NCBI RefSeq assembly: GCF_001761325.1
Contig: NZ_CP017478.1
Coordinates: 1,308,001-1,372,000 of the forward strand
Direction of reading: 5' to 3'
Length of the DNA: 64,000 bases
Origin: Urechidicola croceus
GTDB taxonomy: Bacteria; Bacteroidota; Bacteroidia; Flavobacteriales; Flavobacteriaceae
Shown here: positions 1-64,000 of the stretch, piece by piece
Layout of the letters: each line of letters starts with the position of its first letter
Position numbering within the stretch: the stretch's first letter is position 1
Made by a program: the position numbers and the translations under genes
Notes under the pieces: model-generated
Told to the model about the DNA's origin: nothing
Databases searched by the model: none
The model's input: the letters and a program-made list of their open reading frames with translations, nothing else

Positions 1-2649
1 CAAAAACATTCACATAAAATACTTTTTATGCTGTTTTTTTTCAGTTTTATAGTGCATTTCTCAAATGCACAAGAAATTAGAACTCGAAATAAAATTGAAA
101 TTCCAGCAACCGATAGTATAAATTCTGCTCAAGATAGTGTTACAACCAATATTACTGAGTTATTAAAACCTAAGGATTCTACTCAAATTGATAGTATAAA
201 AAAACCAAAGGGAGCAATAGAAGATATTATAACTCATACTGCAACAGATTACATCAAGCAAAATTTCATTAAAAACTTGATTACGCTGCACAACAATGCC
301 GAAATTGACTATCAAGATATCAATATAAAGGCAGGACATATTGTTATTAATAATGAAAATGACATAATTACTGCAACAGGAATTAAAGATAGTTTAGGCT
401 ATACACAAAAACCTATTGTTGTTCAAGGTGGCCAAGAATCAGTACATGATTCAATAAAAATAAATAGAAAAACTGAACGCGCCCTTGCTTGGGGAACTAG
501 ATCTAAATTAGGCGAATTAGATAGTAGAACTGGAGTTACTAAAAAAGTAAATGATTCTACCATTTATATAAGAGATGTAATTATCACTACTTCAGATAAA
601 GAAATTCCAGATTATCATATTGCTATTGATAATGGAAAAATGGTACCAGAAAAGAAAATTGTCGCAGGTAAATCTCAATTATATATTGCTGAAGTTCCTA
701 CTCCTGTAATTTTACCTTTTGCTTACTTTCCTTTAACTAAAGGAAGAACCTCAGGAATTTTAATGCCATCTTATGGTAGTAATAATGACCAAGGTTTTTT
801 CCTTCAAAATGGTGGATATTATATCGCTGCAAGTGACTACTTTGATGTTGCTATTCTTGGAGATATTTATACAAATGGAAGTTGGGGATTAAATGTACAA
901 AGTAATTATAAACTTTTATACAAATTTAATGGAACATTCAGTGTACGATATGAAAATTTAATAGACGAAATTAGAGGTTTTGATGGTTATGGCGAACGTA
1001 CAAATTATAATATAAGATGGAGTCATAGTCAAGATAGCAAAGCTAATCCCAATGCTCGATTTTCTGCATCGGTAAATTTAGGGAGTAGTAAGTATTATAG
1101 ACAATCACTTAATGAATTTAATACAAATTCAATTTTAAATAATACTTTAAGTTCATCTATATCTTTTCAAAAAAGATTTGTTGGAACACCTTTTAACATG
1201 AGTTCAACAATAACTCATTCTCAAAACACAAATACTGAAAGTATCATCATGTCACTTCCATCAGTACAAGTTAGTATGGATAGAATTTATCCTTTTGCAC
1301 CGAAAAATGGTCCTAAGAAAAATATGTTGCAAAATTTAGGTGTGACCTATAATTTTAAAGGTGATTATCGTATAAATACTACTGATGAATTTTTCTTTAA
1401 AAGTGAAATGTTTAAAGATGCTAAATCTGGTATGCAACATGATGCAAACCTAAGCACAAGCATGAAAGTAATGAAACATTTCACACTTTCACCTAGTGCA
1501 AAATACAAAGAAGTATGGTATTTTGATAAATTAAATAAATTTTATGACGAATCTAATAATGAAGTTGTAACTGACACTATTAAAGGTTTTAATTCGTTTA
1601 GAGAATATAATATTGGGCTTTCATTATCTACAACTCTTTATGGTGATGTATCATTTAAAAAAGGTAGATTACAAGCAATACGACACACTATGAGACCATC
1701 TATTTCTTATAGTTACAGACCAGACTTTAGTTTTTATTACGACGAAGTTCAACAAAGTGCTGATCCCCTAGATGTTCAAGAGTATTCACAATTTGATTCT
1801 GGAATTTATGGTAGACCTGGGCGTGGATTATCAAATAGTATAGGAATTTCAATTGCTAATACTTTGGAGGCAAAAGTAATGTCTAAAGATTCAACAGAAA
1901 CTGAACCTAAAAAGGTGAGTATCCTTAAAAACTTAAATTTATCAACAGGATATAATATTGCAGCAGATTCATTAAAATGGAGCCCAGTTAGTGTTAATGC
2001 AGGAACTTCTTTTTTTAACAATCAGTTAAGTTTAAATGTTCGAGGAACTTTAGACCCTTATGCTTTAGATGTCAATGGAAACAAAATAGATAAATTCAAT
2101 ATAAATAATGGAGGAAGTCTTTTTAGATTAACCAATGCAGGTGTAACTATGGGTTATTCATTATCAAGTAAATCCTTAAAAAAAGATGGTGACAAGAACT
2201 CATCAAATGATAGAGATAATAGTGATATTTTAAATGAGAGTCTAGGAATTTCAAATGAAGAAGAACTACCTGGAGGAGGTAAAGAAGTAAAATCAACAAA
2301 ACTTTATAACTCTACTATGCCATGGACTTTAAGGCTGTCTTATGCATTTAATTATTCAAATGCAAGAAGACAAGATGAAATTTCATCACATTCTATAATG
2401 TTTTCAGGTGATTTAGAATTAACTCCAAAATGGAAAGTTGGATTCAACTCCAGTTATGATATAAAAAACCAAGGTTTTGGTCTTACTCGATTAAATTTCA
2501 ATAGAGATTTAGATAGTTGGAAAATGAGTTTTAATTGGGTTCCTTTTGGAGATCAAACACGTTATAATTTTTTCATAGGGGTTAAATCTGGTGTATTGAG
2601 TGATTTAAAATACGATAAACGAAAACTTCCAGATAGACGTTTATTTTAA
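1..2649 (+). CDS. lptD: LptD-like outer-membrane LPS assembly protein (5' end cut off)
   Basis: Probable Bacteroidota-type LptD, the outer-membrane beta-barrel that inserts lipopolysaccharide into the outer leaflet. The frame is open to base 1. The first ATG is at base 28, but the codons before it add His and Lys residues ahead of a hydrophobic stretch ending in SNAQ. That looks like the positive n-region of a signal peptide, so the true start probably lies left of the window. An OstA-like N-terminal part (about residues 80-230 from base 28, with the AEVPTPVILPFAYFP segment) is followed by roughly 600 residues of alternating aromatic beta-strand sequence typical of a barrel. Length near 880 aa fits the family. 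RidA follows on the same strand but has its own promoter. The call rests on the recognised segment and architecture, and is moderately sure. Confidence 0.8.
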   Translation, partial: QKHSHKILFMLFFFSFIVHFSNAQEIRTRNKIEIPATDSINSAQDSVTTNITELLKPKDSTQIDSIKKPKGAIEDIITHTATDYIKQNFIKNLITLHNNAEIDYQDINIKAGHIVINNENDIITATGIKDSLGYTQKPIVVQGGQESVHDSIKINRKTERALAWGTRSKLGELDSRTGVTKKVNDSTIYIRDVIITTSDKEIPDYHIAIDNGKMVPEKKIVAGKSQLYIAEVPTPVILPFAYFPLTKGRTSGILMPSYGSNNDQGFFLQNGGYYIAASDYFDVAILGDIYTNGSWGLNVQSNYKLLYKFNGTFSVRYENLIDEIRGFDGYGERTNYNIRWSHSQDSKANPNARFSASVNLGSSKYYRQSLNEFNTNSILNNTLSSSISFQKRFVGTPFNMSSTITHSQNTNTESIIMSLPSVQVSMDRIYPFAPKNGPKKNMLQNLGVTYNFKGDYRINTTDEFFFKSEMFKDAKSGMQHDANLSTSMKVMKHFTLSPSAKYKEVWYFDKLNKFYDESNNEVVTDTIKGFNSFREYNIGLSLSTTLYGDVSFKKGRLQAIRHTMRPSISYSYRPDFSFYYDEVQQSADPLDVQEYSQFDSGIYGRPGRGLSNSIGISIANTLEAKVMSKDSTETEPKKVSILKNLNLSTGYNIAADSLKWSPVSVNAGTSFFNNQLSLNVRGTLDPYALDVNGNKIDKFNINNGGSLFRLTNAGVTMGYSLSSKSLKKDGDKNSSNDRDNSDILNESLGISNEEELPGGGKEVKSTKLYNSTMPWTLRLSYAFNYSNARRQDEISSHSIMFSGDLELTPKWKVGFNSSYDIKNQGFGLTRLNFNRDLDSWKMSFNWVPFGDQTRYNFFIGVKSGVLSDLKYDKRKLPDRRLF

Positions 2650-2682
2650 TTTTTACCTTCTTTTATTTTTATAAAGATCAAA

Positions 2683-2712
2683 TTGATTAAGAATTACAAA
2701 TACATATATTTG
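2683..2712 (+). promoter_or_regulatory. Flavobacterial promoter of ridA
   Basis: A -33 TTG at 2683-2685 and a perfect -7 TATATTTG (consensus TAnnTTTG) at 2705-2712 are separated by 19 bases. The predicted transcription start is near 2719, about 12 bases before the ridA ATG. This matches the known Bacteroidota housekeeping promoter. Confidence 0.65.
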
Positions 2713-2730
2713 TAGTACTTAAATTAATTT

Positions 2731-3114
2731 ATGATGAAAAAAATTATTCAAACATCAAATGCTCCGGCGCCAATTGGGCCATACAGTCAGGCAGTTTTAG
2801 TTGGAAATACACTGTATACTTCTGGTCAAATTGCAATAAATCCTCGAACAAATGAATTAGTTTTAGATTCAATTTCAAACGAGATTCAACAAGTAATGGA
2901 AAATCTAAACGCTGTTTTAGAAGCGGCAGAAATGACATTTGAAAATGTAATTAAGTCTTCAATTTTTATTTCAGACATGAATAATTTTGGGTTCATAAAT
3001 GAAGTTTACGGTTCTTATTTCAATGAAAATACAGCTCCAGCCCGTGAAACAGTTGAAGTTTCAAACTTACCTAAGTTCGTAAATGTTGAGATTTCTGTTA
3101 TTGCAATAAAATAA
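2731..3114 (+). CDS. ridA: RidA family enamine/imine deaminase
   Basis: RidA (YjgF/YER057c/UK114) family, 127 aa, the normal length. These cytosolic trimers hydrolyse reactive enamine/imine intermediates such as 2-aminoacrylate released by PLP enzymes. Visible hallmarks are NAPAPIGPYSQA near residue 10, the SGQI strand near 31, Arg105 in the APARETVEV segment, which is the substrate-carboxylate ligand of the family, and the closing NVEISVIAIK. Two ATGs stand in tandem at the start (2731 and 2734), and either could serve. A good promoter lies directly upstream, so it is probably transcribed separately from lptD. Confidence 0.95.
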   Translation: MMKKIIQTSNAPAPIGPYSQAVLVGNTLYTSGQIAINPRTNELVLDSISNEIQQVMENLNAVLEAAEMTFENVIKSSIFISDMNNFGFINEVYGSYFNENTAPARETVEVSNLPKFVNVEISVIAIK

Positions 3115-3116
3115 TT

Positions 3117-3146
3117 TTGCGTTAAAGATTGGATTAACTACATTTA
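3117..3146 (+). promoter_or_regulatory. Promoter of the sodium/solute symporter
   Basis: TTG at 3117-3119, then 19 bases, then TACATTTA at 3139-3146, one mismatch from TAnnTTTG. The predicted start of transcription is near 3153, about 15 bases before the ATG. Spacing is identical to that of the ridA promoter. Confidence 0.5.
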
Positions 3147-3167
3147 TCCAACTCAAACATCTAACCT

Positions 3168-4970
3168 ATGTCATTAACTTCTCTCGATTATGGAATTATA
3201 ATCGGATTCTTTGCCCTTATACTTTTTATTGGAATTTATGTTTCTAAATCATCTGGGAAAAACTCAACTGAATATTTTCTTTCAGGACGAAATATGCCAT
3301 GGTGGTTATTAGGTTTTAGTATGGTAGCAACAACTTTTGGTGCTGACACACCATTACTAGTTGCAGATATTGTAAGACAAAATGGAGTTGCTGGAAACTG
3401 GGTTTGGTGGGCTTTTTTACTCACCGGAATGTTAACAGTATTCGTTTATGCCAAATTATGGCGTAAGAGTAACGTAAAAACTGATATTGAATTTTATGAG
3501 CTTCGTTATAGCGGTAAACCCGCAACATTTTTAAGAGGGTTTAGAGCATTATATTTAGGAGTCATATTTAATGTATTGGTCATGTCGGTAGTAACGCTAG
3601 CAGCAATTAAAATTGGAGGTGTAATGTTAGGTATTCAACCATGGGAAGTTGTGTTATATGCAGGAACAATTACAGTAATATTTAGTGCTATTGGAGGTTT
3701 TAAAGGAGTAGTTTACACCGATTTTATTCTTTTTTTTGTGGCTATGATTGGTGCAATTGGTGCGGCTTACTACATTTTAAACTTACCTCAAGTTGGAGGG
3801 TTGAAGTCATTATTGGAAAATGAAATTGTACTAACAAAAATAAGTTTACTGCCAGATTTTAATAACACTGAGCTTTTAATCACATTACTTGTCATTCCAT
3901 TGACTGTACAGTGGTGGAGTGCATGGTATCCTGGATCTGAACCAGGTGGTGGTGGGTATGTTGCGCAGCGAATGTTAGCTGCAAAAAACGAAAACCACGC
4001 TATAGGAGCAACTTTCTTTTTTAATATTTTACACTATGCATTAAGACCATGGCCATGGATCTTAGTTGCACTAGCCTCATTAGTTATTTTTCCTGACATT
4101 GCTAGTTTACAAACAGCATTTCCTCATATTGAAGAAGGAAAATTAGGACATGATTTAGCATATCCTGCAATGCTCAATTTTTTACCTGCAGGATTATTAG
4201 GACTTGTTTTAGCTTCATTAATTGCGGCCTATATGAGTACAATTTCATCACACTTAAATTGGGGTTCATCTTATATGGTAAATGATTTCTATAAACGTTT
4301 TGTAAAACCAGAAGCATCAGAAAAAGAATTGGTAAATATCGGACGAATTTCAACTGTATTATTAATGGTGCTAAGTTCTTTATTAGCATTGACTTTTAAT
4401 AATGCTTTACAAGTTTTTAATGTGATTATTTTGTTTGGTGCTGGAACTGGGCTGTTATTTATCTTAAGATGGTTTTGGTGGCGTATAAATGCTTGGAGTG
4501 AAATATCGGCTATGGTTTCTTCAGGAATAATTTCTTTATTAGCCGAAAAATATTCAGATGTATTATTTGGTGTAGATACTTTTTTTCCTGCTTGGTCTAA
4601 ATATCCTTTGGTAGTGTTGATAACTACACTAATTTGGGTAATTGTTACTTATGTTACTTCTCCTGAGAAACAAAAAACCCTAGAGAATTTCTATCAAAAA
4701 ATACAACCATCAATTTTAGGTTGGAAGCCTGTAATTTTATCTGCTGAAAAAAAAGGAATTAATATTGTAAACAAATCCGAAAAAAATGATGTTCCAAGTG
4801 GTATATTAGCAATGGTATTTGGAACAATCTTAGTTTATAGTGTTTTATTTGCAACTGGAAATTTTATTTATGGCAATTTTAAGTTGGCATTTATTTTAGT
4901 TTTCATAATAATTGTTACTACAATTATTCTAATTAAATTGTGGAATAAAATTAAATCTACTTCCTTTTAA
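3168..4970 (+). CDS. Sodium:solute symporter (SSS family)
   Basis: Large inner-membrane transporter of the sodium/solute symporter family, 600 aa, with about 14-15 hydrophobic segments. It probably couples sodium import to uptake of a sugar, amino acid or similar solute. Recognisable SSS features are the early EYFLSGRNMPWWLLG segment (about residues 35-50), the following GFSMVATTFGADTPL helix, and AAYMSTISSHLNWGSSY in the middle (about residues 350-370), which corresponds to the family's conserved TM8 sodium-site region. The substrate cannot be read from the sequence. The gene ends exactly where the convergent TamB gene ends, with no intergenic base and no terminator hairpin visible. Confidence 0.9.
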   Translation: MSLTSLDYGIIIGFFALILFIGIYVSKSSGKNSTEYFLSGRNMPWWLLGFSMVATTFGADTPLLVADIVRQNGVAGNWVWWAFLLTGMLTVFVYAKLWRKSNVKTDIEFYELRYSGKPATFLRGFRALYLGVIFNVLVMSVVTLAAIKIGGVMLGIQPWEVVLYAGTITVIFSAIGGFKGVVYTDFILFFVAMIGAIGAAYYILNLPQVGGLKSLLENEIVLTKISLLPDFNNTELLITLLVIPLTVQWWSAWYPGSEPGGGGYVAQRMLAAKNENHAIGATFFFNILHYALRPWPWILVALASLVIFPDIASLQTAFPHIEEGKLGHDLAYPAMLNFLPAGLLGLVLASLIAAYMSTISSHLNWGSSYMVNDFYKRFVKPEASEKELVNIGRISTVLLMVLSSLLALTFNNALQVFNVIILFGAGTGLLFILRWFWWRINAWSEISAMVSSGIISLLAEKYSDVLFGVDTFFPAWSKYPLVVLITTLIWVIVTYVTSPEKQKTLENFYQKIQPSILGWKPVILSAEKKGINIVNKSEKNDVPSGILAMVFGTILVYSVLFATGNFIYGNFKLAFILVFIIIVTTIILIKLWNKIKSTSF

Positions 4971-7900
4971 TTAGTTTTTTGGTGCACCAAAATTAATGAG
5001 TTGTTTTGGCTTAATTGAATCTTTTTTTACTTCGGTTGAATCAGTTTTAGTCACTTTCTTTTTAAGTCCTAATTTCTCTAATAATTCTCCTGTATTATCA
5101 AAGTCAAATTGGTATGAAAGACCTACTCCTTGAGTATAACCTTCTTCTTCTTGATCGTATTGAATTTCGTTTTGACGATTGAAAACATTAGACCTTAATG
5201 TACCTTCTTCATTTAATAAAAATTCTACTTTTACTTCACCAACAACAGCAGATTTTTGTTTAGAACCAACGGGTACACCTACTTTACCATCAATTAAAAT
5301 TCTATCATTTAATTGTGTTGCTAATGTAAGTCCTAATTGATCATCGGTGTTTAAGTTATCAATATTTGAATTTCGCTCTCCTGCTTGATAATCAACCCCT
5401 AAGGTAAAGTTACTATTCCCTGTATTAATCATACTAGAAAGTGCACTTGATAATAATTGAGACGTTGTTCCACTTACTAATGAACTTCCTAAATCACCTA
5501 AATTATCATTAAAAAAACTTCCTGAAACTAAAAGAGAACCAAAATGACGAATTCTTGCATTTTCATCATTACTTTGATTTATTTTAAAATCTAATTCAGA
5601 CTTTAAATTTGAACCTGCATCAGGTATTAAAATAGTATATTCTTTACGAGAATCATATAATTCACCTGAAAAATGAACCACTAAATCAACTGGAATGTTT
5701 CTTGTTGTAGATATATTTTCAAGTATCGATTTTGGATTGGCATTTACTCTATGTATAGTTTCAATATCTAATTCGGCCGTATATGGGCTTCCATTCCAAG
5801 AAACTGTACCACCACGAGTTGCAATAAACTGTTTATTAATAAACCCTCCATACTTAAAGTCATACGTTCCATTGTCTATTTCAAAACCACCAAACATATT
5901 AAACTTTCCTTTAGTGTCAATTTCAATTCTCAAATCACCTGTTCCACTTCCTTTTAAAGTACTTCCTGTAGATTTATCTATTACCATTTCAACTATAGCA
6001 TCTTTGGTAACTTCCAAATTAAAATTTAAAGACAACCCTTTAAATTTATCTAGCAAAATTTCATCTGGTAAGATGAACTCTTCATCTTCATTTCTTTCAG
6101 TAACAAAAGTAACTAATCGTGAGTTGTCAATTGTTTTAACATCACTTAACGGAATAACAAAATATGTTCCATCATTAGTTCTACCATTTACATCAATAGT
6201 TAAATTATCTGTAAATCCACTTATAGTTGCGTTTCCGTCAATAAAACCTTGACCATAATACAATGCATCTTCGCTTTCTGGTGTGTTTAATACCAATAAG
6301 TTTTTAGTATCTAAACTTAAATCGAGTTTCCAATCGCTAAATTTCTTATGAGATATTGTTCCTAAGAGAGAGCCTCTTGTTTTATACTCTGTATCGTGCA
6401 ATGTTAAATCTATTATTTCAAAAGTTTGATCATGTAGTTCTAATACTGTTGTACCTTCAAAATCATAATCCACATTTAAATAAGGGAAGGCAACACCTGA
6501 AGAGTCTAAGAATAACTCTCCATTCATTGTTGGGTTTTCTAATAATCCAGTCAGTTTTGTGTTTCCGTAAACATCTCCTCTAATATTAGTGAAATTTTCA
6601 TCTCCGAGTGGTTTTAATAAGTCTAATTTAAATTTTTCAAAATCAATATTCATATCGATTAGGGGGTTCTTTGGCTCTAAATCAATCCATCCATTTGCAA
6701 CAAGGTTTTTTGTATTTCTATTTTCAATCAGTATATCAACATCAAATTTCTTCACCGAATTCTGACCTTTCATATCAATTTGTAAATTTCCTTGGTATGT
6801 TTCATTTACAAAGAAATCTTCTACACTTACATTAGCAATTGGCAATATTTCATCTCCATCTTGTTTATACTCTAATTGACCATTTATCAAACCTGCAAAA
6901 TTCCATTTGTCAATTTTTGGCGTAATTCCGGCCAAATCAACATTTTCAAAATTAAAATTTAAATCCTTATATGAATTACCAATAAGATCTCCACTGAATT
7001 TAATTTTTTGTAAACCAGAAACCATATCAAAATCTTGAATGTCAAACGTATTTAATTTATTATCAAATACAACTTTGTTTTTATCGTTATCGTTTGGGTT
7101 GATCTGCCATGTAGTATTCTTGAAAATAATATCCGACTTATTAATTCCAATAACTGATTTCCTATTTGGATCAATTGTATGATAAAAACCTAAGTCATAT
7201 TTTTCGGACTTTTCAATACCGCCAATAAATTCTGTTCTAAAAAACAAGGTGTCATTTAGCGTAACATTTACTAAGTTTAAATCTGAAATGTTATAATACT
7301 TATTCTCAATTTTATCTATTGATAATTGAGTGTTAAATAATGGGTTTTTATTGTCTATTTGCAATCTAATATCATCTACAACATTATCATAAACATCAAT
7401 TTGTGGAGAACGTAAACTTAATTTAAATTCATTGTCGTCAGAATTAATAGAACCTCGAATTGAGGTATTAGTTCCAAGTGCAATTTTAGGATAAAACACT
7501 TCAACAATTTTATTATAAATTTTGAAGTTAAAATCAATATACTGTCCTGAAGTTACTTTAAATGGCTTATAATTAGTATAAATACTTCCCACTGAATTAC
7601 CAGTAAGTTTACCTAATTCATTAAATTTAAATTTACCTTTAGCCTCGCCATCAATTATATCATATGAATTGATGGTAATAGTTCTTACATCTTTTTCAAA
7701 TTCGGATGTAACATTAAACTCTTTAAATAAATAGATATCATTTTGATTAGTATAGGATGCATTTTTAAAACTAATATCTCCTGCCAAATCATCAATTGTG
7801 TTTCCTATCAATTTTATATTAATATCTCCTTTTAAAATAGCTATTGAATCTCTTTTAAAAAGATTTAACTTATTAAAGTTGGCATAATCAACTTTTGAAT

Positions 7901-9383
7901 CAAAATCAAACTTATATATATCGGTTGATAAATCGGCCAATCCATTAAAAGATAATTTTAAATTATCATCATTTGCTATCAATTTACCATTAAACTTCAT
8001 ATTTTCAAACTGTCCATTAAGATCAATATTTTGATAGGTATAATCTTTATATTGATGCTTGTATATTTTTCCATCTATAGAAGTATTAATATCCTCTAAA
8101 GTAAAACCTCTTCCGTCTATATCAGCATCTAAAGAGAGTTTACCTATTAGCGAATCTTTGGCGAATTTTCCTAATTCAAAATCAATTATTTTAATATGTC
8201 CTTTATATGTTGCATAGTCAATATTATCAATATTTGTTAATTTCAAATCAGAAATTGTTGTTCCCAAATCAGTATTCATTTGAATTTGAGCATCTATAAT
8301 ACTAGAAGTAATAAACATGTTTCCGCTAATAGCAAATCTACCCAGTTCTTTAAATGAAGTTGGTAATGTCTTTTCCAAAATATTTGGCAATAAGTTTTTT
8401 AAATGATTGTAGTCTGAAACAAGATTTGACAATTTAGCATTTACTGAAAATCCGGCTTCTGAATTAAAACCATTTTTAACATGGAGATCACCTAATATAA
8501 CAGAATTTAAATCTGATCTTAATTGTAAATTATTAATTTTAAAATCATTTAAAGTTCCTGTTAATTTTGTTTTAAAATGAAGTACATCGTTTTGACCAAA
8601 CTCACCATAGAATTTATTTAAGTCTAACAATGAAACATCTGCTTTTTGTATATCGGCTTCAAACTTTACTTTATTATTAAAATCGGCAAACGAACCATTT
8701 CTAAAGAAAATAATATCCGTTGAAACATTTGAAGTTTCTGTATTCAATTTGGTATTCAACAATTTCATTTCATCCCTTGTATAAGAAAAATCAGAATCGA
8801 GACTCATAACTTTCACACCATGATTTTCAACAAAAGTTAACCCTTTAATATCTCCATAAATATTGGGTCCTTCAATTTTAAAATTATATACTACACCACT
8901 AATCTTTTGAAATTTTAAGGGCTTAACATTATCATCATTCTCATCATAAATTTTAAAGTTGGCATTTTTTAAATTTACAATCGTAGATGTCATTAAAAAA
9001 TCAGAAGGTGTATCATCTTCATTTCCATCATCAAACTTATCTGTAAAAACTGAAAAAGCATCGTCTTGTTCACCTTTGTATGTCTTAATAATAAAATTAA
9101 CTCCTTCAAGGTCAATATCACCAAATTCTAATCTATTTTTTAAGATATTGCGATAATTAAAAACTGAAGTTGTTAATGAATTGACATTGATCATAGAATC
9201 TTTATGGTGATCTAATATTTCTATTTGTTTCAATTTTATACTACCAAGGTATGATAAATCGACTTTCTTAATAACAATATTGGTTTTAAACTCTTCATTC
9301 AAATAGTTAGTTGCAATTTTACCAAGACGGGTTTGCACGGCAGGTATTGACAATAGTATTACTGCTAGAACCAAAAATAGCAC
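4971..9383 (-). CDS. tamB: TamB-like translocation and assembly module protein
   Basis: A 1470-aa protein of the TamB (DUF490) family, which spans the periplasm from an inner-membrane anchor and helps outer-membrane protein insertion or lipid transport. One N-terminal hydrophobic segment is followed by more than 1300 residues of repetitive beta-strand sequence and a C-terminal TamB domain (about residues 1050-1430), ending in a charged tail. The start given is GTG at 9383, but it begins inside the hydrophobic segment. The same frame stays open upstream to a TAG near 9477 and encodes a Lys/Arg-rich stretch (KKANLSHIKRLKK) that would make a natural n-region. No ATG, GTG or TTG lies there, so the true start is unresolved. 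It faces tsaD divergently. Confidence 0.9.
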   Translation of the reverse strand: MLFLVLAVILLSIPAVQTRLGKIATNYLNEEFKTNIVIKKVDLSYLGSIKLKQIEILDHHKDSMINVNSLTTSVFNYRNILKNRLEFGDIDLEGVNFIIKTYKGEQDDAFSVFTDKFDDGNEDDTPSDFLMTSTIVNLKNANFKIYDENDDNVKPLKFQKISGVVYNFKIEGPNIYGDIKGLTFVENHGVKVMSLDSDFSYTRDEMKLLNTKLNTETSNVSTDIIFFRNGSFADFNNKVKFEADIQKADVSLLDLNKFYGEFGQNDVLHFKTKLTGTLNDFKINNLQLRSDLNSVILGDLHVKNGFNSEAGFSVNAKLSNLVSDYNHLKNLLPNILEKTLPTSFKELGRFAISGNMFITSSIIDAQIQMNTDLGTTISDLKLTNIDNIDYATYKGHIKIIDFELGKFAKDSLIGKLSLDADIDGRGFTLEDINTSIDGKIYKHQYKDYTYQNIDLNGQFENMKFNGKLIANDDNLKLSFNGLADLSTDIYKFDFDSKVDYANFNKLNLFKRDSIAILKGDINIKLIGNTIDDLAGDISFKNASYTNQNDIYLFKEFNVTSEFEKDVRTITINSYDIIDGEAKGKFKFNELGKLTGNSVGSIYTNYKPFKVTSGQYIDFNFKIYNKIVEVFYPKIALGTNTSIRGSINSDDNEFKLSLRSPQIDVYDNVVDDIRLQIDNKNPLFNTQLSIDKIENKYYNISDLNLVNVTLNDTLFFRTEFIGGIEKSEKYDLGFYHTIDPNRKSVIGINKSDIIFKNTTWQINPNDNDKNKVVFDNKLNTFDIQDFDMVSGLQKIKFSGDLIGNSYKDLNFNFENVDLAGITPKIDKWNFAGLINGQLEYKQDGDEILPIANVSVEDFFVNETYQGNLQIDMKGQNSVKKFDVDILIENRNTKNLVANGWIDLEPKNPLIDMNIDFEKFKLDLLKPLGDENFTNIRGDVYGNTKLTGLLENPTMNGELFLDSSGVAFPYLNVDYDFEGTTVLELHDQTFEIIDLTLHDTEYKTRGSLLGTISHKKFSDWKLDLSLDTKNLLVLNTPESEDALYYGQGFIDGNATISGFTDNLTIDVNGRTNDGTYFVIPLSDVKTIDNSRLVTFVTERNEDEEFILPDEILLDKFKGLSLNFNLEVTKDAIVEMVIDKSTGSTLKGSGTGDLRIEIDTKGKFNMFGGFEIDNGTYDFKYGGFINKQFIATRGGTVSWNGSPYTAELDIETIHRVNANPKSILENISTTRNIPVDLVVHFSGELYDSRKEYTILIPDAGSNLKSELDFKINQSNDENARIRHFGSLLVSGSFFNDNLGDLGSSLVSGTTSQLLSSALSSMINTGNSNFTLGVDYQAGERNSNIDNLNTDDQLGLTLATQLNDRILIDGKVGVPVGSKQKSAVVGEVKVEFLLNEEGTLRSNVFNRQNEIQYDQEEEGYTQGVGLSYQFDFDNTGELLEKLGLKKKVTKTDSTEVKKDSIKPKQLINFGAPKN

Positions 9384-9434
9384 TAGGGCAAGTAAAAATC
9401 GGAGTACTATTTTTTTTAATCGTTTGATATGACT

Positions 9435-9442
9435 TAAATTTG
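9435..9442 (+). promoter_or_regulatory. Possible -7 element of the tsaD promoter
   Basis: TAAATTTG matches the flavobacterial -7 consensus TAnnTTTG and lies 41 bases before the tsaD ATG. No TTG was found at the expected -33 position, so this is only a partial match. Confidence 0.35.
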
Positions 9443-9482
9443 CTTTTTTAACGGCAACTTTCGTGCCCTATTTGTTTCTTTA

Positions 9483-10514
9483 ATGAGCGAAAAATCAATT
9501 TATATTCTTGGTATTGAATCATCTTGTGATGATACTAGTGCTTCTGTTTTACGAAACGGAAAAGTACTATCAAATGTTGTGGCAAATCAAGAAATTCATA
9601 CAGCATATGGCGGTGTAGTTCCTGAATTAGCATCACGAGCACATCAACAAAATATTATTCCGGTTGTTCAACAAGCAATACAAAGAGCAAATATCGACAA
9701 AAAAGAGTTAAAAGCCATAGCATTTACTCGCGGACCTGGATTAATGGGATCATTATTGGTGGGAACCTCATTTGCTAAGAGTTTATCTATGGGATTAGGC
9801 ATACCATTAATTGCTGTAAATCATATGCAGGCTCACATTTTAGCACATTTTATTGATGAAAAAGAGCAAAAAAAACCACCTTTTCCATTTCTATGTTTGA
9901 CTATAAGTGGAGGTCATACCCAAATTGTAAAGGTTTCTAATTATTTTGAAATGGAAGTGTTAGGGGAAACTATGGATGATGCTGTTGGTGAAGCATTTGA
10001 TAAGTCAGCAAAAATATTAGGATTACCTTATCCTGGAGGTCCGTTAATTGATAAATATGCTCAGTTAGGGAACCCAAAAACTTATAAATTTACGAAACCA
10101 AAAGTTGGCGATATGGATTTTAGTTTCAGTGGTTTAAAAACTGGCATACTTCGATTTATACAAAAAAATGTTCAGCAAAATTCAAACTTCATAGAAGAAA
10201 ATTTAAATGATATTTGTGCATCAATTCAACATACAATTGTGGAAATATTGATGGATAAACTAAAAAATTCTGTAAAAATTACAGGAATCAAACATATAGC
10301 AATTGCTGGTGGAGTAAGTGCAAACTCTGAAATAAGGAAAGTTTTAAAAGAAGCCGAAAAAAGGAGAGGTTGGTCAACTTATATTCCAAAATTTGAATAT
10401 ACTACCGACAATGCAGCAATGATAGGAATCACAGGTTACTTAGCATATCTAGAAAATAATTTTTCAAACATTAACACAAGTGCAACTGCTAGACTAAAAG
10501 TTGATTCTAAATAA
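9483..10514 (+). CDS. tsaD: tRNA N6-threonylcarbamoyladenosine transferase TsaD
   Basis: TsaD (Kae1/YgjD), 343 aa. It transfers threonylcarbamoyl from TC-AMP to A37 of ANN-decoding tRNAs together with TsaB and TsaE. The ASKHA-fold ATPase signatures are clear: GIESSCDDTSAS at residues 10-21, the metal-binding NHMQAH at 113-118 (His114 and His118), SGGHTQ near 144, and the late phosphate motif AGGVSANSEIR near residue 280. Length is normal. The gene stands alone on the plus strand, divergent from tamB and convergent with the sigma-factor operon. Confidence 0.97.
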   Translation: MSEKSIYILGIESSCDDTSASVLRNGKVLSNVVANQEIHTAYGGVVPELASRAHQQNIIPVVQQAIQRANIDKKELKAIAFTRGPGLMGSLLVGTSFAKSLSMGLGIPLIAVNHMQAHILAHFIDEKEQKKPPFPFLCLTISGGHTQIVKVSNYFEMEVLGETMDDAVGEAFDKSAKILGLPYPGGPLIDKYAQLGNPKTYKFTKPKVGDMDFSFSGLKTGILRFIQKNVQQNSNFIEENLNDICASIQHTIVEILMDKLKNSVKITGIKHIAIAGGVSANSEIRKVLKEAEKRRGWSTYIPKFEYTTDNAAMIGITGYLAYLENNFSNINTSATARLKVDSK

Positions 10515-10524
10515 TTTAAAACCT

Positions 10525-10563
10525 AAAAAACTCCAACAAACAAATGGTTTATTAGAGTTTTTC
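10525..10563 (-). terminator. Terminator of the sigma-factor operon
   Basis: Arms at 10528-10541 and 10547-10560 with a 5-base loop, flanked by an A tract and a T tract. Read on the minus strand all 14 positions pair, two as G-U. Read on the plus strand the same two positions are C-A mismatches. It therefore suits the minus-strand operon better than tsaD. Confidence 0.7.
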
Positions 10564-10582
10564 TTTCATATACTACTTTTAA

Positions 10583-11632
10583 TTAATCAATATAAGTGAT
10601 ATTATCTGGTAGTGTTATTTTACCATATTTTGCGTTCATTTTTAAACGTGCAGTTTTAGGAACTTTAATCACTATACTTTTTTTGATTTTAAATTTTTTG
10701 GCCATTTCGCCACCTTTTTCTTTTATCTTTTCTGCATATTTTCTTTGTATTTCAGCCTCCATTTCTTTTGCGCGAACTTCTAGTTTAGCGATTTTAGCCT
10801 CATCAGTATTAAAGTTTTTTTCAAGTTCATCTGCCCACTTTTCCATTTCTTCACCAAACTTTTCTCCCCATTGTTCCATCGAATCACCAAATTTTTCTCC
10901 CCATTCTTCCATTCGCTTTTCATAGGCTTTTATCTTAGGCTCATTATCTTTCTCCCATTGTTCCATTTTTAATTCAAATTCCTTCATTTTTGGCTCCATA
11001 TCTTTTTCCCATTGCGCCATTTTCTTCTCATATTCTTTCATTTGCTTTCCATATTTCTCTTCGAATTCTTTTTCCCAATCTTCTTGATGTTTTTGAAATT
11101 CTTCCATGTATTTTTCCTTATCTTTTTCATAAGCTTCATGATCAAATTCTATTTCAGTCAAATGCTCAATTACTGGTGCTGGAAAAGGTGGAACTGGCGG
11201 AACAGGGCTTTCTGGGAATTCTGAGTAAAAATCACCATTAAACAGCGTTCCTATTTGAACAAATGGTTCTAAATCAAAATCAAAATCAAAATCCATATTA
11301 TCAAATACTTCAAAATGTTCATGATAATCACTAGATGAATTTGATGTGATTACTACCTTAGTACTGTTTCCTAATGCCTCAAACCCCCAACCTTCAAAAT
11401 ACTTGTTTGACTCTTCTTTAGTCATACCTTCAAGTTCCCAAACACCTTCTATAGAAACTGTGTTTCTATTCCATGTTTCAACAGTTACATCAGTATGTTT
11501 AGTATTTATTTCGACTATAACATCTTTATTAACACTAAATGTTTCGTTAATTTTTTTTTCCTGCTTTTGTCCAAAAACGATAGTTGAACAGAATACCATT
11601 GTCCAAATTATTTTATGCTTGAATACTTTCAT
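10583..11632 (-). CDS. Secreted coiled-coil protein with DUF4097-like ends
   Basis: 349 aa, function unknown. A signal peptide (residues 1-21, ending VFGQ) leads to a beta-rich part (30-65) of the kind seen in DUF4097/adhesin-like proteins (VNKDVIVEINTKHTDV). Next come a DFDFDFD stretch and a Pro-rich linker (143-153), then a very charged Glu/Lys helix from about 165 to 312. In this helix, Trp recurs at 186, 208, 226, 244, 255 and 266. The last 30 residues return to the DUF4097 type (IVIKVPKTARLKMNAKYGK) and then stop abruptly, so the C-terminal beta domain appears truncated. It overlaps the upstream anti-sigma-like gene by 20 bases and is the last gene of that operon, which suggests an envelope output of the sigma factor. 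Confidence 0.7.
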   Translation of the reverse strand: MKVFKHKIIWTMVFCSTIVFGQKQEKKINETFSVNKDVIVEINTKHTDVTVETWNRNTVSIEGVWELEGMTKEESNKYFEGWGFEALGNSTKVVITSNSSSDYHEHFEVFDNMDFDFDFDLEPFVQIGTLFNGDFYSEFPESPVPPVPPFPAPVIEHLTEIEFDHEAYEKDKEKYMEEFQKHQEDWEKEFEEKYGKQMKEYEKKMAQWEKDMEPKMKEFELKMEQWEKDNEPKIKAYEKRMEEWGEKFGDSMEQWGEKFGEEMEKWADELEKNFNTDEAKIAKLEVRAKEMEAEIQRKYAEKIKEKGGEMAKKFKIKKSIVIKVPKTARLKMNAKYGKITLPDNITYID

Positions 11633-12191
11633 GTTGTTGTGATTTTAAATTTTCTATGAGTTCTAATTTCTTTTTTAATTGGCGAAGTAATTGTAACCTT
11701 AACTGAAGGTTTTCTATTAAACTATCAATTGTTTGCTCAGTTACTTCATCAGAGTTTAACTTACTATTGAGTTCCTTATATTCACGTTGTAAATCGCTCA
11801 ACTGTGACAAATAAACATCTAATAAATCTTTGTTTTCTTCAGTAATTTTAATTGTAGAAATTTGATAATTTATTTTTGCCAAATAATATTGTTCTATTTT
11901 TTTCAATTCAGGTGAAACTTCTGCCAAAGACTTTACTTTTTTATTATCTTTTTTTTCTTCTTGCGCAACTTCAACCTTTGAATCATTAATCTTAAAATAT
12001 TTGTATCCTGCAAAACTTATACTTAAAAGAAGTACAATTGATGCTGCAATTCTTAAAAAAGAAAATTGATTATTAGGTTTTGGAAATTCTGTTTCCAATC
12101 TTTTTTCGAATCTATTAAAATGTCCTTCCGGTAATTTTTGAGAAGTCATTTTTGATTCTTGCTCTAATATTTTTTTAATATCCTGTGCCAT
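11613..12191 (-). CDS. Probable anti-sigma factor (single-pass membrane protein)
   Basis: 192 aa. A cytosolic N-terminus of about 45 residues (with HFNRFEKRLETEFP) is followed by one membrane helix (about 46-65, LRIAASIVLLLSISFAGY) and a long charged coiled-coil C-terminus probably outside the membrane. The position directly after an ECF sigma gene with a 17-base overlap, plus this topology, make an anti-sigma or sensor role likely. No zinc-binding anti-sigma motif (HxxxCxxC) is present, so it is not a ZAS-type protein. The function is inferred from context. Confidence 0.6.
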   Translation of the reverse strand: MAQDIKKILEQESKMTSQKLPEGHFNRFEKRLETEFPKPNNQFSFLRIAASIVLLLSISFAGYKYFKINDSKVEVAQEEKKDNKKVKSLAEVSPELKKIEQYYLAKINYQISTIKITEENKDLLDVYLSQLSDLQREYKELNSKLNSDEVTEQTIDSLIENLQLRLQLLRQLKKKLELIENLKSQQHESIQA

Positions 12192-12732
12192 TACCTTTTT
12201 GTTTTAATAATTCTTTCAATTTTTGTTTTCCTCTTAATAGTTGTGTTCGAGAATTTACTTCTGTAATGTTTAATATTTGTGATATTTCTTGATGATCATA
12301 ACCTTCCATCAAATAAAGTGTTAGGATTAATTCATATTTTTGAGGTAGTCGAGAAATTACAGTTTTCACTTCTTCTGCCGAAATTTCATCTGCAACTTCC
12401 CAATTATTATCATCTACCACATTCAAATAGTTATCATCCAATTCCGAAAAATTATACTTTACTGATTTTAATGTATCAATACTTTTATTAACCACTATTC
12501 TCTTAAGCCATGCACCAAATGTAACTTCACCTTTAAAAGTATTAATTTTACTAAATGCTTTGATAAATGCTTCTTGCATTACATCTTCAGCATCTTGTGA
12601 ATTTTTCATAAATCGAAATGCTACATTATACATTGCATCACAATATTGATTGTACAATTTTAATTGTGCTTTTCTATTCTGATTTCTACACTGCTTGATT
12701 AAATCAGTATGGTATAGCTTTGTTTTAAACAT
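12175..12732 (-). CDS. ECF RNA polymerase sigma factor
   Basis: 185 aa, sigma-70 family, extracytoplasmic-function type. Region 2 is visible at about residues 25-90 (CDAMYNVAFRFMKNSQDAED, then VMQEAFIKAF). Region 4 is at about 125-175 (LPQKYELILTLYLMEGYDHQ, then EISQILNITEVNSRTQLLRG), the helix-turn-helix that contacts the -35 element. It heads a three-gene overlapping operon with a probable anti-sigma factor and a secreted protein. No matching promoter consensus was seen upstream, which would fit self-activation through a different promoter type (inference). Confidence 0.93.
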   Translation of the reverse strand: MFKTKLYHTDLIKQCRNQNRKAQLKLYNQYCDAMYNVAFRFMKNSQDAEDVMQEAFIKAFSKINTFKGEVTFGAWLKRIVVNKSIDTLKSVKYNFSELDDNYLNVVDDNNWEVADEISAEEVKTVISRLPQKYELILTLYLMEGYDHQEISQILNITEVNSRTQLLRGKQKLKELLKQKGNGTGY

Positions 12733-12820
12733 GGGTTTGATTAGTGTTCATTTTAAAGACGATACTTTTTTCGTTATGTTGCAAATTTCTTAGATTTTTT
12801 ACAATATATTTTTTAGACAT

Positions 12821-12849
12821 AAAAAAAGCCCCCATAATTGGAGGCTTTA
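12821..12849 (-). terminator. Intrinsic terminator after the E2 gene
   Basis: A stem AAAGCCTCC / GGGGGCTTT with loop AATTAT, followed on the minus strand by a run of U. It lies directly after the stop of the 2-oxoacid dehydrogenase E2 gene. Confidence 0.8.
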
Positions 12850-12867
12850 AAGTTTCGTCATAGTATA

Positions 12868-14187
12868 TTAAAACTCGGCATTAGGATCCCAAGATTCTAA
12901 ATAGTCTTTTATATGTTTAATAAACATTCCTCCCATTGCACCGTTCACAACTCTATGATCGTATGAATGTGATAAAAACATTTTATGTCTAATTCCTATA
13001 AAATCGCCTTCTGAAGTTTCTATTACTGATGGCATTTTTCTTATTGCTCCTAAAGCTAGAATTCCAACTTGTGGTTGATTGATAATAGGTGTACCCATTA
13101 CACTACCAAAACTACCAACATTAGTTACTGTATAAGTTCCATCTTGAATATCATCAGGTTTTAACTGATTATTTCTTGCTTTTAAGGCTAAAGTATTAAC
13201 TGCTTTAGTCATTCCAACAAGGTTTAATTGATCTGCATTTTTAATTACTGGAACTATTAAATTTCCATCAGGAAGAGCCGCAGCCATTCCCAAATTAATA
13301 TTTTTCTTTTTAATTACTTTATCTCCTTCAAGTGAAATATTTATCATTGGAAAATCTTTCAAGGTTTTAGCAACTGCTTGCATAAAAACTGGAGTATAAG
13401 TGATTTTCTCACCTTCTCTTGCTAAAAACTTATCTTTTACTTTTTCACGCCACTTTACAATATTAGTTACATCAACTTCTATAAAAGATTGAACATGTGC
13501 TGATGTTTGAGTAGATTTTACCATGTGATTGGCTATCAATTTACCCATTCGAGTCATTTCAATAATTTCATCACCACTTCCTACAGTAATTGGGGAAGAT
13601 GACGTTTGATCTACAGGAGTAATTTCTTGTTTAACTTGACTTGCTTTAACTTCTGGTGTAGTAGGTTTGGGTTTACTTTGTTTTGTTTCAATAAATGCTA
13701 AAATATCATTTTTTGTAACTCTTCCATCTTTTCCAGAACCTGAAACACTTTCAAGTTCATCCATAGAAATCCCTTCTTTACTTGCAATATTTCTAACTAA
13801 AGGAGAGTAAAATTTTCCACTATCGCCAGTTTTCGCAATTGGTTTTGAAGTTGATACATTTTCAATAACTTCATCAACAGATTTTTCTATTTCAACTGCT
13901 GCTGTTTCCACTTTAGGAACTTCAACTGTTGTGTTTTCAACTTCGCCATTAATTTCAATCACAGCAAACGTTTGGCCAACTTGAACAACATCATCTTTAT
14001 CAAATAATTTTTCCACCAAAACCCCTTCAACTTCACTAGGAACCTCAGAATCAACCTTATCTGTTGCTATCTCAACAACAGCGTCATCCAATTCAATTGT
14101 ATCACCAACTTCTTTTAACCAAGATGTAATTGTAGCCTCCGCTACACTCTCACCCATTTTAGGAAGTTTCAATTCAAATTTTGCCAT
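12868..14187 (-). CDS. 2-oxoacid dehydrogenase E2 (dihydrolipoyl acyltransferase)
   Basis: 439 aa. One lipoyl domain (residues 1-77, lipoyl Lys44 in EIATDKVDSE), an acidic linker, a peripheral subunit-binding domain (about 130-165, PLVRNIASKEGI), and a catalytic acyltransferase domain ending with SYDHRVVNGAMGG, the HxxxDG-type active site with Asn for Asp. The start is placed at 14187 because MAKFELKLPKMGES is the family N-terminus. The frame stays open for 31 more codons upstream, but that stretch looks non-coding. The sequence resembles branched-chain or 2-oxoglutarate E2 more than the pyruvate E2 encoded at 47.6 kb. No E1 or E3 gene is adjacent, so its substrate is not settled. Confidence 0.88.
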   Translation of the reverse strand: MAKFELKLPKMGESVAEATITSWLKEVGDTIELDDAVVEIATDKVDSEVPSEVEGVLVEKLFDKDDVVQVGQTFAVIEINGEVENTTVEVPKVETAAVEIEKSVDEVIENVSTSKPIAKTGDSGKFYSPLVRNIASKEGISMDELESVSGSGKDGRVTKNDILAFIETKQSKPKPTTPEVKASQVKQEITPVDQTSSSPITVGSGDEIIEMTRMGKLIANHMVKSTQTSAHVQSFIEVDVTNIVKWREKVKDKFLAREGEKITYTPVFMQAVAKTLKDFPMINISLEGDKVIKKKNINLGMAAALPDGNLIVPVIKNADQLNLVGMTKAVNTLALKARNNQLKPDDIQDGTYTVTNVGSFGSVMGTPIINQPQVGILALGAIRKMPSVIETSEGDFIGIRHKMFLSHSYDHRVVNGAMGGMFIKHIKDYLESWDPNAEF

Positions 14188-14381
14188 TTTACCAACTGTT
14201 ATTTCTGACTGCGAAAATAATAAAAAAGAAGAATAATATACTTTAAAATTGCTAAATATTTTTAAATTAAAAAAAAGCAAATATTTCTATATTCGTAATT
14301 ATAACAATTTTTTAACGCGTATTAATGTATTATAATTATTTGAAAGTTTATTTTAATGAGAATATGCTAATTAAATTTAAA

Positions 14382-14816
14382 TTATCGTTTAGTAAAACCT
14401 TTTGGAAGGTATAGTTTTTCAAAATCATAAAGACTAATATAAATTAAAATTGGTTCTTCTAGTCCTTCATAAATAACTTCATAAACATCAACAAGAGCAG
14501 ATCCCATAAATGAATTACTACTTTTATAAGGACAACAACTACCTCTTCTATGAAATTGTAAAGTTTCGCCATTTGGTCCTGCAAGGGATGATAAATATTT
14601 TCTTTGATTTTCAACACTCATATCTCCTACTTTTACAGGATTTTCACCATTCAAACCATAATTTTTGTTTTTTGAATATTCAGAAATATTTTCAAACGGA
14701 ACATGATCTAAAGAAGTGCTAGTAGAATTAGTGCTTGTGCTTAATATTGTTGGTTGTTTTGAACCACAAGAAGCTAGTGTTATAAAAACCAAAATGAAAA
14801 ATAATCGTAATTTCAT
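14382..14816 (-). CDS. Small hypothetical lipoprotein
   Basis: 144 aa. The signal peptide ends in a lipobox with Cys17 (ITLASCGSK), so the mature protein is a lipid-anchored envelope protein. After a Ser/Thr-rich linker, the core has a distinctive RRGSCCPYKSS segment and a closing aromatic strand region. I recognise this as a small family common in Flavobacteria, but no activity is evident, and any enzymatic name attached to relatives would need proof. It lies downstream of hemF on the same strand with a 74-base gap and could be transcribed with the heme operon. Confidence 0.7.
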   Translation of the reverse strand: MKLRLFFILVFITLASCGSKQPTILSTSTNSTSTSLDHVPFENISEYSKNKNYGLNGENPVKVGDMSVENQRKYLSSLAGPNGETLQFHRRGSCCPYKSSNSFMGSALVDVYEVIYEGLEEPILIYISLYDFEKLYLPKGFTKR

Positions 14817-14890
14817 AACTATATGTTTTTAAGTAAAAATACGATTTTTAATCGAAAGTATTACTAAAAAAGACATAATCTGGAAGTAAA

Positions 14891-15793
14891 TTAGACCCAA
14901 CTAATAGGATTCTTCAAAACTTCTAAAAGTTTTGCTTCATCACTATTTTTTCCTGGCTGATAATTGTAATGCCATTGAACATGAGGTGGCAAACTCATCA
15001 AAATACTTTCAATACGACCGTTTGTTTTCAATCCGAATAAAGTTCCTTTATCGTGAATTAAATTAAACTCAACATAACGACCTCTACGTATTTCCTGCCA
15101 ATCACGTTGTTCTTTAGTATAATCTAAACCTTTTCTTTTCTCTACAATTGGAACGTATCCGTTAAGGAAACTATTACCTACTTCAGTTACAAAATCATAC
15201 CAATTTTGCATTGACATTTCGTCTGTTTCTTGACATCTATCAAAGAATAATCCTCCTATTCCACGTGCTTCATTACGATGTGTATTCCAAAAGTATTCAT
15301 CACACTGTCTTTTATATTTTGCATAAAATTCTAGTTGGTGTTTATCACAAGCTTCTTTACAAACTTGGTGAAAATGTTCTGCATCTTCTTCAAATAAGTA
15401 ATATGGTGTTAAATCTTGTCCGCCACCGAACCAACTATTGACAATATTTCCTTCTTTATCATACATTTCAAAATAACGCCAATTTGCATGTACTGTTGGT
15501 ACCATTGGGTTTTTAGGATGTAAAACTAAACTCAATCCGCAAGCGAAAAAATCACAATCAGAAACATTGAAATACTTCTGCATTGATTCAGGCAACTTAC
15601 CATGAACTCCTGAAATATTTACGCCCCCTTTTTCAAAAACGTTCCCATTCTCAATAACTCGAGTTCTTCCGCCTCCACCTTCTGGACGCTCCCATAAATC
15701 TTCTTGAAATTTTGCTTTTCCATCTACTTCTTCTAGTTTAGAAGTAATGCTATCTTGTAATTCGTGTATGTATTTAAAAAATGTATCTTTCAT
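14891..15793 (-). CDS. hemF: Oxygen-dependent coproporphyrinogen III oxidase
   Basis: HemF, 300 aa, decarboxylates coproporphyrinogen III to protoporphyrinogen IX with O2. Hallmarks are the GGGGRTRVIENG segment near residue 40, VPTVHANWRYFEM near 100, FGGGQDLTPYYLFEEDA near 120, the RRGRYVEFNLIHDKGTLFGL block near 240 and the SLPPHVQW segment near the end. Length fits. It is the last heme gene of the minus-strand arm, after a GNAT gene. The oxygen-dependent form indicates an aerobic lifestyle for this step; whether HemN/HemZ is encoded elsewhere cannot be seen. Confidence 0.97.
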   Translation of the reverse strand: MKDTFFKYIHELQDSITSKLEEVDGKAKFQEDLWERPEGGGGRTRVIENGNVFEKGGVNISGVHGKLPESMQKYFNVSDCDFFACGLSLVLHPKNPMVPTVHANWRYFEMYDKEGNIVNSWFGGGQDLTPYYLFEEDAEHFHQVCKEACDKHQLEFYAKYKRQCDEYFWNTHRNEARGIGGLFFDRCQETDEMSMQNWYDFVTEVGNSFLNGYVPIVEKRKGLDYTKEQRDWQEIRRGRYVEFNLIHDKGTLFGLKTNGRIESILMSLPPHVQWHYNYQPGKNSDEAKLLEVLKNPISWV

Positions 15794-15852
15794 TAGTACT
15801 ATTTAATTTCAACAAAAATATTATGATTTTTTATGCAGATTTATGATAATAA

Positions 15853-16398
15853 TCAGCTTTTGAAATATTCTTCTCTTAGTAATCCAAAATAAACAATATC
15901 TTCAAGAGTTCCATTAATGACTTTATATTCTTGTCGCAAAACACCTTCTTGAACAAATCCATTTTTTAATGCTACTTTTTGGCTTCCTATATTTTTATCA
16001 GATACACAAATGAAAACTTTATTCATATCTAACGTATCAAAACAGAAACTTAGCGTTTTAGAAACTACCTTAGAAATGATTCCTTTACCAGAAAATTCTT
16101 GTGAAATAAAATAACCTATTTCACACTTTTGAATATTTGCATTTATAGATTTTATATTAACTAAACCAATTAAACTACCAGTGTTAGTTTCTCTAATAAA
16201 AAAACAAAAATGTCGTTTCTCTTTTTCTTCAAATGTCCATTCACTGTATAATTCTGTAGCACTTTTTTTGGTTTCACAACGTTTTACAGTTCTTGGAAAT
16301 CCTTTTTTAATATATTCGCGATTAGAATCTATCAAATGAAAAAACTCTTCAAAACTAATATTAAAGATAGATTCTATTTGATAATTTACGAAAGACAT
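15853..16398 (-). CDS. GNAT acetyltransferase (RimJ/RimL-like)
   Basis: 181 aa, GNAT fold. The acetyl-CoA binding motif A region is visible as EIGYFISQEFSGKGIISKVV (about residues 93-112), followed by the KVALKNGFVQEGVLRQ motif B region (about 139-155) typical of RimJ/RimL-type N-acetyltransferases. The substrate is unknown. It sits 7 bases after hemE and 59 before hemF in the same direction, so it is co-transcribed with heme genes. A link to heme synthesis is possible but not shown. Confidence 0.85.
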   Translation of the reverse strand: MSFVNYQIESIFNISFEEFFHLIDSNREYIKKGFPRTVKRCETKKSATELYSEWTFEEKEKRHFCFFIRETNTGSLIGLVNIKSINANIQKCEIGYFISQEFSGKGIISKVVSKTLSFCFDTLDMNKVFICVSDKNIGSQKVALKNGFVQEGVLRQEYKVINGTLEDIVYFGLLREEYFKS

Positions 16399-16404
16399 TA
16401 TTAC

Positions 16405-17427
16405 TTAACTTTTATATTCTTTCACTGCATCAATAAATGCTTTTGCATTTTCTAAAGGAATATCTGGCAAAATTCCATGACCTAAATTCACGATATATTT
16501 ATCCTTACCAAAAGCATCAATCATAGTATGAACCATTTTTTTAATTTCAGTTGGCGGAGAATATAAACGTGTTGGATCAAAGTTTCCTTGAAGTGTAATT
16601 TTATTATTAGTCAATTTACGAGCAACTTCTGGAGTTACTGTCCAATCAACTCCTAATGCAGATGCATTAGAATTTGACATTTCTTCCAACGCATACCAAC
16701 AACCTTTGGCAAACGAAATAACTGGTGCATCGTCTTTTAATGCTTCAATAATCTGATTGATATATTTCCAAGAAAACTCTTGATAATCAACAGGAGAAAG
16801 CATTCCTCCCCAAGAATCAAATACTTGCACAGCATTTACACCTGCTTTCACTTTTGCTTTCAAATATGCAATTGTAGTATCTGTGATTTTTTGTAATAAT
16901 TGATGTGCAGCAATAGGGTTTGTAAAACAAAATTTCTTGGCTTTATCAAATGATTTACTTCCTTGACCTTGCACACAATAACATAAAATTGTCCAAGGAG
17001 AACCAGCAAAACCAATTAAAGGAACCTCATCATTCAACAATTCTTTAGTCGCTTTAATAGCCTGCATTACATAATCCAATTCTACATTTACATCTGGAAC
17101 GATTACCTCATCAACACCTTTTTGATCACGAATAGGATTAGGTAAATAAGGACCGAAATTTGGTTTCATTTGTACCTCAATATTCATTGCTTGTGGAATT
17201 ACCAAAATATCTGAAAATAAAATAGCAACATCCATTCCGTATCTTCGGATTGGTTGTACTGTAATTTCACTTGCCAATTCTGGTGTACGACAACGTGTAA
17301 AGAAATCGTATTTCTCACGAATTGCCATAAATTCTGGTAAATATCTTCCAGCTTGACGCATCATCCATACTGGTGGACGTTCTACAGTTTCGCCTTTAAG
17401 GGCTCTTAAAAATAAATCGTTTTTCAT
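16405..17427 (-). CDS. hemE: Uroporphyrinogen decarboxylase
   Basis: HemE, 340 aa, decarboxylates the four acetate groups of uroporphyrinogen III. The N-terminal signature [16 protein letters not shown] (residues 17-32) carries Arg24 and Arg28. The catalytic Asp is Asp73 in [10 protein letters not shown]. The second signature [16 protein letters not shown] and the closing [14 protein letters not shown] are present. It is separated from hemL by a four-helix-bundle gene that looks inserted. Confidence 0.98.
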
Positions 17428-17435
17428 TTTTTTTG

Positions 17436-17840
17436 AATCTAGTCTTTAAGTATCAAGTAATTGGTACTATTTATTTTGTAAATGCCTATTAAAGTTAAAA
17501 AGCATTTTTTGAATTTTATTTAATTGCTCTATAACTTTATTAAAAGTTATTTCATCCAAATAATTTATTTCATTAGAAATAATTAATTGAGTTTCAAGTT
17601 CAAATGAAGAGCCCAATGCAATTTGAATAAACCTTGAAAAGTCTTTGTCACTTTTTCTACTTGCTCCTTCAGCAATATTTGACGGAATTGAAACCGATGC
17701 TCTATTTATTTGAGAAGTAATTCCATATAGTTCTGACTTAGGAAAAGTATTTGTTATTTTAAAAACTTCAACACTAAAATCCTTAGCCTCTTTCCAAACA
17801 TTTAATTCTTTAAAGTTATGCATATCTTGATACTAATCTA
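17436..17840. repeat. Inverted and direct repeats enclosing the four-helix-bundle gene
   Basis: AGTATCAAG at 17449-17457 and its exact complement CTTGATACT at 17826-17834 enclose the 118-aa gene almost flush. The direct repeat AATCTA stands outside both, at 17436-17441 and 17835-17840. The right copy contains the hemL stop codon. The arrangement looks like a small inserted cassette with a 6-bp duplication, but 6- and 9-bp matches in AT-rich DNA can occur by chance. Confidence 0.5.
17467..17823 (-). CDS. Four-helix bundle protein (S23 / bAvd-like family)
   Basis: 118 aa. Family hallmarks are clear: FKELNVWKEAKDFSVEVF near the start, the central QINRASVSIPSNIAEGASR (about residues 38-56), and GSSFELETQL near 71-80. 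The family is known from intervening sequences inside 23S rRNA and from many solitary genes in Bacteroidota. Its basic four-helix fold resembles Avd of diversity-generating retroelements, and its solitary members have no established function. It interrupts the heme operon between hemL and hemE in the same orientation, bounded by a 9-bp inverted repeat. No reverse transcriptase is nearby. Confidence 0.93.
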   Translation of the reverse strand: MHNFKELNVWKEAKDFSVEVFKITNTFPKSELYGITSQINRASVSIPSNIAEGASRKSDKDFSRFIQIALGSSFELETQLIISNEINYLDEITFNKVIEQLNKIQKMLFNFNRHLQNK

Positions 17841-19130
17841 CAAATTACCTGATACAGAACACATAGCCTTATCAATTGCTTTTTCTATTTTTTCCAAATC
17901 TTTATCTGACAATTCAGATGATAAAAACCATGCTTCAAATTGAGATGGCGGTAAGAAAACTCCATTTCTAATCATCTCCCAAAAGAAAACTCCAAATTTT
18001 GAAGTATCGCTTGTTTGAGCAGATTTAAAATCTGTTACTTTTTTAGAAGTAAAAAATGGGTTAATCATAGATCCATATCTATTTACTACTAAATCAACAT
18101 TGTATTTTTTAGCAGATTTTAATAAATAATTTTCTATTTCTTCTCCTATTTCATTAAACTTTCCATAAGGATTTTGTTCTTTTAATTCTAATAAAGTTGC
18201 AATTCCTGAAGCCATAGCAATTGGATTTCCAGACAAAGTTCCTGCTTGATACATTCCGCCAAGTGGTGCAACCATTTCCATGATTTCATTTCGTGCTCCG
18301 TATGCTCCTACTGGAAAACCTCCACCAATTACTTTACCTAAACAAGTAATATCTGCTTCAACATTAAATAACTCTTGTGCTCCACCAAATTTTGAGCGGA
18401 AGCCTGTCATAACTTCATCAGCAATTAAAAGTATATCATTTGCTTTTGCCAATTCTTTTAATTCATTTAAAAAACCATCTTGAGGAATTACAACACCCAT
18501 ATTTCCACCAACTGGTTCAATAATTATTGCTGCAATATCCTTATGATTTTCAATATGCTTTTTAACACTTTCAAGGTTATTATATTCTGCAATCAACGTA
18601 TTTTTTACTGCACCTTTTGGAACACCTTTACTTCCCGGAATACTCAAAGTCGCCAATCCTGATCCTGCTGCTACTAATAACGCATCTGAGTGTCCATGAT
18701 AGCAACCAGAAAATTTGATGATTTTATCTTTACCTGTATATGCTCTTGCCAAACGCAAAGCACTTAAAACTGCTTCAGTTCCTGAACTTACAAATCGAAC
18801 TTTATCCATTCCTGGAAAAGCATCGCAAACAATTTTGGCTAGTTTGATTTCATTTTTAGTTGAAGCACCAAAGGTATAGCCATTTTTCAAAGCTTTTTTT
18901 ATTGCCTTCTCAACCTTTTTATTACGATGCCCCAATATCATTGGACCATAAGACAATACTAAATCAATATATTTATTACCATCAACATCAGTTATCTTGG
19001 TTCCTTTAGCACTTTCTATAAATAATGGATTACCACCAACAGATGCGAAAGCTCTTACAGGAGAATTAACTGCTCCAACTAAATGTTTTTGTCCTTTTTT
19101 ATATAATTTTTCAGAATTTTTATAACTCAT
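17838..19130 (-). CDS. hemL: Glutamate-1-semialdehyde 2,1-aminomutase
   Basis: HemL, PLP-dependent aminomutase that converts glutamate-1-semialdehyde to 5-aminolevulinate. I place the start at the ATG at 19130 (MSYKNSEKLYKKG), giving 430 aa, the usual length. A GTG 14 codons upstream (19172) is also in frame but adds residues that relatives lack. Motifs: VNSPVRAF near residue 22, the PLP-phosphate SSGTEAVLSALRLAR near 115, ADEVMTGFR with the pyridine-binding Asp238, and the Schiff-base Lys266 in CLGKVIGGGFPVGA. It lies 53 bases after hemB. Its stop codon falls in the AATCTA repeat that flanks the inserted four-helix-bundle gene. Confidence 0.97.
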   Translation of the reverse strand: MSYKNSEKLYKKGQKHLVGAVNSPVRAFASVGGNPLFIESAKGTKITDVDGNKYIDLVLSYGPMILGHRNKKVEKAIKKALKNGYTFGASTKNEIKLAKIVCDAFPGMDKVRFVSSGTEAVLSALRLARAYTGKDKIIKFSGCYHGHSDALLVAAGSGLATLSIPGSKGVPKGAVKNTLIAEYNNLESVKKHIENHKDIAAIIIEPVGGNMGVVIPQDGFLNELKELAKANDILLIADEVMTGFRSKFGGAQELFNVEADITCLGKVIGGGFPVGAYGARNEIMEMVAPLGGMYQAGTLSGNPIAMASGIATLLELKEQNPYGKFNEIGEEIENYLLKSAKKYNVDLVVNRYGSMINPFFTSKKVTDFKSAQTSDTSKFGVFFWEMIRNGVFLPPSQFEAWFLSSELSDKDLEKIEKAIDKAMCSVSGNL

Positions 19131-19183
19131 ATCTAATATATCGTGAACTCGTTTATTTATTTCCTTTTTCACTTAAATTAAAA

Positions 19184-20149
19184 TTATTTTGTTTTTAAAA
19201 TTTTAGCAACTTCTTTGGCAAAATAAGTAATGATAATATCTGCTCCGGCACGTTTCATTGAAAGTAAGGTTTCCATCATTACCTTTTCACCATCTATCCA
19301 TCCTTTTTCTGCAGCTGCTTTAATCATTGCATATTCGCCACTTACATTATAACATGCTATTGGTCTGTCAAAATTATTTTTTAAATCTCTAACTATATCT
19401 AGATATGATAATGCCGGTTTTACCATTAAAATATCTGCTCCTTCTTCATCATCAAAAGTTGCTTCACGCATTGCTTCATCTCTGTTAGCAGAATCCATTT
19501 GATAAGTTCTACGATCTCCAAAACTTGGTGCAGAATCAGCAGCATCACGGAAAGGACCATAATATGCTGAAGAATATTTTACTGAATATGCCATAATTGG
19601 TAAATCAACAAAACCTGTATTGTCTAATGCTTCACGAACCATTGCAATTGTGCCATCCATCATTCCTGACGGTGCTATCATATCTGCTCCTGCTTTGGCA
19701 TGAGAAATACTTTGTTTTGCAATATTGACCAATGTAGCATCGTTATCTACATCATTATCGTGAATAATTCCACAATGTCCATGTGAGGTATATTCACAAA
19801 AACAAACATCTGTAATTACATATAAACTTGGGTAATTTTTCTTTATAAAACGAATTGCTTGCTGAATAATTCCATCCTTATTCCACGTTTCAGTTCCTTT
19901 ATCGTCTTTTTCGGCAGGAATTCCAAATAGCAATACTGCAGGAATATCTAAAGAAACGACCTCATCTAATTCCTTTGAAATAGTATCTAATGAAAATCTT
20001 TTTATTCCAGGCATTGAAACAATTTCAGTCTCAATATTTTCTCCTTCTTCAATAAATAATGGATAAATTAGATCATCTATTGTCAATTGATTTTCTCTTA
20101 CCAATCGACGAATATTTTCTGATTTACGTAGTCTTCTAGTTCTGTTCAT
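19184..20149 (-). CDS. hemB: Porphobilinogen synthase
   Basis: HemB (5-aminolevulinate dehydratase), 321 aa, condenses two 5-aminolevulinates to porphobilinogen. The zinc-site cysteines Cys116, Cys118 and Cys126 ([14 protein letters not shown]) are all present, so this is a zinc-dependent type. The Schiff-base lysines are Lys191 (MAYSVKYSS) and Lys244 (LMVKPALSY). It overlaps hemCD by 14 bases and is probably translationally coupled to it. Confidence 0.98.
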
Positions 20150-21731
20150 AATACTGATTCACCAATTTTATTACGCTCTCAATTGTTGGTAATTTTGCAA
20201 CTTCCACCTTTTCAAAATACTTTCTTGCTACTTTAGCAGTAGTTTCACCAATACAAAATGCTATAGCTTTGTTTGGCTTATTATCTTCTATATAGCTCTC
20301 TACTCCTGATGGGCTATAAAACAAAACTCCATCAAACTCATCATCAAACTTTCGTTCATTTAAAATAGTCCTATAGGCTTCAACTTCATTGACTTTAATT
20401 TTATTTTGAGTCAATATTGATTTCAATTCATCACGCCTTGATTCGCCACAGAAATAAGTTACTTCCTTAATTTGATTAGTACTTGCAATATAATCAGCAA
20501 GTTCTTTAGCTGAGTTTTCTGAATGTGTTACTTTACCTATTTTTTTCTGAATAAGTCTTTTTGTTCTTCTTCCAACACAATAAATATTAGTAAAATCTAA
20601 TTCTATTGGAGAATAGTTATTTAACAATGCCTCAACCCCATTTTGACTTGTGATTACAACATTTTCAATAGTGTTTTTTACAATATTTGGTTTTAAGCGA
20701 TTGAATCTAATTGCAATAAAATCACTCATTTTAAAACCTATACTATTATTAAATGTATCTGTTTGCTCTGTTGCTAATTGTTTTGTAGAAAGTATATTTA
20801 TGTCTTTTTCATCTGCAGAAATTTCTTTCAAAATTCTATCTCCTCCTCTTTCTAAAACATCTTCTGCACATCTCTTACCTAGTTCTTTTGATTCAACCAT
20901 ATAACATGACTTATCAATTTCAATCTTACGTTTACCATCCAAACTGAAAAGCGCTCCCTTAAACACCAATTTCTTTTCTCTTATAAAGGCCAAAGCACCA
21001 ATTGGTGCAGTACAACCGCCTTCCAAAGTATTTAAAAACTGTCGTTCTACATGTGCACACAATTCTGTTTCTGTATGATTGATATCTTTACACACATTTA
21101 GAATTTCTGTATCACTTTCTAATGCTGCAATCATTACGATACCTTGTGCAGGAGCAGGAACCATCCAATCAAGTTTTACATGGTCTTTAGGTAGTAATTT
21201 TACTCTTTGCAGACCTGCTTGTGCGAAAACAGCACCATTCCAGTTGCTATTTTTAAGTTTCTCCATACGAGTATTTACGTTTCCTCTTAGACCAACAATT
21301 GTATGGTCTGGATAATGGTGTAACCATTGTGCTTTTCTACGTAAACTTCCAGTAGCTATTGTTGCATTTGGCTGATATAAAAATTCTTCATTTCCTTCTC
21401 TTGTTACTAAAACATCTAATGAACCTGCTCGCTTTAAAACTGCAGCCTGAACAATCTTTTTAGGCAAAACTGTTGGCACATCCTTCATGGAGTGTACTGC
21501 AATATCTATTTCTCCATTTAAAAGGGCAATATCTAGATTTTTAGTAAAAACACCTGTAATTCCAAGTTCATATAAAGGTTTATCTAATTGTAAATCGCCT
21601 TGAGAATCTATTTTAACGATTTCGGTTTTAATATCTACTCCTTCAATTTCTTCTAATTTCTTTGCGACTAAATTTGCCTGCCAAAGTGCTAATTCACTGG
21701 AACGAGTTCCAATTCTTATCGTTCTATTCAT
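20136..21731 (-). CDS. hemCD: Fused hydroxymethylbilane synthase / uroporphyrinogen-III synthase
   Basis: 531 aa, two enzymes in one chain. Residues 1-305 are Hem[15 protein letters not shown] at the start, catalytic Asp84 in SMKDVP, RRKAQWL near 131, and the dipyrromethane cofactor Cys240 in [11 protein letters not shown]. Residues about 315-531 are a HemD domain with the low conservation usual for that family ([13 protein letters not shown] near 357, YSPSGVESY near 480). The fusion channels preuroporphyrinogen directly from HemC to HemD, avoiding spontaneous closure to the I isomer. It overlaps hemA by 8 bases. Such fusions are known in Bacteroidota. Confidence 0.95.
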
Positions 21732-22980
21732 TTACAGTTGTATCAATATTAAACACCTTATGCAACACGTCTAAAGTTTGATTTGTGTTGGTATTGCTAT
21801 CCTTTAAATGCTTAGCAAATTGTGTAGTAATCTTTTGTATAATATGTGATGAAATTATTTCCGCCTGATTGGCGTCAAAATTTTCAATTTTTCTAGAGTG
21901 GTAGTCAATACCCTCTGCTTTTATTGAAACCAAGGTTTCTTTAATTGCAGTTAGAGCGGGTACATGTTTTCTATGGCTTAGCCAATCTGAAAATTCTGAT
22001 TTATGTTTCTCTAAAATTTCTTCAACTTTAAAAACTTCTTTTTCTCTTAATGCTAATGTCTTATCAGTTTCTTTTGATAAAATATCAACATTTACCAAAG
22101 TAACATTTGACAATTCTTCAACATTAGAATCAACATTTTTAGGTACAGATAAATCTACAATTAAAATAGGTCTATCATTTGGTAAAAATTCTTTTGTAAC
22201 AATTGGTTGACTAGCGCTTGTAGAAACAATTAAAACATCTGTTTGATGTAATTCATTTGGTAAATTTTCGAATGGAACTACTGTTACTCTCTCCTTATGA
22301 TTTCCAAATTTATCTGCTTTATCTTGAGTTCTATTTATTAACTTAATATTGTTATTATTGGTATATTGAATAAGATTCTTACATGTGTTTTTACCAATAT
22401 CACCAAGTCCTAAGACTAAAATATTTTTATCATTAAAATTAGAAGTGTGATTCAAAGCATATTGTATAGCAACATAAGCGACAGAAGTAATACCAGAACT
22501 AAATTGAGTTTGATTTTTAACTTGCTTACTTGCTTGAAGTACTAAGTTGAACAGTCGTTCTAAATATGCATTTACATTCCCTGCAACTTTAGCTTGCTGA
22601 AATGCTTTTTTTAATTGTGCTACTATTTCATAATCTCCAAGAATTTGACTTTCTAAACCTGTAGCTGTACGAAATAAGTGATCTATTGCTTCATCACCTT
22701 TAAATATATTTGCAACTTTCACAAAATCTTCAACAGACTCTCCTGAATATTTACAAAGTAAACTTATCAATTCAAATGGATGCGATGCAAAACCCATCAC
22801 CTCAGTACGATTACAAGTAGACAATACAAAAACTCCCTGAAGTCCCAATTCTTTTGCTTCTTCTAAAAGTAATAATTGATTTTTTTTAGAAATACTAAAC
22901 TTACTTCTAGTGTTGATATCAGCCTTTTTATAACTAAGACCTACGTTGTATAATTTTCGTGATGAATTATCTAGATTCAT
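21724..22980 (-). CDS. hemA: Glutamyl-tRNA reductase
   Basis: HemA, 418 aa, the NADPH-dependent first committed enzyme of C5-pathway heme synthesis. The catalytic Cys56 lies in FVLSTCNRTE. GLESQILGDYEIVAQLKKAF is the family's second signature, and the NADPH domain starts at LVLGLGDIGKN. The C-terminal dimerisation helix follows. It is the first gene of the minus-strand heme operon and lies divergent from the AraC regulator across 286 bases, so both can share control. Confidence 0.97.
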   Translation of the reverse strand: MNLDNSSRKLYNVGLSYKKADINTRSKFSISKKNQLLLLEEAKELGLQGVFVLSTCNRTEVMGFASHPFELISLLCKYSGESVEDFVKVANIFKGDEAIDHLFRTATGLESQILGDYEIVAQLKKAFQQAKVAGNVNAYLERLFNLVLQASKQVKNQTQFSSGITSVAYVAIQYALNHTSNFNDKNILVLGLGDIGKNTCKNLIQYTNNNNIKLINRTQDKADKFGNHKERVTVVPFENLPNELHQTDVLIVSTSASQPIVTKEFLPNDRPILIVDLSVPKNVDSNVEELSNVTLVNVDILSKETDKTLALREKEVFKVEEILEKHKSEFSDWLSHRKHVPALTAIKETLVSIKAEGIDYHSRKIENFDANQAEIISSHIIQKITTQFAKHLKDSNTNTNQTLDVLHKVFNIDTTVNE

Positions 22981-23005
22981 AAATAAAATGTCAAATAAAT
23001 AACGA

Positions 23006-23013
23006 CAAAAGTA
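23006..23013 (-). promoter_or_regulatory. Possible -7 element of the hemA promoter
   Basis: On the minus strand this reads TACTTTTG (TAnnTTTG). It lies 25 bases upstream of the hemA ATG, giving a start near 22999. No TTG at the matching -33 distance was found, which would fit a promoter needing an activator such as the divergent AraC protein (inference). Confidence 0.4.
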
Positions 23014-23163
23014 CCACCACTTATCTCATAAATATATCGATAAAAGGACTAATAATATCGTCTTGGGTTTCATTAGTTAATTTATAATGGATTTAAATAG
23101 TGTCAAAACACTCTCACTATCAGTAAAATCAATGCAAATATCAATAAAATATAAAATTAAAAC

Positions 23164-23177
23164 ATGATAAATATCAT
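23164..23177. promoter_or_regulatory. Inverted repeat in the hemA-araC intergenic region
   Basis: ATGAT-N4-ATCAT, followed about 20 bases later by a second palindrome, AAATAT-TG-ATATTT, which overlaps the -33 element of the araC promoter. Such dyads between divergent genes are candidate operator sites, but the DNA is very AT-rich, so confidence is low. Confidence 0.3.
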
Positions 23178-23199
23178 ATAAATTTTGGGTGTCCAAATA

Positions 23200-23230
23200 T
23201 TGATATTTCTTACATAAATGAGTATTTTTG
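23200..23230 (+). promoter_or_regulatory. Promoter of the araC-hemH-hemJ operon
   Basis: TTG at 23200-23202, 20 bases, then TATTTTTG at 23223-23230, a perfect -7 match. The predicted start is near 23237, leaving a 30-base leader to the ATG at 23267. Confidence 0.6.
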
Positions 23231-23266
23231 CAAAAGAATTATGTGTTTTGATTTAAAAGTATCTAT

Positions 23267-24169
23267 ATGGAATTCAAACTTATTGAGCAAAAAAGTAACG
23301 ACAAAAGTCCTGAAATTTACCATCAGGAAAAAGGAAGATTTTCTATATTAAAAATTAAAAATAATTCAGAAGAAAAAGAACGTTATTTTCAAAAATTACA
23401 ACACAATTACATCCAGTTATACTTTTGTTTAGAGTCAAATTGCACAGCAGCATTTAATATGGAGCACTGTAAAATTGATTTATCTACAGATGAATCTAGC
23501 ATGATATACTTTAAAGACATTAATTCTAATTTGCTTTTTGATATGGAACCAAATTCTGAATTGGCTATTATCTTAATTCCATTACAACATTTCCATTCGC
23601 TCTTTTCCCCTGAAGAAAACTACTTTTTTAATTTTGAAAATATTTCTTTAGGGAAGCCAATTATAGAAAAAAAACCAACAAATCCATCTGTAAAAGTAAT
23701 TTTACATCAATTGTTTAATCAAAAAATAAATAATTCTTTAAAGTCACTCTACATTAAAGGTAAAGTATATGAATTATTGAGTTTATACTTCAACATTTCT
23801 GATGAAAATAATACAGAACAATGTCCGTTTATGGCCAATGAAGATACTGTATCTCAAATAAAACAAGTTAAAAATATAATAACTGAGCAAATGTCAAATC
23901 CACCAAGTTTGGAAGAACTTTCTAAAATGGTTGGACTCAATATTAAAAAACTAAAAATGGGTTTCAAAGAATTATATGGAATGCCTGTTTTTACCTTCTT
24001 ATATCATTATAAAATGGAACATGCAAAGAAATTATTGTCTGAAAACGGGAATAATGTTAACGAAGTTGCTACTCAAGTAGGATATAGTACTTCAAGCCAT
24101 TTTATTGTTGCATTTAAAAAGAAATTTGGAATTACACCTAAACAATTTACAAAACAAGAAATAAACTAA
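23267..24169 (+). CDS. AraC-family regulator of the heme locus
   Basis: 300 aa. The C-terminal half (about 200-296) holds the double helix-turn-helix of AraC/PchR-type activators: PPSLEELSKMVGLNIKKLK, then NNVNEVATQVGYSTSSHFI. The N-terminal sensor domain is unlike the arabinose cupin. Between the two is Cys186-Pro187 (EQCPFMA), the two-residue core of heme-regulatory motifs. The gene is divergent from hemA, and its stop overlaps the hemH start as TAATG, so it is coupled to ferrochelatase. It probably controls one or both arms of the locus. Heme as ligand is inference; iron or another porphyrin signal is equally open. Confidence 0.88.
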   Translation: MEFKLIEQKSNDKSPEIYHQEKGRFSILKIKNNSEEKERYFQKLQHNYIQLYFCLESNCTAAFNMEHCKIDLSTDESSMIYFKDINSNLLFDMEPNSELAIILIPLQHFHSLFSPEENYFFNFENISLGKPIIEKKPTNPSVKVILHQLFNQKINNSLKSLYIKGKVYELLSLYFNISDENNTEQCPFMANEDTVSQIKQVKNIITEQMSNPPSLEELSKMVGLNIKKLKMGFKELYGMPVFTFLYHYKMEHAKKLLSENGNNVNEVATQVGYSTSSHFIVAFKKKFGITPKQFTKQEIN

Positions 24170-25203
24170 TGAAAGGAATATTACTAGTAAACCTAGGGTC
24201 GCCTGACTCAACTGACACGAAAGATGTACGAAAATATTTAGATGAATTTTTAATGGATGAACGAGTTTTAGACTTACCATATTGGAAACGTTTTTTACTT
24301 GTAAAAGGTATTATTTTAAATACTCGACCAAAAAAATCTGGTGCTGCTTATAAAAAAATATGGTGGGAAGAAGGATCTCCACTCGTTGTAATTTCTGAAC
24401 GATTTGCTAAAAAAGTTTCAGATAAAGTTGATATACCTGTTGCGCTAGGTATGCGTTATGGTTCTATGAGTATTGAAAAGGGGATTCAAGAATTAGTAAA
24501 CAAAGGTGTTGATGAAATTTACTTAATGCCAATGTACCCTCATTATGCAATGTCAAGTTATGAAACTGTAGTAGTAAAAGCCGAAGAAGTACTCAAAAAT
24601 AAATTTCCTCAAATAAAAATGGAAACTCTTCCTGTATTTTATAACGAAGTAAATTATATTGACGCAATGGTCAACAACATTCAGAAACAAATTAATGATT
24701 TTGATTTTGACCACATATTATTTTCTTATCATGGTATTCCAGAACGTCATATTTTAAAATCTGACACTACAAAATCTCATTGCAAGATTGACGGTTCTTG
24801 TTGCAATACACCTTCAAAAGCACATGAAACTTGCTACCGCCATCAATGCTTTGAAACAACAAAAGAAATTATTAAAAAACTTGATATGAAAGGTAAAACT
24901 CATAGTAACTCATTTCAATCAAGATTATTAAAAGACCCTTGGCTAAAACCATATACTGATTTTGAATTTGAACGATTTGCAAAAGAAGAAGGAATAAAAA
25001 ATCTAGCAGTTGTTACTCCAGCTTTTGTTGCGGATTGCCTAGAAACATTAGAGGAAATTGCAATGGAAGGTAAAGAACAATTTCAAGAAGCAGGTGGACA
25101 AAAATACAAACATATTACTTGCATGAATGACAATGATGACTGGGTAGATGTTGCTGTAAAATGGGTAAATGATTGGAAAGATAAAACCGTAGAAGTGTTA
25201 TAA
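24169..25203 (+). CDS. hemH: Ferrochelatase
   Basis: HemH, 344 aa, inserts Fe(II) into protoporphyrin IX. The N-terminal GILLVNLGSPDS, the catalytic His188 in FSYHGIPERH, and the FVADCLETLEEI segment near residue 285 are the family's signatures. After the active-site histidine there is a cysteine-rich stretch (Cys205, 211, 212, 222 and 227) absent from E. coli HemH. Several microbial ferrochelatases carry a [2Fe-2S] cluster, so metal binding here is possible but unproven. The start codon overlaps the araC stop, and hemJ follows after 2 bases. Confidence 0.97.
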   Translation: MKGILLVNLGSPDSTDTKDVRKYLDEFLMDERVLDLPYWKRFLLVKGIILNTRPKKSGAAYKKIWWEEGSPLVVISERFAKKVSDKVDIPVALGMRYGSMSIEKGIQELVNKGVDEIYLMPMYPHYAMSSYETVVVKAEEVLKNKFPQIKMETLPVFYNEVNYIDAMVNNIQKQINDFDFDHILFSYHGIPERHILKSDTTKSHCKIDGSCCNTPSKAHETCYRHQCFETTKEIIKKLDMKGKTHSNSFQSRLLKDPWLKPYTDFEFERFAKEEGIKNLAVVTPAFVADCLETLEEIAMEGKEQFQEAGGQKYKHITCMNDNDDWVDVAVKWVNDWKDKTVEVL

Positions 25204-25205
25204 AT

Positions 25206-25742
25206 ATGGATTTTCTCTATGTTAAATCACTACATATAATTTTTGTTATTACATGGTTTTCAGGTTTGTTTTACATTGTTCGTTTATTTATTTACCATTC
25301 TGAGGCAGAACAAAAAACTTCACCAGAAAAAGAGATTTTACAAAACCAATATAAAATAATGAGTAAAAGGCTGTGGTATATTATTACATGGCCTTCGGCA
25401 ATTTTGGCAAGTTTGTTTGCGTTTTGGATGCTTTATCAAAATCCGAGTTATTTAAAAATGCCATGGATGCATGTAAAATTGAGTTTTGTTTTGGCACTTT
25501 ATGTTTATCATGGAATATGTCATAAAATATTTAAACAATTACAAAACGATATAGTAGAATATAGTTCTACAAAATTGAGAATATGGAATGAAGTTGCAAC
25601 AATTATCTTATTCTCAATTGTTTTTTTAGTTGTCTTAAAAAATACTATTAATTGGATTTGGGGTGTTATAGGTATTATTCTTTTCTCTCTTTTATTAATG
25701 TTTGGAGTAAAACTTTACAAAAGAATAAGAGAAAAAAATTAA
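25206..25742 (+). CDS. hemJ: HemJ-type protoporphyrinogen IX oxidase
   Basis: 178 aa integral membrane protein with four or five hydrophobic helices, UPF0093/CopD family. The first helix carries the conserved His in VKSLHIIFVITWFSGLFYIV (His10), and a Lys in WMHVKLSF lies in the third. Both residues are known to be essential in HemJ. It oxidises protoporphyrinogen IX to protoporphyrin IX, the step between HemF and HemH. Its place 2 bases after hemH supports the call and completes the pathway. The last 4 bases overlap the convergent glycosyltransferase gene. Confidence 0.93.
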   Translation: MDFLYVKSLHIIFVITWFSGLFYIVRLFIYHSEAEQKTSPEKEILQNQYKIMSKRLWYIITWPSAILASLFAFWMLYQNPSYLKMPWMHVKLSFVLALYVYHGICHKIFKQLQNDIVEYSSTKLRIWNEVATIILFSIVFLVVLKNTINWIWGVIGIILFSLLLMFGVKLYKRIREKN

Positions 25743-26896
25743 TCAAATTTTATAACTTGGCCTCTACTTACTGAACTATTACTTCCCAAAATAAATTTTG
25801 ATTTCTTTGGTCGTATTTTATAAGTTATATCAAAATCACGAAGTGAAATAATATTTGAAATTATATCCTTATACGTCAAATTTGTATTATCAAATACTAC
25901 TTCCTTTATCTCATTTTTCGTAATAAAATCTTTAAATTTATCAAGTTTTTTTGTTTTAGAAAATTGATAAAACTTAACTTCTTTTAAAGTCATTTTTAAT
26001 TTCTCAAAAACATTCTTATCCTCACCAAAATATACAATTGTGTCAGGCAAAATTTCTTTTTTTGATTTCTTTTTCAACCCAAAGAACTTCATTAAATACC
26101 ACAACTTTATACCAAATTTCATCACAAAGTCATACAATTTATTAATCCTAAAATGTTCTTTATAAAAAATTTCCATTGCCTCATGAAAATGACGTAAGCT
26201 ACTCACGTCTTTAATTGTACTTTCCCCTTTAAAATGAATCACTTGAGTATCTGAAAAGTAATAATTTTGATACCCTTTATTTAATATTTTATAACTCAAA
26301 TCAATATCTTCTCCATACATGAAATAACTCTCATCGAACCCATTAACTTCATTATAAACCTTTCTTTTCATTAACATAAAAGCGCCTACCAAAATATCTA
26401 CAACTCCAGTTTCATTCTCTTTCAAATGGTTAGCATAATATTTTCCTGTTCTCCTACTTGTAAATCCAATCAATTTATAAAATGAAACTAGTGGTGTAGG
26501 AATTCCTCTTTTACTTTCTGATAAAAAACGTCCTTTCCCATCTATCAATTTAACACCAAGCGCTCCAAAGTTTTGACGAGATTTGGCAAAATTTAAAATT
26601 TTAGTAAATGTATCTTTTTGAACTACAGTATCTGGATTTAAAATCAACACATATTGACCTCGTGCTTTTGCTACACCTTGATTATTAGCTTTAGAAAATC
26701 CTAAATTTTTATCATTTGGAATAAGATGAACATTTGGAAACTTAGTATTAACCATCTCACAACTATCATCACTTGAATTATTATCAACAACAATAATTTC
26801 AGAATCAAGTTCACTTATTGCCTCCTCAACACTTTGAAGACATAATTCCAAAAAAGGACTAACATTATAATTAACAATAATTACGGATAATTTCAT
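25739..26896 (-). CDS. Family 2 glycosyltransferase
   Basis: 385 aa. The N-terminal GT-A domain is clear: LSVIIVNYNVSPFLELCLQS, VVDNNSSDDS, the DxD-like LNPDTVV and GEDIDLSYK (residues about 1-230), as in rhamnosyl-type GT2 transferases. The C-terminal 120 residues are basic, then form a small alpha/beta region (VVYFGEDKNVFEKL to NIISLRDFDI) that I do not recognise. It probably adds sugars to surface polysaccharide. The start follows the recR stop directly with no gap, so the two are co-transcribed. Confidence 0.9.
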   Translation of the reverse strand: MKLSVIIVNYNVSPFLELCLQSVEEAISELDSEIIVVDNNSSDDSCEMVNTKFPNVHLIPNDKNLGFSKANNQGVAKARGQYVLILNPDTVVQKDTFTKILNFAKSRQNFGALGVKLIDGKGRFLSESKRGIPTPLVSFYKLIGFTSRRTGKYYANHLKENETGVVDILVGAFMLMKRKVYNEVNGFDESYFMYGEDIDLSYKILNKGYQNYYFSDTQVIHFKGESTIKDVSSLRHFHEAMEIFYKEHFRINKLYDFVMKFGIKLWYLMKFFGLKKKSKKEILPDTIVYFGEDKNVFEKLKMTLKEVKFYQFSKTKKLDKFKDFITKNEIKEVVFDNTNLTYKDIISNIISLRDFDITYKIRPKKSKFILGSNSSVSRGQVIKFD

Positions 26897-27514
26897 CTAG
26901 CGCTGAAGAGAATTTTCAAATGGAATTCTATTAACAATACTTCTTCCTAATGTAACTTCATCAGCATATTCAAGTTCATCACCTACTGAAATACCTCTTG
27001 CAATTGTTGAAGTTTTAATCTCATACCTTTCAATTTGCTTAAAAATATAAAAATTGGTAGTATCACCTTCCATTGTCGAACTTAAAGCGAAAATAACTTC
27101 TTTTATATCACCCGATTTTATTTTCTCTATCAAACTATCTATGGTTAAATTTTGGGGGCCAATTCCTTCTATAGGGGAAATTTTACCACCTAAAACGTGA
27201 TAAAGCCCTTTATATTGTGCTGTACTTTCGATTGCCATAACATCTCTCACGTCTTCAACAACACAAACTATTTCTTCATTACGATTATGATTAGTACATA
27301 TTTCACATAATTCAACATCAGAAATATTGTGGCATTTCTTACACAACTTTATATCATCAACCAATCCAATAAGTGATTTTGCCAAAAAATGAGTTTGCTC
27401 TTTTGGTCGTTTTAACAAATGTAATACCAACCTTAATGCAGTTCTCTTCCCGATACCTGGAAGTTGAGAAATTTCATTAACAGCATTTTCTAAAAGTTTA
27501 GATGAAAAATTCAT
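26897..27514 (-). CDS. recR: Recombination mediator RecR
   Basis: RecR, 205 aa with the start at the ATG at 27514 ([12 protein letters not shown]), which matches the family N-terminus. An upstream in-frame ATG at 27538 would add 8 unlikely residues. Features: helix-hairpin-helix [17 protein letters not shown] near residue 20, a C4 zinc finger with CKKCHNI and CEICTN (about 57-75), and a Toprim domain with [12 protein letters not shown]. It loads RecA at gaps with RecO and RecF. Confidence 0.97.
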
Positions 27515-27583
27515 TTGACAAATGTAATAATTCAACATCTAACATAACAATATTTTTAGTTTCTTTGTTAAAAGAACGATTTT

Positions 27584-29020
27584 ATGAAGCCACTCCACAT
27601 ACTACTACTTATCACAGGCTATTTTGGTGTTTTAGTATTAATTTCATTTCTAACTGGTAAAAATCAAAGTAATGATACTTTCTTTAAAGCAAATAAGAAA
27701 TCTCCATGGTATTTAGTTGCATTTGGAATGATTGGAGCCTCATTATCTGGCGTAACTTTTATTTCAGTTCCGGGATGGGTTGAAGGGAGTCAATTTTCAT
27801 ATATGCAAATGATTTTTGGAAATGTTATAGGGTATGCTGTCATCGGGCTTGTATTAATGCCTTTATACTACAAACTAAACTTAACATCAATCTACACTTA
27901 TCTCAGAACACGTTTTGGGAATAAAAGCTACAAAACTGGAGCCTCTTTCTTTTTAATTTCTAGGGTTGTTGGCGCCTCCTTCCGTCTTTTTTTAGTTGCC
28001 AACGTTTTACAACAAATTCTATTCGACAGTTATGGAGTACCTTTTTGGGTTACAGTAGTTATAACTATTTTACTAATTTGGCTATATACTTTTAGAGGTG
28101 GTATTAAAACAATTGTTTGGACAGATACTTTGCAAACTTTATTCATGCTAATAGCCGTTGGAATTTGTATTTACTCAATAAGTAATATTTTAGAAATTAA
28201 AAACTTGTTTACATATGTTTCTGAAAGTAGTTTGTCTAAAACTTTCTTTTTTGATGACCCAAAATCTGGCAATTATTTTTGGAAACAATTCATTGCTGGT
28301 GCTTTCATTTCAATTGTTATGGTAGGACTAGATCAAGATATGATGCAAAAAAATCTTACTTGCAGAACACTTAAAGATGCTCAAAAAAATATTTTTTGGT
28401 TTACTATTGTAATTGTAATTGTTAATTTCTTCTTCCTTGCTTTAGGAATATTATTGACGGATTATGCAGCAACACATAATATTGATGCTCATAAAGATCA
28501 ATTATTTCCAGCAATAGCCATGTTAGGTGATCTTGGTATAGGAGTATCATTATTCTTTTTACTCGGTCTTATTGCAGCAGCTTATTCAAGTGCCGATAGT
28601 GCACTTACCTCACTTACAACTTCATTCAGTATTGATATATTAGAAATTGACAAAAAAGAATCGATAATCGATCAAATAAAAACAAGAAAAAAGGTTCACA
28701 TTCTATTTTCTATTATTTTAATAGTAACTATCTTAATATTCAAGTATTTTATTGCAAATGAAAGTGTAATTGCAAAAATATTCCAATTTGCTGGTTATAC
28801 TTACGGCCCATTACTTGGACTTTATACATTTGGACTATTCACTAAATTAGGGGTAAAAGATAATGCCGTTCCATATATTGCAATCGTTTCTCCCTTACTC
28901 ACTATTTTGATAAGTTATTTATCAAAAAAGTGGTTTGATTTTGACTTTGGCTTTTTCGTTTTAATTATTAATGGTTTATTAACCTACATTGGACTTCTAT
29001 TATTCAGTAAGAAAAACTAA
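27584..29020 (+). CDS. Sodium:solute symporter (SSS family)
   Basis: 478 aa, about 13 membrane helices, a second SSS transporter distinct from the one at 3.2 kb. Marks are FKANKKSPWYLVAFGMIGAS (about residues 33-52), SGVTFISVPGWV, and LGLIAAAYSSADSALTSLTTSFS near 330-350, which holds the conserved sodium-site serines. The substrate is unknown. pdxH follows 9 bases later in the same direction. Confidence 0.92.
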   Translation: MKPLHILLLITGYFGVLVLISFLTGKNQSNDTFFKANKKSPWYLVAFGMIGASLSGVTFISVPGWVEGSQFSYMQMIFGNVIGYAVIGLVLMPLYYKLNLTSIYTYLRTRFGNKSYKTGASFFLISRVVGASFRLFLVANVLQQILFDSYGVPFWVTVVITILLIWLYTFRGGIKTIVWTDTLQTLFMLIAVGICIYSISNILEIKNLFTYVSESSLSKTFFFDDPKSGNYFWKQFIAGAFISIVMVGLDQDMMQKNLTCRTLKDAQKNIFWFTIVIVIVNFFFLALGILLTDYAATHNIDAHKDQLFPAIAMLGDLGIGVSLFFLLGLIAAAYSSADSALTSLTTSFSIDILEIDKKESIIDQIKTRKKVHILFSIILIVTILIFKYFIANESVIAKIFQFAGYTYGPLLGLYTFGLFTKLGVKDNAVPYIAIVSPLLTILISYLSKKWFDFDFGFFVLIINGLLTYIGLLLFSKKN

Positions 29021-29029
29021 ATTTGCTTA

Positions 29030-29677
29030 ATGGAAAAAGATTTAGGTAATTATAGAAAAGTTTATAAAAAAAGTGAGTTACTAGAATCCACAATCCCAGA
29101 AAACCCTATGGAATTATTCCAAAAATGGTTTCATGAGGTTGAAGAAAGTGGAACAACGGATGAGGCAAATGCAATGACTATCTCAACCATTGGAATAGAT
29201 AATTTCCCTAAAAACAGAGTCGTATTATTAAAAAAATTTACTTGGGAAGGGTTTATCTTTTATACTAATTATAATAGTGAAAAAGGAAAATCAATTCAAG
29301 AAAATCCAAATGTTTGTCTTTCTTTTTTTTGGCATGGATTGGAACGCCAAATAATAATAAAAGGCATTGCCGAAAAAACTTCAGAAAATATTTCAGACGG
29401 TTACTTTGAATCAAGACCAGAAGGTTCTAAACTTGGCGCATGGGCTTCAAACCAAAGTGAAATTGTTGCAAGTAGAAAAGAACTTGACGATTTATTAAAA
29501 AAATTTGAAAATAAATTTAATAATAAAGAAGTTCCAAGACCTAAATATTGGGGAGGGTACCTTGTAAAACCAGTTTCAATCGAATTTTGGCAAGGTAGAC
29601 CAAATAGAATGCATGATAGAATACGTTATTCGCTTCAAGAAAATTACATCTGGAAAATAGACAGGTTATCACCATAA
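29030..29677 (+). CDS. pdxH: Pyridoxamine 5'-phosphate oxidase
   Basis: PdxH, 215 aa, an FMN-dependent oxidase that makes pyridoxal 5'-phosphate from PNP or PMP. Family marks are NAMTISTIGIDNFPKNRVVL near residue 45, FYTNYNSEKGKSI near 85, and the C-terminal FWQGRPNRMHDRIRY and WKIDRLSP. Product PLP serves HemL, kynureninase and GcvP in this window. It is in a plus-strand run with the symporter and sixA. Confidence 0.97.
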   Translation: MEKDLGNYRKVYKKSELLESTIPENPMELFQKWFHEVEESGTTDEANAMTISTIGIDNFPKNRVVLLKKFTWEGFIFYTNYNSEKGKSIQENPNVCLSFFWHGLERQIIIKGIAEKTSENISDGYFESRPEGSKLGAWASNQSEIVASRKELDDLLKKFENKFNNKEVPRPKYWGGYLVKPVSIEFWQGRPNRMHDRIRYSLQENYIWKIDRLSP

Positions 29678-29708
29678 TTTTTATATTTGAACATACTTTA
29701 ATAATTAT

Positions 29709-30197
29709 ATGAAAACATTATATATAGTTAGACACGCTAAGTCATCATGGGAATATGATGGCATTGAAGACATTGACAGACCACTTAAAAAAAGAGGGAT
29801 AAATGATGCTCACCTTATGTCTAAAATTTTACAAGAAAAAATTGATCGTCCAGATGTATTTGTTTCAAGTTGTGCAAATAGAGCTTTACATACAGGAATA
29901 ATTTTTAGTTATGCATTTAAATACCCTTTGGCAAATTTAAAAATCAATAAATCACTTTACAGTTTTAGCGATGGTTATTTAGTCAAAACAATAAGAGCTC
30001 TTGACGATGGTTTTGATTCCGCAATGATATTTAGTCATAATCATGGAATAAATGACTTTGTAAATGTATTTGGAAGTGAATCAATTTTAAATGTACCAAC
30101 TTGTGGTGTTGTTGGAATTAAATTCAAAACTGACCATTGGAAAAACATTAAAAAAGGAAAAACTTTTCTTATAGATTTTCCGAAAGATTACAAATAA
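29709..30197 (+). CDS. sixA: SixA-type histidine phosphatase
   Basis: 162 aa, histidine phosphatase superfamily. The N-terminal TLYIVRHAKSSWE carries the catalytic RHA (Arg8-His9) and the SSW typical of SixA, the phosphohistidine phosphatase. The second His is in FSHNHGINDFVN near residue 112. Bacterial SixA acts on phosphohistidine in phosphorelay or PTS proteins, but the target here is unknown. It is followed after 11 bases by ppx/gppA, a pairing frequent in Bacteroidota. Confidence 0.88.
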   Translation: MKTLYIVRHAKSSWEYDGIEDIDRPLKKRGINDAHLMSKILQEKIDRPDVFVSSCANRALHTGIIFSYAFKYPLANLKINKSLYSFSDGYLVKTIRALDDGFDSAMIFSHNHGINDFVNVFGSESILNVPTCGVVGIKFKTDHWKNIKKGKTFLIDFPKDYK

Positions 30198-30208
30198 AAA
30201 AGAAGATT

Positions 30209-31096
30209 TTGATAATAAAAAAATATGCTGCTATTGATATTGGATCAAATGCTATCCGTTTATTAATATCCAATGTAATTATAAAAAATGGAGAAGAACC
30301 TCAGTTTAAAAAATCATCACTGGTTCGAGTACCTATTCGACTAGGTGCCGACACCTTTGTTAACGGTATTATTTCATCCAAAAATAAACAACGGATGATA
30401 GATGCAATGAATGCATTTAAACTATTGATGAACATTCACAATGTTGAAAAGTATAGAGCATGTGCAACATCTGCAATGAGAGAAGCTTCTAATGGTAAGG
30501 AAACAATTGAAGAAATTTTACAACAAACTGGTGTTAAAATAGATTTAATAGATGGACAGACGGAAGCCGCAATTATTTTTTCAACTGATTTAACAGAACT
30601 AATAAAAAATGACCACTCTTATTTATATGTTGATGTTGGTGGTGGTAGTACTGAATTAACTGTATTTTCAAATGGAGAAATAATTAATTCTAAATCGTTT
30701 AAACTTGGAACTGTAAGACTTTTAAATAAAGACAAAAGCAAAAATGAACAATGGAAATCCATGGAAAAATGGATTAAAAAAAATACGAAAAAATTAAAAA
30801 GAGTTTCAATAATCGGTTCTGGAGGTAATATCAATAAAATTTACAAAATGTCAGGTAAGCCCCCTGGAAAATCACTTTCTTTTATATATTTAAATGCTCA
30901 TTACACTTTCTTAAGACAGATGAGTTACGAAGAAAGAGTTTCCGAACTTGGTTTAAATGCAGATAGAGCCGATGTTATAATACCTGCTACTAAAATTTAT
31001 TTAAATGCAATGAAATGGTGTGATGCAAAGAAAATTTTCGTTCCAAAAATTGGGCTCTCTGATGGAATTATAAAAACACTTTATCTTAATTCTTAA
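30209..31096 (+). CDS. Ppx/GppA phosphatase family protein
   Basis: 295 aa, ASKHA-fold exopolyphosphatase/guanosine pentaphosphatase family. The N-terminal AAIDIGSNAIRLLI (phosphate 1), the VDVGGGSTELTVF motif near residue 140 and SIIGSGGNINKIYK near 200 are the family's signatures. It starts with TTG at 30209. No ATG lies before the conserved AAIDIGSN, so the TTG is preferred. The single-domain short form lacks the C-terminal HD domain of E. coli Ppx. It cleaves polyphosphate or pppGpp; which one cannot be told. Confidence 0.92.
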   Translation: MIIKKYAAIDIGSNAIRLLISNVIIKNGEEPQFKKSSLVRVPIRLGADTFVNGIISSKNKQRMIDAMNAFKLLMNIHNVEKYRACATSAMREASNGKETIEEILQQTGVKIDLIDGQTEAAIIFSTDLTELIKNDHSYLYVDVGGGSTELTVFSNGEIINSKSFKLGTVRLLNKDKSKNEQWKSMEKWIKKNTKKLKRVSIIGSGGNINKIYKMSGKPPGKSLSFIYLNAHYTFLRQMSYEERVSELGLNADRADVIIPATKIYLNAMKWCDAKKIFVPKIGLSDGIIKTLYLNS

Positions 31097-31134
31097 TTTT
31101 TTTAACATTCATTTAACATTTACAAAAAAAAACT

Positions 31135-31142
31135 TATCTTTG
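31135..31142 (+). promoter_or_regulatory. -7 element of the OmpA-repeat protein promoter
   Basis: TATCTTTG, a perfect TAnnTTTG match, with no TTG at the expected -33. The predicted start near 31149 leaves a leader of about 110 bases before the ATG at 31260, long for this window and rich in A. The leader could carry regulation. Confidence 0.5.
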
Positions 31143-31259
31143 TACTTACCTAAGAAACTTTGAGTTATTTCAAAAAAATCACTATATTTATAGTACTATT
31201 TATTTAGGAATGATAAATCCCCAAAAAAAAAATGCATATACTAACTTAAATCAAAAAAA

Positions 31260-32933
31260 ATGAAAAAATTATTATTGCCATGTGCCTTATTGGCGTTTGC
31301 ATTTACTGTATCTGCTCAGGATTTACCAGAAAACCCTGAACCAGGAAAATGCTACGTTCGTTGTAAAACTCCTGAGGTATGGAAAACAGAAGAAGTAACT
31401 ATTCAAGTTGCTCCTGCTTACAAAAAAATCTCAACAAAACCAGCACAGTACAAAAAAGAAACAGAAAGAGTACTAGTTAAAGAAGCTAGTCAAAGACTTG
31501 AAGTAGTACCAGCAGTTTATGAAACTCAAGATGTAGTAGTAGTAACTCGAGAAGCAAGTCAAAGACTTGAAAAAGTACCATCTTCAGTAGAAACTGTTAC
31601 AGAAACAATTGTAACAAAAGAAGCAAGTCAAAGACTTGAGGTAGTACCTGCAAAATATGAAACTCAAAATGTTGTTGTTGAAGTTCAACCTGCTAGTTAC
31701 AGACTAGAAATAGTTCCTGCAAAATATGAAACTCAAGAAGTTGTTGTAGTAACTAAAGAGCCTAGTCATAGCCTTTCAGTAGTTCCTGGAACTTATGGAA
31801 AAGAAACTATTTCTTACCATAAAAGCGATAAAGGTTCTTCATTAAGTGTTATTCCTGCATCTTTTACAACTGACACAGAAGTTGTTGAAGTAAAAGCTGC
31901 TTCAGCTGAATGGCAAATGAGTGAAAGAGCTCCTGACTGTCAATCTAGCGACCCTAATGATTGTAGATACTGGTGTTTTAAGGAAATTCCTGCTCAATAC
32001 CAAACTGTTACAAAAACAGTTTTAGCTAATGATGCTAGAGTTAGTACAACTCCTGGTTGTTCTGGTGCTAATGGTGGTGGTGAAGGATGTGCTGACGGAA
32101 CTTACTCAAGAGTAACTGTTGCAACTCCTCCAACTACAAGACAAGTTGATATTCCTCAACAAACAACTGTAGTTAAGAAAACTGTAATGGTAACTCCTCC
32201 TACAACAAGACAAGTTGCTATACCTGCAGTTACAAAAACTATCAAGAAAACTGTAATGGTAACTCCTCCTACAACAAGAGTTATTGATATTCCACAGGAA
32301 ACTACAACTGTAAAAAAGACTATCATTACTCCTGAATCAACTAGAGTTGTTACTATTCCACAGGAAACAAAAACAATCAAGAAAACTGTAATGGTAACTC
32401 CTCCTTCAACAAGAGTTATTGATATTCCTGCAGAATACTCTACAGTATCTAAAACTATTTTAGCAAGTGATGCAACTACTGAAGAAGTAACTGTACCTGC
32501 ACAATTTAAAACTGTGTCTAAAGAAATTTTGGTTTCGAAAGGTGGTTTAACTACTTGGAAAGAAGTTGAGTGTGAAATTGTAAACTACAGTCCACTTCCT
32601 ATAAACTGGAATACTGGAAGTTCTACATTAACTACTGGTGCTAAGCAAATTATTGATGCTCGTTTATTGCCAATCTTAAAAGATGGTGTAGCTGTAGAAA
32701 TTGCTTCTCATACTGATTCAAGAGGTTCAACTTCAAGTAACCAAGCGTTATCTGAAAGAAGAGCTCAATCTGTAGTGAATTATTTAATTTCAAAAGGTAT
32801 CAACTCAAGTAAATTAGTTGCCAACGGATTTGGAGAAAATAAATTAACTAATAGATGTTCTGATGGTGTTTCTTGTACTGAGAACGAACATGCAAAAAAC
32901 AGAAGAACTGAATTTAGAGTTATTAGTCAATAA
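31260..32933 (+). CDS. OmpA-family outer-membrane protein with 23-residue repeats
   Basis: 557 aa. A signal peptide (1-19, ending VSAQ) leads into a long Val/Thr/Lys/Pro-rich repeat region, then a C-terminal OmpA domain (about 440-557). The OmpA domain includes INWNTGSSTL, VEIASHTDSRGSTSSNQALS and RRAQSVVNYLISKGI, and it binds peptidoglycan. The repeat period is 23 residues, with Pro at 38, 61, 84, 107, 130, 153, 176 and 199 exactly in step. A Cys-rich insert (about 210-285, five Cys) follows, and the repeat then resumes with Pro at 299, 322, 345, 367, 390 and 413. It is probably an abundant surface protein linking the outer membrane to peptidoglycan. It is single-gene, with its own promoter and a strong terminator. 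Confidence 0.9.
   Translation: MKKLLLPCALLAFAFTVSAQDLPENPEPGKCYVRCKTPEVWKTEEVTIQVAPAYKKISTKPAQYKKETERVLVKEASQRLEVVPAVYETQDVVVVTREASQRLEKVPSSVETVTETIVTKEASQRLEVVPAKYETQNVVVEVQPASYRLEIVPAKYETQEVVVVTKEPSHSLSVVPGTYGKETISYHKSDKGSSLSVIPASFTTDTEVVEVKAASAEWQMSERAPDCQSSDPNDCRYWCFKEIPAQYQTVTKTVLANDARVSTTPGCSGANGGGEGCADGTYSRVTVATPPTTRQVDIPQQTTVVKKTVMVTPPTTRQVAIPAVTKTIKKTVMVTPPTTRVIDIPQETTTVKKTIITPESTRVVTIPQETKTIKKTVMVTPPSTRVIDIPAEYSTVSKTILASDATTEEVTVPAQFKTVSKEILVSKGGLTTWKEVECEIVNYSPLPINWNTGSSTLTTGAKQIIDARLLPILKDGVAVEIASHTDSRGSTSSNQALSERRAQSVVNYLISKGINSSKLVANGFGENKLTNRCSDGVSCTENEHAKNRRTEFRVISQ
31371..32534 (+). repeat. Coding tandem repeats, 69-bp period
   Basis: The repeat region of the OmpA-family gene. 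The unit of 23 codons reads roughly as (V/I)(V/I)(V/I)P-A-x-Y-x-T, then an alternating Val/Lys strand, then (A/P)-(S/T)-x-R. Two sub-arrays have diverged: the first uses EASQRLEVVPAKYETQ, the second TPPTTRVIDIPQETTT and KKTVMV. One unit in the second array is 22 residues long. At DNA level the copies have diverged, so it is an old repeat and not a recent expansion. Confidence 0.85.
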
Positions 32934-32954
32934 TTATTCTAGAATATATTTTCT

Positions 32955-32987
32955 TAAAAAACGCTCACTCTCGTGAGCGTTTTTTTA
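32955..32987 (+). terminator. Intrinsic terminator after the OmpA-repeat gene
   Basis: Stem ACGCTCAC / GTGAGCGT with loop TCTC, flanked by A6 and T7 runs. Strong rho-independent terminator 22 bases after the stop codon. Confidence 0.92.
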
Positions 32988-33338
32988 TTTAATATACTAC
33001 TAGCTTATAAATCATTTACAATCAACTATATTTTTAAATAAAATTGAGATAAGCATCAATTATAGGGACATTTATAATATATATCACAATTACCTTATTA
33101 AGAATTATAACTCTAAAAATAGATTAAGTTGTAGAATTCTGTTAACTTAAAACACCAAATTAACTCACTTGTAAAACATCTTGGCATCATACTCAAATAT
33201 TTATAATTTAGGGGTAAAAAGTGCGGGATTTCTTTAATAATTAACCTATTTTATCTTCTATAAAAGATAAAACCCTAATAAAGAAACAACTTATTCTCAC
33301 TGTTAAAAAATAGTGGGTAATTATAATATATTAATTTA
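32988..33338. other. Gene-free AT-rich region
   Basis: About 350 bases with no credible open reading frame on either strand. It contains an AT-rich hairpin (arms TTTTATCTT and AAGATAAAA around 33249-33272) and a weaker one, CACTGTT / AATAGTG, near 33299-33316. Neither has a U tract. I see no RNA gene family here; a small RNA cannot be excluded. Confidence 0.5.
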
Positions 33339-33371
33339 AAAAAAATCCGCTATACAGCGGATTTTTTTTTA
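33339..33371. terminator. Bidirectional terminator before the thioredoxin gene
   Basis: Stem TCCGCT / AGCGGA extended by A/T pairs on both sides, loop ATAC, A run on the left and T9 on the right. The minus-strand thioredoxin gene's stop codon overlaps its edge, so it mainly serves that gene. Confidence 0.85.
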
Positions 33372-33827
33372 AATTTTACTTAATGTTTGTTCAATGAGTT
33401 TAAAATGATAACTTGAATCTCTCATTAAATTATACCCTTTTCTCCTACCCAATTGAGTGCCGTCAGAATCGATAATTACAATTGTAGGATACGATTTTAC
33501 ATCATACAACCCTCCTAGGTAATAATTTTTTTTACGTTTTTGAGGTGTTAATAAATCAGTATTTTTTGGGAAATCTGCTTCATATAAAACAAAATTTTCT
33601 GCTGCTATACTTTTAAATTTACTTGACTGAAAAAAATCTGACATTAACATTTTACAAGGTCCACACCAGTCAGAACCTGTAAAAAAAATCAATATAGGCT
33701 TCTTTTCATTCTTTGCAATTTTCACTGCCTCATCATAATCATTCTGCCAACCATCGTGAGTTTCTTGCGAAAATAAAACCGCAGAAAACCCAACAAAAAT
33801 AAACAGGAACAAAATTCTTTTCTTCAT
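33369..33827 (-). CDS. Secreted thioredoxin-family protein
   Basis: 152 aa. A signal peptide (about 1-20, ending AVLFSQ) exports it to the periplasm. The thioredoxin fold has the active site WCGPC (Cys55 and Cys58) in FFTGSDWCGPCKM, and the cis-Pro segment SYPTIVIID near residue 115. It resembles the DUF255/thioredoxin-like proteins that act as disulfide reductants of envelope proteins. The partner is not known. Single gene, ending in a bidirectional terminator. Confidence 0.9.
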   Translation of the reverse strand: MKKRILFLFIFVGFSAVLFSQETHDGWQNDYDEAVKIAKNEKKPILIFFTGSDWCGPCKMLMSDFFQSSKFKSIAAENFVLYEADFPKNTDLLTPQKRKKNYYLGGLYDVKSYPTIVIIDSDGTQLGRRKGYNLMRDSSYHFKLIEQTLSKI

Positions 33828-33879
33828 ATTATAAATTTAGTAATCAAATAATTAGCAAATACAATGCCAATTAATAACG

Positions 33880-34692
33880 TCAATAATTCTCAATAAATTG
33901 CTTAACTAAAACTCCTAATTTCTTTTCAGCAATCTTTGCCACTCGCTGAACTTCTTCATGTGACACTTCTTCTATTCTTCCTTCTACACCCAAATCGGTT
34001 ATTACAGACAAACCCAAACATACCATATTCATATGCCTAGCAACTATAATTTCAGGTACTGTAGACATACCAACGACATCAGCACCCATCAAACTTACCA
34101 TTTTATATTCCGCTGGAGTTTCGAAAGTTGGACCTTGCAAAACTAAATAAATTCCTTTATGTAAAAAAATTTTATTTTTTAAAGCAATGCTCTCCATAAA
34201 TTCCATCATTTCAATACTATAAGGCTCATGCATATCTACAAATCTCGGTCCAAATCTTTCATCATTAAAACCTCTTAATGGATGATCTGGCAACATGTTA
34301 ATATGATCTTTAATTATCATAATATCACCAACTTTATATTTTGGATTTACACCTCCAACAGCATTTGACACAATTAAATTATTAGCTCCTAAAAATTTTA
34401 TAACACGAATTGGAAAGGTTAGCTCTTTTGCAGAATAACCCTCATAAAAATGAAATCGTCCACTCATTGCAACCACACTTTTCCCTTCTAACTTTCCATA
34501 AATAAACTCTCCTTTGTGACCTTTAACAGTAGATTTTGGAAAATTTGGTATATCTTCATAAGAAATCCTGACTTTAACATCTATTTCATTTGAAAAATTG
34601 CCCAAACCTGTTCCCAATACAATTCCATAATCAGGAGTTTGAAAGCCTCTTTTTTTTAAAAAATTAACTGTTTCTTGTACTTTCTCCCACAT
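33880..34692 (-). CDS. punA: Purine-nucleoside phosphorylase (PunA type)
   Basis: 270 aa, trimeric PNP/MTAP family 2. Signatures: GIVLGTGLGNF near residue 23, GHKGEFIYG near 58, SGRFHFYEGYSA near 77, VSNAVGGVNPKYKVGDIM near 110 and the purine-site GPTFETPAEYKM near 185. It phosphorolyses inosine and guanosine for salvage. The start overlaps the end of lpxK by 29 bases, so the two are expressed together although the pathways are unrelated. Confidence 0.96.
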   Translation of the reverse strand: MWEKVQETVNFLKKRGFQTPDYGIVLGTGLGNFSNEIDVKVRISYEDIPNFPKSTVKGHKGEFIYGKLEGKSVVAMSGRFHFYEGYSAKELTFPIRVIKFLGANNLIVSNAVGGVNPKYKVGDIMIIKDHINMLPDHPLRGFNDERFGPRFVDMHEPYSIEMMEFMESIALKNKIFLHKGIYLVLQGPTFETPAEYKMVSLMGADVVGMSTVPEIIVARHMNMVCLGLSVITDLGVEGRIEEVSHEEVQRVAKIAEKKLGVLVKQFIENY

Positions 34693-35701
34693 AGTTTTGT
34701 ATAAGTTTTTGAAAATCTTGAGCGTGATTTAAAAATTTTGTCCTTATCTCAATATAACTTGCATCAATATTTTCATTTAATCTAACAAAATCTTTTTCAG
34801 TCGTTAAAATTAACTTTTTAGTTGAATTAAATTTATTAATTTTTTTTCTTATATCTAAAAAATCTTTTTTTGTAAAATTATGATGATCTGGAAACTCAAG
34901 ATGCTCAAATTTAAGTTTTTTAGACTTTAAGAAACTGCATAACGGTTTTGGATTTGCTATTCCTGTAATCAATAAAATCTCATAATCTTTTAATTCATCT
35001 ATATGCATTTCGCTAGAATTACTTTTAACAACTTCATCATATTCAATTGTAGAGAAAAAAACTGTTTGATATAAAGTAGGTTCTAATTTTGCAGCAATTT
35101 GATACTGTTCTCTTTCATCTAGTTTCTTTGGACATTTAGTAACAATAATTACTTGAGCTCTATTTGCTCCTTCGATTTTCTCTCTTAAATTACCCGAAGG
35201 GAGCATTGAGTCATCTACATATAAATCATTATAAGATGTCAATAAAATATTAAATCCAGCAGCTACTTTCCGATGTTGAAAAGCATCATCTAATAAAATA
35301 ACTTCAGGAGGGTTTTCTATTTTTTTTAATTGCTGAATTCCATTAACCCTATCGGCATCTACAGCTACAATAATGTCATCAAATTTTTTATAATACTGAA
35401 AGGGCTCATCTCCAATAGTATGAGCAGTTTCCTTATTACTTGCAATTATAAAACCTTTTGACTTTCGCTTATAACCTCTACTTAAAACCGCAACTCTATA
35501 TTGATCTTTTAATAATCTAATCAAATACTCAATTTGAGGAGTTTTACCTGTCCCTCCAACGCTTAAATTACCAACTACTATAACTGGAATTTCGAATTTT
35601 ATTGATTTCAAAACGCCTTTATCAAACATTTTATTTCTGGCTTTTGTTATTTCACCATATAAAATTGAAATTGGATATAATATTTTGCGGACTTTACTCA
35701 T
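34664..35701 (-). CDS. lpxK: Tetraacyldisaccharide 4'-kinase
   Basis: LpxK, 345 aa, phosphorylates the 4' position of lipid A disaccharide at the inner membrane. The P-loop-like VVGNLSVGGTGKTPQIEYLI (about residues 41-60), DEPFQYYKK, and the second motif VILLDDAFQHRKV near 130 are characteristic. The Lys-rich C-terminus is usual for flavobacterial members. It is divergent from the nif3 gene across a 72-base gap that holds -7-like elements for both. Confidence 0.95.
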   Translation of the reverse strand: MSKVRKILYPISILYGEITKARNKMFDKGVLKSIKFEIPVIVVGNLSVGGTGKTPQIEYLIRLLKDQYRVAVLSRGYKRKSKGFIIASNKETAHTIGDEPFQYYKKFDDIIVAVDADRVNGIQQLKKIENPPEVILLDDAFQHRKVAAGFNILLTSYNDLYVDDSMLPSGNLREKIEGANRAQVIIVTKCPKKLDEREQYQIAAKLEPTLYQTVFFSTIEYDEVVKSNSSEMHIDELKDYEILLITGIANPKPLCSFLKSKKLKFEHLEFPDHHNFTKKDFLDIRKKINKFNSTKKLILTTEKDFVRLNENIDASYIEIRTKFLNHAQDFQKLIQNYVGESTRNS

Positions 35702-35714
35702 TATTGCGAATTTA

Positions 35715-35722
35715 CAAAACTA
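35715..35722 (-). promoter_or_regulatory. Possible -7 element of lpxK
   Basis: Reads TAGTTTTG on the minus strand (TAnnTTTG). The predicted start would lie only a few bases before the ATG at 35701, giving a nearly leaderless transcript. No -33 TTG was seen. Confidence 0.3.
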
Positions 35723-35746
35723 TTATTATTATTCACTTGAAAACTT

Positions 35747-35754
35747 TAACTTTG
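35747..35754 (+). promoter_or_regulatory. Possible -7 element of the nif3-like gene
   Basis: TAACTTTG, a perfect -7 match, 19 bases before the ATG at 35774. No TTG at the usual -33 distance. Confidence 0.4.
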
Positions 35755-35773
35755 AATCTTAATCATTTGCTTT

Positions 35774-36868
35774 ATGACCATAAGAGATATCACCAATTGT
35801 ATTGAAGAAATAGCACCTTTAAGTTATGCTGAAGACTTTGACAATGTTGGGTTGTTAATAGGAAATTACAACGCCAATGTTACAGGAGTTCTAGTTACTT
35901 TAGATACTTTGGAATTTATAGTTGACGAAGCCATAGAAAAAAACTGTAATTTAATTGTTAGTTTTCATCCTATAATATTCTCAGGGTTAAAAAAAATAAA
36001 TGGCAACAATTATGTTGAAAGAGTTGTTTTAAAAGCAATTCAAAATAATATTGCTATATACTCAATGCATACAGCTCTTGACAATTCTTTTTTTGGTGTA
36101 AATGCAAAAATATGTGATGTATTAGGCATACAAAACAGACAAGTATTAATCCCTAAAAAAGATAATATTAGAAAATTAACTACATATGTACCAATTAGAG
36201 ATGCTGAAAAATTAAGATCTTCACTTTTTAAAGTTGGTGCTGGAAATATTGGAAATTATGATTCTTGTAGTTTTAATGTGGATGGTTATGGCACATACAA
36301 AGGAAATGAGGATTCTAATCCTACAATTGGAAAAAAAGGTAGTCTTCATACTGAAAGTGAAACTTTTATCAGTGTAATTTTTGAAAAGCATTTAGAATCT
36401 AAAATTTTAAAAACACTTTTTAAAAGTCACCCATATGAAGAAGTAGCATACGACATCGTTTCACTTGAAAATAGCAATCAAAAAGTTGGAATGGGAATGA
36501 TTGGTGAGTTAAAAAACGTCGTAGAAGAAGCTCATTTTTTAAACCAATTAAAAAAAATAATGAATACTAGCTGTATTCGTCATTCAAAACTAAGAGGTAA
36601 ACTAATAAAAAAAGTCGCTGTTCTTGGTGGTTCTGGCAGTTTTGCTATTGGAAATGCAATTCGTTCAAATGCTGATATTTATATCACTTCCGACATTAAA
36701 TATCATGAGTTTTACAAAGCTGAAAATCAACTTATAATTGCAGATATTGGTCATTACGAAAGTGAACAATTCACAAAAAACCTTTTAGTTGATTATCTTA
36801 CAAAAAAAATTCCTAATTTTGCAATCATTTTATCAGAGAAAAATACAAATCCAATTTATTACATATAA
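35774..36868 (+). CDS. Nif3-like dinuclear metal centre protein
   Basis: 364 aa, NIF3/DUF34 (GTP cyclohydrolase 1 type 2 homologue) family. The two lobes are visible: PLSYAEDFDNVGLLIGNY and SFHPIIFSGLKKI in the first (metal His in SFHP), and the C-terminal SDIKYHEFYKAENQLIIADIGHYESEQ (broken here for reading: SDIKYHEFY, then DIGHYESEQ) in the second. Between them (about 130-235) is the CutA/PII-like insert with KSHPYEEVAYDI, typical of the longer bacterial form. It forms hexameric toroids; the activity is debated. The downstream gene follows after 2 bases, the usual pairing in many bacteria. Confidence 0.93.
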   Translation: MTIRDITNCIEEIAPLSYAEDFDNVGLLIGNYNANVTGVLVTLDTLEFIVDEAIEKNCNLIVSFHPIIFSGLKKINGNNYVERVVLKAIQNNIAIYSMHTALDNSFFGVNAKICDVLGIQNRQVLIPKKDNIRKLTTYVPIRDAEKLRSSLFKVGAGNIGNYDSCSFNVDGYGTYKGNEDSNPTIGKKGSLHTESETFISVIFEKHLESKILKTLFKSHPYEEVAYDIVSLENSNQKVGMGMIGELKNVVEEAHFLNQLKKIMNTSCIRHSKLRGKLIKKVAVLGGSGSFAIGNAIRSNADIYITSDIKYHEFYKAENQLIIADIGHYESEQFTKNLLVDYLTKKIPNFAIILSEKNTNPIYYI

Positions 36869-36870
36869 AC

Positions 36871-37644
36871 ATGGCAAAGAAAAAAGAAGTAACTGTTGAG
36901 GAAAAATTAAGAGCTCTTTATGACTTACAATTAATTGATTCAAGAATTGATCAAATTCAAAACGTAAGAGGCGAACTTCCTTTAGAGATTGAAGACTTAG
37001 AAGATGAAGTTGCTGGATTAAACACAAGAATTTCTAATCTTGAAGAAGATGTTGCTAATCTTGAAACAGATATTAAAGCAAAAAAGAATGGAATTGTTGA
37101 ATCAGGTGAATTGGTAAAAAAATACACTGAACAACAAAAAAATGTTCGTAATAATAGAGAATTTGATTCACTATCTAAAGAGATTGAATTTCAAGGACTT
37201 GAAGTTGAATTGGCTGAAAAAAGAATCAAAGAGTTCAAAGCTAAAATTGAACAAAAGAAAGAAGTGATAATTCAAAACAAAGAAAAGTTAGCTATGCAAA
37301 GTGAACACTTAAAGCATAAAAAAGCAGAACTTGATGATATTATGAATGACACAGCAAAAGAGGAAAAATTACTGCATAAAAAATCAGAAGAATTTGGTGC
37401 TGTAATAGAAGAACACTTATTTAATGCATACAAAAGAATTCGAACTAATGTAAATAATGGATTAGCAGTTGTAGCTGTTGAAAGAGGTGCGTCTGGAGGT
37501 TCTTATTTTACAATTCCACCACAAAGACAAGTTGAAATTGCTAACCGTAAAAAAATTATTACAGATGAGCATAGTGGAAGAATTTTAGTTGATGCTCAAT
37601 TAGCTGCCGAAGAACAAGAAAAAATCGAAAAATTATTCTCATAA
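36871..37644 (+). CDS. C4-type zinc-ribbon family protein lacking the cysteines
   Basis: 257 aa, the CT398/HP0958-like family: a long N-terminal antiparallel coiled coil (about residues 10-175) and a small C-terminal ribbon. In typical members the ribbon has two CxxC knuckles. Here the aligned positions read Ser208, Ser211, Asp232 and Ser235 (GASGGSYF and TDEHSGRIL), while the surrounding scaffold (IPPQRQVEI, KKIITDEHSGRILV) is kept. The domain therefore cannot bind zinc in the usual way. It is adjacent to the nif3-like gene as in many genomes. The role is unknown; relatives are proposed to act as RNA- or protein-binding chaperones. Confidence 0.88.
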   Translation: MAKKKEVTVEEKLRALYDLQLIDSRIDQIQNVRGELPLEIEDLEDEVAGLNTRISNLEEDVANLETDIKAKKNGIVESGELVKKYTEQQKNVRNNREFDSLSKEIEFQGLEVELAEKRIKEFKAKIEQKKEVIIQNKEKLAMQSEHLKHKKAELDDIMNDTAKEEKLLHKKSEEFGAVIEEHLFNAYKRIRTNVNNGLAVVAVERGASGGSYFTIPPQRQVEIANRKKIITDEHSGRILVDAQLAAEEQEKIEKLFS

Positions 37645-37657
37645 TTTTTTTAATATA

Positions 37658-37695
37658 TTTAAAAAGCCTTCTGAATTTCAGAAGGCTTTTTTTTT
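37658..37695. terminator. Bidirectional terminator between zinc-ribbon and ACMSD genes
   Basis: Stem AAAAAGCCTTCTGA / TCAGAAGGCTTTTT with loop ATT, A and T runs on both sides. It serves both convergent genes, and the ACMSD stop codon lies at its right edge. Confidence 0.92.
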
Positions 37696-38782
37696 ATACT
37701 TTAATTCTAATTTTATCTATTAAATCTTTTTTTGCTTTGTCATTTTCACCAAATAACCAATTTAATACATTGTTATTCCATATCTCGTCATATTGTTGTT
37801 GGTTAATTATATTCCGCTCTAAAGTTAAATCCAGTATTTTCCCTGGATAGGATGATTGCTTGTCACTTTCCATCTCACCAAGAGGATAAGGATCATCCAA
37901 TCCCATAATGATTTGATCTGTACCATTCCTTTGAACCATCAACTTAAAAGCATCTGTATCATGAACTAGTGTGTCAAAATAAATATTTTTATGCCCTACA
38001 GATTTTCTTGGATGTACTTTACCTTCAAATAAATCAGGTCTACCATCAAAACCTTGTATTCTTCTCCCTAAATTCATTTGTGCTAATTGACCTCCATGTG
38101 CAAAACAAGTTCTTATGTTTGGAAACTTTTCAGGATATCCATTAATTGAATAAAAATGATAAGCATCACCGCATTGAGCCAACATCCAAATTAGATGAAA
38201 TCGCCAATTCTTATCTTCCAATTTAATCATTTTATTACCATCATATGGATGAATCTCAATTGCTAACTTATACTTATTGGCCAATTCAAATATTGGCTCA
38301 TTTACCTCATCAAAAACTACTTTCCAAGTTCCAGTTGTATCCATATAATGAGTAGGCAAACACAATACTTTTAAATTTAGTTCTTCAACACAACGTTCAA
38401 TTTCCCACAATGCTCCTTTTACAAATGCTGGCTGAACAACAAATCCACACGTAAATTTATCAGGATGATTGGCTTGAACCTCTGCATTAAAATTATTCTG
38501 AAATCGTAATGCTTCTTTCATTAAATCATAAGTCAATGCATTCCCATACAATTGTGATAAATTCAACACAACCGCATGATCAATATGATTTCGTTCCATC
38601 CATTCCAATTTTTCATCAAGAAAAAAACTAGAATCGGTAACAGGGCGTTTCCATCCTTTTTGTAGCATATGCTTTCTATCTCTATCCACCCAAAAAATTT
38701 CATTGGTACGCATGAAATCTGGTATTTGTTCTGGATATGGTAGCAAATGAGAATGTCCGTTAATTCTAATTTTTTTTGTCAT
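37694..38782 (-). CDS. Aminocarboxymuconate-semialdehyde decarboxylase family (ACMSD)
   Basis: 362 aa from the ATG at 38782, metal-dependent amidohydrolase superfamily. The zinc ligands His10 and His12 are in RINGHSHLLPYP, with further ligands in AIEIHPYDG and FAHGGQ, and the catalytic Asp region is MGLDDPYPLGEMES. It decarboxylates 2-amino-3-carboxymuconate semialdehyde, the HAAO product, steering kynurenine carbon to full oxidation and away from quinolinate. An upstream in-frame start at 38812 would overlap HAAO by 31 bases. I prefer 38782 because MTKKIRINGHSH fits the family and the stop and start overlap as TAATG. Last gene of the kynurenine operon. Confidence 0.93.
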   Translation of the reverse strand: MTKKIRINGHSHLLPYPEQIPDFMRTNEIFWVDRDRKHMLQKGWKRPVTDSSFFLDEKLEWMERNHIDHAVVLNLSQLYGNALTYDLMKEALRFQNNFNAEVQANHPDKFTCGFVVQPAFVKGALWEIERCVEELNLKVLCLPTHYMDTTGTWKVVFDEVNEPIFELANKYKLAIEIHPYDGNKMIKLEDKNWRFHLIWMLAQCGDAYHFYSINGYPEKFPNIRTCFAHGGQLAQMNLGRRIQGFDGRPDLFEGKVHPRKSVGHKNIYFDTLVHDTDAFKLMVQRNGTDQIIMGLDDPYPLGEMESDKQSSYPGKILDLTLERNIINQQQYDEIWNNNVLNWLFGENDKAKKDLIDKIRIKV

Positions 38783-39300
38783 TATTTTGGTGGTTGCATT
38801 ACAGTTCCACAATTTTTACATGTTCTCTTCTCTTCATCATTATAAAATATATCAAATATTACTGGCAAATCGACTTCGATATCTTTTAATTTAAATTTTT
38901 TCTTATATAATTTATGATCACAATTTTCACAATACCAGATACATGCATCTTTCATTTTTTTATTTCGCGGATATTCAATAACCAAACCAACAGTATTGGC
39001 TTTTCGTTGTGGCGAATGCGGAATTCCTGCTGGTAGTAAATAAATATCTCCTTCATTGATATGTATATCTTGCTGTTTATCATCAGCAAAAATCTTAAGA
39101 ATCATATCACCTTCTAACTGATAAAAAAATTCGGGAGTTTCATTATAATGATAATCTTTTCGACTATTTGGCCCTCCTACTACCATCACAATATATTCTC
39201 CATTGTCCCAAACACATTTGTTTCCAACTGGTGGTTTCAACAGATGACGGTTCTCATCAATCCACTTTTTAAAATTTATTGGTGTTACTAATTTAGACAT
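38782..39300 (-). CDS. nbaC: 3-hydroxyanthranilate 3,4-dioxygenase
   Basis: HAAO, 172 aa cupin dioxygenase that opens 3-hydroxyanthranilate. Iron ligands are His51 and Glu57 (DYHYNETPEFFY) and His95 (PAGIPHSPQR); Arg47 and Arg99 bind substrate. The bacterial-type second metal site is present as two CxxC pairs, Cys124/127 (CIWYCENCDHK region) and Cys161/164 (CKNCG), a rubredoxin-like iron centre absent from the animal enzyme. It lies between KMO and ACMSD. Confidence 0.96.
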   Translation of the reverse strand: MSKLVTPINFKKWIDENRHLLKPPVGNKCVWDNGEYIVMVVGGPNSRKDYHYNETPEFFYQLEGDMILKIFADDKQQDIHINEGDIYLLPAGIPHSPQRKANTVGLVIEYPRNKKMKDACIWYCENCDHKLYKKKFKLKDIEVDLPVIFDIFYNDEEKRTCKNCGTVMQPPK

Positions 39301-39339
39301 TGTTATAGTTTTAATTGTTATTGTAATTTTAAATTATTA

Positions 39340-40734
39340 CTAATGATGCATCGTTTTTGCAACTTTATCATCATCAATTATATCTAATGTTTCTTGTTTT
39401 ACTTTAGCGAATATCTGTTCTGAATTTAATCCTTCCAATTTACCATCTGCAATTAAATTTAATAACGCTTTATCTTGAGCATTTCCAATTATACTAGCGT
39501 CAGAATAAGATATGTTTTCATTAAAAGTTACCATTGAATATTTTGAAAAATAACTGAATTTTTGTTCTAAAACCAACTCAATCTTTCTCTTTTCTTTGAA
39601 AATATGATTTGCAACATGATCACGCATTTCGTAAAAATTTTCAATCGCCAAATCTCCAATAGCATCTGTATCTTTTTTACGTTCTTTTTCATATTCAAAA
39701 AATATTTTTGACCAATCTCCTTTGTATTTTTCAATAAAAGTATCTAATATAAATACATCTTCAAATGAAGCGTTCATACCTTGTCCATAAAACGGAACAA
39801 TAGCGTGAGCTGCGTCTCCAATCAACAATGTTTTTCCTTTATAATTCCAAGGTTCGCATTTTATAGTACCTAAATTACCTACAGGGTTATCAAAGAACTC
39901 CTCTACTAAATTAGGCATTAATTTAAAAGCATCAGGGAATTGGTTTCTAAAAAAAGTAGAAAGTTTTTCTTTTGAATCTAAATCCTTAAAATTATATTCT
40001 TCTTCCTCATGAGATAAAAACAAGGTTACGGTAAAACTACCATCTAAATTTGGCAACGCGATTAACATATAACTTCCTCTTGGCCAAATGTGCAAGGCAT
40101 TTTTAAAAGTTCTAAAATTTCCATTATTACTTGGCGGAATAGATAATTCCTTATAACCATGTTTTAAATATTGTTGCGAATAACTAAAAAGCATCTCACG
40201 TTTCAAGAACATACTTTTACGAAGTGATGATCCTGCTCCATCTGCTCCAAAAATAATGGTTGCTTCAACTTTTTCTTCACTTTCAGATTTATAATCCCAA
40301 AAAGTTGCAATGTTATTTTCTAAATCAACTTTCTTACATTTATTGTTAAATGTGATAGAAATATTTTCAAATTTATCCGCTTCATTCAATAAAAGCGTAT
40401 TTAGATCTTCCCTAGAGATAGAATTTATATACTCCCCTTCTCTTCCACTATAATTTGATAAAAAAGTTTCTTCCTCAACGGAATGAATCATACGTCCATT
40501 CATAGGAATACATAATGGCAATACTTTATCTAAAATACCAACCATTTTCAACGCATTTATTCCTCTATTAGATAATGCTAAATTTATTGAACGACCAGCA
40601 CTAATATCTGTAATTCTAAGGTCTGGTCTACTTTCTCTCAAATTAACTATATAACCTCTTTGAGCTAGTCTTAAAGCCAAAAGTGAGCCACTAAGTCCTG
40701 CACCTATTATTAATATGTTTTCTTTTTTATTCAT
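39340..40734 (-). CDS. kmo: Kynurenine 3-monooxygenase
   Basis: KMO, 464 aa, FAD/NADPH aromatic hydroxylase making 3-hydroxykynurenine. The Rossmann GxGxxG is IIGAGLSGSLLALRLA (about residues 9-24), the middle motif FGADGAGSSLRKSM is near 170, and the second FAD motif LIGDAAHAIVPFYGQGMNAS is near 300. In mammals the C-terminus anchors to mitochondria; here the tail is soluble. It overlaps kynureninase by 8 bases. Confidence 0.96.
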   Translation of the reverse strand: MNKKENILIIGAGLSGSLLALRLAQRGYIVNLRESRPDLRITDISAGRSINLALSNRGINALKMVGILDKVLPLCIPMNGRMIHSVEEETFLSNYSGREGEYINSISREDLNTLLLNEADKFENISITFNNKCKKVDLENNIATFWDYKSESEEKVEATIIFGADGAGSSLRKSMFLKREMLFSYSQQYLKHGYKELSIPPSNNGNFRTFKNALHIWPRGSYMLIALPNLDGSFTVTLFLSHEEEEYNFKDLDSKEKLSTFFRNQFPDAFKLMPNLVEEFFDNPVGNLGTIKCEPWNYKGKTLLIGDAAHAIVPFYGQGMNASFEDVFILDTFIEKYKGDWSKIFFEYEKERKKDTDAIGDLAIENFYEMRDHVANHIFKEKRKIELVLEQKFSYFSKYSMVTFNENISYSDASIIGNAQDKALLNLIADGKLEGLNSEQIFAKVKQETLDIIDDDKVAKTMHH

Positions 40735-41995
40735 TTAAAATACCTTTTAAAACCTCAACCATATTAAATACATCTTCAAACGAATTATATAATGGTATTG
40801 GCGCAACACGAATTACGTCTGGTTCTCTCCAATCACAAATTACGTGAGCATCCATCAATTTTCTATGCAAACTTTTATCTGCATTTATAACTTGAATAGA
40901 CAATTGACAACCTCTTTTTTCTGGATTTTTTGGTGTAATTATCCTAATAATATCTTCTCCAAATTGTGATAGTAAGAACTCTAAATATCCTGTCAGTTTA
41001 ATTGACTTTTCTCTTAGTTTATCCATTCCCACTTCGTTAAAAATATCCAAAGAGGCATTTATTGCTGCCATTGATAATATTGGCGGATTACTCAATTGCC
41101 AACCTTCTGCTCCAGGAATTGGGTCAAAATCATGGCGCATATTAAAACGCGTATTTTTATTGTGTCCCCACCAACCAGTAAATCGGTTTAAAGTGATATC
41201 ATTTGCATATTTTTCATGAATGAATAATCCCCCTAAACTTCCTGGGCCAGAATTCAAATATTTATAAGTACACCAAACTGCAAAGTCTACGTTAGCATCA
41301 TGTAAATTTGGTTGAATATTTCCAACTCCGTGAGCCAAATCAATTCCAACTTTAGCATTTATACTATGACCAAGTGCTGCTATTTTTTTTAAGTCAAAAA
41401 ACTGACCTGTATAATAATTTACGCCGCCAATCATCAATAAAGCAATCTCATCACCTTGATCCGCAATAATTTGCCTCAAATCATCTATTCGTAATAACTC
41501 TTCTCCTACTCTTGGTTTCCACTCAATTAAACCATTAACTGGATCGAATCCATGAAATTTGAGTTGAGATTCCACTGCATACCTATCTGAAGGAAAAGCA
41601 TCACTTTCAATTACTATCTTGAACTTCTTTTTTGTTGGTTTATAAAAAGAAACCATTGCCAAATGTAAATTGGTTGTCAAAGTATTCATTACCACAACTT
41701 CAATTGGCTTTGCTCCAACAACTTTTGCCATAGATTCGGTCAAAAATTCGTGATATGGCATCCAAGGTTTTTTGGCTTCAAAATGACCTTCAACACCTAA
41801 ATTTTTCCAATCTTCTAATTCTTGATTGATGTATTTTTTTACAGATTTTGGTTGTAGTCCAAGAGAATTTCCACAGAGATAAATCCAATTATTTCCATTT
41901 TTATCTTTCGGAATATGAAATAACTCTCGATACGACGCTAATTCGTCATTTTTATCAAGAAATTGTGCGTGCTCTAAAACTGTTTTATTTACCAT
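40727..41995 (-). CDS. kynU: Kynureninase
   Basis: KynU, 422 aa, PLP-dependent hydrolase that splits (3-hydroxy)kynurenine into (3-hydroxy)anthranilate and alanine. Signatures: YLCGNSLGLQPKSV near residue 38, VVMNTLTTNLHLAMVSFY near 105, DLAHGVGN near 230 and the Schiff-base Lys in WCTYKYLNSGPGSLGG near 255. First gene of the kynurenine operon. The earlier enzymes (tryptophan 2,3-dioxygenase and kynurenine formamidase) are not in this window. Confidence 0.97.
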   Translation of the reverse strand: MVNKTVLEHAQFLDKNDELASYRELFHIPKDKNGNNWIYLCGNSLGLQPKSVKKYINQELEDWKNLGVEGHFEAKKPWMPYHEFLTESMAKVVGAKPIEVVVMNTLTTNLHLAMVSFYKPTKKKFKIVIESDAFPSDRYAVESQLKFHGFDPVNGLIEWKPRVGEELLRIDDLRQIIADQGDEIALLMIGGVNYYTGQFFDLKKIAALGHSINAKVGIDLAHGVGNIQPNLHDANVDFAVWCTYKYLNSGPGSLGGLFIHEKYANDITLNRFTGWWGHNKNTRFNMRHDFDPIPGAEGWQLSNPPILSMAAINASLDIFNEVGMDKLREKSIKLTGYLEFLLSQFGEDIIRIITPKNPEKRGCQLSIQVINADKSLHRKLMDAHVICDWREPDVIRVAPIPLYNSFEDVFNMVEVLKGILNE

Positions 41996-42025
41996 TATTC
42001 GGACAAAATTATCTGTTACACAAAC

Positions 42026-42853
42026 TTACAGATTTAATCCGAGAATCGTAAGTAGAAACCATAAAATAGGGATAGACTCCACCCAAAAAGAAGCGTAATA
42101 TTTTGACTGAGATTCTTTTGAATTTAGAAGAAGTACAACCGAAACTACACAAACAATAAATAGTATAGTTAAGGAATTGTATTTTGTTGAAGTTTTAACT
42201 AGTTCAGTAAAAAATAACAACAATGCAAATAGAATTCCAATAATTTTTGAATTCTTAATTCCAATAGTTTGTGGTAATGTCTTCAATGATTTACTATCTA
42301 TGTGTACATCTCTTATATCAAATGGAATTGTAATCAATATGACAAAAAAGAAACGCTGAAAAAATGTAAGCCATTCACTTAATTTAATTTCAATTCCATT
42401 TTCAACCAATGGAAACAACACCGTAATTCCTGCCCAAGAAATTGCAATTAAAAATAATTTCACACCTCCAAATTTTCTTAAAGGTATTTTTTTAAATGGT
42501 AATGGTATTGCATAAAACAATGTGAATCCAATAAACGGAATTAACCATAAAATTGCTTCAAATCTTAATTTTAAAAACAAAAAACCAGATATAATAGCAC
42601 TAATAAATGTTAAGGTATAGAGCGTTTTTCTATTTGAGTTCAGCCAATTTGTAAACCAATTTTCAATATCTAATATTCGATAAAATCTAATAAAATTGTA
42701 TGAAACAATTGTTGAAAATAACGAAAATAAACCTGTCAAATTTTCATACAAATCATACTCTAACAATGTAATTTTTACCAAACAAAATACACAAAGGGCA
42801 ACATGAATATTACTATAAATATAAAAATTGAAAAAACATTTTAATAATCGCAT
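42026..42853 (-). CDS. UbiA-like membrane protein with a degenerate first Asp motif
   Basis: 275 aa from the ATG at 42853, about eight or nine membrane helices, resembling the UbiA prenyltransferase superfamily. The second Asp-rich motif is present as FDIRDVHID (Asp179, Asp182, Asp186). The position of the first motif (NDxxDxxxD) reads YNFIRFYRILDIEN, with Asn53 kept but the first Asp replaced by Phe. Both motifs bind Mg-diphosphate in active UbiA enzymes, so this one is probably altered or inactive. The ORF extends 11 codons upstream (to 42886), but MRLLKCFFNFYIYS is the more natural start. It is 30 bases upstream of kynureninase on the same strand. Confidence 0.75.
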   Translation of the reverse strand: MRLLKCFFNFYIYSNIHVALCVFCLVKITLLEYDLYENLTGLFSLFSTIVSYNFIRFYRILDIENWFTNWLNSNRKTLYTLTFISAIISGFLFLKLRFEAILWLIPFIGFTLFYAIPLPFKKIPLRKFGGVKLFLIAISWAGITVLFPLVENGIEIKLSEWLTFFQRFFFVILITIPFDIRDVHIDSKSLKTLPQTIGIKNSKIIGILFALLLFFTELVKTSTKYNSLTILFIVCVVSVVLLLNSKESQSKYYASFWVESIPILWFLLTILGLNL

Positions 42854-42982
42854 AAGACAAAAGTAAGTATTGCATTCAAATTTCAAACAAACTGTTCAAA
42901 ACATCTTAATAAGTCCTGACTTTTTTAACTCTAAAATTCTATGATTAAAACTATTTTTGAATCATTATTCTTAAATTATAAA

Positions 42983-45820
42983 ATGCGTACAGATTCTTTC
43001 GTTTTAAGACACATTGGTCCACGTCAAAATGATGTTGATGCAATGATTAAAAATATTGGTATAAACTCTCTAGATGAGTTAATAAATCAAACTATTCCGG
43101 ATGATATTCGATTACAAAAACCTCTAAATTTACCTGAGGCATTAAACGAATCTGAATTTGTAACTCACATAAAGGGTTTAGCAGCTAAGAATAAACAATT
43201 CGACACTTATATCGGCTTAGGTTACCACGCCACAATTACGCCTGCTGTAATCCAAAGAAACATTTTTGAAAATCCAAGTTGGTACACATCATACACTCCT
43301 TATCAAGCAGAAATTTCTCAAGGTAGATTAGAAGCATTATTAAATTATCAAACTATGATTGGTGATTTAACAGGTTTTGAATTGGTAAATTCATCACTAT
43401 TAGATGAAGGAACTTCAGCAAGTGAAGCAATGACTATGTTATTTGGCAATCGATCAAGAACACAAAAAAAAGTAAATGCGAATACTTTTTTCGTTTCTGA
43501 TGATATTTTACCTCAAACTGCTGATATACTAAAAACAAGAGCAACTCCATTAAATATAGAATTAGTTTTTGGCAATCATGAAACTTTTGAATTTACAGAA
43601 AATGTTTTTGGAGCAATTGTTCAATATCCAGCAAAAAATGGTGTTGTGAACGACTATACAGATTTTATTACAAAAGCACATGAAAATGATAGTAAAGTAA
43701 TTGTTGCTGCTGACTTATTAAGTTTGACACTTTTAAAATCTCCTGCAGAAATGGGTGCCGATGTTGCTGTTGGTACAACACAGCGTTTTGGTATTCCATT
43801 AGGATATGGAGGACCACACGCAGGGTACTTTGCTACTTCCGACACTTATAAAAGGTCAATGCCAGGTAGAATAATTGGTGTAACTGTTGATGCAGATGAA
43901 AACCGTGCTTTGAGAATGGCTCTTCAAACAAGAGAGCAACATATTAAAAGAGAAAAAGCAACTTCAAATATATGTACTGCACAAGTTTTATTAGCTGTTA
44001 TGGCAGGTATGTATGGAGTCTATCACGGTCCAAACGGATTAAAATATATTGCTGCTAAAATTCATAATCTAACAAAGATTTTAGATGAAAATCTAAAGAA
44101 AATTGGATTAATTCAAGAAAATAAAACATATTTTGATACTTTAAAAATAAAAGTTTCAAATATTGAAAAAGTGATTAAATTATCAGAAGAAAATGAAATT
44201 AACTTTTTAATAATTGATGATTCAACTATCGGAATTTCAATAAACGAAACTACAACCTTAAATCATATAATTTCAATTGTTACTGTTTTGGCAAATGCTG
44301 AATCAAAATTATTTGCTTTTGATACAAAATCCGAAAAACAAGTAATTCCAAATGAATTACTTCGCACCTCAACTTATATGCAACATGATGTTTTTAACAG
44401 TTACCATTCGGAAACAGAAATGATGCGATATATTAAAAAATTAGAACGCAAAGATATTTCATTGACAGATTCGATGATTTCATTAGGTTCATGTACTATG
44501 AAATTAAATGCAGCTTCTGAAATGCTACCTTTAAGTTATGGTAGTTGGAATAATATCCACCCATTTGTACCTATTGAACAAGCACAAGGATATCAAGAAT
44601 TATTTAAAGGTTTGGAAGCATCTCTAAATGAAATTACTGGCTTTTACGCTACATCTTTGCAACCGAATTCTGGTGCTCAAGGAGAGTATGCTGGACTAAT
44701 GGTCATCAGAGCATATCATAAATCTCGTGGTGATTCTCATAGAAATATTTGCCTTATTCCTTCTTCTGCTCATGGAACAAATCCTGCATCTGCAGTAATG
44801 GCTGGAATGAAAGTTGTTGTTACCAAAACTTCTGAAAATGGAAATATTGACGTTGAAGATTTACGTGAAAAGGCTGAATTACATAAGGATAATTTGGCTG
44901 CGTTAATGGTTACTTATCCATCAACACACGGTGTCTTTGAATCAGAAATAAAAGAAATTACACAAATCATTCATTCTAATGGAGGTCAAGTATATATGGA
45001 TGGAGCAAATATGAATGCTCAAGTTGGATTGACAAATCCGGCAACAATTGGTGCAGATGTTTGCCACTTGAATTTACATAAAACTTTTGCTATTCCTCAT
45101 GGTGGCGGTGGTCCTGGAGTGGGACCAATTTGTGTTGTTGAACATTTAGCCGAGTTCTTACCTTCAAATCCGGTTATAAAAACTGGAGGGGAAAATGCAA
45201 TAACAGCTATTTCATCTGCTCCTTGGGGCTCTGCCTTAGTTGATATTATATCCTATGCCTATATAAAAATGTTAGGTGCTGAAGGATTGACTCAAGCAAC
45301 AAAAATTGCTATTCTAAATGCAAATTATTTAAAATCGGAATTAGAAAAACACTATCCGATTTTATATGCTGGAGAAAAAGGTAGAGCAGCCCACGAAATG
45401 ATTGTTGATTTCAGACAATTTAAAGAAAAGGGAATAGAAGTTGTTGATGTCGCTAAACGATTAATGGATTATGGATTCCACGCACCTACACTTTCATTTC
45501 CTGTTGCGGGCACATTGATGATAGAACCAACTGAGAGTGAAAATAAAGCAGAGTTAGATAGATTTATATCAGCTATGGTTTCAATTAAAGAAGAAATTGA
45601 CAATTTTGATGCTGAAGATTCAGTATTAAAAAATGCACCACATACACAAGCAATGATTACTGCTGATGACTGGACACATTCTTATTCACGTCAAAAAGCA
45701 GCATTTCCTTTAGAATATATCAAAGAAAATAAATATTGGCCAACTGTTCGTCGTGTAAATGATGCTTATGGAGATAGAAACTTGATATGTTCTTGTAACC
45801 CTATTGAAGATTATATGTAA
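42983..45820 (+). CDS. gcvP: Glycine dehydrogenase (decarboxylating), P protein
   Basis: GcvP, 945 aa from the ATG at 42983 (MRTDSFVLRHIGPRQND). An in-frame ATG 14 codons upstream (42941) adds residues not typical of the family. This is the long homodimeric form, with both the GcvPA-like and GcvPB-like halves. The Schiff-base Lys is in CHLNLHKTFAIPHGGGGPG in the second half, and SLGSCTMKLN is near residue 510. It decarboxylates glycine and loads the aminomethyl group on lipoyl-GcvH. GcvT and GcvH are not in the window. The nudK start overlaps the stop as TAATG. Confidence 0.97.
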   Translation: MRTDSFVLRHIGPRQNDVDAMIKNIGINSLDELINQTIPDDIRLQKPLNLPEALNESEFVTHIKGLAAKNKQFDTYIGLGYHATITPAVIQRNIFENPSWYTSYTPYQAEISQGRLEALLNYQTMIGDLTGFELVNSSLLDEGTSASEAMTMLFGNRSRTQKKVNANTFFVSDDILPQTADILKTRATPLNIELVFGNHETFEFTENVFGAIVQYPAKNGVVNDYTDFITKAHENDSKVIVAADLLSLTLLKSPAEMGADVAVGTTQRFGIPLGYGGPHAGYFATSDTYKRSMPGRIIGVTVDADENRALRMALQTREQHIKREKATSNICTAQVLLAVMAGMYGVYHGPNGLKYIAAKIHNLTKILDENLKKIGLIQENKTYFDTLKIKVSNIEKVIKLSEENEINFLIIDDSTIGISINETTTLNHIISIVTVLANAESKLFAFDTKSEKQVIPNELLRTSTYMQHDVFNSYHSETEMMRYIKKLERKDISLTDSMISLGSCTMKLNAASEMLPLSYGSWNNIHPFVPIEQAQGYQELFKGLEASLNEITGFYATSLQPNSGAQGEYAGLMVIRAYHKSRGDSHRNICLIPSSAHGTNPASAVMAGMKVVVTKTSENGNIDVEDLREKAELHKDNLAALMVTYPSTHGVFESEIKEITQIIHSNGGQVYMDGANMNAQVGLTNPATIGADVCHLNLHKTFAIPHGGGGPGVGPICVVEHLAEFLPSNPVIKTGGENAITAISSAPWGSALVDIISYAYIKMLGAEGLTQATKIAILNANYLKSELEKHYPILYAGEKGRAAHEMIVDFRQFKEKGIEVVDVAKRLMDYGFHAPTLSFPVAGTLMIEPTESENKAELDRFISAMVSIKEEIDNFDAEDSVLKNAPHTQAMITADDWTHSYSRQKAAFPLEYIKENKYWPTVRRVNDAYGDRNLICSCNPIEDYM

Positions 45821-46401
45821 TGGCGAATGATAAAGTAAGAAATATTAAAATTGAATTATTATCAGACAATTGGTACACTTTAAATAAAGTATCTTTTGAA
45901 TATTTAAATAATAATGGTGAATGGGAAAAGCAAGAACGAGAATCTTATGATCATGGAAATGGAGCTGCTATTTTACTTTATAATACTAAGAAAAAAACAG
46001 TAATTCTTACTAAACAGTTTAGGATGCCATCATATTTAAATGGAAATGATGATGGCATGTCTATTGAAGTTTGTGCAGGGTTACTAGATGGTGATTCTCC
46101 TGAAGAATGCGCAATTAAAGAAGCAGAAGAAGAATCTGGCTATCGTGTAAAAAACATTAAAAAAGTGTGCTCTTCCTATATGTCACCAGGAGCAGTAACT
46201 GGAATTGTACACATGTTTATTGCTAAATATTCTGACTGTATGAAAGTTAGTGAAGGTGGTGGACTTGAAGAAGAAACTGAAAATATTGAAGTTCTAGAAT
46301 TATCTTTTACAGATGCTCTTAAAATGGTTGAGACAGGTGAAATTATGGATGGAAAAACTATAATATTACTTCAGTATGCACAAATACATAATCTTGTTTA
46401 A
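45820..46401 (+). CDS. nudK: NudK-type GDP-mannose/ADP-ribose pyrophosphatase
   Basis: 193 aa Nudix hydrolase of the YffH/AdpP group. The Nudix box runs from GLLDGDSPEECAIKEAEEE to SGYR (about residues 88-110), with the RExxEE-type glutamates read as KEAEEES. The ahead-lying ILTKQFRMPSY, and GAVTGIVHMFIAKY after the box, match GDP-mannose pyrophosphatase NudK. The gene overlaps the gcvP stop by one base. A sugar-nucleotide housekeeping role is likely; no metabolic link to glycine cleavage is obvious. Confidence 0.88.
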   Translation: MANDKVRNIKIELLSDNWYTLNKVSFEYLNNNGEWEKQERESYDHGNGAAILLYNTKKKTVILTKQFRMPSYLNGNDDGMSIEVCAGLLDGDSPEECAIKEAEEESGYRVKNIKKVCSSYMSPGAVTGIVHMFIAKYSDCMKVSEGGGLEEETENIEVLELSFTDALKMVETGEIMDGKTIILLQYAQIHNLV

Positions 46402-46483
46402 TGCTTTTCAATAGAATTAGTATCTGATTTTTAATAATTTCTTAAAAATACCATTTAACCTAAAAAAACATTCGATTTTCTTT

Positions 46484-46510
46484 ACACTTATTTTTAAAGT
46501 GTTATTTTTG
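46484..46510 (+). promoter_or_regulatory. pdhA promoter -7 element with an overlapping dyad
   Basis: TATTTTTG at 46503-46510 is a perfect -7 match, 28 bases before the pdhA ATG. Just upstream is the perfect inverted repeat ACACTT-N7-AAGTGT (46484-46489 and 46497-46502), placed where a repressor would block the promoter. No TTG at -33 was found. Confidence 0.5.
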
Positions 46511-46537
46511 CATACTTACAGATAATTCACATTTTTT

Positions 46538-47536
46538 ATGAAGGCAATTACTAAAGAAACTTATATAGATTGGTATAAAAACATGTTGTTTTGGAGAAAA
46601 TTCGAAGACAAACTAGCAGCAGTTTATATTCAACAAAAAGTAAGAGGATTTTTACATTTATATAATGGTCAAGAAGCCGTTTTAGCTGGTGCTTTACACG
46701 CAATGGACTTAACTCAAGACAAAATGATTACTGCATATCGTAATCACGTTCAACCAATTGGAATGGGTGTTGACCCTAAAAAAGTATTTGCAGAGCTTTA
46801 TGGAAAAGTTACTGGAACTTCAAAAGGAATGGGTGGTTCAATGCATATTTTTTCTAAAGAACACCGTTTTTATGGTGGTCATGGAATCGTTGGAGGTCAA
46901 ATTCCATTAGGTGCCGGAATTGCATTTGCAGATAAATATTTTGACAGAAAAGGAGTTACACTTACCTATTTTGGTGATGGTGCAGCTCGCCAAGGATCAT
47001 TACATGAAACATTTAATATGGCAATGTTATGGAAATTACCTGTTGTATTTATCGTTGAAAACAATGGATACGCCATGGGAACTTCAGTAGAACGTACTGC
47101 AAACCATACTGATATTTGGAAACTTGGTTTAGGGTATGAAATGCCTTGCGGACCGGTTGATGGAATGAACCCTGTTGCTGTTGCTGAAGCTATGCACGAA
47201 GCAATTGAAAGAGCAAGACGAGGTGATGGACCAACATTCTTAGAAATGAAAACATACAGATATAGAGGTCACTCAATGTCTGATGCACAACATTACAGAA
47301 CAAAAGATGAAGTTGCTGAGTACAAAAAAATAGATCCAATTACACAAATTTTAGACATCATTAAGGAAAAGAAGTATTTATCTGATGATGAAATAAGTGC
47401 AATAGAAAAAGATGTAAAAGATAGAGTGCTAGAATGTGTGAAATTTGCAGAAGATTCTCCATATCCTGAAACTCAACAATTATATGATATGGTTTACGAA
47501 CAGGAAGATTATCCATTTGTAAAACACAGAAATTAA
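46538..47536 (+). CDS. pdhA: Pyruvate dehydrogenase E1 component, alpha subunit
   Basis: 332 aa. The thiamine-diphosphate motif reads YFGDGAARQGSLHETFNMA, ending in ENNGYAMGT (about residues 145-185). The phosphorylation-loop equivalent YRYRGHSMSD and the early GQEAVLAGALHAM are typical of the acetyl-transferring E1-alpha. It is followed 29 bases later by the E2 gene. The E1-beta gene is missing here, as in other Flavobacteria where pdhB is placed elsewhere. Confidence 0.96.
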   Translation: MKAITKETYIDWYKNMLFWRKFEDKLAAVYIQQKVRGFLHLYNGQEAVLAGALHAMDLTQDKMITAYRNHVQPIGMGVDPKKVFAELYGKVTGTSKGMGGSMHIFSKEHRFYGGHGIVGGQIPLGAGIAFADKYFDRKGVTLTYFGDGAARQGSLHETFNMAMLWKLPVVFIVENNGYAMGTSVERTANHTDIWKLGLGYEMPCGPVDGMNPVAVAEAMHEAIERARRGDGPTFLEMKTYRYRGHSMSDAQHYRTKDEVAEYKKIDPITQILDIIKEKKYLSDDEISAIEKDVKDRVLECVKFAEDSPYPETQQLYDMVYEQEDYPFVKHRN

Positions 47537-47565
47537 TATATCAATAACCTTATAAAAAGAATATA

Positions 47566-49203
47566 ATGGCTCAAATTATAACAATGCCCAAATTAAGTGA
47601 TACAATGACGGAAGGAGTTGTAGCTAGTTGGTTAAAGAAAGTTGGAGACAAAATTGAAGAAGGTGATATCCTTGCAGAAATTGAAACCGATAAAGCAACT
47701 ATGGAATTTGAGGCTTTTGATGAAGGAACATTATTATATATTGGATTACAAGAAGGTGATACCGCACCTGTAGATTCTTTATTAGCAATTATTGGTGAAG
47801 AAGGCGAAGACTATTCTGCTTTGCTTAAACAAGGTAGCAATCCTACTACAGAAGAAACTTCAGAAAAGACTGAAGAAACTGCTGTTACTGAAACCGAAAC
47901 TAAAACAACTGAAACGACTTCATCAGAAGAAGCGTACCAAGTTCCTGAAGGAATAATTGTAGTTACTATGCCTCGTTTAAGTGATACTATGACGGAAGGT
48001 ACAGTTGCAACTTGGTTGAAAAAAGTTGGTGATGATGTAAGTGAAGGCGATATTCTTGCTGAAATTGAAACTGATAAAGCAACTATGGAATTTGAATCTT
48101 TTAACGAAGGTACTTTATTACATATTGGTTTACAAGAAGGAGATACTGCTGCAGTAGACTCTCTACTTGCTATTATTGGTGAAAAAGGTACCAATGTAGA
48201 TGATGTTATAAAAAACTTTAAAGTTACTGGCTCTACTACAAAAACAGAAGATAAACCTACACCTGTAAAAGAAGCACCAAAAGTGGAGAAAAAAGTAGAG
48301 GCAAAAAAAACAACACCAGTTGTTGCTAAGGCTCCAGTAAATAGTTCTAATGAGCGTATTGTTGTTTCTCCTTTAGCTAAAAAATTAGCAGAAGAAAAAG
48401 GCATCAACCTTAATAAAATACAAGGAACAGGAGATCACGGAAGAATTATCAAACGTGATATTGAAAATTACGAACCAGTTGCTGCTTCAGTTGCTGGAGT
48501 AAAATTTGTTCCTTCTGGAGTTGAAGATTTTGACGAAGTAAAAAACTCTCAAATGCGTAAAGCAATTGCAAGATCTTTAAGTGCTTCAAAATTCTCTGCT
48601 CCACATTATTACTTATCAGTAGAATTTGACATGGACAATGCTATGGCATTCCGTGCGCAGTACAACTCAATTCCAGATACTAAGATTTCATTCAATGATA
48701 TTGTTGTAAAAGCATGTGCATTGGCATTGAAACAGCATCCACAAGTAAACTCTCAGTGGTTTGATGACAGAATGCAATTGAACAATCATGTTCATATTGG
48801 TGTTGCTGTTGCTGTTGAAGACGGGCTTTTAGTTCCTGTTGTAAAATTTGCAAACGAGCAATCATTACCACAAATTGGAGCTGCTGTTAGAGATTTTGCT
48901 GGAAGAGCAAGAAAAAAGAAATTAACTCCAGATGAAATGCAAGGAAGCACTTTTACAGTTTCTAACCTTGGAATGTTTGGTATAGATACTTTTACGTCTA
49001 TAATTAATCAACCAAATTCTGCGATTTTATCTGTTGGAGCAATTGTTCAAAAACCAGTTGTTAAAAACGGACAGATAGTTGTTGGAAATACAATGAAGCT
49101 TTCATTAGCATGCGATCACAGAACAGTTGATGGTGCTACTGGAGCACTATTCTTACAAACACTAAAAGGTTTTATTGAGAATCCGGTAACAATGTTAGTT
49201 TAA
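47566..49203 (+). CDS. pdhC: Pyruvate dehydrogenase E2 with two lipoyl domains
   Basis: 545 aa dihydrolipoyl acetyltransferase. Two lipoyl domains: residues 1-80 with Lys43 and 130-208 with Lys171, both in EIETDKATMEFE. They are joined by a Thr/Glu linker; a Pro/Lys/Ala linker follows. The E1/E3-binding domain (about 265-302, VSPLAKKLAEEKGINLNKI) and the catalytic domain with DHRTVDGATG near 518 complete the enzyme. The two lipoyl domains are nearly the same in DNA around the Lys, suggesting sequence homogenisation. It forms the core of the complex with PdhA. Confidence 0.96.
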   Translation: MAQIITMPKLSDTMTEGVVASWLKKVGDKIEEGDILAEIETDKATMEFEAFDEGTLLYIGLQEGDTAPVDSLLAIIGEEGEDYSALLKQGSNPTTEETSEKTEETAVTETETKTTETTSSEEAYQVPEGIIVVTMPRLSDTMTEGTVATWLKKVGDDVSEGDILAEIETDKATMEFESFNEGTLLHIGLQEGDTAAVDSLLAIIGEKGTNVDDVIKNFKVTGSTTKTEDKPTPVKEAPKVEKKVEAKKTTPVVAKAPVNSSNERIVVSPLAKKLAEEKGINLNKIQGTGDHGRIIKRDIENYEPVAASVAGVKFVPSGVEDFDEVKNSQMRKAIARSLSASKFSAPHYYLSVEFDMDNAMAFRAQYNSIPDTKISFNDIVVKACALALKQHPQVNSQWFDDRMQLNNHVHIGVAVAVEDGLLVPVVKFANEQSLPQIGAAVRDFAGRARKKKLTPDEMQGSTFTVSNLGMFGIDTFTSIINQPNSAILSVGAIVQKPVVKNGQIVVGNTMKLSLACDHRTVDGATGALFLQTLKGFIENPVTMLV

Positions 49204-49227
49204 TAACATCTTAACATTATAGAATAT

Positions 49228-49260
49228 AAAACGCCTTTCTTTCGAAAGGCGTTTTTTTTT
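49228..49260 (+). terminator. Intrinsic terminator of the pdhA-pdhC operon
   Basis: Stem AACGCCTTTC / GAAAGGCGTT with loop TTTC, followed by T9. Strong rho-independent terminator 24 bases after the pdhC stop. Confidence 0.93.
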
Positions 49261-49387
49261 ATATGGTAGTACTAATTTTAGTTTATTTGATTTTATGAAT
49301 TATTATAACTAACTTTACTTATCGTCTTATAAATCAATACAATTACAGACTTTATCATACCATAGTGGCTAATTTTGAAACCATCTT

Positions 49388-50152
49388 ATGAAGTTTTTTA
49401 GAAAAATAAGGCATAAGCTTATTTTAGATAATAAAAAAACTCAATACCTAAAGTATGCTTTAGGAGAAATCATATTGGTAGTAATCGGGATTTTGATTGC
49501 ATTACAGATTAATAATTGGAATCAATCAATTAAGAATAAAAATTCTTTAAATGAATATTTAACAAAGATTAAATCCCACACATCTGAAGATATAGAACAA
49601 CTAGAAGAACTAGCAAAAGGAAGAAAGCAAATTGCTGACATCTGCAAAAAAGCACGAAATAGTATTTTAGATAAGACCGAAAATGACAATCTTTTTTTAT
49701 TTATGGCTAGTGGTTATGCTTTTGCCGATTACTATTTTAAACCAAATTCAGGCGGTTATGAATCATTAAAAAGTTCAGAATATTATGGTAAAATAAACAA
49801 TACTAAGCTTGATTCACTTTTAGCTAAATATCACGGCTTAGTAGATATTATTGCTGAAAATGAGCGAAGTTATAACCAATATACCGTTCACCAAGAGAAT
49901 TATCTAGATACTCAATTCGATAGATCACTTATTTTGGCTTCTGCTTTCATGTCAAGAGACTCTTTAGTCACTAAAGCTACTCCTCAGTCGGAATATGACC
50001 AAGTATTCAAGGAATATACCTCAAAACCATCTTATAGAAATGTTATTAGTTTAGCAGCGTGGCAATTTGACACAATGATTAACCAATATCATCAATTAAC
50101 AGAACTAGGACATCAGATTATTAAAGAAATAGATACTATAACTGAAGACTAA
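49388..50152 (+). CDS. DUF6090 family membrane-anchored protein
   Basis: 254 aa. The N-terminus has the DUF6090 hallmark: a basic start (FFRKIRHKLI), then KYALGEIILVVIGILIALQI followed by NNWNQ (residues about 22-47), which forms one membrane helix. The remaining 200 residues are helical and lie on one side of the membrane. The family is abundant in Flavobacteriia, often as accessory genes, and has no known function. It is 8 bases ahead of a serine hydrolase gene in the same direction. Confidence 0.85.
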   Translation: MKFFRKIRHKLILDNKKTQYLKYALGEIILVVIGILIALQINNWNQSIKNKNSLNEYLTKIKSHTSEDIEQLEELAKGRKQIADICKKARNSILDKTENDNLFLFMASGYAFADYYFKPNSGGYESLKSSEYYGKINNTKLDSLLAKYHGLVDIIAENERSYNQYTVHQENYLDTQFDRSLILASAFMSRDSLVTKATPQSEYDQVFKEYTSKPSYRNVISLAAWQFDTMINQYHQLTELGHQIIKEIDTITED

Positions 50153-50160
50153 AGAGAAAA

Positions 50161-51198
50161 ATGATAAAAAACAAAAAAGTCAAATGGACGGTGCGCATTT
50201 TATTATTGGTTGGAACCATAATTTCACTGTATTTCGTACCATGGCTTTTGGTAAAGGCTTGGGTACTACCACTACCAGATACGGTTCAGGAACAGTTAGA
50301 TGAAGCCATCGATCATGGTTTTGACGGAATGATTGTTTATATAGACCAAACTGGCAAACCACCTCAATATTATGCGGCAGGCTGGCACAATAGAGAATCT
50401 ATGACACCTGCCAATCCACACGCATTATTTAAAATTGCCAGTATTGGTAAACTTTATGATGCTGTGGCTGTGACCAAATTAGTAAGTGATGGACGACTAT
50501 CTCTAGATAAAACAATCGCTGATTACCTACCAGAACTTGTTGGAAGAATTGAAAACGCTGAGAAAATTACCTTAAGATTGATGATACAGCATAGAAGTGG
50601 CATTCCCAATTATACAGACGCTCCTAATTTTTGGGCTGCTCCAATAGGCTATGAAGAAAGTCTTGCATTGATTCTAGACAAGCCAGCCAATTTTGAACCT
50701 GATGAAGACTATGAATACTGTAATACAAATTATCTTCTCATTGGTAAGATAATGGATAGTGTACTTGGTTATAATAACTTTCAGTTCAAACAGGAAGAAA
50801 TTTTAACTCCATTAAATCTAAACAACACCTTTAGTTCATTGAGTGAAGTGAATATGGAAGATGTGATGAGTGGCTATCATGTAGGACATCCATTTGATTT
50901 AAAGACTGACGAATATGGTATGTTAGCCACAGCTGAAGACGTGGGTACTTTCCTTAGGGCTCTGAATGATGGATCATTGTTTGATTCAGGAGAACAGGAA
51001 ATATATTCTTCCATTTACGAATATGAACATTCTGGATGGGTTCCTGGATACCAGAGCTTTGCAAAATACCATAAAGATATTGATGCTGTTATTGTTGAAT
51101 TTTATAGTACTACCGACCCTAAACTGTACAATTGGAACTTATCAGAAATAATTAATAATAGAATTGTTAAAATAATTAGAAAGAAAAAAATAAAATGA
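50161..51198 (+). CDS. Serine hydrolase (class C beta-lactamase / EstB-like fold)
   Basis: 345 aa. One N-terminal membrane helix (about 10-30) anchors an outward-facing domain. The active-site Ser94-x-x-Lys97 is in KIASIGKLYD, the second motif Tyr186-Cys-Asn188 is in EYCNTNYLL, and the third is the HSG of YEHSGWVPGY near residue 283. This is the penicillin-binding-protein-like fold used by esterases, D-aminopeptidases and AmpC. The natural substrate is unknown, and beta-lactam resistance is not implied. It lies in a three-gene plus-strand run and overlaps the next gene by 4 bases (ATGA). Confidence 0.9.
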   Translation: MIKNKKVKWTVRILLLVGTIISLYFVPWLLVKAWVLPLPDTVQEQLDEAIDHGFDGMIVYIDQTGKPPQYYAAGWHNRESMTPANPHALFKIASIGKLYDAVAVTKLVSDGRLSLDKTIADYLPELVGRIENAEKITLRLMIQHRSGIPNYTDAPNFWAAPIGYEESLALILDKPANFEPDEDYEYCNTNYLLIGKIMDSVLGYNNFQFKQEEILTPLNLNNTFSSLSEVNMEDVMSGYHVGHPFDLKTDEYGMLATAEDVGTFLRALNDGSLFDSGEQEIYSSIYEYEHSGWVPGYQSFAKYHKDIDAVIVEFYSTTDPKLYNWNLSEIINNRIVKIIRKKKIK

Positions 51199-51932
51199 CA
51201 GTATTAGTAGTCGGTGCAAGTGGTGCAACAGGCAGACATTTAGTTACTCAACTTTTGCTAAAAGGAAATAATGTTAAAATCATTGTACGTTCAAATGAAA
51301 ATTTACCAAAATTTTGGAGTGAAGATAAAAATTTAGAAATTATTACTGCCAGCCTTTTAGAATTAAATGAAAAAGAATTGATTAAATATACTTCTAATTG
51401 TGATGCAATTGCATCCTGCTTGGGGCATAACATTACTTTCAAAGGTATTTATGGTCAACCAAGAAAACTTGTGACTGATGCAACTAAGAGACTTTGCAAT
51501 ACTATTAAAAATCATGCGCCGAGTAGCCCAATCAAATACGTTTTAATGAACACTTCTGGAAACAGCAATCGAGATTTAAATGAACCTATTTCATTTGCTC
51601 AAAAATGTGTTATTGGTCTTCTAAGATTGTTGTTACCTCCACATGTAGATAACGAAAAAGCAGCTGATTTTTTAAGAACTCAAATTGGTCAAAATAACGG
51701 GTATATTGAATGGGTGGCTGTTAGACCTGATGGTTTGATAAATGAAGAGGAAGTCACAGAGTATGAATCATATCCTTCTCCCATTAGAAGTGCAATTTTT
51801 AACGCTGGAAAGATAAGCCGAATAAATGTTGGGCACTTCATGGCAGAATTGATTAATGATAATGAACTATGGCATAAATGGAAAGGTCAAATGCCTGTAA
51901 TTTATTCTAAAACTTCTATATCAAACTCTTAA
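51195..51932 (+). CDS. NAD(P)H-binding SDR-like protein
   Basis: 245 aa. The N-terminal Rossmann motif is VLVVGASGATGRHLVTQLLL (about residues 3-22), the NmrA/atypical-SDR type with GASGATG. ASCLGHNIT near 73 and YVLMNTSGN near 115 follow the fold, and WVAVRPDGLI near 173 is the region after the active site. The YxxxK pair of classical SDRs is not obvious, so it may act as a sensor or reductase. Last gene of the accessory-looking run that starts with DUF6090. Confidence 0.85.
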   Translation: MTVLVVGASGATGRHLVTQLLLKGNNVKIIVRSNENLPKFWSEDKNLEIITASLLELNEKELIKYTSNCDAIASCLGHNITFKGIYGQPRKLVTDATKRLCNTIKNHAPSSPIKYVLMNTSGNSNRDLNEPISFAQKCVIGLLRLLLPPHVDNEKAADFLRTQIGQNNGYIEWVAVRPDGLINEEEVTEYESYPSPIRSAIFNAGKISRINVGHFMAELINDNELWHKWKGQMPVIYSKTSISNS

Positions 51933-51944
51933 AAATAAAAAACA

Positions 51945-52060
51945 CAGTGACTAACACCACGTATAATTGATGTCTAGTTCTCGCGGATTTTCTATTCTGT
52001 TTGTAATTGCTAAATTAATCGTTTAACTGAACACACCATTCATAAAACTGATGCGTATAA
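51945..52060. other. Non-coding segment after the accessory run, possible relic recombination site
   Basis: This intergenic stretch (containing AACACCACGTATAATTGATG and CTCGCGGATTTTCTATTCTG) is less AT-rich and differs in texture from other intergenic DNA in the window. From memory it is like repeated sequences that follow cassette-type genes in some flavobacterial genomes. I could not run a comparison, and the canonical attC core sites are not clear. Confidence 0.25.
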
Positions 52061-52074
52061 TCATTTAATACACA

Positions 52075-52638
52075 CTAACTATGTTTTTCTAAATATTGAA
52101 AAAATCCACTTAAATTAAGTGGATTTTTTTTCTTTTTATGCCGAATATAATTTCCTGGAGGACTTATTTCTATTGGAGAAACTTTTAAAAGAATACTCTC
52201 ATTTACAAAAGTTCTAAACTCTTCTCGGTACCAATGCTTTCTGTCAATCCAAAAATTATTAAAACACTTCATATTTGTTAAATCTATAAACATACACTCT
52301 AGTCCTTTCCAATAACTCATATTAAGATCTCCTTTTTGCATCAGTTCAAAACTATTTTCAAAAATACGCATCGCATTTCCAATGATAGTATACCATTGAA
52401 GTCTTTCTAAACTTGTTAATTTATCAGATACTGCAGCTTTATTAAAAACTTTTCCAAGCGAATCATCGGTTGCTAACATGGCAAGCATATTTCTTAATTC
52501 AGTTGATGTTAAACAAGCTGCTCTTGATCTACTATCTTTAGCATTTTGTTTTATCTGAATAGCTAAATAAATAATGGATACAACTACACATATAGAAGCC
52601 AATGTTTGACTTATATAATAAACACTTTCTAAATTCAT
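52075..52638 (-). CDS. Hypothetical protein with one N-terminal membrane helix
   Basis: 187 aa. One membrane helix near the N-terminus (about 8-27, TLASICVVVSIIYLAIQI) is followed by QNAKDSRSRAACLTSTE and a helical domain with many aromatic residues. This pattern (YISQTLASICVVVSIIYLAI plus QIKQNAK) is common in small proteins of marine bacteria with no known function. The last 18 codons run through a 13-bp terminator hairpin, so the original stop may have been lost. It lies 17 bases after the flavin oxidase gene on the same strand. Confidence 0.7.
   Translation of the reverse strand: MNLESVYYISQTLASICVVVSIIYLAIQIKQNAKDSRSRAACLTSTELRNMLAMLATDDSLGKVFNKAAVSDKLTSLERLQWYTIIGNAMRIFENSFELMQKGDLNMSYWKGLECMFIDLTNMKCFNNFWIDRKHWYREEFRTFVNESILLKVSPIEISPPGNYIRHKKKKNPLNLSGFFQYLEKHS
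52099..52129. terminator. Terminator hairpin inside the 3' end of a coding frame
   Basis: Perfect 13-bp stem (arms 52099-52111 and 52117-52129) with a 5-base loop and A/T tracts on both sides, so it can act in both directions. It lies 22 bases before the stop codon of the minus-strand hypothetical gene and encodes part of its tail. Confidence 0.8.
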
Positions 52639-52655
52639 AGATGTAAATTTTAAAA

Positions 52656-54044
52656 TTACTTTGGTTTTATATTCTGATTGACTCTAAATAGGTTATTTGG
52701 GTCATATTTTCCTTTTATTTTAGTCAATCTATCATAATTGTGCTTGTAACTAGCCTGAACACGTTCTTGTCCTTCATCCATCATAAAATTTGAATAGGCT
52801 CCACCAGAAGAATACGGATGTAAGGCAGACCAATAATCTTTACACCAATTTGTAATTTTATCAGCATCTTTGGGATATGGAGACACACCAACTATTACTC
52901 CAGCATATTTTGAATCTCTATATGCCCATGGAGTTTCATCTGCTCCAACTCTACTTGCTGCACCACTTATTGGATATAAATGCATTTGAGATAATGGTGT
53001 TGGAATTTTTGAACCGAATTTTAAATGCTCTGCTCTTAATTCCGAGCCTAATTCTTTAAAGAAATCTGCTCTCCAATACCATTGTAAGCCATGTGGTAAC
53101 ATTCCATCAAACATAGTTTGAATTGCAGGGTAAGGCATTTCTCCAACATGAGCAAATACAGGATTTAAAGCCAATACAGGTCTGAATAATTCATCAAATT
53201 CAGTTTGACTTCCGGTATAACACCAAACAATTCCACAAAATTTTTTATTATGTAATGATTCTGGAAATGGTGGTCCTGGAATTATCATTTCTGCAATAAA
53301 ACCATTTAACTCATCTGGTGCATTATGAATAAAATTATGATACCACTTCATTATCTCTTCAGTTTGTTCTACTGGCCATAAAGTTGGACCTCCAATAACA
53401 TTTTTTACAGCATGTGCTTGAAATTTAAATGATGTCACAATTCCAAAGTTCCCACCTCCTCCACGGATAGCCCAAAACAAATCTGGATATTGATCTTTAT
53501 TTACAGTAACAATAGATCCATCTGCTAAAACCATATCTGCTTCTAACAAGTTATCAATTGTCAATCCATATTTACGCGACAAATGACCTACACCTCCACC
53601 AAGAGTCAATCCTCCAACTCCTGTACTTGAAATGATTCCTGCTGGAACTGCAAGTCCAAAAGGATGGGTTGCATGATCCACTTCTCCCCAAAGATTTCCT
53701 CCACCAACTAATACAGTATTATCTGATGTATCAACTCTAACAAATTTTATTCCTGACAAATCAATTACGAGTCCGTTATCACATATTCCTAATCCACCTC
53801 CATTGTGACCTCCACCCCTAACCGCAATTAATAAATCATTTTCTCTTCCAAAATTTACAGATGCTATAACATCTGCAACATCTACACACATCGCAAATAA
53901 ATCTGGATGTTTATTTATCATTCCATTATACACTTTTCTAGTTTCGTTATAATCATCATCTGATGGCATAACAATATCTCCACGTAATTGTGAAGCAAAC
54001 TCCTCAATAACTAAAGTTTCTAAATTTTTTACTGACTTTTTCAT
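52656..54044 (-). CDS. FAD-binding oxidoreductase (berberine-bridge type)
   Basis: 462 aa, PCMH-type FAD-binding domain plus C-terminal berberine/BBE segment. Signatures: LIAVRGGGHNGGGLGICDNG near residue 83 (the His of the GGH motif is the usual covalent FAD site), PAGIISSTGVGGLTLGGGVG near 145, FWAIRGGGGNFGIVTSF near 195, and the BBE tail GGAYSNFMMDEG with YDRLTKIKGKYDPNNLFRVN. Such enzymes oxidise sugars, alcohols or alkaloid-like substrates with O2. No signal peptide, so it is cytosolic. It lies downstream of the split AraC regulator on the same strand, a candidate target of it. Confidence 0.92.
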   Translation of the reverse strand: MKKSVKNLETLVIEEFASQLRGDIVMPSDDDYNETRKVYNGMINKHPDLFAMCVDVADVIASVNFGRENDLLIAVRGGGHNGGGLGICDNGLVIDLSGIKFVRVDTSDNTVLVGGGNLWGEVDHATHPFGLAVPAGIISSTGVGGLTLGGGVGHLSRKYGLTIDNLLEADMVLADGSIVTVNKDQYPDLFWAIRGGGGNFGIVTSFKFQAHAVKNVIGGPTLWPVEQTEEIMKWYHNFIHNAPDELNGFIAEMIIPGPPFPESLHNKKFCGIVWCYTGSQTEFDELFRPVLALNPVFAHVGEMPYPAIQTMFDGMLPHGLQWYWRADFFKELGSELRAEHLKFGSKIPTPLSQMHLYPISGAASRVGADETPWAYRDSKYAGVIVGVSPYPKDADKITNWCKDYWSALHPYSSGGAYSNFMMDEGQERVQASYKHNYDRLTKIKGKYDPNNLFRVNQNIKPK

Positions 54045-54212
54045 TTTTTGGTATTTTACTGGTTAGTAGCTCGTTAATTTATATTAAACAAATATTTAAC
54101 ACTACAAAATTGTGATATATATACCTGAAAAAATGCTACTTTTAGTTCAAAAAAGTATACAATTGATTCTTTTTTAATTTTAAAATAAAAAGTTCATTAT
54201 TGAATAATTTAT

Positions 54213-54824
54213 TTATTGAGTATTCTGTTTAGAATAAACTGAAGGTAAGATTCCATAAACTTCTTGAAAACGTTTTGAGAAATATGCGGGACTATTAAAT
54301 CCTGTTTGAAAGGCTATTTCTGATATATTCTCATCGTTTTTATTCAACAGATTTAAAGCCTTAATTAATCGATACTCTTTTAAAAACACATTTAAAGATT
54401 TACCAGTAGTAGCAATCATTTTTCTGTAAAACTGAGATTTACTAATTCCAAGTTCTTTTGTAAAATAGTCAATGCTTAATGTTGGATTATTCCATTCTTT
54501 CTCAATATAATCCATTAATGAGTTAATAAATCTCTCTTCGCTTGAATTTAAAACATTTAAAAATTCTCCACTTAATTCAATATTTAAATTTTCGCTTTCA
54601 TATAAGTCTTTAACTTCTGATGACACAGCAATATTTTTTATAGTTGTATCACACAAACGATCTGCCATTTTTATGGTATCCTCAAAAATACTTTCTTTAT
54701 CTGTCACAGGAATTCCAGCACTAATACCTATTCTAAATTCTATATCTGGGGTAATAACAAAATTATATATTTCCATTATTTTTTTGGCACAATCAACGGC
54801 ACTTGTCACAGTATCAAAAGACAT
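54213..54824 (-). CDS. Cyclase-like / AraC regulator, 3' part of a split gene
   Basis: 203 aa as an independent ORF. Residues about 1-75 resemble the end of a class III nucleotidyl-cyclase fold (EFRIGISAGIPV, IKMADRLCDTTIKNIAVSSE), and residues about 105-200 are an AraC helix-turn-helix (LGISKSQFYRKM, then ISEIAFQTGFNSPAYFSKRF). The reading frame stays open upstream of this ATG to about 54962, encoding HNGRIVKQEIDRFL, which matches the rest of the cyclase-like fold. The ATG therefore is not the natural start, and the protein is the C-terminal part of a DUF4242-cyclase-AraC regulator whose first part lies in another frame. Confidence 0.75.
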   Translation of the reverse strand: MSFDTVTSAVDCAKKIMEIYNFVITPDIEFRIGISAGIPVTDKESIFEDTIKMADRLCDTTIKNIAVSSEVKDLYESENLNIELSGEFLNVLNSSEERFINSLMDYIEKEWNNPTLSIDYFTKELGISKSQFYRKMIATTGKSLNVFLKEYRLIKALNLLNKNDENISEIAFQTGFNSPAYFSKRFQEVYGILPSVYSKQNTQ

Positions 54825-54956
54825 TAGAAATCTATCTATTTCTTGCTTTACAATTCTGCCATTATGTATAGATATACATTTAGAAATTGATTTGTGATAT
54901 CCACGAATTGCAGTATTTAAGGTTTTAATTTCTGATGTTCTTAAAACCTCTTTTTG
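54825..54956 (-). other. Frame-crossing region with slip site and hairpin
   Basis: Cryptic coding region joining the two halves of the regulator. On the minus strand the DUF4242 frame reads ATC-AAA-AAG-AGG-TTT-TAA (54958-54941). A -1 slip at A-AAG, or one extra A in the run at 54951-54955, continues into the AraC frame as EVLRTSEIKTLNTAIRGYHK and on. A perfect 9-bp inverted repeat (arms 54941-54949 and 54920-54928, 12-base loop) begins right after the AAG. Confidence 0.7.
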
Positions 54957-55309
54957 ATTTTAACAACAGTCAGTGTCCTAAATGCAGGATCATTAATAAT
55001 ATTGAGAGTCGTTTTTTTAGATTTTTTAGGATCTTCAATTCTACCTAAAAAAGATTCAACAATTGTATCGTTTACCTCAATAATACGTTTTGGAACTGCA
55101 CCATGTGCTTGATTATGTAAATCTATGATTGCCTGCTTATTAGAAGCATTAATTAAACAAAATGCAGTTTGCCGTTTTTCATCACACCAATAGGTCAAAC
55201 CACGACAATTGTATTTGTGTTCAATTTCTAAATCAGCTTGATGCATTTCAGCAACGTGAGCAGCTGATACTCCATCTGGTAGTTCGTGAAAATCCATGAA
55301 TATTGGCAT
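54941..55309 (-). CDS. DUF4242 (nickel-binding-like) domain, 5' part of a split gene
   Basis: 122 aa from the ATG at 55309 (MPIFMDFHELPDGVSA), which matches the family start. An upstream ATG (55333) adds 8 residues. DUF4242 proteins are small ferredoxin-like-fold proteins, some reported to bind nickel. Here CRGLTYWCDEKRQTAFCLIN and HGAVPKRIIEVND are the core. It ends at a TAA only 9 bases after an A-rich slip site. In relatives I recall, this domain is the N-terminus of one long chain with the cyclase-like and AraC domains, so the stop here separates what is normally joined. Confidence 0.8.
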   Translation of the reverse strand: MPIFMDFHELPDGVSAAHVAEMHQADLEIEHKYNCRGLTYWCDEKRQTAFCLINASNKQAIIDLHNQAHGAVPKRIIEVNDTIVESFLGRIEDPKKSKKTTLNIINDPAFRTLTVVKIKKRF

Positions 55310-55361
55310 AGTATGATTTTTTAATTTATACATTCAGGGAGTTGACAACAATATACGAATA

Positions 55362-55385
55362 TTCATAGTATTAATATTCTATGAA
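55362..55385. promoter_or_regulatory. Inverted repeat upstream of the DUF4242-AraC gene
   Basis: TTCATAG-N10-CTATGAA, a perfect 7-bp dyad about 55-75 bases upstream of the DUF4242 start. It is a candidate operator, possibly for autoregulation by the AraC domain. Confidence 0.35.
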
Positions 55386-55418
55386 CAAATATTTTAAAAT
55401 TTAAATAAATTCTAAACA

Positions 55419-55450
55419 AAAAAAAATCCCCAACTTTCGTTGAGGATTTT
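55419..55450 (-). terminator. Intrinsic terminator of rpmE2
   Basis: On the minus strand the stem AAATCCTCAAC / GTTGGGGATTT with loop GAAA is followed by a long U run. It lies about 23 bases after the rpmE2 stop. Confidence 0.85.
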
Positions 55451-55472
55451 AAATATTTTTTTAACTAAAATA

Positions 55473-55724
55473 TTACTTTTTAAATTTAGCATATTTAGTC
55501 TTGAACTTATCAATACGTCCTGCAGCATCGATTAATTTTGTTTTACCAGTATAGTAAGGGTGAGATGTTCTTGAAATCTCTAATTTTACTAATGGATATT
55601 CAACACCATCAACTTCAAGAGTCTCTTTAGTGTTTGCAGTTGAGCGAGTTAAAAACACATCATTGTTTGACATATCTTTAAATGCTACCATTCTATAATT
55701 TTCAGGGTGGATACCTTTTTTCAT
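55473..55724 (-). CDS. rpmE2: Ribosomal protein L31 type B
   Basis: 83 aa, 50S subunit protein L31 of the longer B type: [17 protein letters not shown] at the start, [20 protein letters not shown] (about 51-70) in the middle. It has no cysteine, so it is the zinc-independent (C-minus) form. This form takes over under zinc limitation in species with both paralogues; whether this genome has the other form is not visible. It has its own promoter and terminator. Confidence 0.97.
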
Positions 55725-55773
55725 TTTTTTTATTTTTATATCACGCTTTTTGACGTAACTAATTTTGAGTGTG

Positions 55774-55802
55774 CAAATTTAACTATATTTTTTAATTTTC
55801 AA
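55774..55802 (-). promoter_or_regulatory. Promoter of rpmE2
   Basis: On the minus strand TTG (55802-55800), 18 bases, TAAATTTG (55781-55774), a full flavobacterial match. The predicted start near 55767 leaves a leader of about 43 bases. Confidence 0.65.
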
Positions 55803-55856
55803 ACAATAAAAGTATTTTATTTGTATATAGAATAAGTACTTACAAAAAAACACATT

Positions 55857-56888
55857 ATGTCTTTTAAACAAATTTTACCATTTCTATTAATTGTGACTAT
55901 CATTACCTCTTGTAAAACTGAATATAATTTTAGTCTAAAAACACCTAAAAAACTGAATATCAACAATAAATTAAATATTACATTTAATGATAAAAATAAA
56001 AACTCTATTGATTCTGTTCAATTTTCAATAGATAATAATATCATTAAAACTGGAACAAACCTTACAACTAAGATTGATATTTCAGACTACAAACTGGGAA
56101 GACATACTGTAAATGCAGTTGTTTTTTATGAGGGTAAAACAAAAAAAGTAACCAATACTATCTATTTTCTTGCAGATGAAGAGCCTGTTGTCTACGACTA
56201 TAAGGTTATAAATACATTTCCTCATGATAAAAATGCATACACTCAAGGTTTAGAAATTCATAACGGATTTTTATATGAAAGTACAGGGCATAGAGGTAAA
56301 TCTACATTGAGAAAAGTAGAGTTAACAACTGGTAAAGTTTTAAAACAAATTAATCTTGATAATCAATATTTTGGTGAAGGAATTACAAAATTTGGTGATG
56401 AAATCTTTATGCTTACTTGGCAAAAAGGAGTTGGATTTATTTACGATTTTAATTCATTTGAACAAAAAAACACTTTCAAATATAAAAACAGTATTGAAGG
56501 ATGGGGTCTTACTAATAATGGAGAAAAATTAATTAAAACTGATGGAACAGAAAGAATATGGTTTTTAAACCCAAGTAATCAAGCAGAAGAAAGTTATATT
56601 GAAGCATATACCAACAAACGAAAGGTTGAAAAGTTGAACGAATTAGAATATATAGATGGAAAAATTTATGCCAATATATACCAGCAAAACTCTATTTTAA
56701 TCGTTGATTCCAACTCCGGAAAAATTGAAGGTGTAGCCAACTTAAATGGGCTCCGTGATATGGTTGAACAACATCCTCAATTAGACGTACTCAATGGTAT
56801 TGCTTATGATAAAGAAACCAAAAAGTTATATGTAACTGGAAAAAATTGGAGTAAATTATTTGAAATAGAATTGATAAAAAGAAATTAA
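55857..56888 (+). CDS. Glutaminyl-peptide cyclotransferase lipoprotein
   Basis: 343 aa. Lipobox Cys19 (ITSCKTE) anchors it in the envelope. An N-terminal Ig-like domain (about 25-105) comes before the five-bladed beta-propeller of bacterial/plant-type glutamine cyclotransferase, with INTFPHDKNAYTQGLEIHNG near 120, FGEGITKFGDEIFMLTWQ near 180, LNELEYIDGKIYANIYQ near 260 and VLNGIAYDKETKKLYVTGK near 315. It converts N-terminal Gln of exported proteins to pyroglutamate. In Bacteroidota, mature secreted proteins often begin with Gln, which fits a surface role. Single-gene, ahead of another lipoprotein. Confidence 0.92.
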   Translation: MSFKQILPFLLIVTIITSCKTEYNFSLKTPKKLNINNKLNITFNDKNKNSIDSVQFSIDNNIIKTGTNLTTKIDISDYKLGRHTVNAVVFYEGKTKKVTNTIYFLADEEPVVYDYKVINTFPHDKNAYTQGLEIHNGFLYESTGHRGKSTLRKVELTTGKVLKQINLDNQYFGEGITKFGDEIFMLTWQKGVGFIYDFNSFEQKNTFKYKNSIEGWGLTNNGEKLIKTDGTERIWFLNPSNQAEESYIEAYTNKRKVEKLNELEYIDGKIYANIYQQNSILIVDSNSGKIEGVANLNGLRDMVEQHPQLDVLNGIAYDKETKKLYVTGKNWSKLFEIELIKRN

Positions 56889-56941
56889 ACAAACAATATT
56901 AAATTTTAATAAAAGTTATATTTTTATACCAAACCATTTTT

Positions 56942-58471
56942 ATGAAAAACTATTGGCTATTTTTATCACTAACCATACTAATTTTATTGGCTTCATGCCG
57001 AGATGACTTTGAAACAATTCCAAGTAGTGGTGATTTATCATTTTCAAAAGACACAATATACTTAGATACTGTATTTACCAACATAGGCTCAAGTACCTAT
57101 AATCTTAAAGTATATAATAAAAGTGGTAATGATATCAATATTCCAAGAATTGAATTAGGCTTAGGCGAAAACTCAAATTATAGGTTAAATGTAGATGGAG
57201 TGCCTGGTAAATCTTTTCAGGATGTTGAAATATTAGCAAAAGATAGTTTATATATTTTTGTTGAAACTACCATTGATTACAATAATGTTACAGATCCGCT
57301 TTATATAGATGAAATTCTATTTGACAATGGCGAAAACCTTCAAGATGTACATTTAGTTACTCTTGTTCAAGATGCTAATTTTTTATTCCCTTCAAAAAAC
57401 GCTCAAGGTATTATTGAAACTATCAGTCTTGGTACAGATAGTGAAGGTGAATCAATAGATATTCAAGGATTTTACTTAGATGACAACACTACTTTTACTG
57501 ATGAAAAACCTTATGTAATCTACGGATATCTTGCTGTGCCTGAAGATAAAACTCTTACAATTGAAGCGGGAACTAAATTACATTTCCATGCTAATTCAGG
57601 GTTGATTGTTGATAAAAATGCTTCGCTAAAAATTAATGGTGAATTAGAGAATCAAGTACTGATTGAAGGTGACCGATTAGAACCAGAATTCAGCAATATT
57701 CCTGGTCAATGGGGTGCAATTTGGTTAAGAGCAGGTAGTAAAGATCATGAAATAAACTACGCAACAATTAAAAATGGTGATATTGGAATTCTTTTAGATT
57801 CAATTGGAAGTGACGCCTCTCCTACTCTAACTATTAAAAACTCTAAAATTTACAATCAATCAAATTATGGAATTTTAGGCAGAGAAACCAATATTATGGG
57901 AGAAAACATTGTGATTAATAATGCTGGACAATCTTCACTAGCTTGCACAATTGGAGGAACTTATAATTTTACCCATTCAACATTTGCCAATTATTGGAAT
58001 AATAGCCTTAGACAGTTTCCAACGGTACTTATAAATAATTTTTTTACGTATATTGACAATGGTGCTGAAATTGTTGAAACTAGAGATTTATTTGAAGCCA
58101 ATTTTACAAACTGTATAATTTATGGCAGTAGTAATATTGAGTTAATATTGGACAACGTTCAAGGCTCTATGTTCAATTACAACTTCAAAAATAATTTACT
58201 AAAGTTTGATGATTATAATAACTCATTGACTGATATTCCAGAATATGATTTCTCAGATTTAACACATTTTCAAGGAAATATATTCAATGAATTAACTGAT
58301 TTTAAAGACCCTTATGAAAATGAATTAATTATTGGAGAAGAATCTGCTGGAATAAATATGGCTGATGCAATTGGGGCTACACAAGTAACTCAAGATATTC
58401 TTGGTGTAAATCGAATTACCAATCCAGACATTGGCGCATATCAGCATATAATATTTGTAGACGAAGATTAA
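56942..58471 (+). CDS. Beta-helix surface lipoprotein
   Basis: 509 aa. Lipobox Cys19 (LLASCRDD). An N-terminal beta-sandwich (about 30-150; SKDTIYLDTVFTNIGSSTYN) with a pattern of proteins that cap surface structures is followed by a right-handed parallel beta-helix (about 185-400; TLTIEAGTKLHFHANSGLIV, then IKNGDIGILLDS and LTIKNSKIYNQSNYGILG), the kind seen in polysaccharide-binding and adhesin proteins. No catalytic site is evident. It follows the glutaminyl cyclase gene after 53 bases and is convergent with the amidohydrolase gene, abutting it. Confidence 0.8.
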   Translation: MKNYWLFLSLTILILLASCRDDFETIPSSGDLSFSKDTIYLDTVFTNIGSSTYNLKVYNKSGNDINIPRIELGLGENSNYRLNVDGVPGKSFQDVEILAKDSLYIFVETTIDYNNVTDPLYIDEILFDNGENLQDVHLVTLVQDANFLFPSKNAQGIIETISLGTDSEGESIDIQGFYLDDNTTFTDEKPYVIYGYLAVPEDKTLTIEAGTKLHFHANSGLIVDKNASLKINGELENQVLIEGDRLEPEFSNIPGQWGAIWLRAGSKDHEINYATIKNGDIGILLDSIGSDASPTLTIKNSKIYNQSNYGILGRETNIMGENIVINNAGQSSLACTIGGTYNFTHSTFANYWNNSLRQFPTVLINNFFTYIDNGAEIVETRDLFEANFTNCIIYGSSNIELILDNVQGSMFNYNFKNNLLKFDDYNNSLTDIPEYDFSDLTHFQGNIFNELTDFKDPYENELIIGEESAGINMADAIGATQVTQDILGVNRITNPDIGAYQHIIFVDED

Positions 58472-59752
58472 TTATTGTTTGTACACTTTTCCATCTTTCA
58501 TAACAAAAATTACATTTTCCATCGTGTGAATATTTTCAGTTGGATTATCATCAACAGCAATAATATCTGCTAATTTTCCAATTTCAATAATTCCAATTTC
58601 ATTTGACATTTTCAAAATCATAGCGTTTGTTGTAGTTGCTGATTTTATTGTTTCAATTGCAGGCATCCCTACCTCAACCATATAACCAAATTCCTTACCA
58701 TTTTTACCATGTTCAAATACTCCAGCATCTGTACCAAAGGCAATTCCTACTCCTTTCTTATATGCTTTTCCAAAAGTTGTTTGAATTTTCGGTCCAATTT
58801 CTAATGCCTTTGGAACAATAATTTCAGGATAAAATCCATTAATCTTTGCCTTGTCACTAACTTCCTTACCTGCAGTAATTGTAGGTACATAGTACACATC
58901 GTATTTTTTCATCAACTCCATTGTTTCATCACTCATTAAAGTACCATGCTCAATTGTTTTTACACCACCCAAAATGGCCCTTCTCATACCTTCATCGCCA
59001 TGTGCATGAGCAGCAACATGCATTCCATAATCATTTGCAGTTTCAGTTATAGCCTTTATCTCTTCAACTGTAAATTGTGGGTTTTGACCACTTTTAGCAA
59101 CACTTAAAACACCTCCTGTTGCGGTAATTTTAATTAAATCCGCCCCATTTTTATAACGTTGTCGCACTGCCTTTTTAGCATCTTCTACACTGTTTACAAC
59201 TCCTTCTTTTGGTCCTGGATCACCCAAAAAATCTTTTCTATACCCATTTGTTGGATCTGCATGTCCACCAGTTGTTGCCAACGACTTTTCTGCGGTTAAA
59301 ATTCTTGGACCAACTATCTTACCCGAATTTACTGCATTACGTAATGAAACATTAACCCCACTTCCTCCTAAATCTCTTACTGTTGTAAAACCTGCCATTA
59401 AAGTTTGTTCGGCATATTTTACTGAATTATATGCAATATCTGCATCATTGTCAGTAAACTCGTCAAGATATATTGTTGGACCAAACTCCATCTCCAAATG
59501 AACATGCATATCTATAAGTCCTGGCATCACCGTTTTTGCCTTCAAATCAATTATAACATCATTCACATCATCAGAAAAAATAAATCCTTTTTGAATATCA
59601 ACAATTTTTGTTTTTTCAACTATTACTGTTCTGTCATTAAGAATTTTTCCTGAATGCGTATCAATCAACTTACCACAATGTAAATATGTTTTTTGAGAAA
59701 AAATTGATATTGAAATAAATACAAAAGCGATAAAAATGATTGACTTTTTCAT
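58472..59752 (-). CDS. Secreted amidohydrolase (imidazolonepropionase/prolidase-like)
   Basis: 426 aa. A signal peptide (1-19, SIFSQ) exports it. Amidohydrolase superfamily with two metals: the HxH is in GLIDMHVHLEME (about residue 82), the carboxylated Lys is in ADLIKITATGG, further ligands are in HVAAHAHGDEGM and IEHGTLM, and the catalytic Asp in FGTDAGVFEHGKNG. The group hydrolyses Xaa-Pro dipeptides or similar cyclic amides and is common in scavenging marine bacteria. The exact substrate is unknown. Its gene abuts the beta-helix gene's stop. Confidence 0.92.
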   Translation of the reverse strand: MKKSIIFIAFVFISISIFSQKTYLHCGKLIDTHSGKILNDRTVIVEKTKIVDIQKGFIFSDDVNDVIIDLKAKTVMPGLIDMHVHLEMEFGPTIYLDEFTDNDADIAYNSVKYAEQTLMAGFTTVRDLGGSGVNVSLRNAVNSGKIVGPRILTAEKSLATTGGHADPTNGYRKDFLGDPGPKEGVVNSVEDAKKAVRQRYKNGADLIKITATGGVLSVAKSGQNPQFTVEEIKAITETANDYGMHVAAHAHGDEGMRRAILGGVKTIEHGTLMSDETMELMKKYDVYYVPTITAGKEVSDKAKINGFYPEIIVPKALEIGPKIQTTFGKAYKKGVGIAFGTDAGVFEHGKNGKEFGYMVEVGMPAIETIKSATTTNAMILKMSNEIGIIEIGKLADIIAVDDNPTENIHTMENVIFVMKDGKVYKQ

Positions 59753-59783
59753 ATTATAGAAGTTTAAAATGGTTTATTTTTAC

Positions 59784-59791
59784 CAAATGTA
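59784..59791 (-). promoter_or_regulatory. Possible -7 element of the amidohydrolase promoter
   Basis: Reads TACATTTG on the minus strand, a perfect TAnnTTTG match, about 32 bases before the ATG. No -33 TTG at a proper distance. Confidence 0.4.
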
Positions 59792-59833
59792 TAAAATTTT
59801 AATTAGGGTTAAATAACCGCAAACATTAAGATT

Positions 59834-60514
59834 ATGAAAAATATTGTTGTTACTGGAGCAAGTAGAGGGATTGGTTTTGAATTAATTCAGTTATATGCTA
59901 AAAGAAATTATAATGTATTGGCTATCTCAAGAAATATAAATCCAATTCAGAAACTAAACATTAAAAATATTACCGCCTTATCAATTGATATTTCTGAAGA
60001 AAAGGAGATTCAGAAAGTGTTAAATTTTGTAAAAACAAATTGGAAAAAAGTTGATATTTTAATTAATAATGCAGGAAAATTGGTCAACAAACCCTTTTAC
60101 AAAACTTCTACTGAAGAATTTATGGATGTGTACAAAGTGAATGTTTTTGCAGTTGCAGAAATCACAAGAGTCCTCATTCCTTTTTTCACAAAGGGAAGTC
60201 ATATTGTTACTATCAGTAGTATGGGTGGAATTCAAGGAAGTGTAAAGTTCCCTGGATTATCGGCATATAGTTCATCAAAAGGAGCGGTAATTACTCTCTC
60301 AGAACTTCTTGCAGAAGAATATAAAAATAGCGGTGTTTCTTTTAATGTACTTGCTATTGGGGCTGTTCAAACTGAAATGCTATCTGAGGCTTTCCCAGAC
60401 TACAAAGCGCCTTTGTCTGCTATCGAAATGGCACAATATATTTTAAACTTTTCACTGACTGGTAATCAATTTTATAATGGTAAAGTTTTACAAGTTTCAT
60501 CTACTACACCATAA
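59834..60514 (+). CDS. Short-chain dehydrogenase/reductase
   Basis: 226 aa classical SDR. NAD(P)-binding TGASRGIGFELI at residues 7-18, NNAGKL near 80, the catalytic Ser in TISSMGGIQGS near 126, and Tyr and Lys in SAYSSSKGAV near 143-152. The Arg after the Gly motif favours NADP(H). The substrate is unknown. It begins a tight plus-strand operon (gaps of 3, 3 and 3 bases) with a HAD phosphatase, SprT-like protein and mannose-1-phosphate guanylyltransferase. Confidence 0.92.
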   Translation: MKNIVVTGASRGIGFELIQLYAKRNYNVLAISRNINPIQKLNIKNITALSIDISEEKEIQKVLNFVKTNWKKVDILINNAGKLVNKPFYKTSTEEFMDVYKVNVFAVAEITRVLIPFFTKGSHIVTISSMGGIQGSVKFPGLSAYSSSKGAVITLSELLAEEYKNSGVSFNVLAIGAVQTEMLSEAFPDYKAPLSAIEMAQYILNFSLTGNQFYNGKVLQVSSTTP

Positions 60515-60517
60515 CCT

Positions 60518-61165
60518 ATGAAAAAATATAAATGCGTAATTTTTGATTGCGACGGAGTTTTAGTCGATAGTGAACCATTAGCCAACGGAATGTTGGTTGA
60601 AATGGCAAATGAATTAGGAGCGAATATTGATTTAGATTTTGCCTATAAAAATTTTAAAGGGAACTCATTTCAAAGTTGTCAAAAAATTATTAAATCAATC
60701 GCTAAAGTTCCACTTGAAGAAAATTTTGAAACTGAATATAGAAGACGCTCTTTTGAAGTTTTTTCAAAATTCATAAAACCAATACAAGGAGTTGAATCAG
60801 TTTTGAAATCATTGACTATACCTTATTGCGTTGCATCAAGTGGGCCACAAGATAAAATTAAATTAAATCTCCAAAAAACAGGTTTGTTACCTTATTTTGA
60901 AAACAATATTTTTAGTTGCTATGATGTACAACGTTGGAAACCAGAACCACATGTTTTCTTGCATGCAGCATCAACTATGGGGTTTACAGTAGAGGATTGC
61001 GTAATAATTGAAGACACTCCTATTGGGGTAAAAGCTGCAAAAAGTGGAGGATTTGATGTTTTTGGTTTTGCCGATGAATATACACATGAACTATTTGAAA
61101 AAGAAACTACTAAAGTTTTTACTCATATGAATGAGTTAAAAGGAATACTTAATCAGTCATTTTAA
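60518..61165 (+). CDS. HAD-superfamily phosphatase (beta-phosphoglucomutase-like)
   Basis: 215 aa. Motif I is FDCDGVLVDSEP (nucleophile Asp9, acid Asp11), motif II CVASSGP near residue 108, motif III Lys in WKPEPHVF near 146, motif IV EDTPIGVKAAKSGG near 169. The helical cap between motifs I and II (about 15-80) and length class it with beta-phosphoglucomutase/GPH-like sugar-phosphate phosphatases. The substrate is not readable. Middle of the 59.8-62.8 kb operon. Confidence 0.92.
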   Translation: MKKYKCVIFDCDGVLVDSEPLANGMLVEMANELGANIDLDFAYKNFKGNSFQSCQKIIKSIAKVPLEENFETEYRRRSFEVFSKFIKPIQGVESVLKSLTIPYCVASSGPQDKIKLNLQKTGLLPYFENNIFSCYDVQRWKPEPHVFLHAASTMGFTVEDCVIIEDTPIGVKAAKSGGFDVFGFADEYTHELFEKETTKVFTHMNELKGILNQSF

Positions 61166-61168
61166 TTA

Positions 61169-61765
61169 ATGAAAATTATTCTTCAAAAATATATACCTGA
61201 AGCCTCTCTAAATTTGGTTATTAATTTACTTGATACTTATCCCCATAAATTAAAAATTGTCAATCAACGACAAACAAAACACGGTGATTTTAGGTTAACA
61301 AAAGGTGGTAAATACCAGATTACAGTCAACAATAATTTAAACCAATATCAGTTTTTACTTACATTAATTCATGAAATTGCTCATTTGGCTACACATATGA
61401 ACTATAAACGTGTTCAACCACATGGTAAAGAGTGGAAAAAAACATTTCAACACTTAATGCTTCCATTTTTAAATCCAGAAATATTTCCTATTGAAGTACT
61501 ACCTCATTTAGCTAAATATTTAAAAAACCCTAAAGCGAGTACAGATTCCGATGTTAATTTAGCATTAGCATTAAAACAATATAGTGAAAAGTCAGATAAG
61601 AGTTTTATATTTGAAATTCCTTTAGGCGAAAATTTTATTTTTAAAAATCGTATCTTCCGAAAAGGAAATAAAAGAAGAACAAGATATGAATGTCTCGAAA
61701 TAAATACTAAAAAGTTGTATTTATTTAACCAAAATGCAGAAGTTGATTTAGCAGAAAACAAATAA
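61169..61765 (+). CDS. SprT-like zinc metalloprotein
   Basis: 198 aa. The zinc motif His68-Glu69-x-x-His72 is in LIHEIAHLATHM, and a third ligand, His85, in QPHGKEWK. The SprT-like (Spartan-type) fold and the closing YECLEINTKKLYLFNQNAEV are present. Spartan relatives cut DNA-protein crosslinks in eukaryotes; bacterial SprT-like proteins have no proven role. It lies 3 bases after the HAD gene and 3 before the guanylyltransferase gene. Confidence 0.9.
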   Translation: MKIILQKYIPEASLNLVINLLDTYPHKLKIVNQRQTKHGDFRLTKGGKYQITVNNNLNQYQFLLTLIHEIAHLATHMNYKRVQPHGKEWKKTFQHLMLPFLNPEIFPIEVLPHLAKYLKNPKASTDSDVNLALALKQYSEKSDKSFIFEIPLGENFIFKNRIFRKGNKRRTRYECLEINTKKLYLFNQNAEVDLAENK

Positions 61766-61768
61766 ATT

Positions 61769-62845
61769 ATGAATGAAAATTATTATGCAGTAATAATGGC
61801 TGGTGGAGTTGGCTCAAGGTTCTGGCCAATGAGCACTAAGGATTACCCAAAACAATTTCATGATATGCTGGGTACTGGTGAATCATTAATTCAAAAAACT
61901 TTTAAAAGATTTGAGCGTTTAATTCCGACCGAAAACATATTAATTTCCACCAATAAAAACTATGAAAAATTAGTTCGTAGTCAACTTGAAAACACTACTA
62001 AAAAACAACTTCTTCTTGAACCAAGTATGAGAAACACATCACCGTGTATTTTATATGCTGCTTTAAAAATATATGCTCAAAATCCTGACGCTGTAATGAT
62101 TATTGCTCCTAGTGATCATTGGATTGATGATGTTCCAAATTTTATTGAAAATATTGAAACCGCATTTGAGTACTGTCAACAAAATGATGTACTAATGACT
62201 TTAGGAATTGAACCCAATTCACCTAATACTGGTTATGGATACATTCAATTTGAAAATGCTCAAAATGAAATCAAAAAAGTGAAAAAATTTACTGAAAAAC
62301 CAAATTTAGAAACTGCTAAAGAGTTTATTAATAGTGGCGACTATTTGTGGAATGCTGGAATTTTTATATGGAGTGTCAAAAGTATAATCAAATCGTTTCA
62401 AAAAAGTCTACCTGAAATGTATGACCTTTTTAGTAAAGGAAATAATGTTTATAACTCTGAATTTGAAGATGATTTTATTGAAACAAATTATTCTAAATCA
62501 CAAGATATATCTATAGATTTTGGCATTCTTGAAAAGGCTCAAAACGTATGTGTTCTACCTGTAGATTTTGGATGGAATGATTTAGGCACATGGGGATCAC
62601 TATACGAAAAACTACCAAAAGATAATCAAAATAATGCCACTGTAGGTGGAGAAGTTATATTTAGAGATTCGACAAACAATATAATCAGAACTCAAAAAAA
62701 TAAAAAAGTTGTAATTCAAGGTTTGGAAAATTTTATTGTAGTTGAAAATGAAGATGTTTTATTAATTTGCCCCAAAACTGAAGAACAAGAAATAAAAGAA
62801 ATTACAAAACAAGTTAAAAAAGATTTTGGTGACACATTTGTATAA
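61769..62845 (+). CDS. manC: Mannose-1-phosphate guanylyltransferase
   Basis: 358 aa. Nucleotidyltransferase signature VIMAGGVGSRFWPMSTKDYP with Lys28-Gln29-Phe (about residues 8-30), PSDHW near 113, the substrate-sugar motif TGYGYIQF near 152, FTEKPNLETA near 172 and LWNAGIFIWS near 193. It makes GDP-mannose from GTP and mannose-1-phosphate for polysaccharide and glycoprotein synthesis. The C-terminal isomerase domain of bifunctional ManC is absent. GDP-mannose is the substrate of the NudK encoded at 45.8 kb. Confidence 0.94.
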   Translation: MNENYYAVIMAGGVGSRFWPMSTKDYPKQFHDMLGTGESLIQKTFKRFERLIPTENILISTNKNYEKLVRSQLENTTKKQLLLEPSMRNTSPCILYAALKIYAQNPDAVMIIAPSDHWIDDVPNFIENIETAFEYCQQNDVLMTLGIEPNSPNTGYGYIQFENAQNEIKKVKKFTEKPNLETAKEFINSGDYLWNAGIFIWSVKSIIKSFQKSLPEMYDLFSKGNNVYNSEFEDDFIETNYSKSQDISIDFGILEKAQNVCVLPVDFGWNDLGTWGSLYEKLPKDNQNNATVGGEVIFRDSTNNIIRTQKNKKVVIQGLENFIVVENEDVLLICPKTEEQEIKEITKQVKKDFGDTFV

Positions 62846-62859
62846 AAACAATACTATCT

Positions 62860-64000
62860 ATGGAAACAAATTTCAGCAATCAAACGCCAGAGAGAAATAC
62901 TAACCCTAGTGATTTAAAGAATATCTGGGAAAACTTCATTCAATTTTTAAAAGAGTTATTAGATATCAAGAAGGATACCGATAAAAGCGGGACAATTCAA
63001 GACATCAAAGATAACATCTCTATGAAAGGTGCAACGGCCTGGGTATTAATATTTTCAATACTCATTGCATCTATTGGTTTAAATGTTAGTTCAACAGCTG
63101 TTGTAATTGGAGCCATGTTAATTTCTCCATTGATGGGTCCAATATTAGGAATTGGATTGTCAATTGGTATAAATGATATTGATACCTTAAAAAGATCATT
63201 TGTCAATTTAGGAGTAATGATTGGTTTAAGCCTTATTACTTCTTTCGCTTTCTTTAGTTTACCAATATTCCAAGATTTAACTCCAGAAATTAAAGCAAGA
63301 ACTGCACCTGATGTTAGAGATGTTTTTATAGCTATTGCCGGTGGATTAGCATTGATAGTCGCCCTTACAAGAAGAAACAAACAAACTAATACTATTGCGG
63401 GTGTTGCAATTGCGACAGCATTAATGCCTCCATTATGTACTGCAGGTTATGGATTGGCAGTTTGGAACCTTAAATTCTTTTGGGGTGCTATGTTTTTATT
63501 TACAATCAATACTATTTTTATTGCTTTAGCAACTTTTCTGATTGTAAAGTTTTTACGTTTTCCAATGGTAAAATATATCAATTCTATTAACAGAAAGAGA
63601 GTTGCACAATTAGCTTCATTCGTAGCTTTAATTATTTTTGCTTTTAGCGTTTATCAATTCTACAATCTTTTCCAACAAGATAAATTCAAAAAGAATGCTC
63701 ATAATTTTATAAATGAAATGAAAGCTGATGGAATAAGTATTATTGATGAAGACGATGAAAATATAAGCTTTCAAGACAATAGTATAAAATTAGTTTTGTA
63801 TGGAAAAAAATTGAGTGAAGTTGAAATTAGTCAATGGACAACAAAATTAAAAAAATACGGATTAGATGGTACTAGTTTAAATATTCAACAAGGCGCAGAT
63901 GATTCAGATTTACGTGCTCAAGTTCAAAATTTGAGTGATTTATACGCTAGAAATCAACAAATCATTATTTCAAGAGATGACGCAATAAGATTGAGTGATG
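62860..64000 (+). CDS. DUF389 (TIGR00341-type) membrane protein, 3' end cut off
   Basis: Open reading frame from the ATG at 62860 through the right edge (380 codons seen). The N-terminus is soluble, and about six membrane helices follow (residues about 60-265). The DUF389 signature is GLNVSSTAVVIGAMLISPLM, then GPILGIG (about residues 78-103), and TALMPPLCTAGYGLAVW near 189. After the membrane part a soluble domain begins (LVLYGKKLSEVE) and continues past the window. DUF389 proteins have no firmly established function. It follows the guanylyltransferase gene by 14 bases. Confidence 0.88.
   Translation, partial: METNFSNQTPERNTNPSDLKNIWENFIQFLKELLDIKKDTDKSGTIQDIKDNISMKGATAWVLIFSILIASIGLNVSSTAVVIGAMLISPLMGPILGIGLSIGINDIDTLKRSFVNLGVMIGLSLITSFAFFSLPIFQDLTPEIKARTAPDVRDVFIAIAGGLALIVALTRRNKQTNTIAGVAIATALMPPLCTAGYGLAVWNLKFFWGAMFLFTINTIFIALATFLIVKFLRFPMVKYINSINRKRVAQLASFVALIIFAFSVYQFYNLFQQDKFKKNAHNFINEMKADGISIIDEDDENISFQDNSIKLVLYGKKLSEVEISQWTTKLKKYGLDGTSLNIQQGADDSDLRAQVQNLSDLYARNQQIIISRDDAIRLSD

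Follow-up and report, generated by a model that had tools for sequence, protein, structure and literature searches.

A single-base frameshift as the probable cause of a split DUF4242–AraC regulator gene in Urechidicola croceus

A change of frame that does not cluster with homologous ones is regarded as an indel mutation or a sequencing error, and the runs cited for slippage comprise eight or more bases (PMC3711429). For recoding in E. coli, Z_ZZN tetramers require a strong stimulator (PMC4066793). Among proteins of the DUF4242/SCO4226 type, SCO4226 itself binds nickel (PMC4186839). We found no literature that combines DUF4242 with AraC. The gene considered here carries both domains in two different frames of the window, i.e. 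the whole 64-kb stretch of DNA that was analysed. Its features are as follows.

54941..55309, minus strand: first ORF, with a DUF4242/SCO4226-like domain and the first strand of the following domain (ORF list, Pfam PF14026)
54213..54953, minus strand: second frame (-1), with the remaining cyclase-like region and an AraC-type helix-turn-helix (stop-free over 246 codons)
54944..54959, minus strand: stretch holding the frame change, limited by the -1 frame stop at 54962-54960 and the frame-0 stop at 54943-54941; missing base most likely beside 54949-54950
54950..54956, minus strand: C_AAA_AAG, the proposed slip site, read here as two ordinary Lys codons (sequence)
54920..54949, minus strand: perfect 9-bp inverted repeat AGGTTTTAA/TTAAAACCT (arms 54941-54949 and 54920-54928) with a 12-base loop, not conserved

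The first ORF, for which an in-frame ATG at 55333 is also a possible start, matches PF14026 (E 2.8e-20, Pfam) and is 78–87% identical to the corresponding part of close homologues. Of PF14026 and NF033706 (the SCO4226 nickel-binding equivalog), the window protein matches only the broader Pfam domain, its NF033706 score of 44.3 bits falling below the cut-off of 125. Frame 0 ends with GTT GTT AAA ATC AAA AAG AGG TTT TAA, and the -1 frame is open from the AAA at 54953 to its own TAA, which ends at 54213, with its earliest ATG only at 54824, 44 codons in. This second frame matches HTH_18/HTH_AraC (E 2.4e-18, Pfam) and is 54–60% identical to close homologues, while the cyclase likeness of the region comes from an adenylate cyclase model of NCBIfam, which it matches weakly. 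Given the stops that limit each frame, the change from one to the other is confined to the 16 bases between them. An earlier note on this DNA had described this layout, i.e. a DUF4242 ORF that stops at TAA, an uninterrupted continuation in the next frame into cyclase-like and AraC parts, and an A5 run (54951-54955) with AAA-AAG in the overlap; the sequence and the ORF list bear out each of these elements. The genome holds no DUF4242 copy besides this gene, and neither an Rfam search of the window nor a search for plasmid relatives gave a match.

With a probability of roughly 0.92, we consider the split to be a single-base frameshift, i.e. an indel mutation or a sequencing error, in an otherwise ordinary and undecayed regulator gene. 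The main evidence comes from homologues. Using an intact homologue as the query against 400 genomes of the same family, we find that the 78 strongest non-self homologues (down to E 2.4e-73, counted from the match table) are all full length and in a single frame, with no frame change at the same site, and that the window gene is the only one among the strongest matches to appear as two adjacent pieces. Likewise, each of the 25 homologues found first and checked by hand or script has one continuous frame of about 360–390 codons across the linker. The named close homologues come from Aequorivita. Intact homologues are therefore present and the break is found only in the window gene; together with the lack of a conserved site, this is the pattern that PMC3711429 takes to indicate an indel mutation or sequencing error. 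Two short homologues (L022 and L023) were considered as further split genes and rejected, as they have no DUF4242 frame upstream and represent natural DUF4242-less forms.

The earlier note had also offered a pseudogene or one missing A in the A5 run. A single missing base is supported; its position is more likely to be the codon after AAA-AAG (AAG to AG) than the A5 run, as judged from the aligned sequences. Specifically, the linker consensus in close homologues is K-x-K/R-x-L-R, and the column next to the two Lys codons holds K/R in all 7 of the closest homologues and, for the most part, K in the wider set that shares the linker. The most telling DNA match, L110, reads AAA AAG AAG GTT TTA AGA at the place where the window reads AAA AAG A-G GTT TTA AGA, a difference of exactly one A, and the alignment gap also falls just after AAA-AAG against L115, L113, L112, and L107. 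The missing base is thus most likely just 3' of the slip site; a slip at A_AAG, or an extra A in the run, would give Glu in this basic column. Alignments with L038, L039, and L108 place the gap inside the A run, which makes the exact base uncertain. Loss of a T (AGG TTT TTA) was tried as well and rejected: the resulting R-F fits the basic column, but the next column fits worse than the K-V of L110 and L115.

The ancestral gene would have been a single continuous frame of about 365 codons encoding a DUF4242, cyclase-like, and AraC regulator. The linker would then have lost a single base, the likeliest being an A from the third Lys codon (AAA AAG AAG to AAA AAG AG), so that translation stops two codons later. 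The product would be the DUF4242 part only, and very little or none of the DNA-binding part would be made. The absence of any other stop downstream and the preservation of conserved residues there make it probable that the loss is recent. The downstream part retains 34 of the 36 near-invariant positions, which is within what intact homologues show, and its branch length is ordinary; hence the loss is recent, or is an artefact, or, least likely, is tolerated through recoding. The split itself, the unbroken frame of the relatives, and the missing conservation of slip site and hairpin are direct observations; we infer the identity of the base and the loss of regulator function, and put a real mutation at about 60% against about 40% for an assembly error. 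Two points count against the single-base frameshift: an undecayed downstream part is also expected of a functional recoded gene, and the exact missing base is uncertain given the gap in the A run.

We also scanned a 464-kb sample of the genome and 400 kb of a genus mate for direct frame switches. These number 92 and 79, respectively, an equal rate per kb, and the ten that were inspected are mostly ordinary gene junctions, which argues mildly against a generally error-ridden assembly. One of the ten, near 2962 on the minus strand (L065; about 172962 of G000:C1), consists of two overlapping frames that resemble the orfA/orfB overlap of an IS3-type transposase, where a -1 frameshift would be a more usual find in this genome.

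Very unlikely, though the best placed of the alternatives, is a settled split, in which the cell makes and uses two distinct proteins, one with DUF4242 alone and one with AraC. Stand-alone SCO4226-type proteins are known (PMC4186839), and the family includes a natural subfamily of about 260–275 aa with cyclase-like and AraC parts and no DUF4242 (L021, L022, and L023 are listed with it, along with e.g. G420, G285, and G417). However, a product started at the first ATG of the second frame, 44 codons in, would lack the start of the cyclase-like domain, which L022 and L023 keep.

Less likely still is the programmed frameshift proposed in the earlier note, considered here as a species-specific -1 ribosomal shift at A_AAG through which a single mRNA would give both the complete AraC regulator and the DUF4242 protein on its own. 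A -1 slip does restore the frame, the downstream frame is undecayed, and a short stem follows the site. The genome encodes a tRNA-Lys with anticodon TTT, so slipping is not impossible, and this tRNA-Lys(UUU) could re-pair from AAG to AAA. This proposal is not borne out by the homologues: the 78 strongest are never split, neither site nor stem is conserved among relatives, and the Glu that a slip inserts misfits the basic column. The motif is also a tetramer, of the kind that needs a strong stimulator in E. coli (PMC4066793), and not an X_XXZ_ZZN heptamer.

Proposed slip sites of this kind are common in the window. The 54 ORFs that reach 150 aa contain AAA-AAG in frame at 24 places and NNA-AAG at 120, and CAAAAAG is not over-represented in the window. 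Aligning homologues also reveals that the slippery motif is not conserved, and that where relatives carry this motif or a stronger one their frames are intact. The canonical, stronger heptamer A_AAA_AAG lies at the same place inside intact frames in 4 of 16 close relatives (L110, L112, L113, and L115), where a slip would meet a stop within about 20 codons.

The perfect 9-bp inverted repeat directly after the AAG is present in the sequence as the earlier note had stated. Such stems are not rare: perfect ones with 9 bp or more (loop 3–20) number 23 in the 64 kb of the window, compared with 12.6 +/- 4.1 in simulated sequence, and the gene itself contains another of them at about 55022. In the 16 close relatives, the longest stem after the site is 4–7 bp and none exceeds 7 bp, i.e. 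no comparable hairpin is kept among the homologues. The predicted minimum-energy fold (z -1.48) forms another stem, with the slip site inside it, and so buries the site where a stem after a spacer would be expected. Between the relatives' stems and this fold, we find no conserved, stable downstream stimulatory structure.

It is extremely unlikely that the A run undergoes transcriptional slippage or phase variation during replication, so that some mRNAs or cells regain the frame: an A5 run does lie inside the overlap, but five A are short next to the runs of eight or more cited in PMC3711429, and A6 and A7 runs upstream in the same ORF leave its frame undisturbed.

The surroundings of the gene bear on its function and origin. 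More than 30 relatives have an FAD-linked oxidoreductase gene beside the regulator gene, which suggests that the regulator controls the oxidoreductase gene in response to a ligand of the DUF4242 domain. In genus mates an intact regulator occupies the same chromosomal position, and the order of L31 gene, DUF4242/AraC regulator, and FAD-linked oxidoreductase gene is kept in them (window 52656-55724, minus strand; L019, L020, L021, L126, and L128). Between the L31 gene and the regulator, downstream of the former, lies a terminator-like stem with a T tail (window 55423-55450, minus strand). The genus mates' regulator belongs to a different clade, and that of the window groups with Aequorivita and others; a foreign version may have replaced the regulator at the same place.

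A programmed frameshift, if true, would make this one-component regulator an unusual example of recoding. The main value of the present analysis is one of correction, as a Lys-codon overlap followed by a short A+T-rich repeat in an A+T-rich genome is easily mistaken for a recoding signal, and comparison with homologues tells such a signal from a chance overlap.

As in the -1 frameshift of IS3-type orfA/orfB, the window gene has a pair of Lys codons where tRNA-Lys could re-pair in the -1 frame; unlike that system, its site is not conserved, no stimulator is shown, the product is not a transposase, and the homologues are unsplit. The closer match is to the DUF4242, cyclase-like, and AraC regulators of Flavobacteriaceae, e.g. 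that of Aequorivita antarctica (L038), which have the same domain order and linker and adjoin the same FAD-linked oxidoreductase gene. Identity between the A. antarctica regulator and the window gene is 84% over the DUF4242 part and 58% over the remainder, and regulators of this type form one continuous frame, whereas the window gene is short of one base in the linker.
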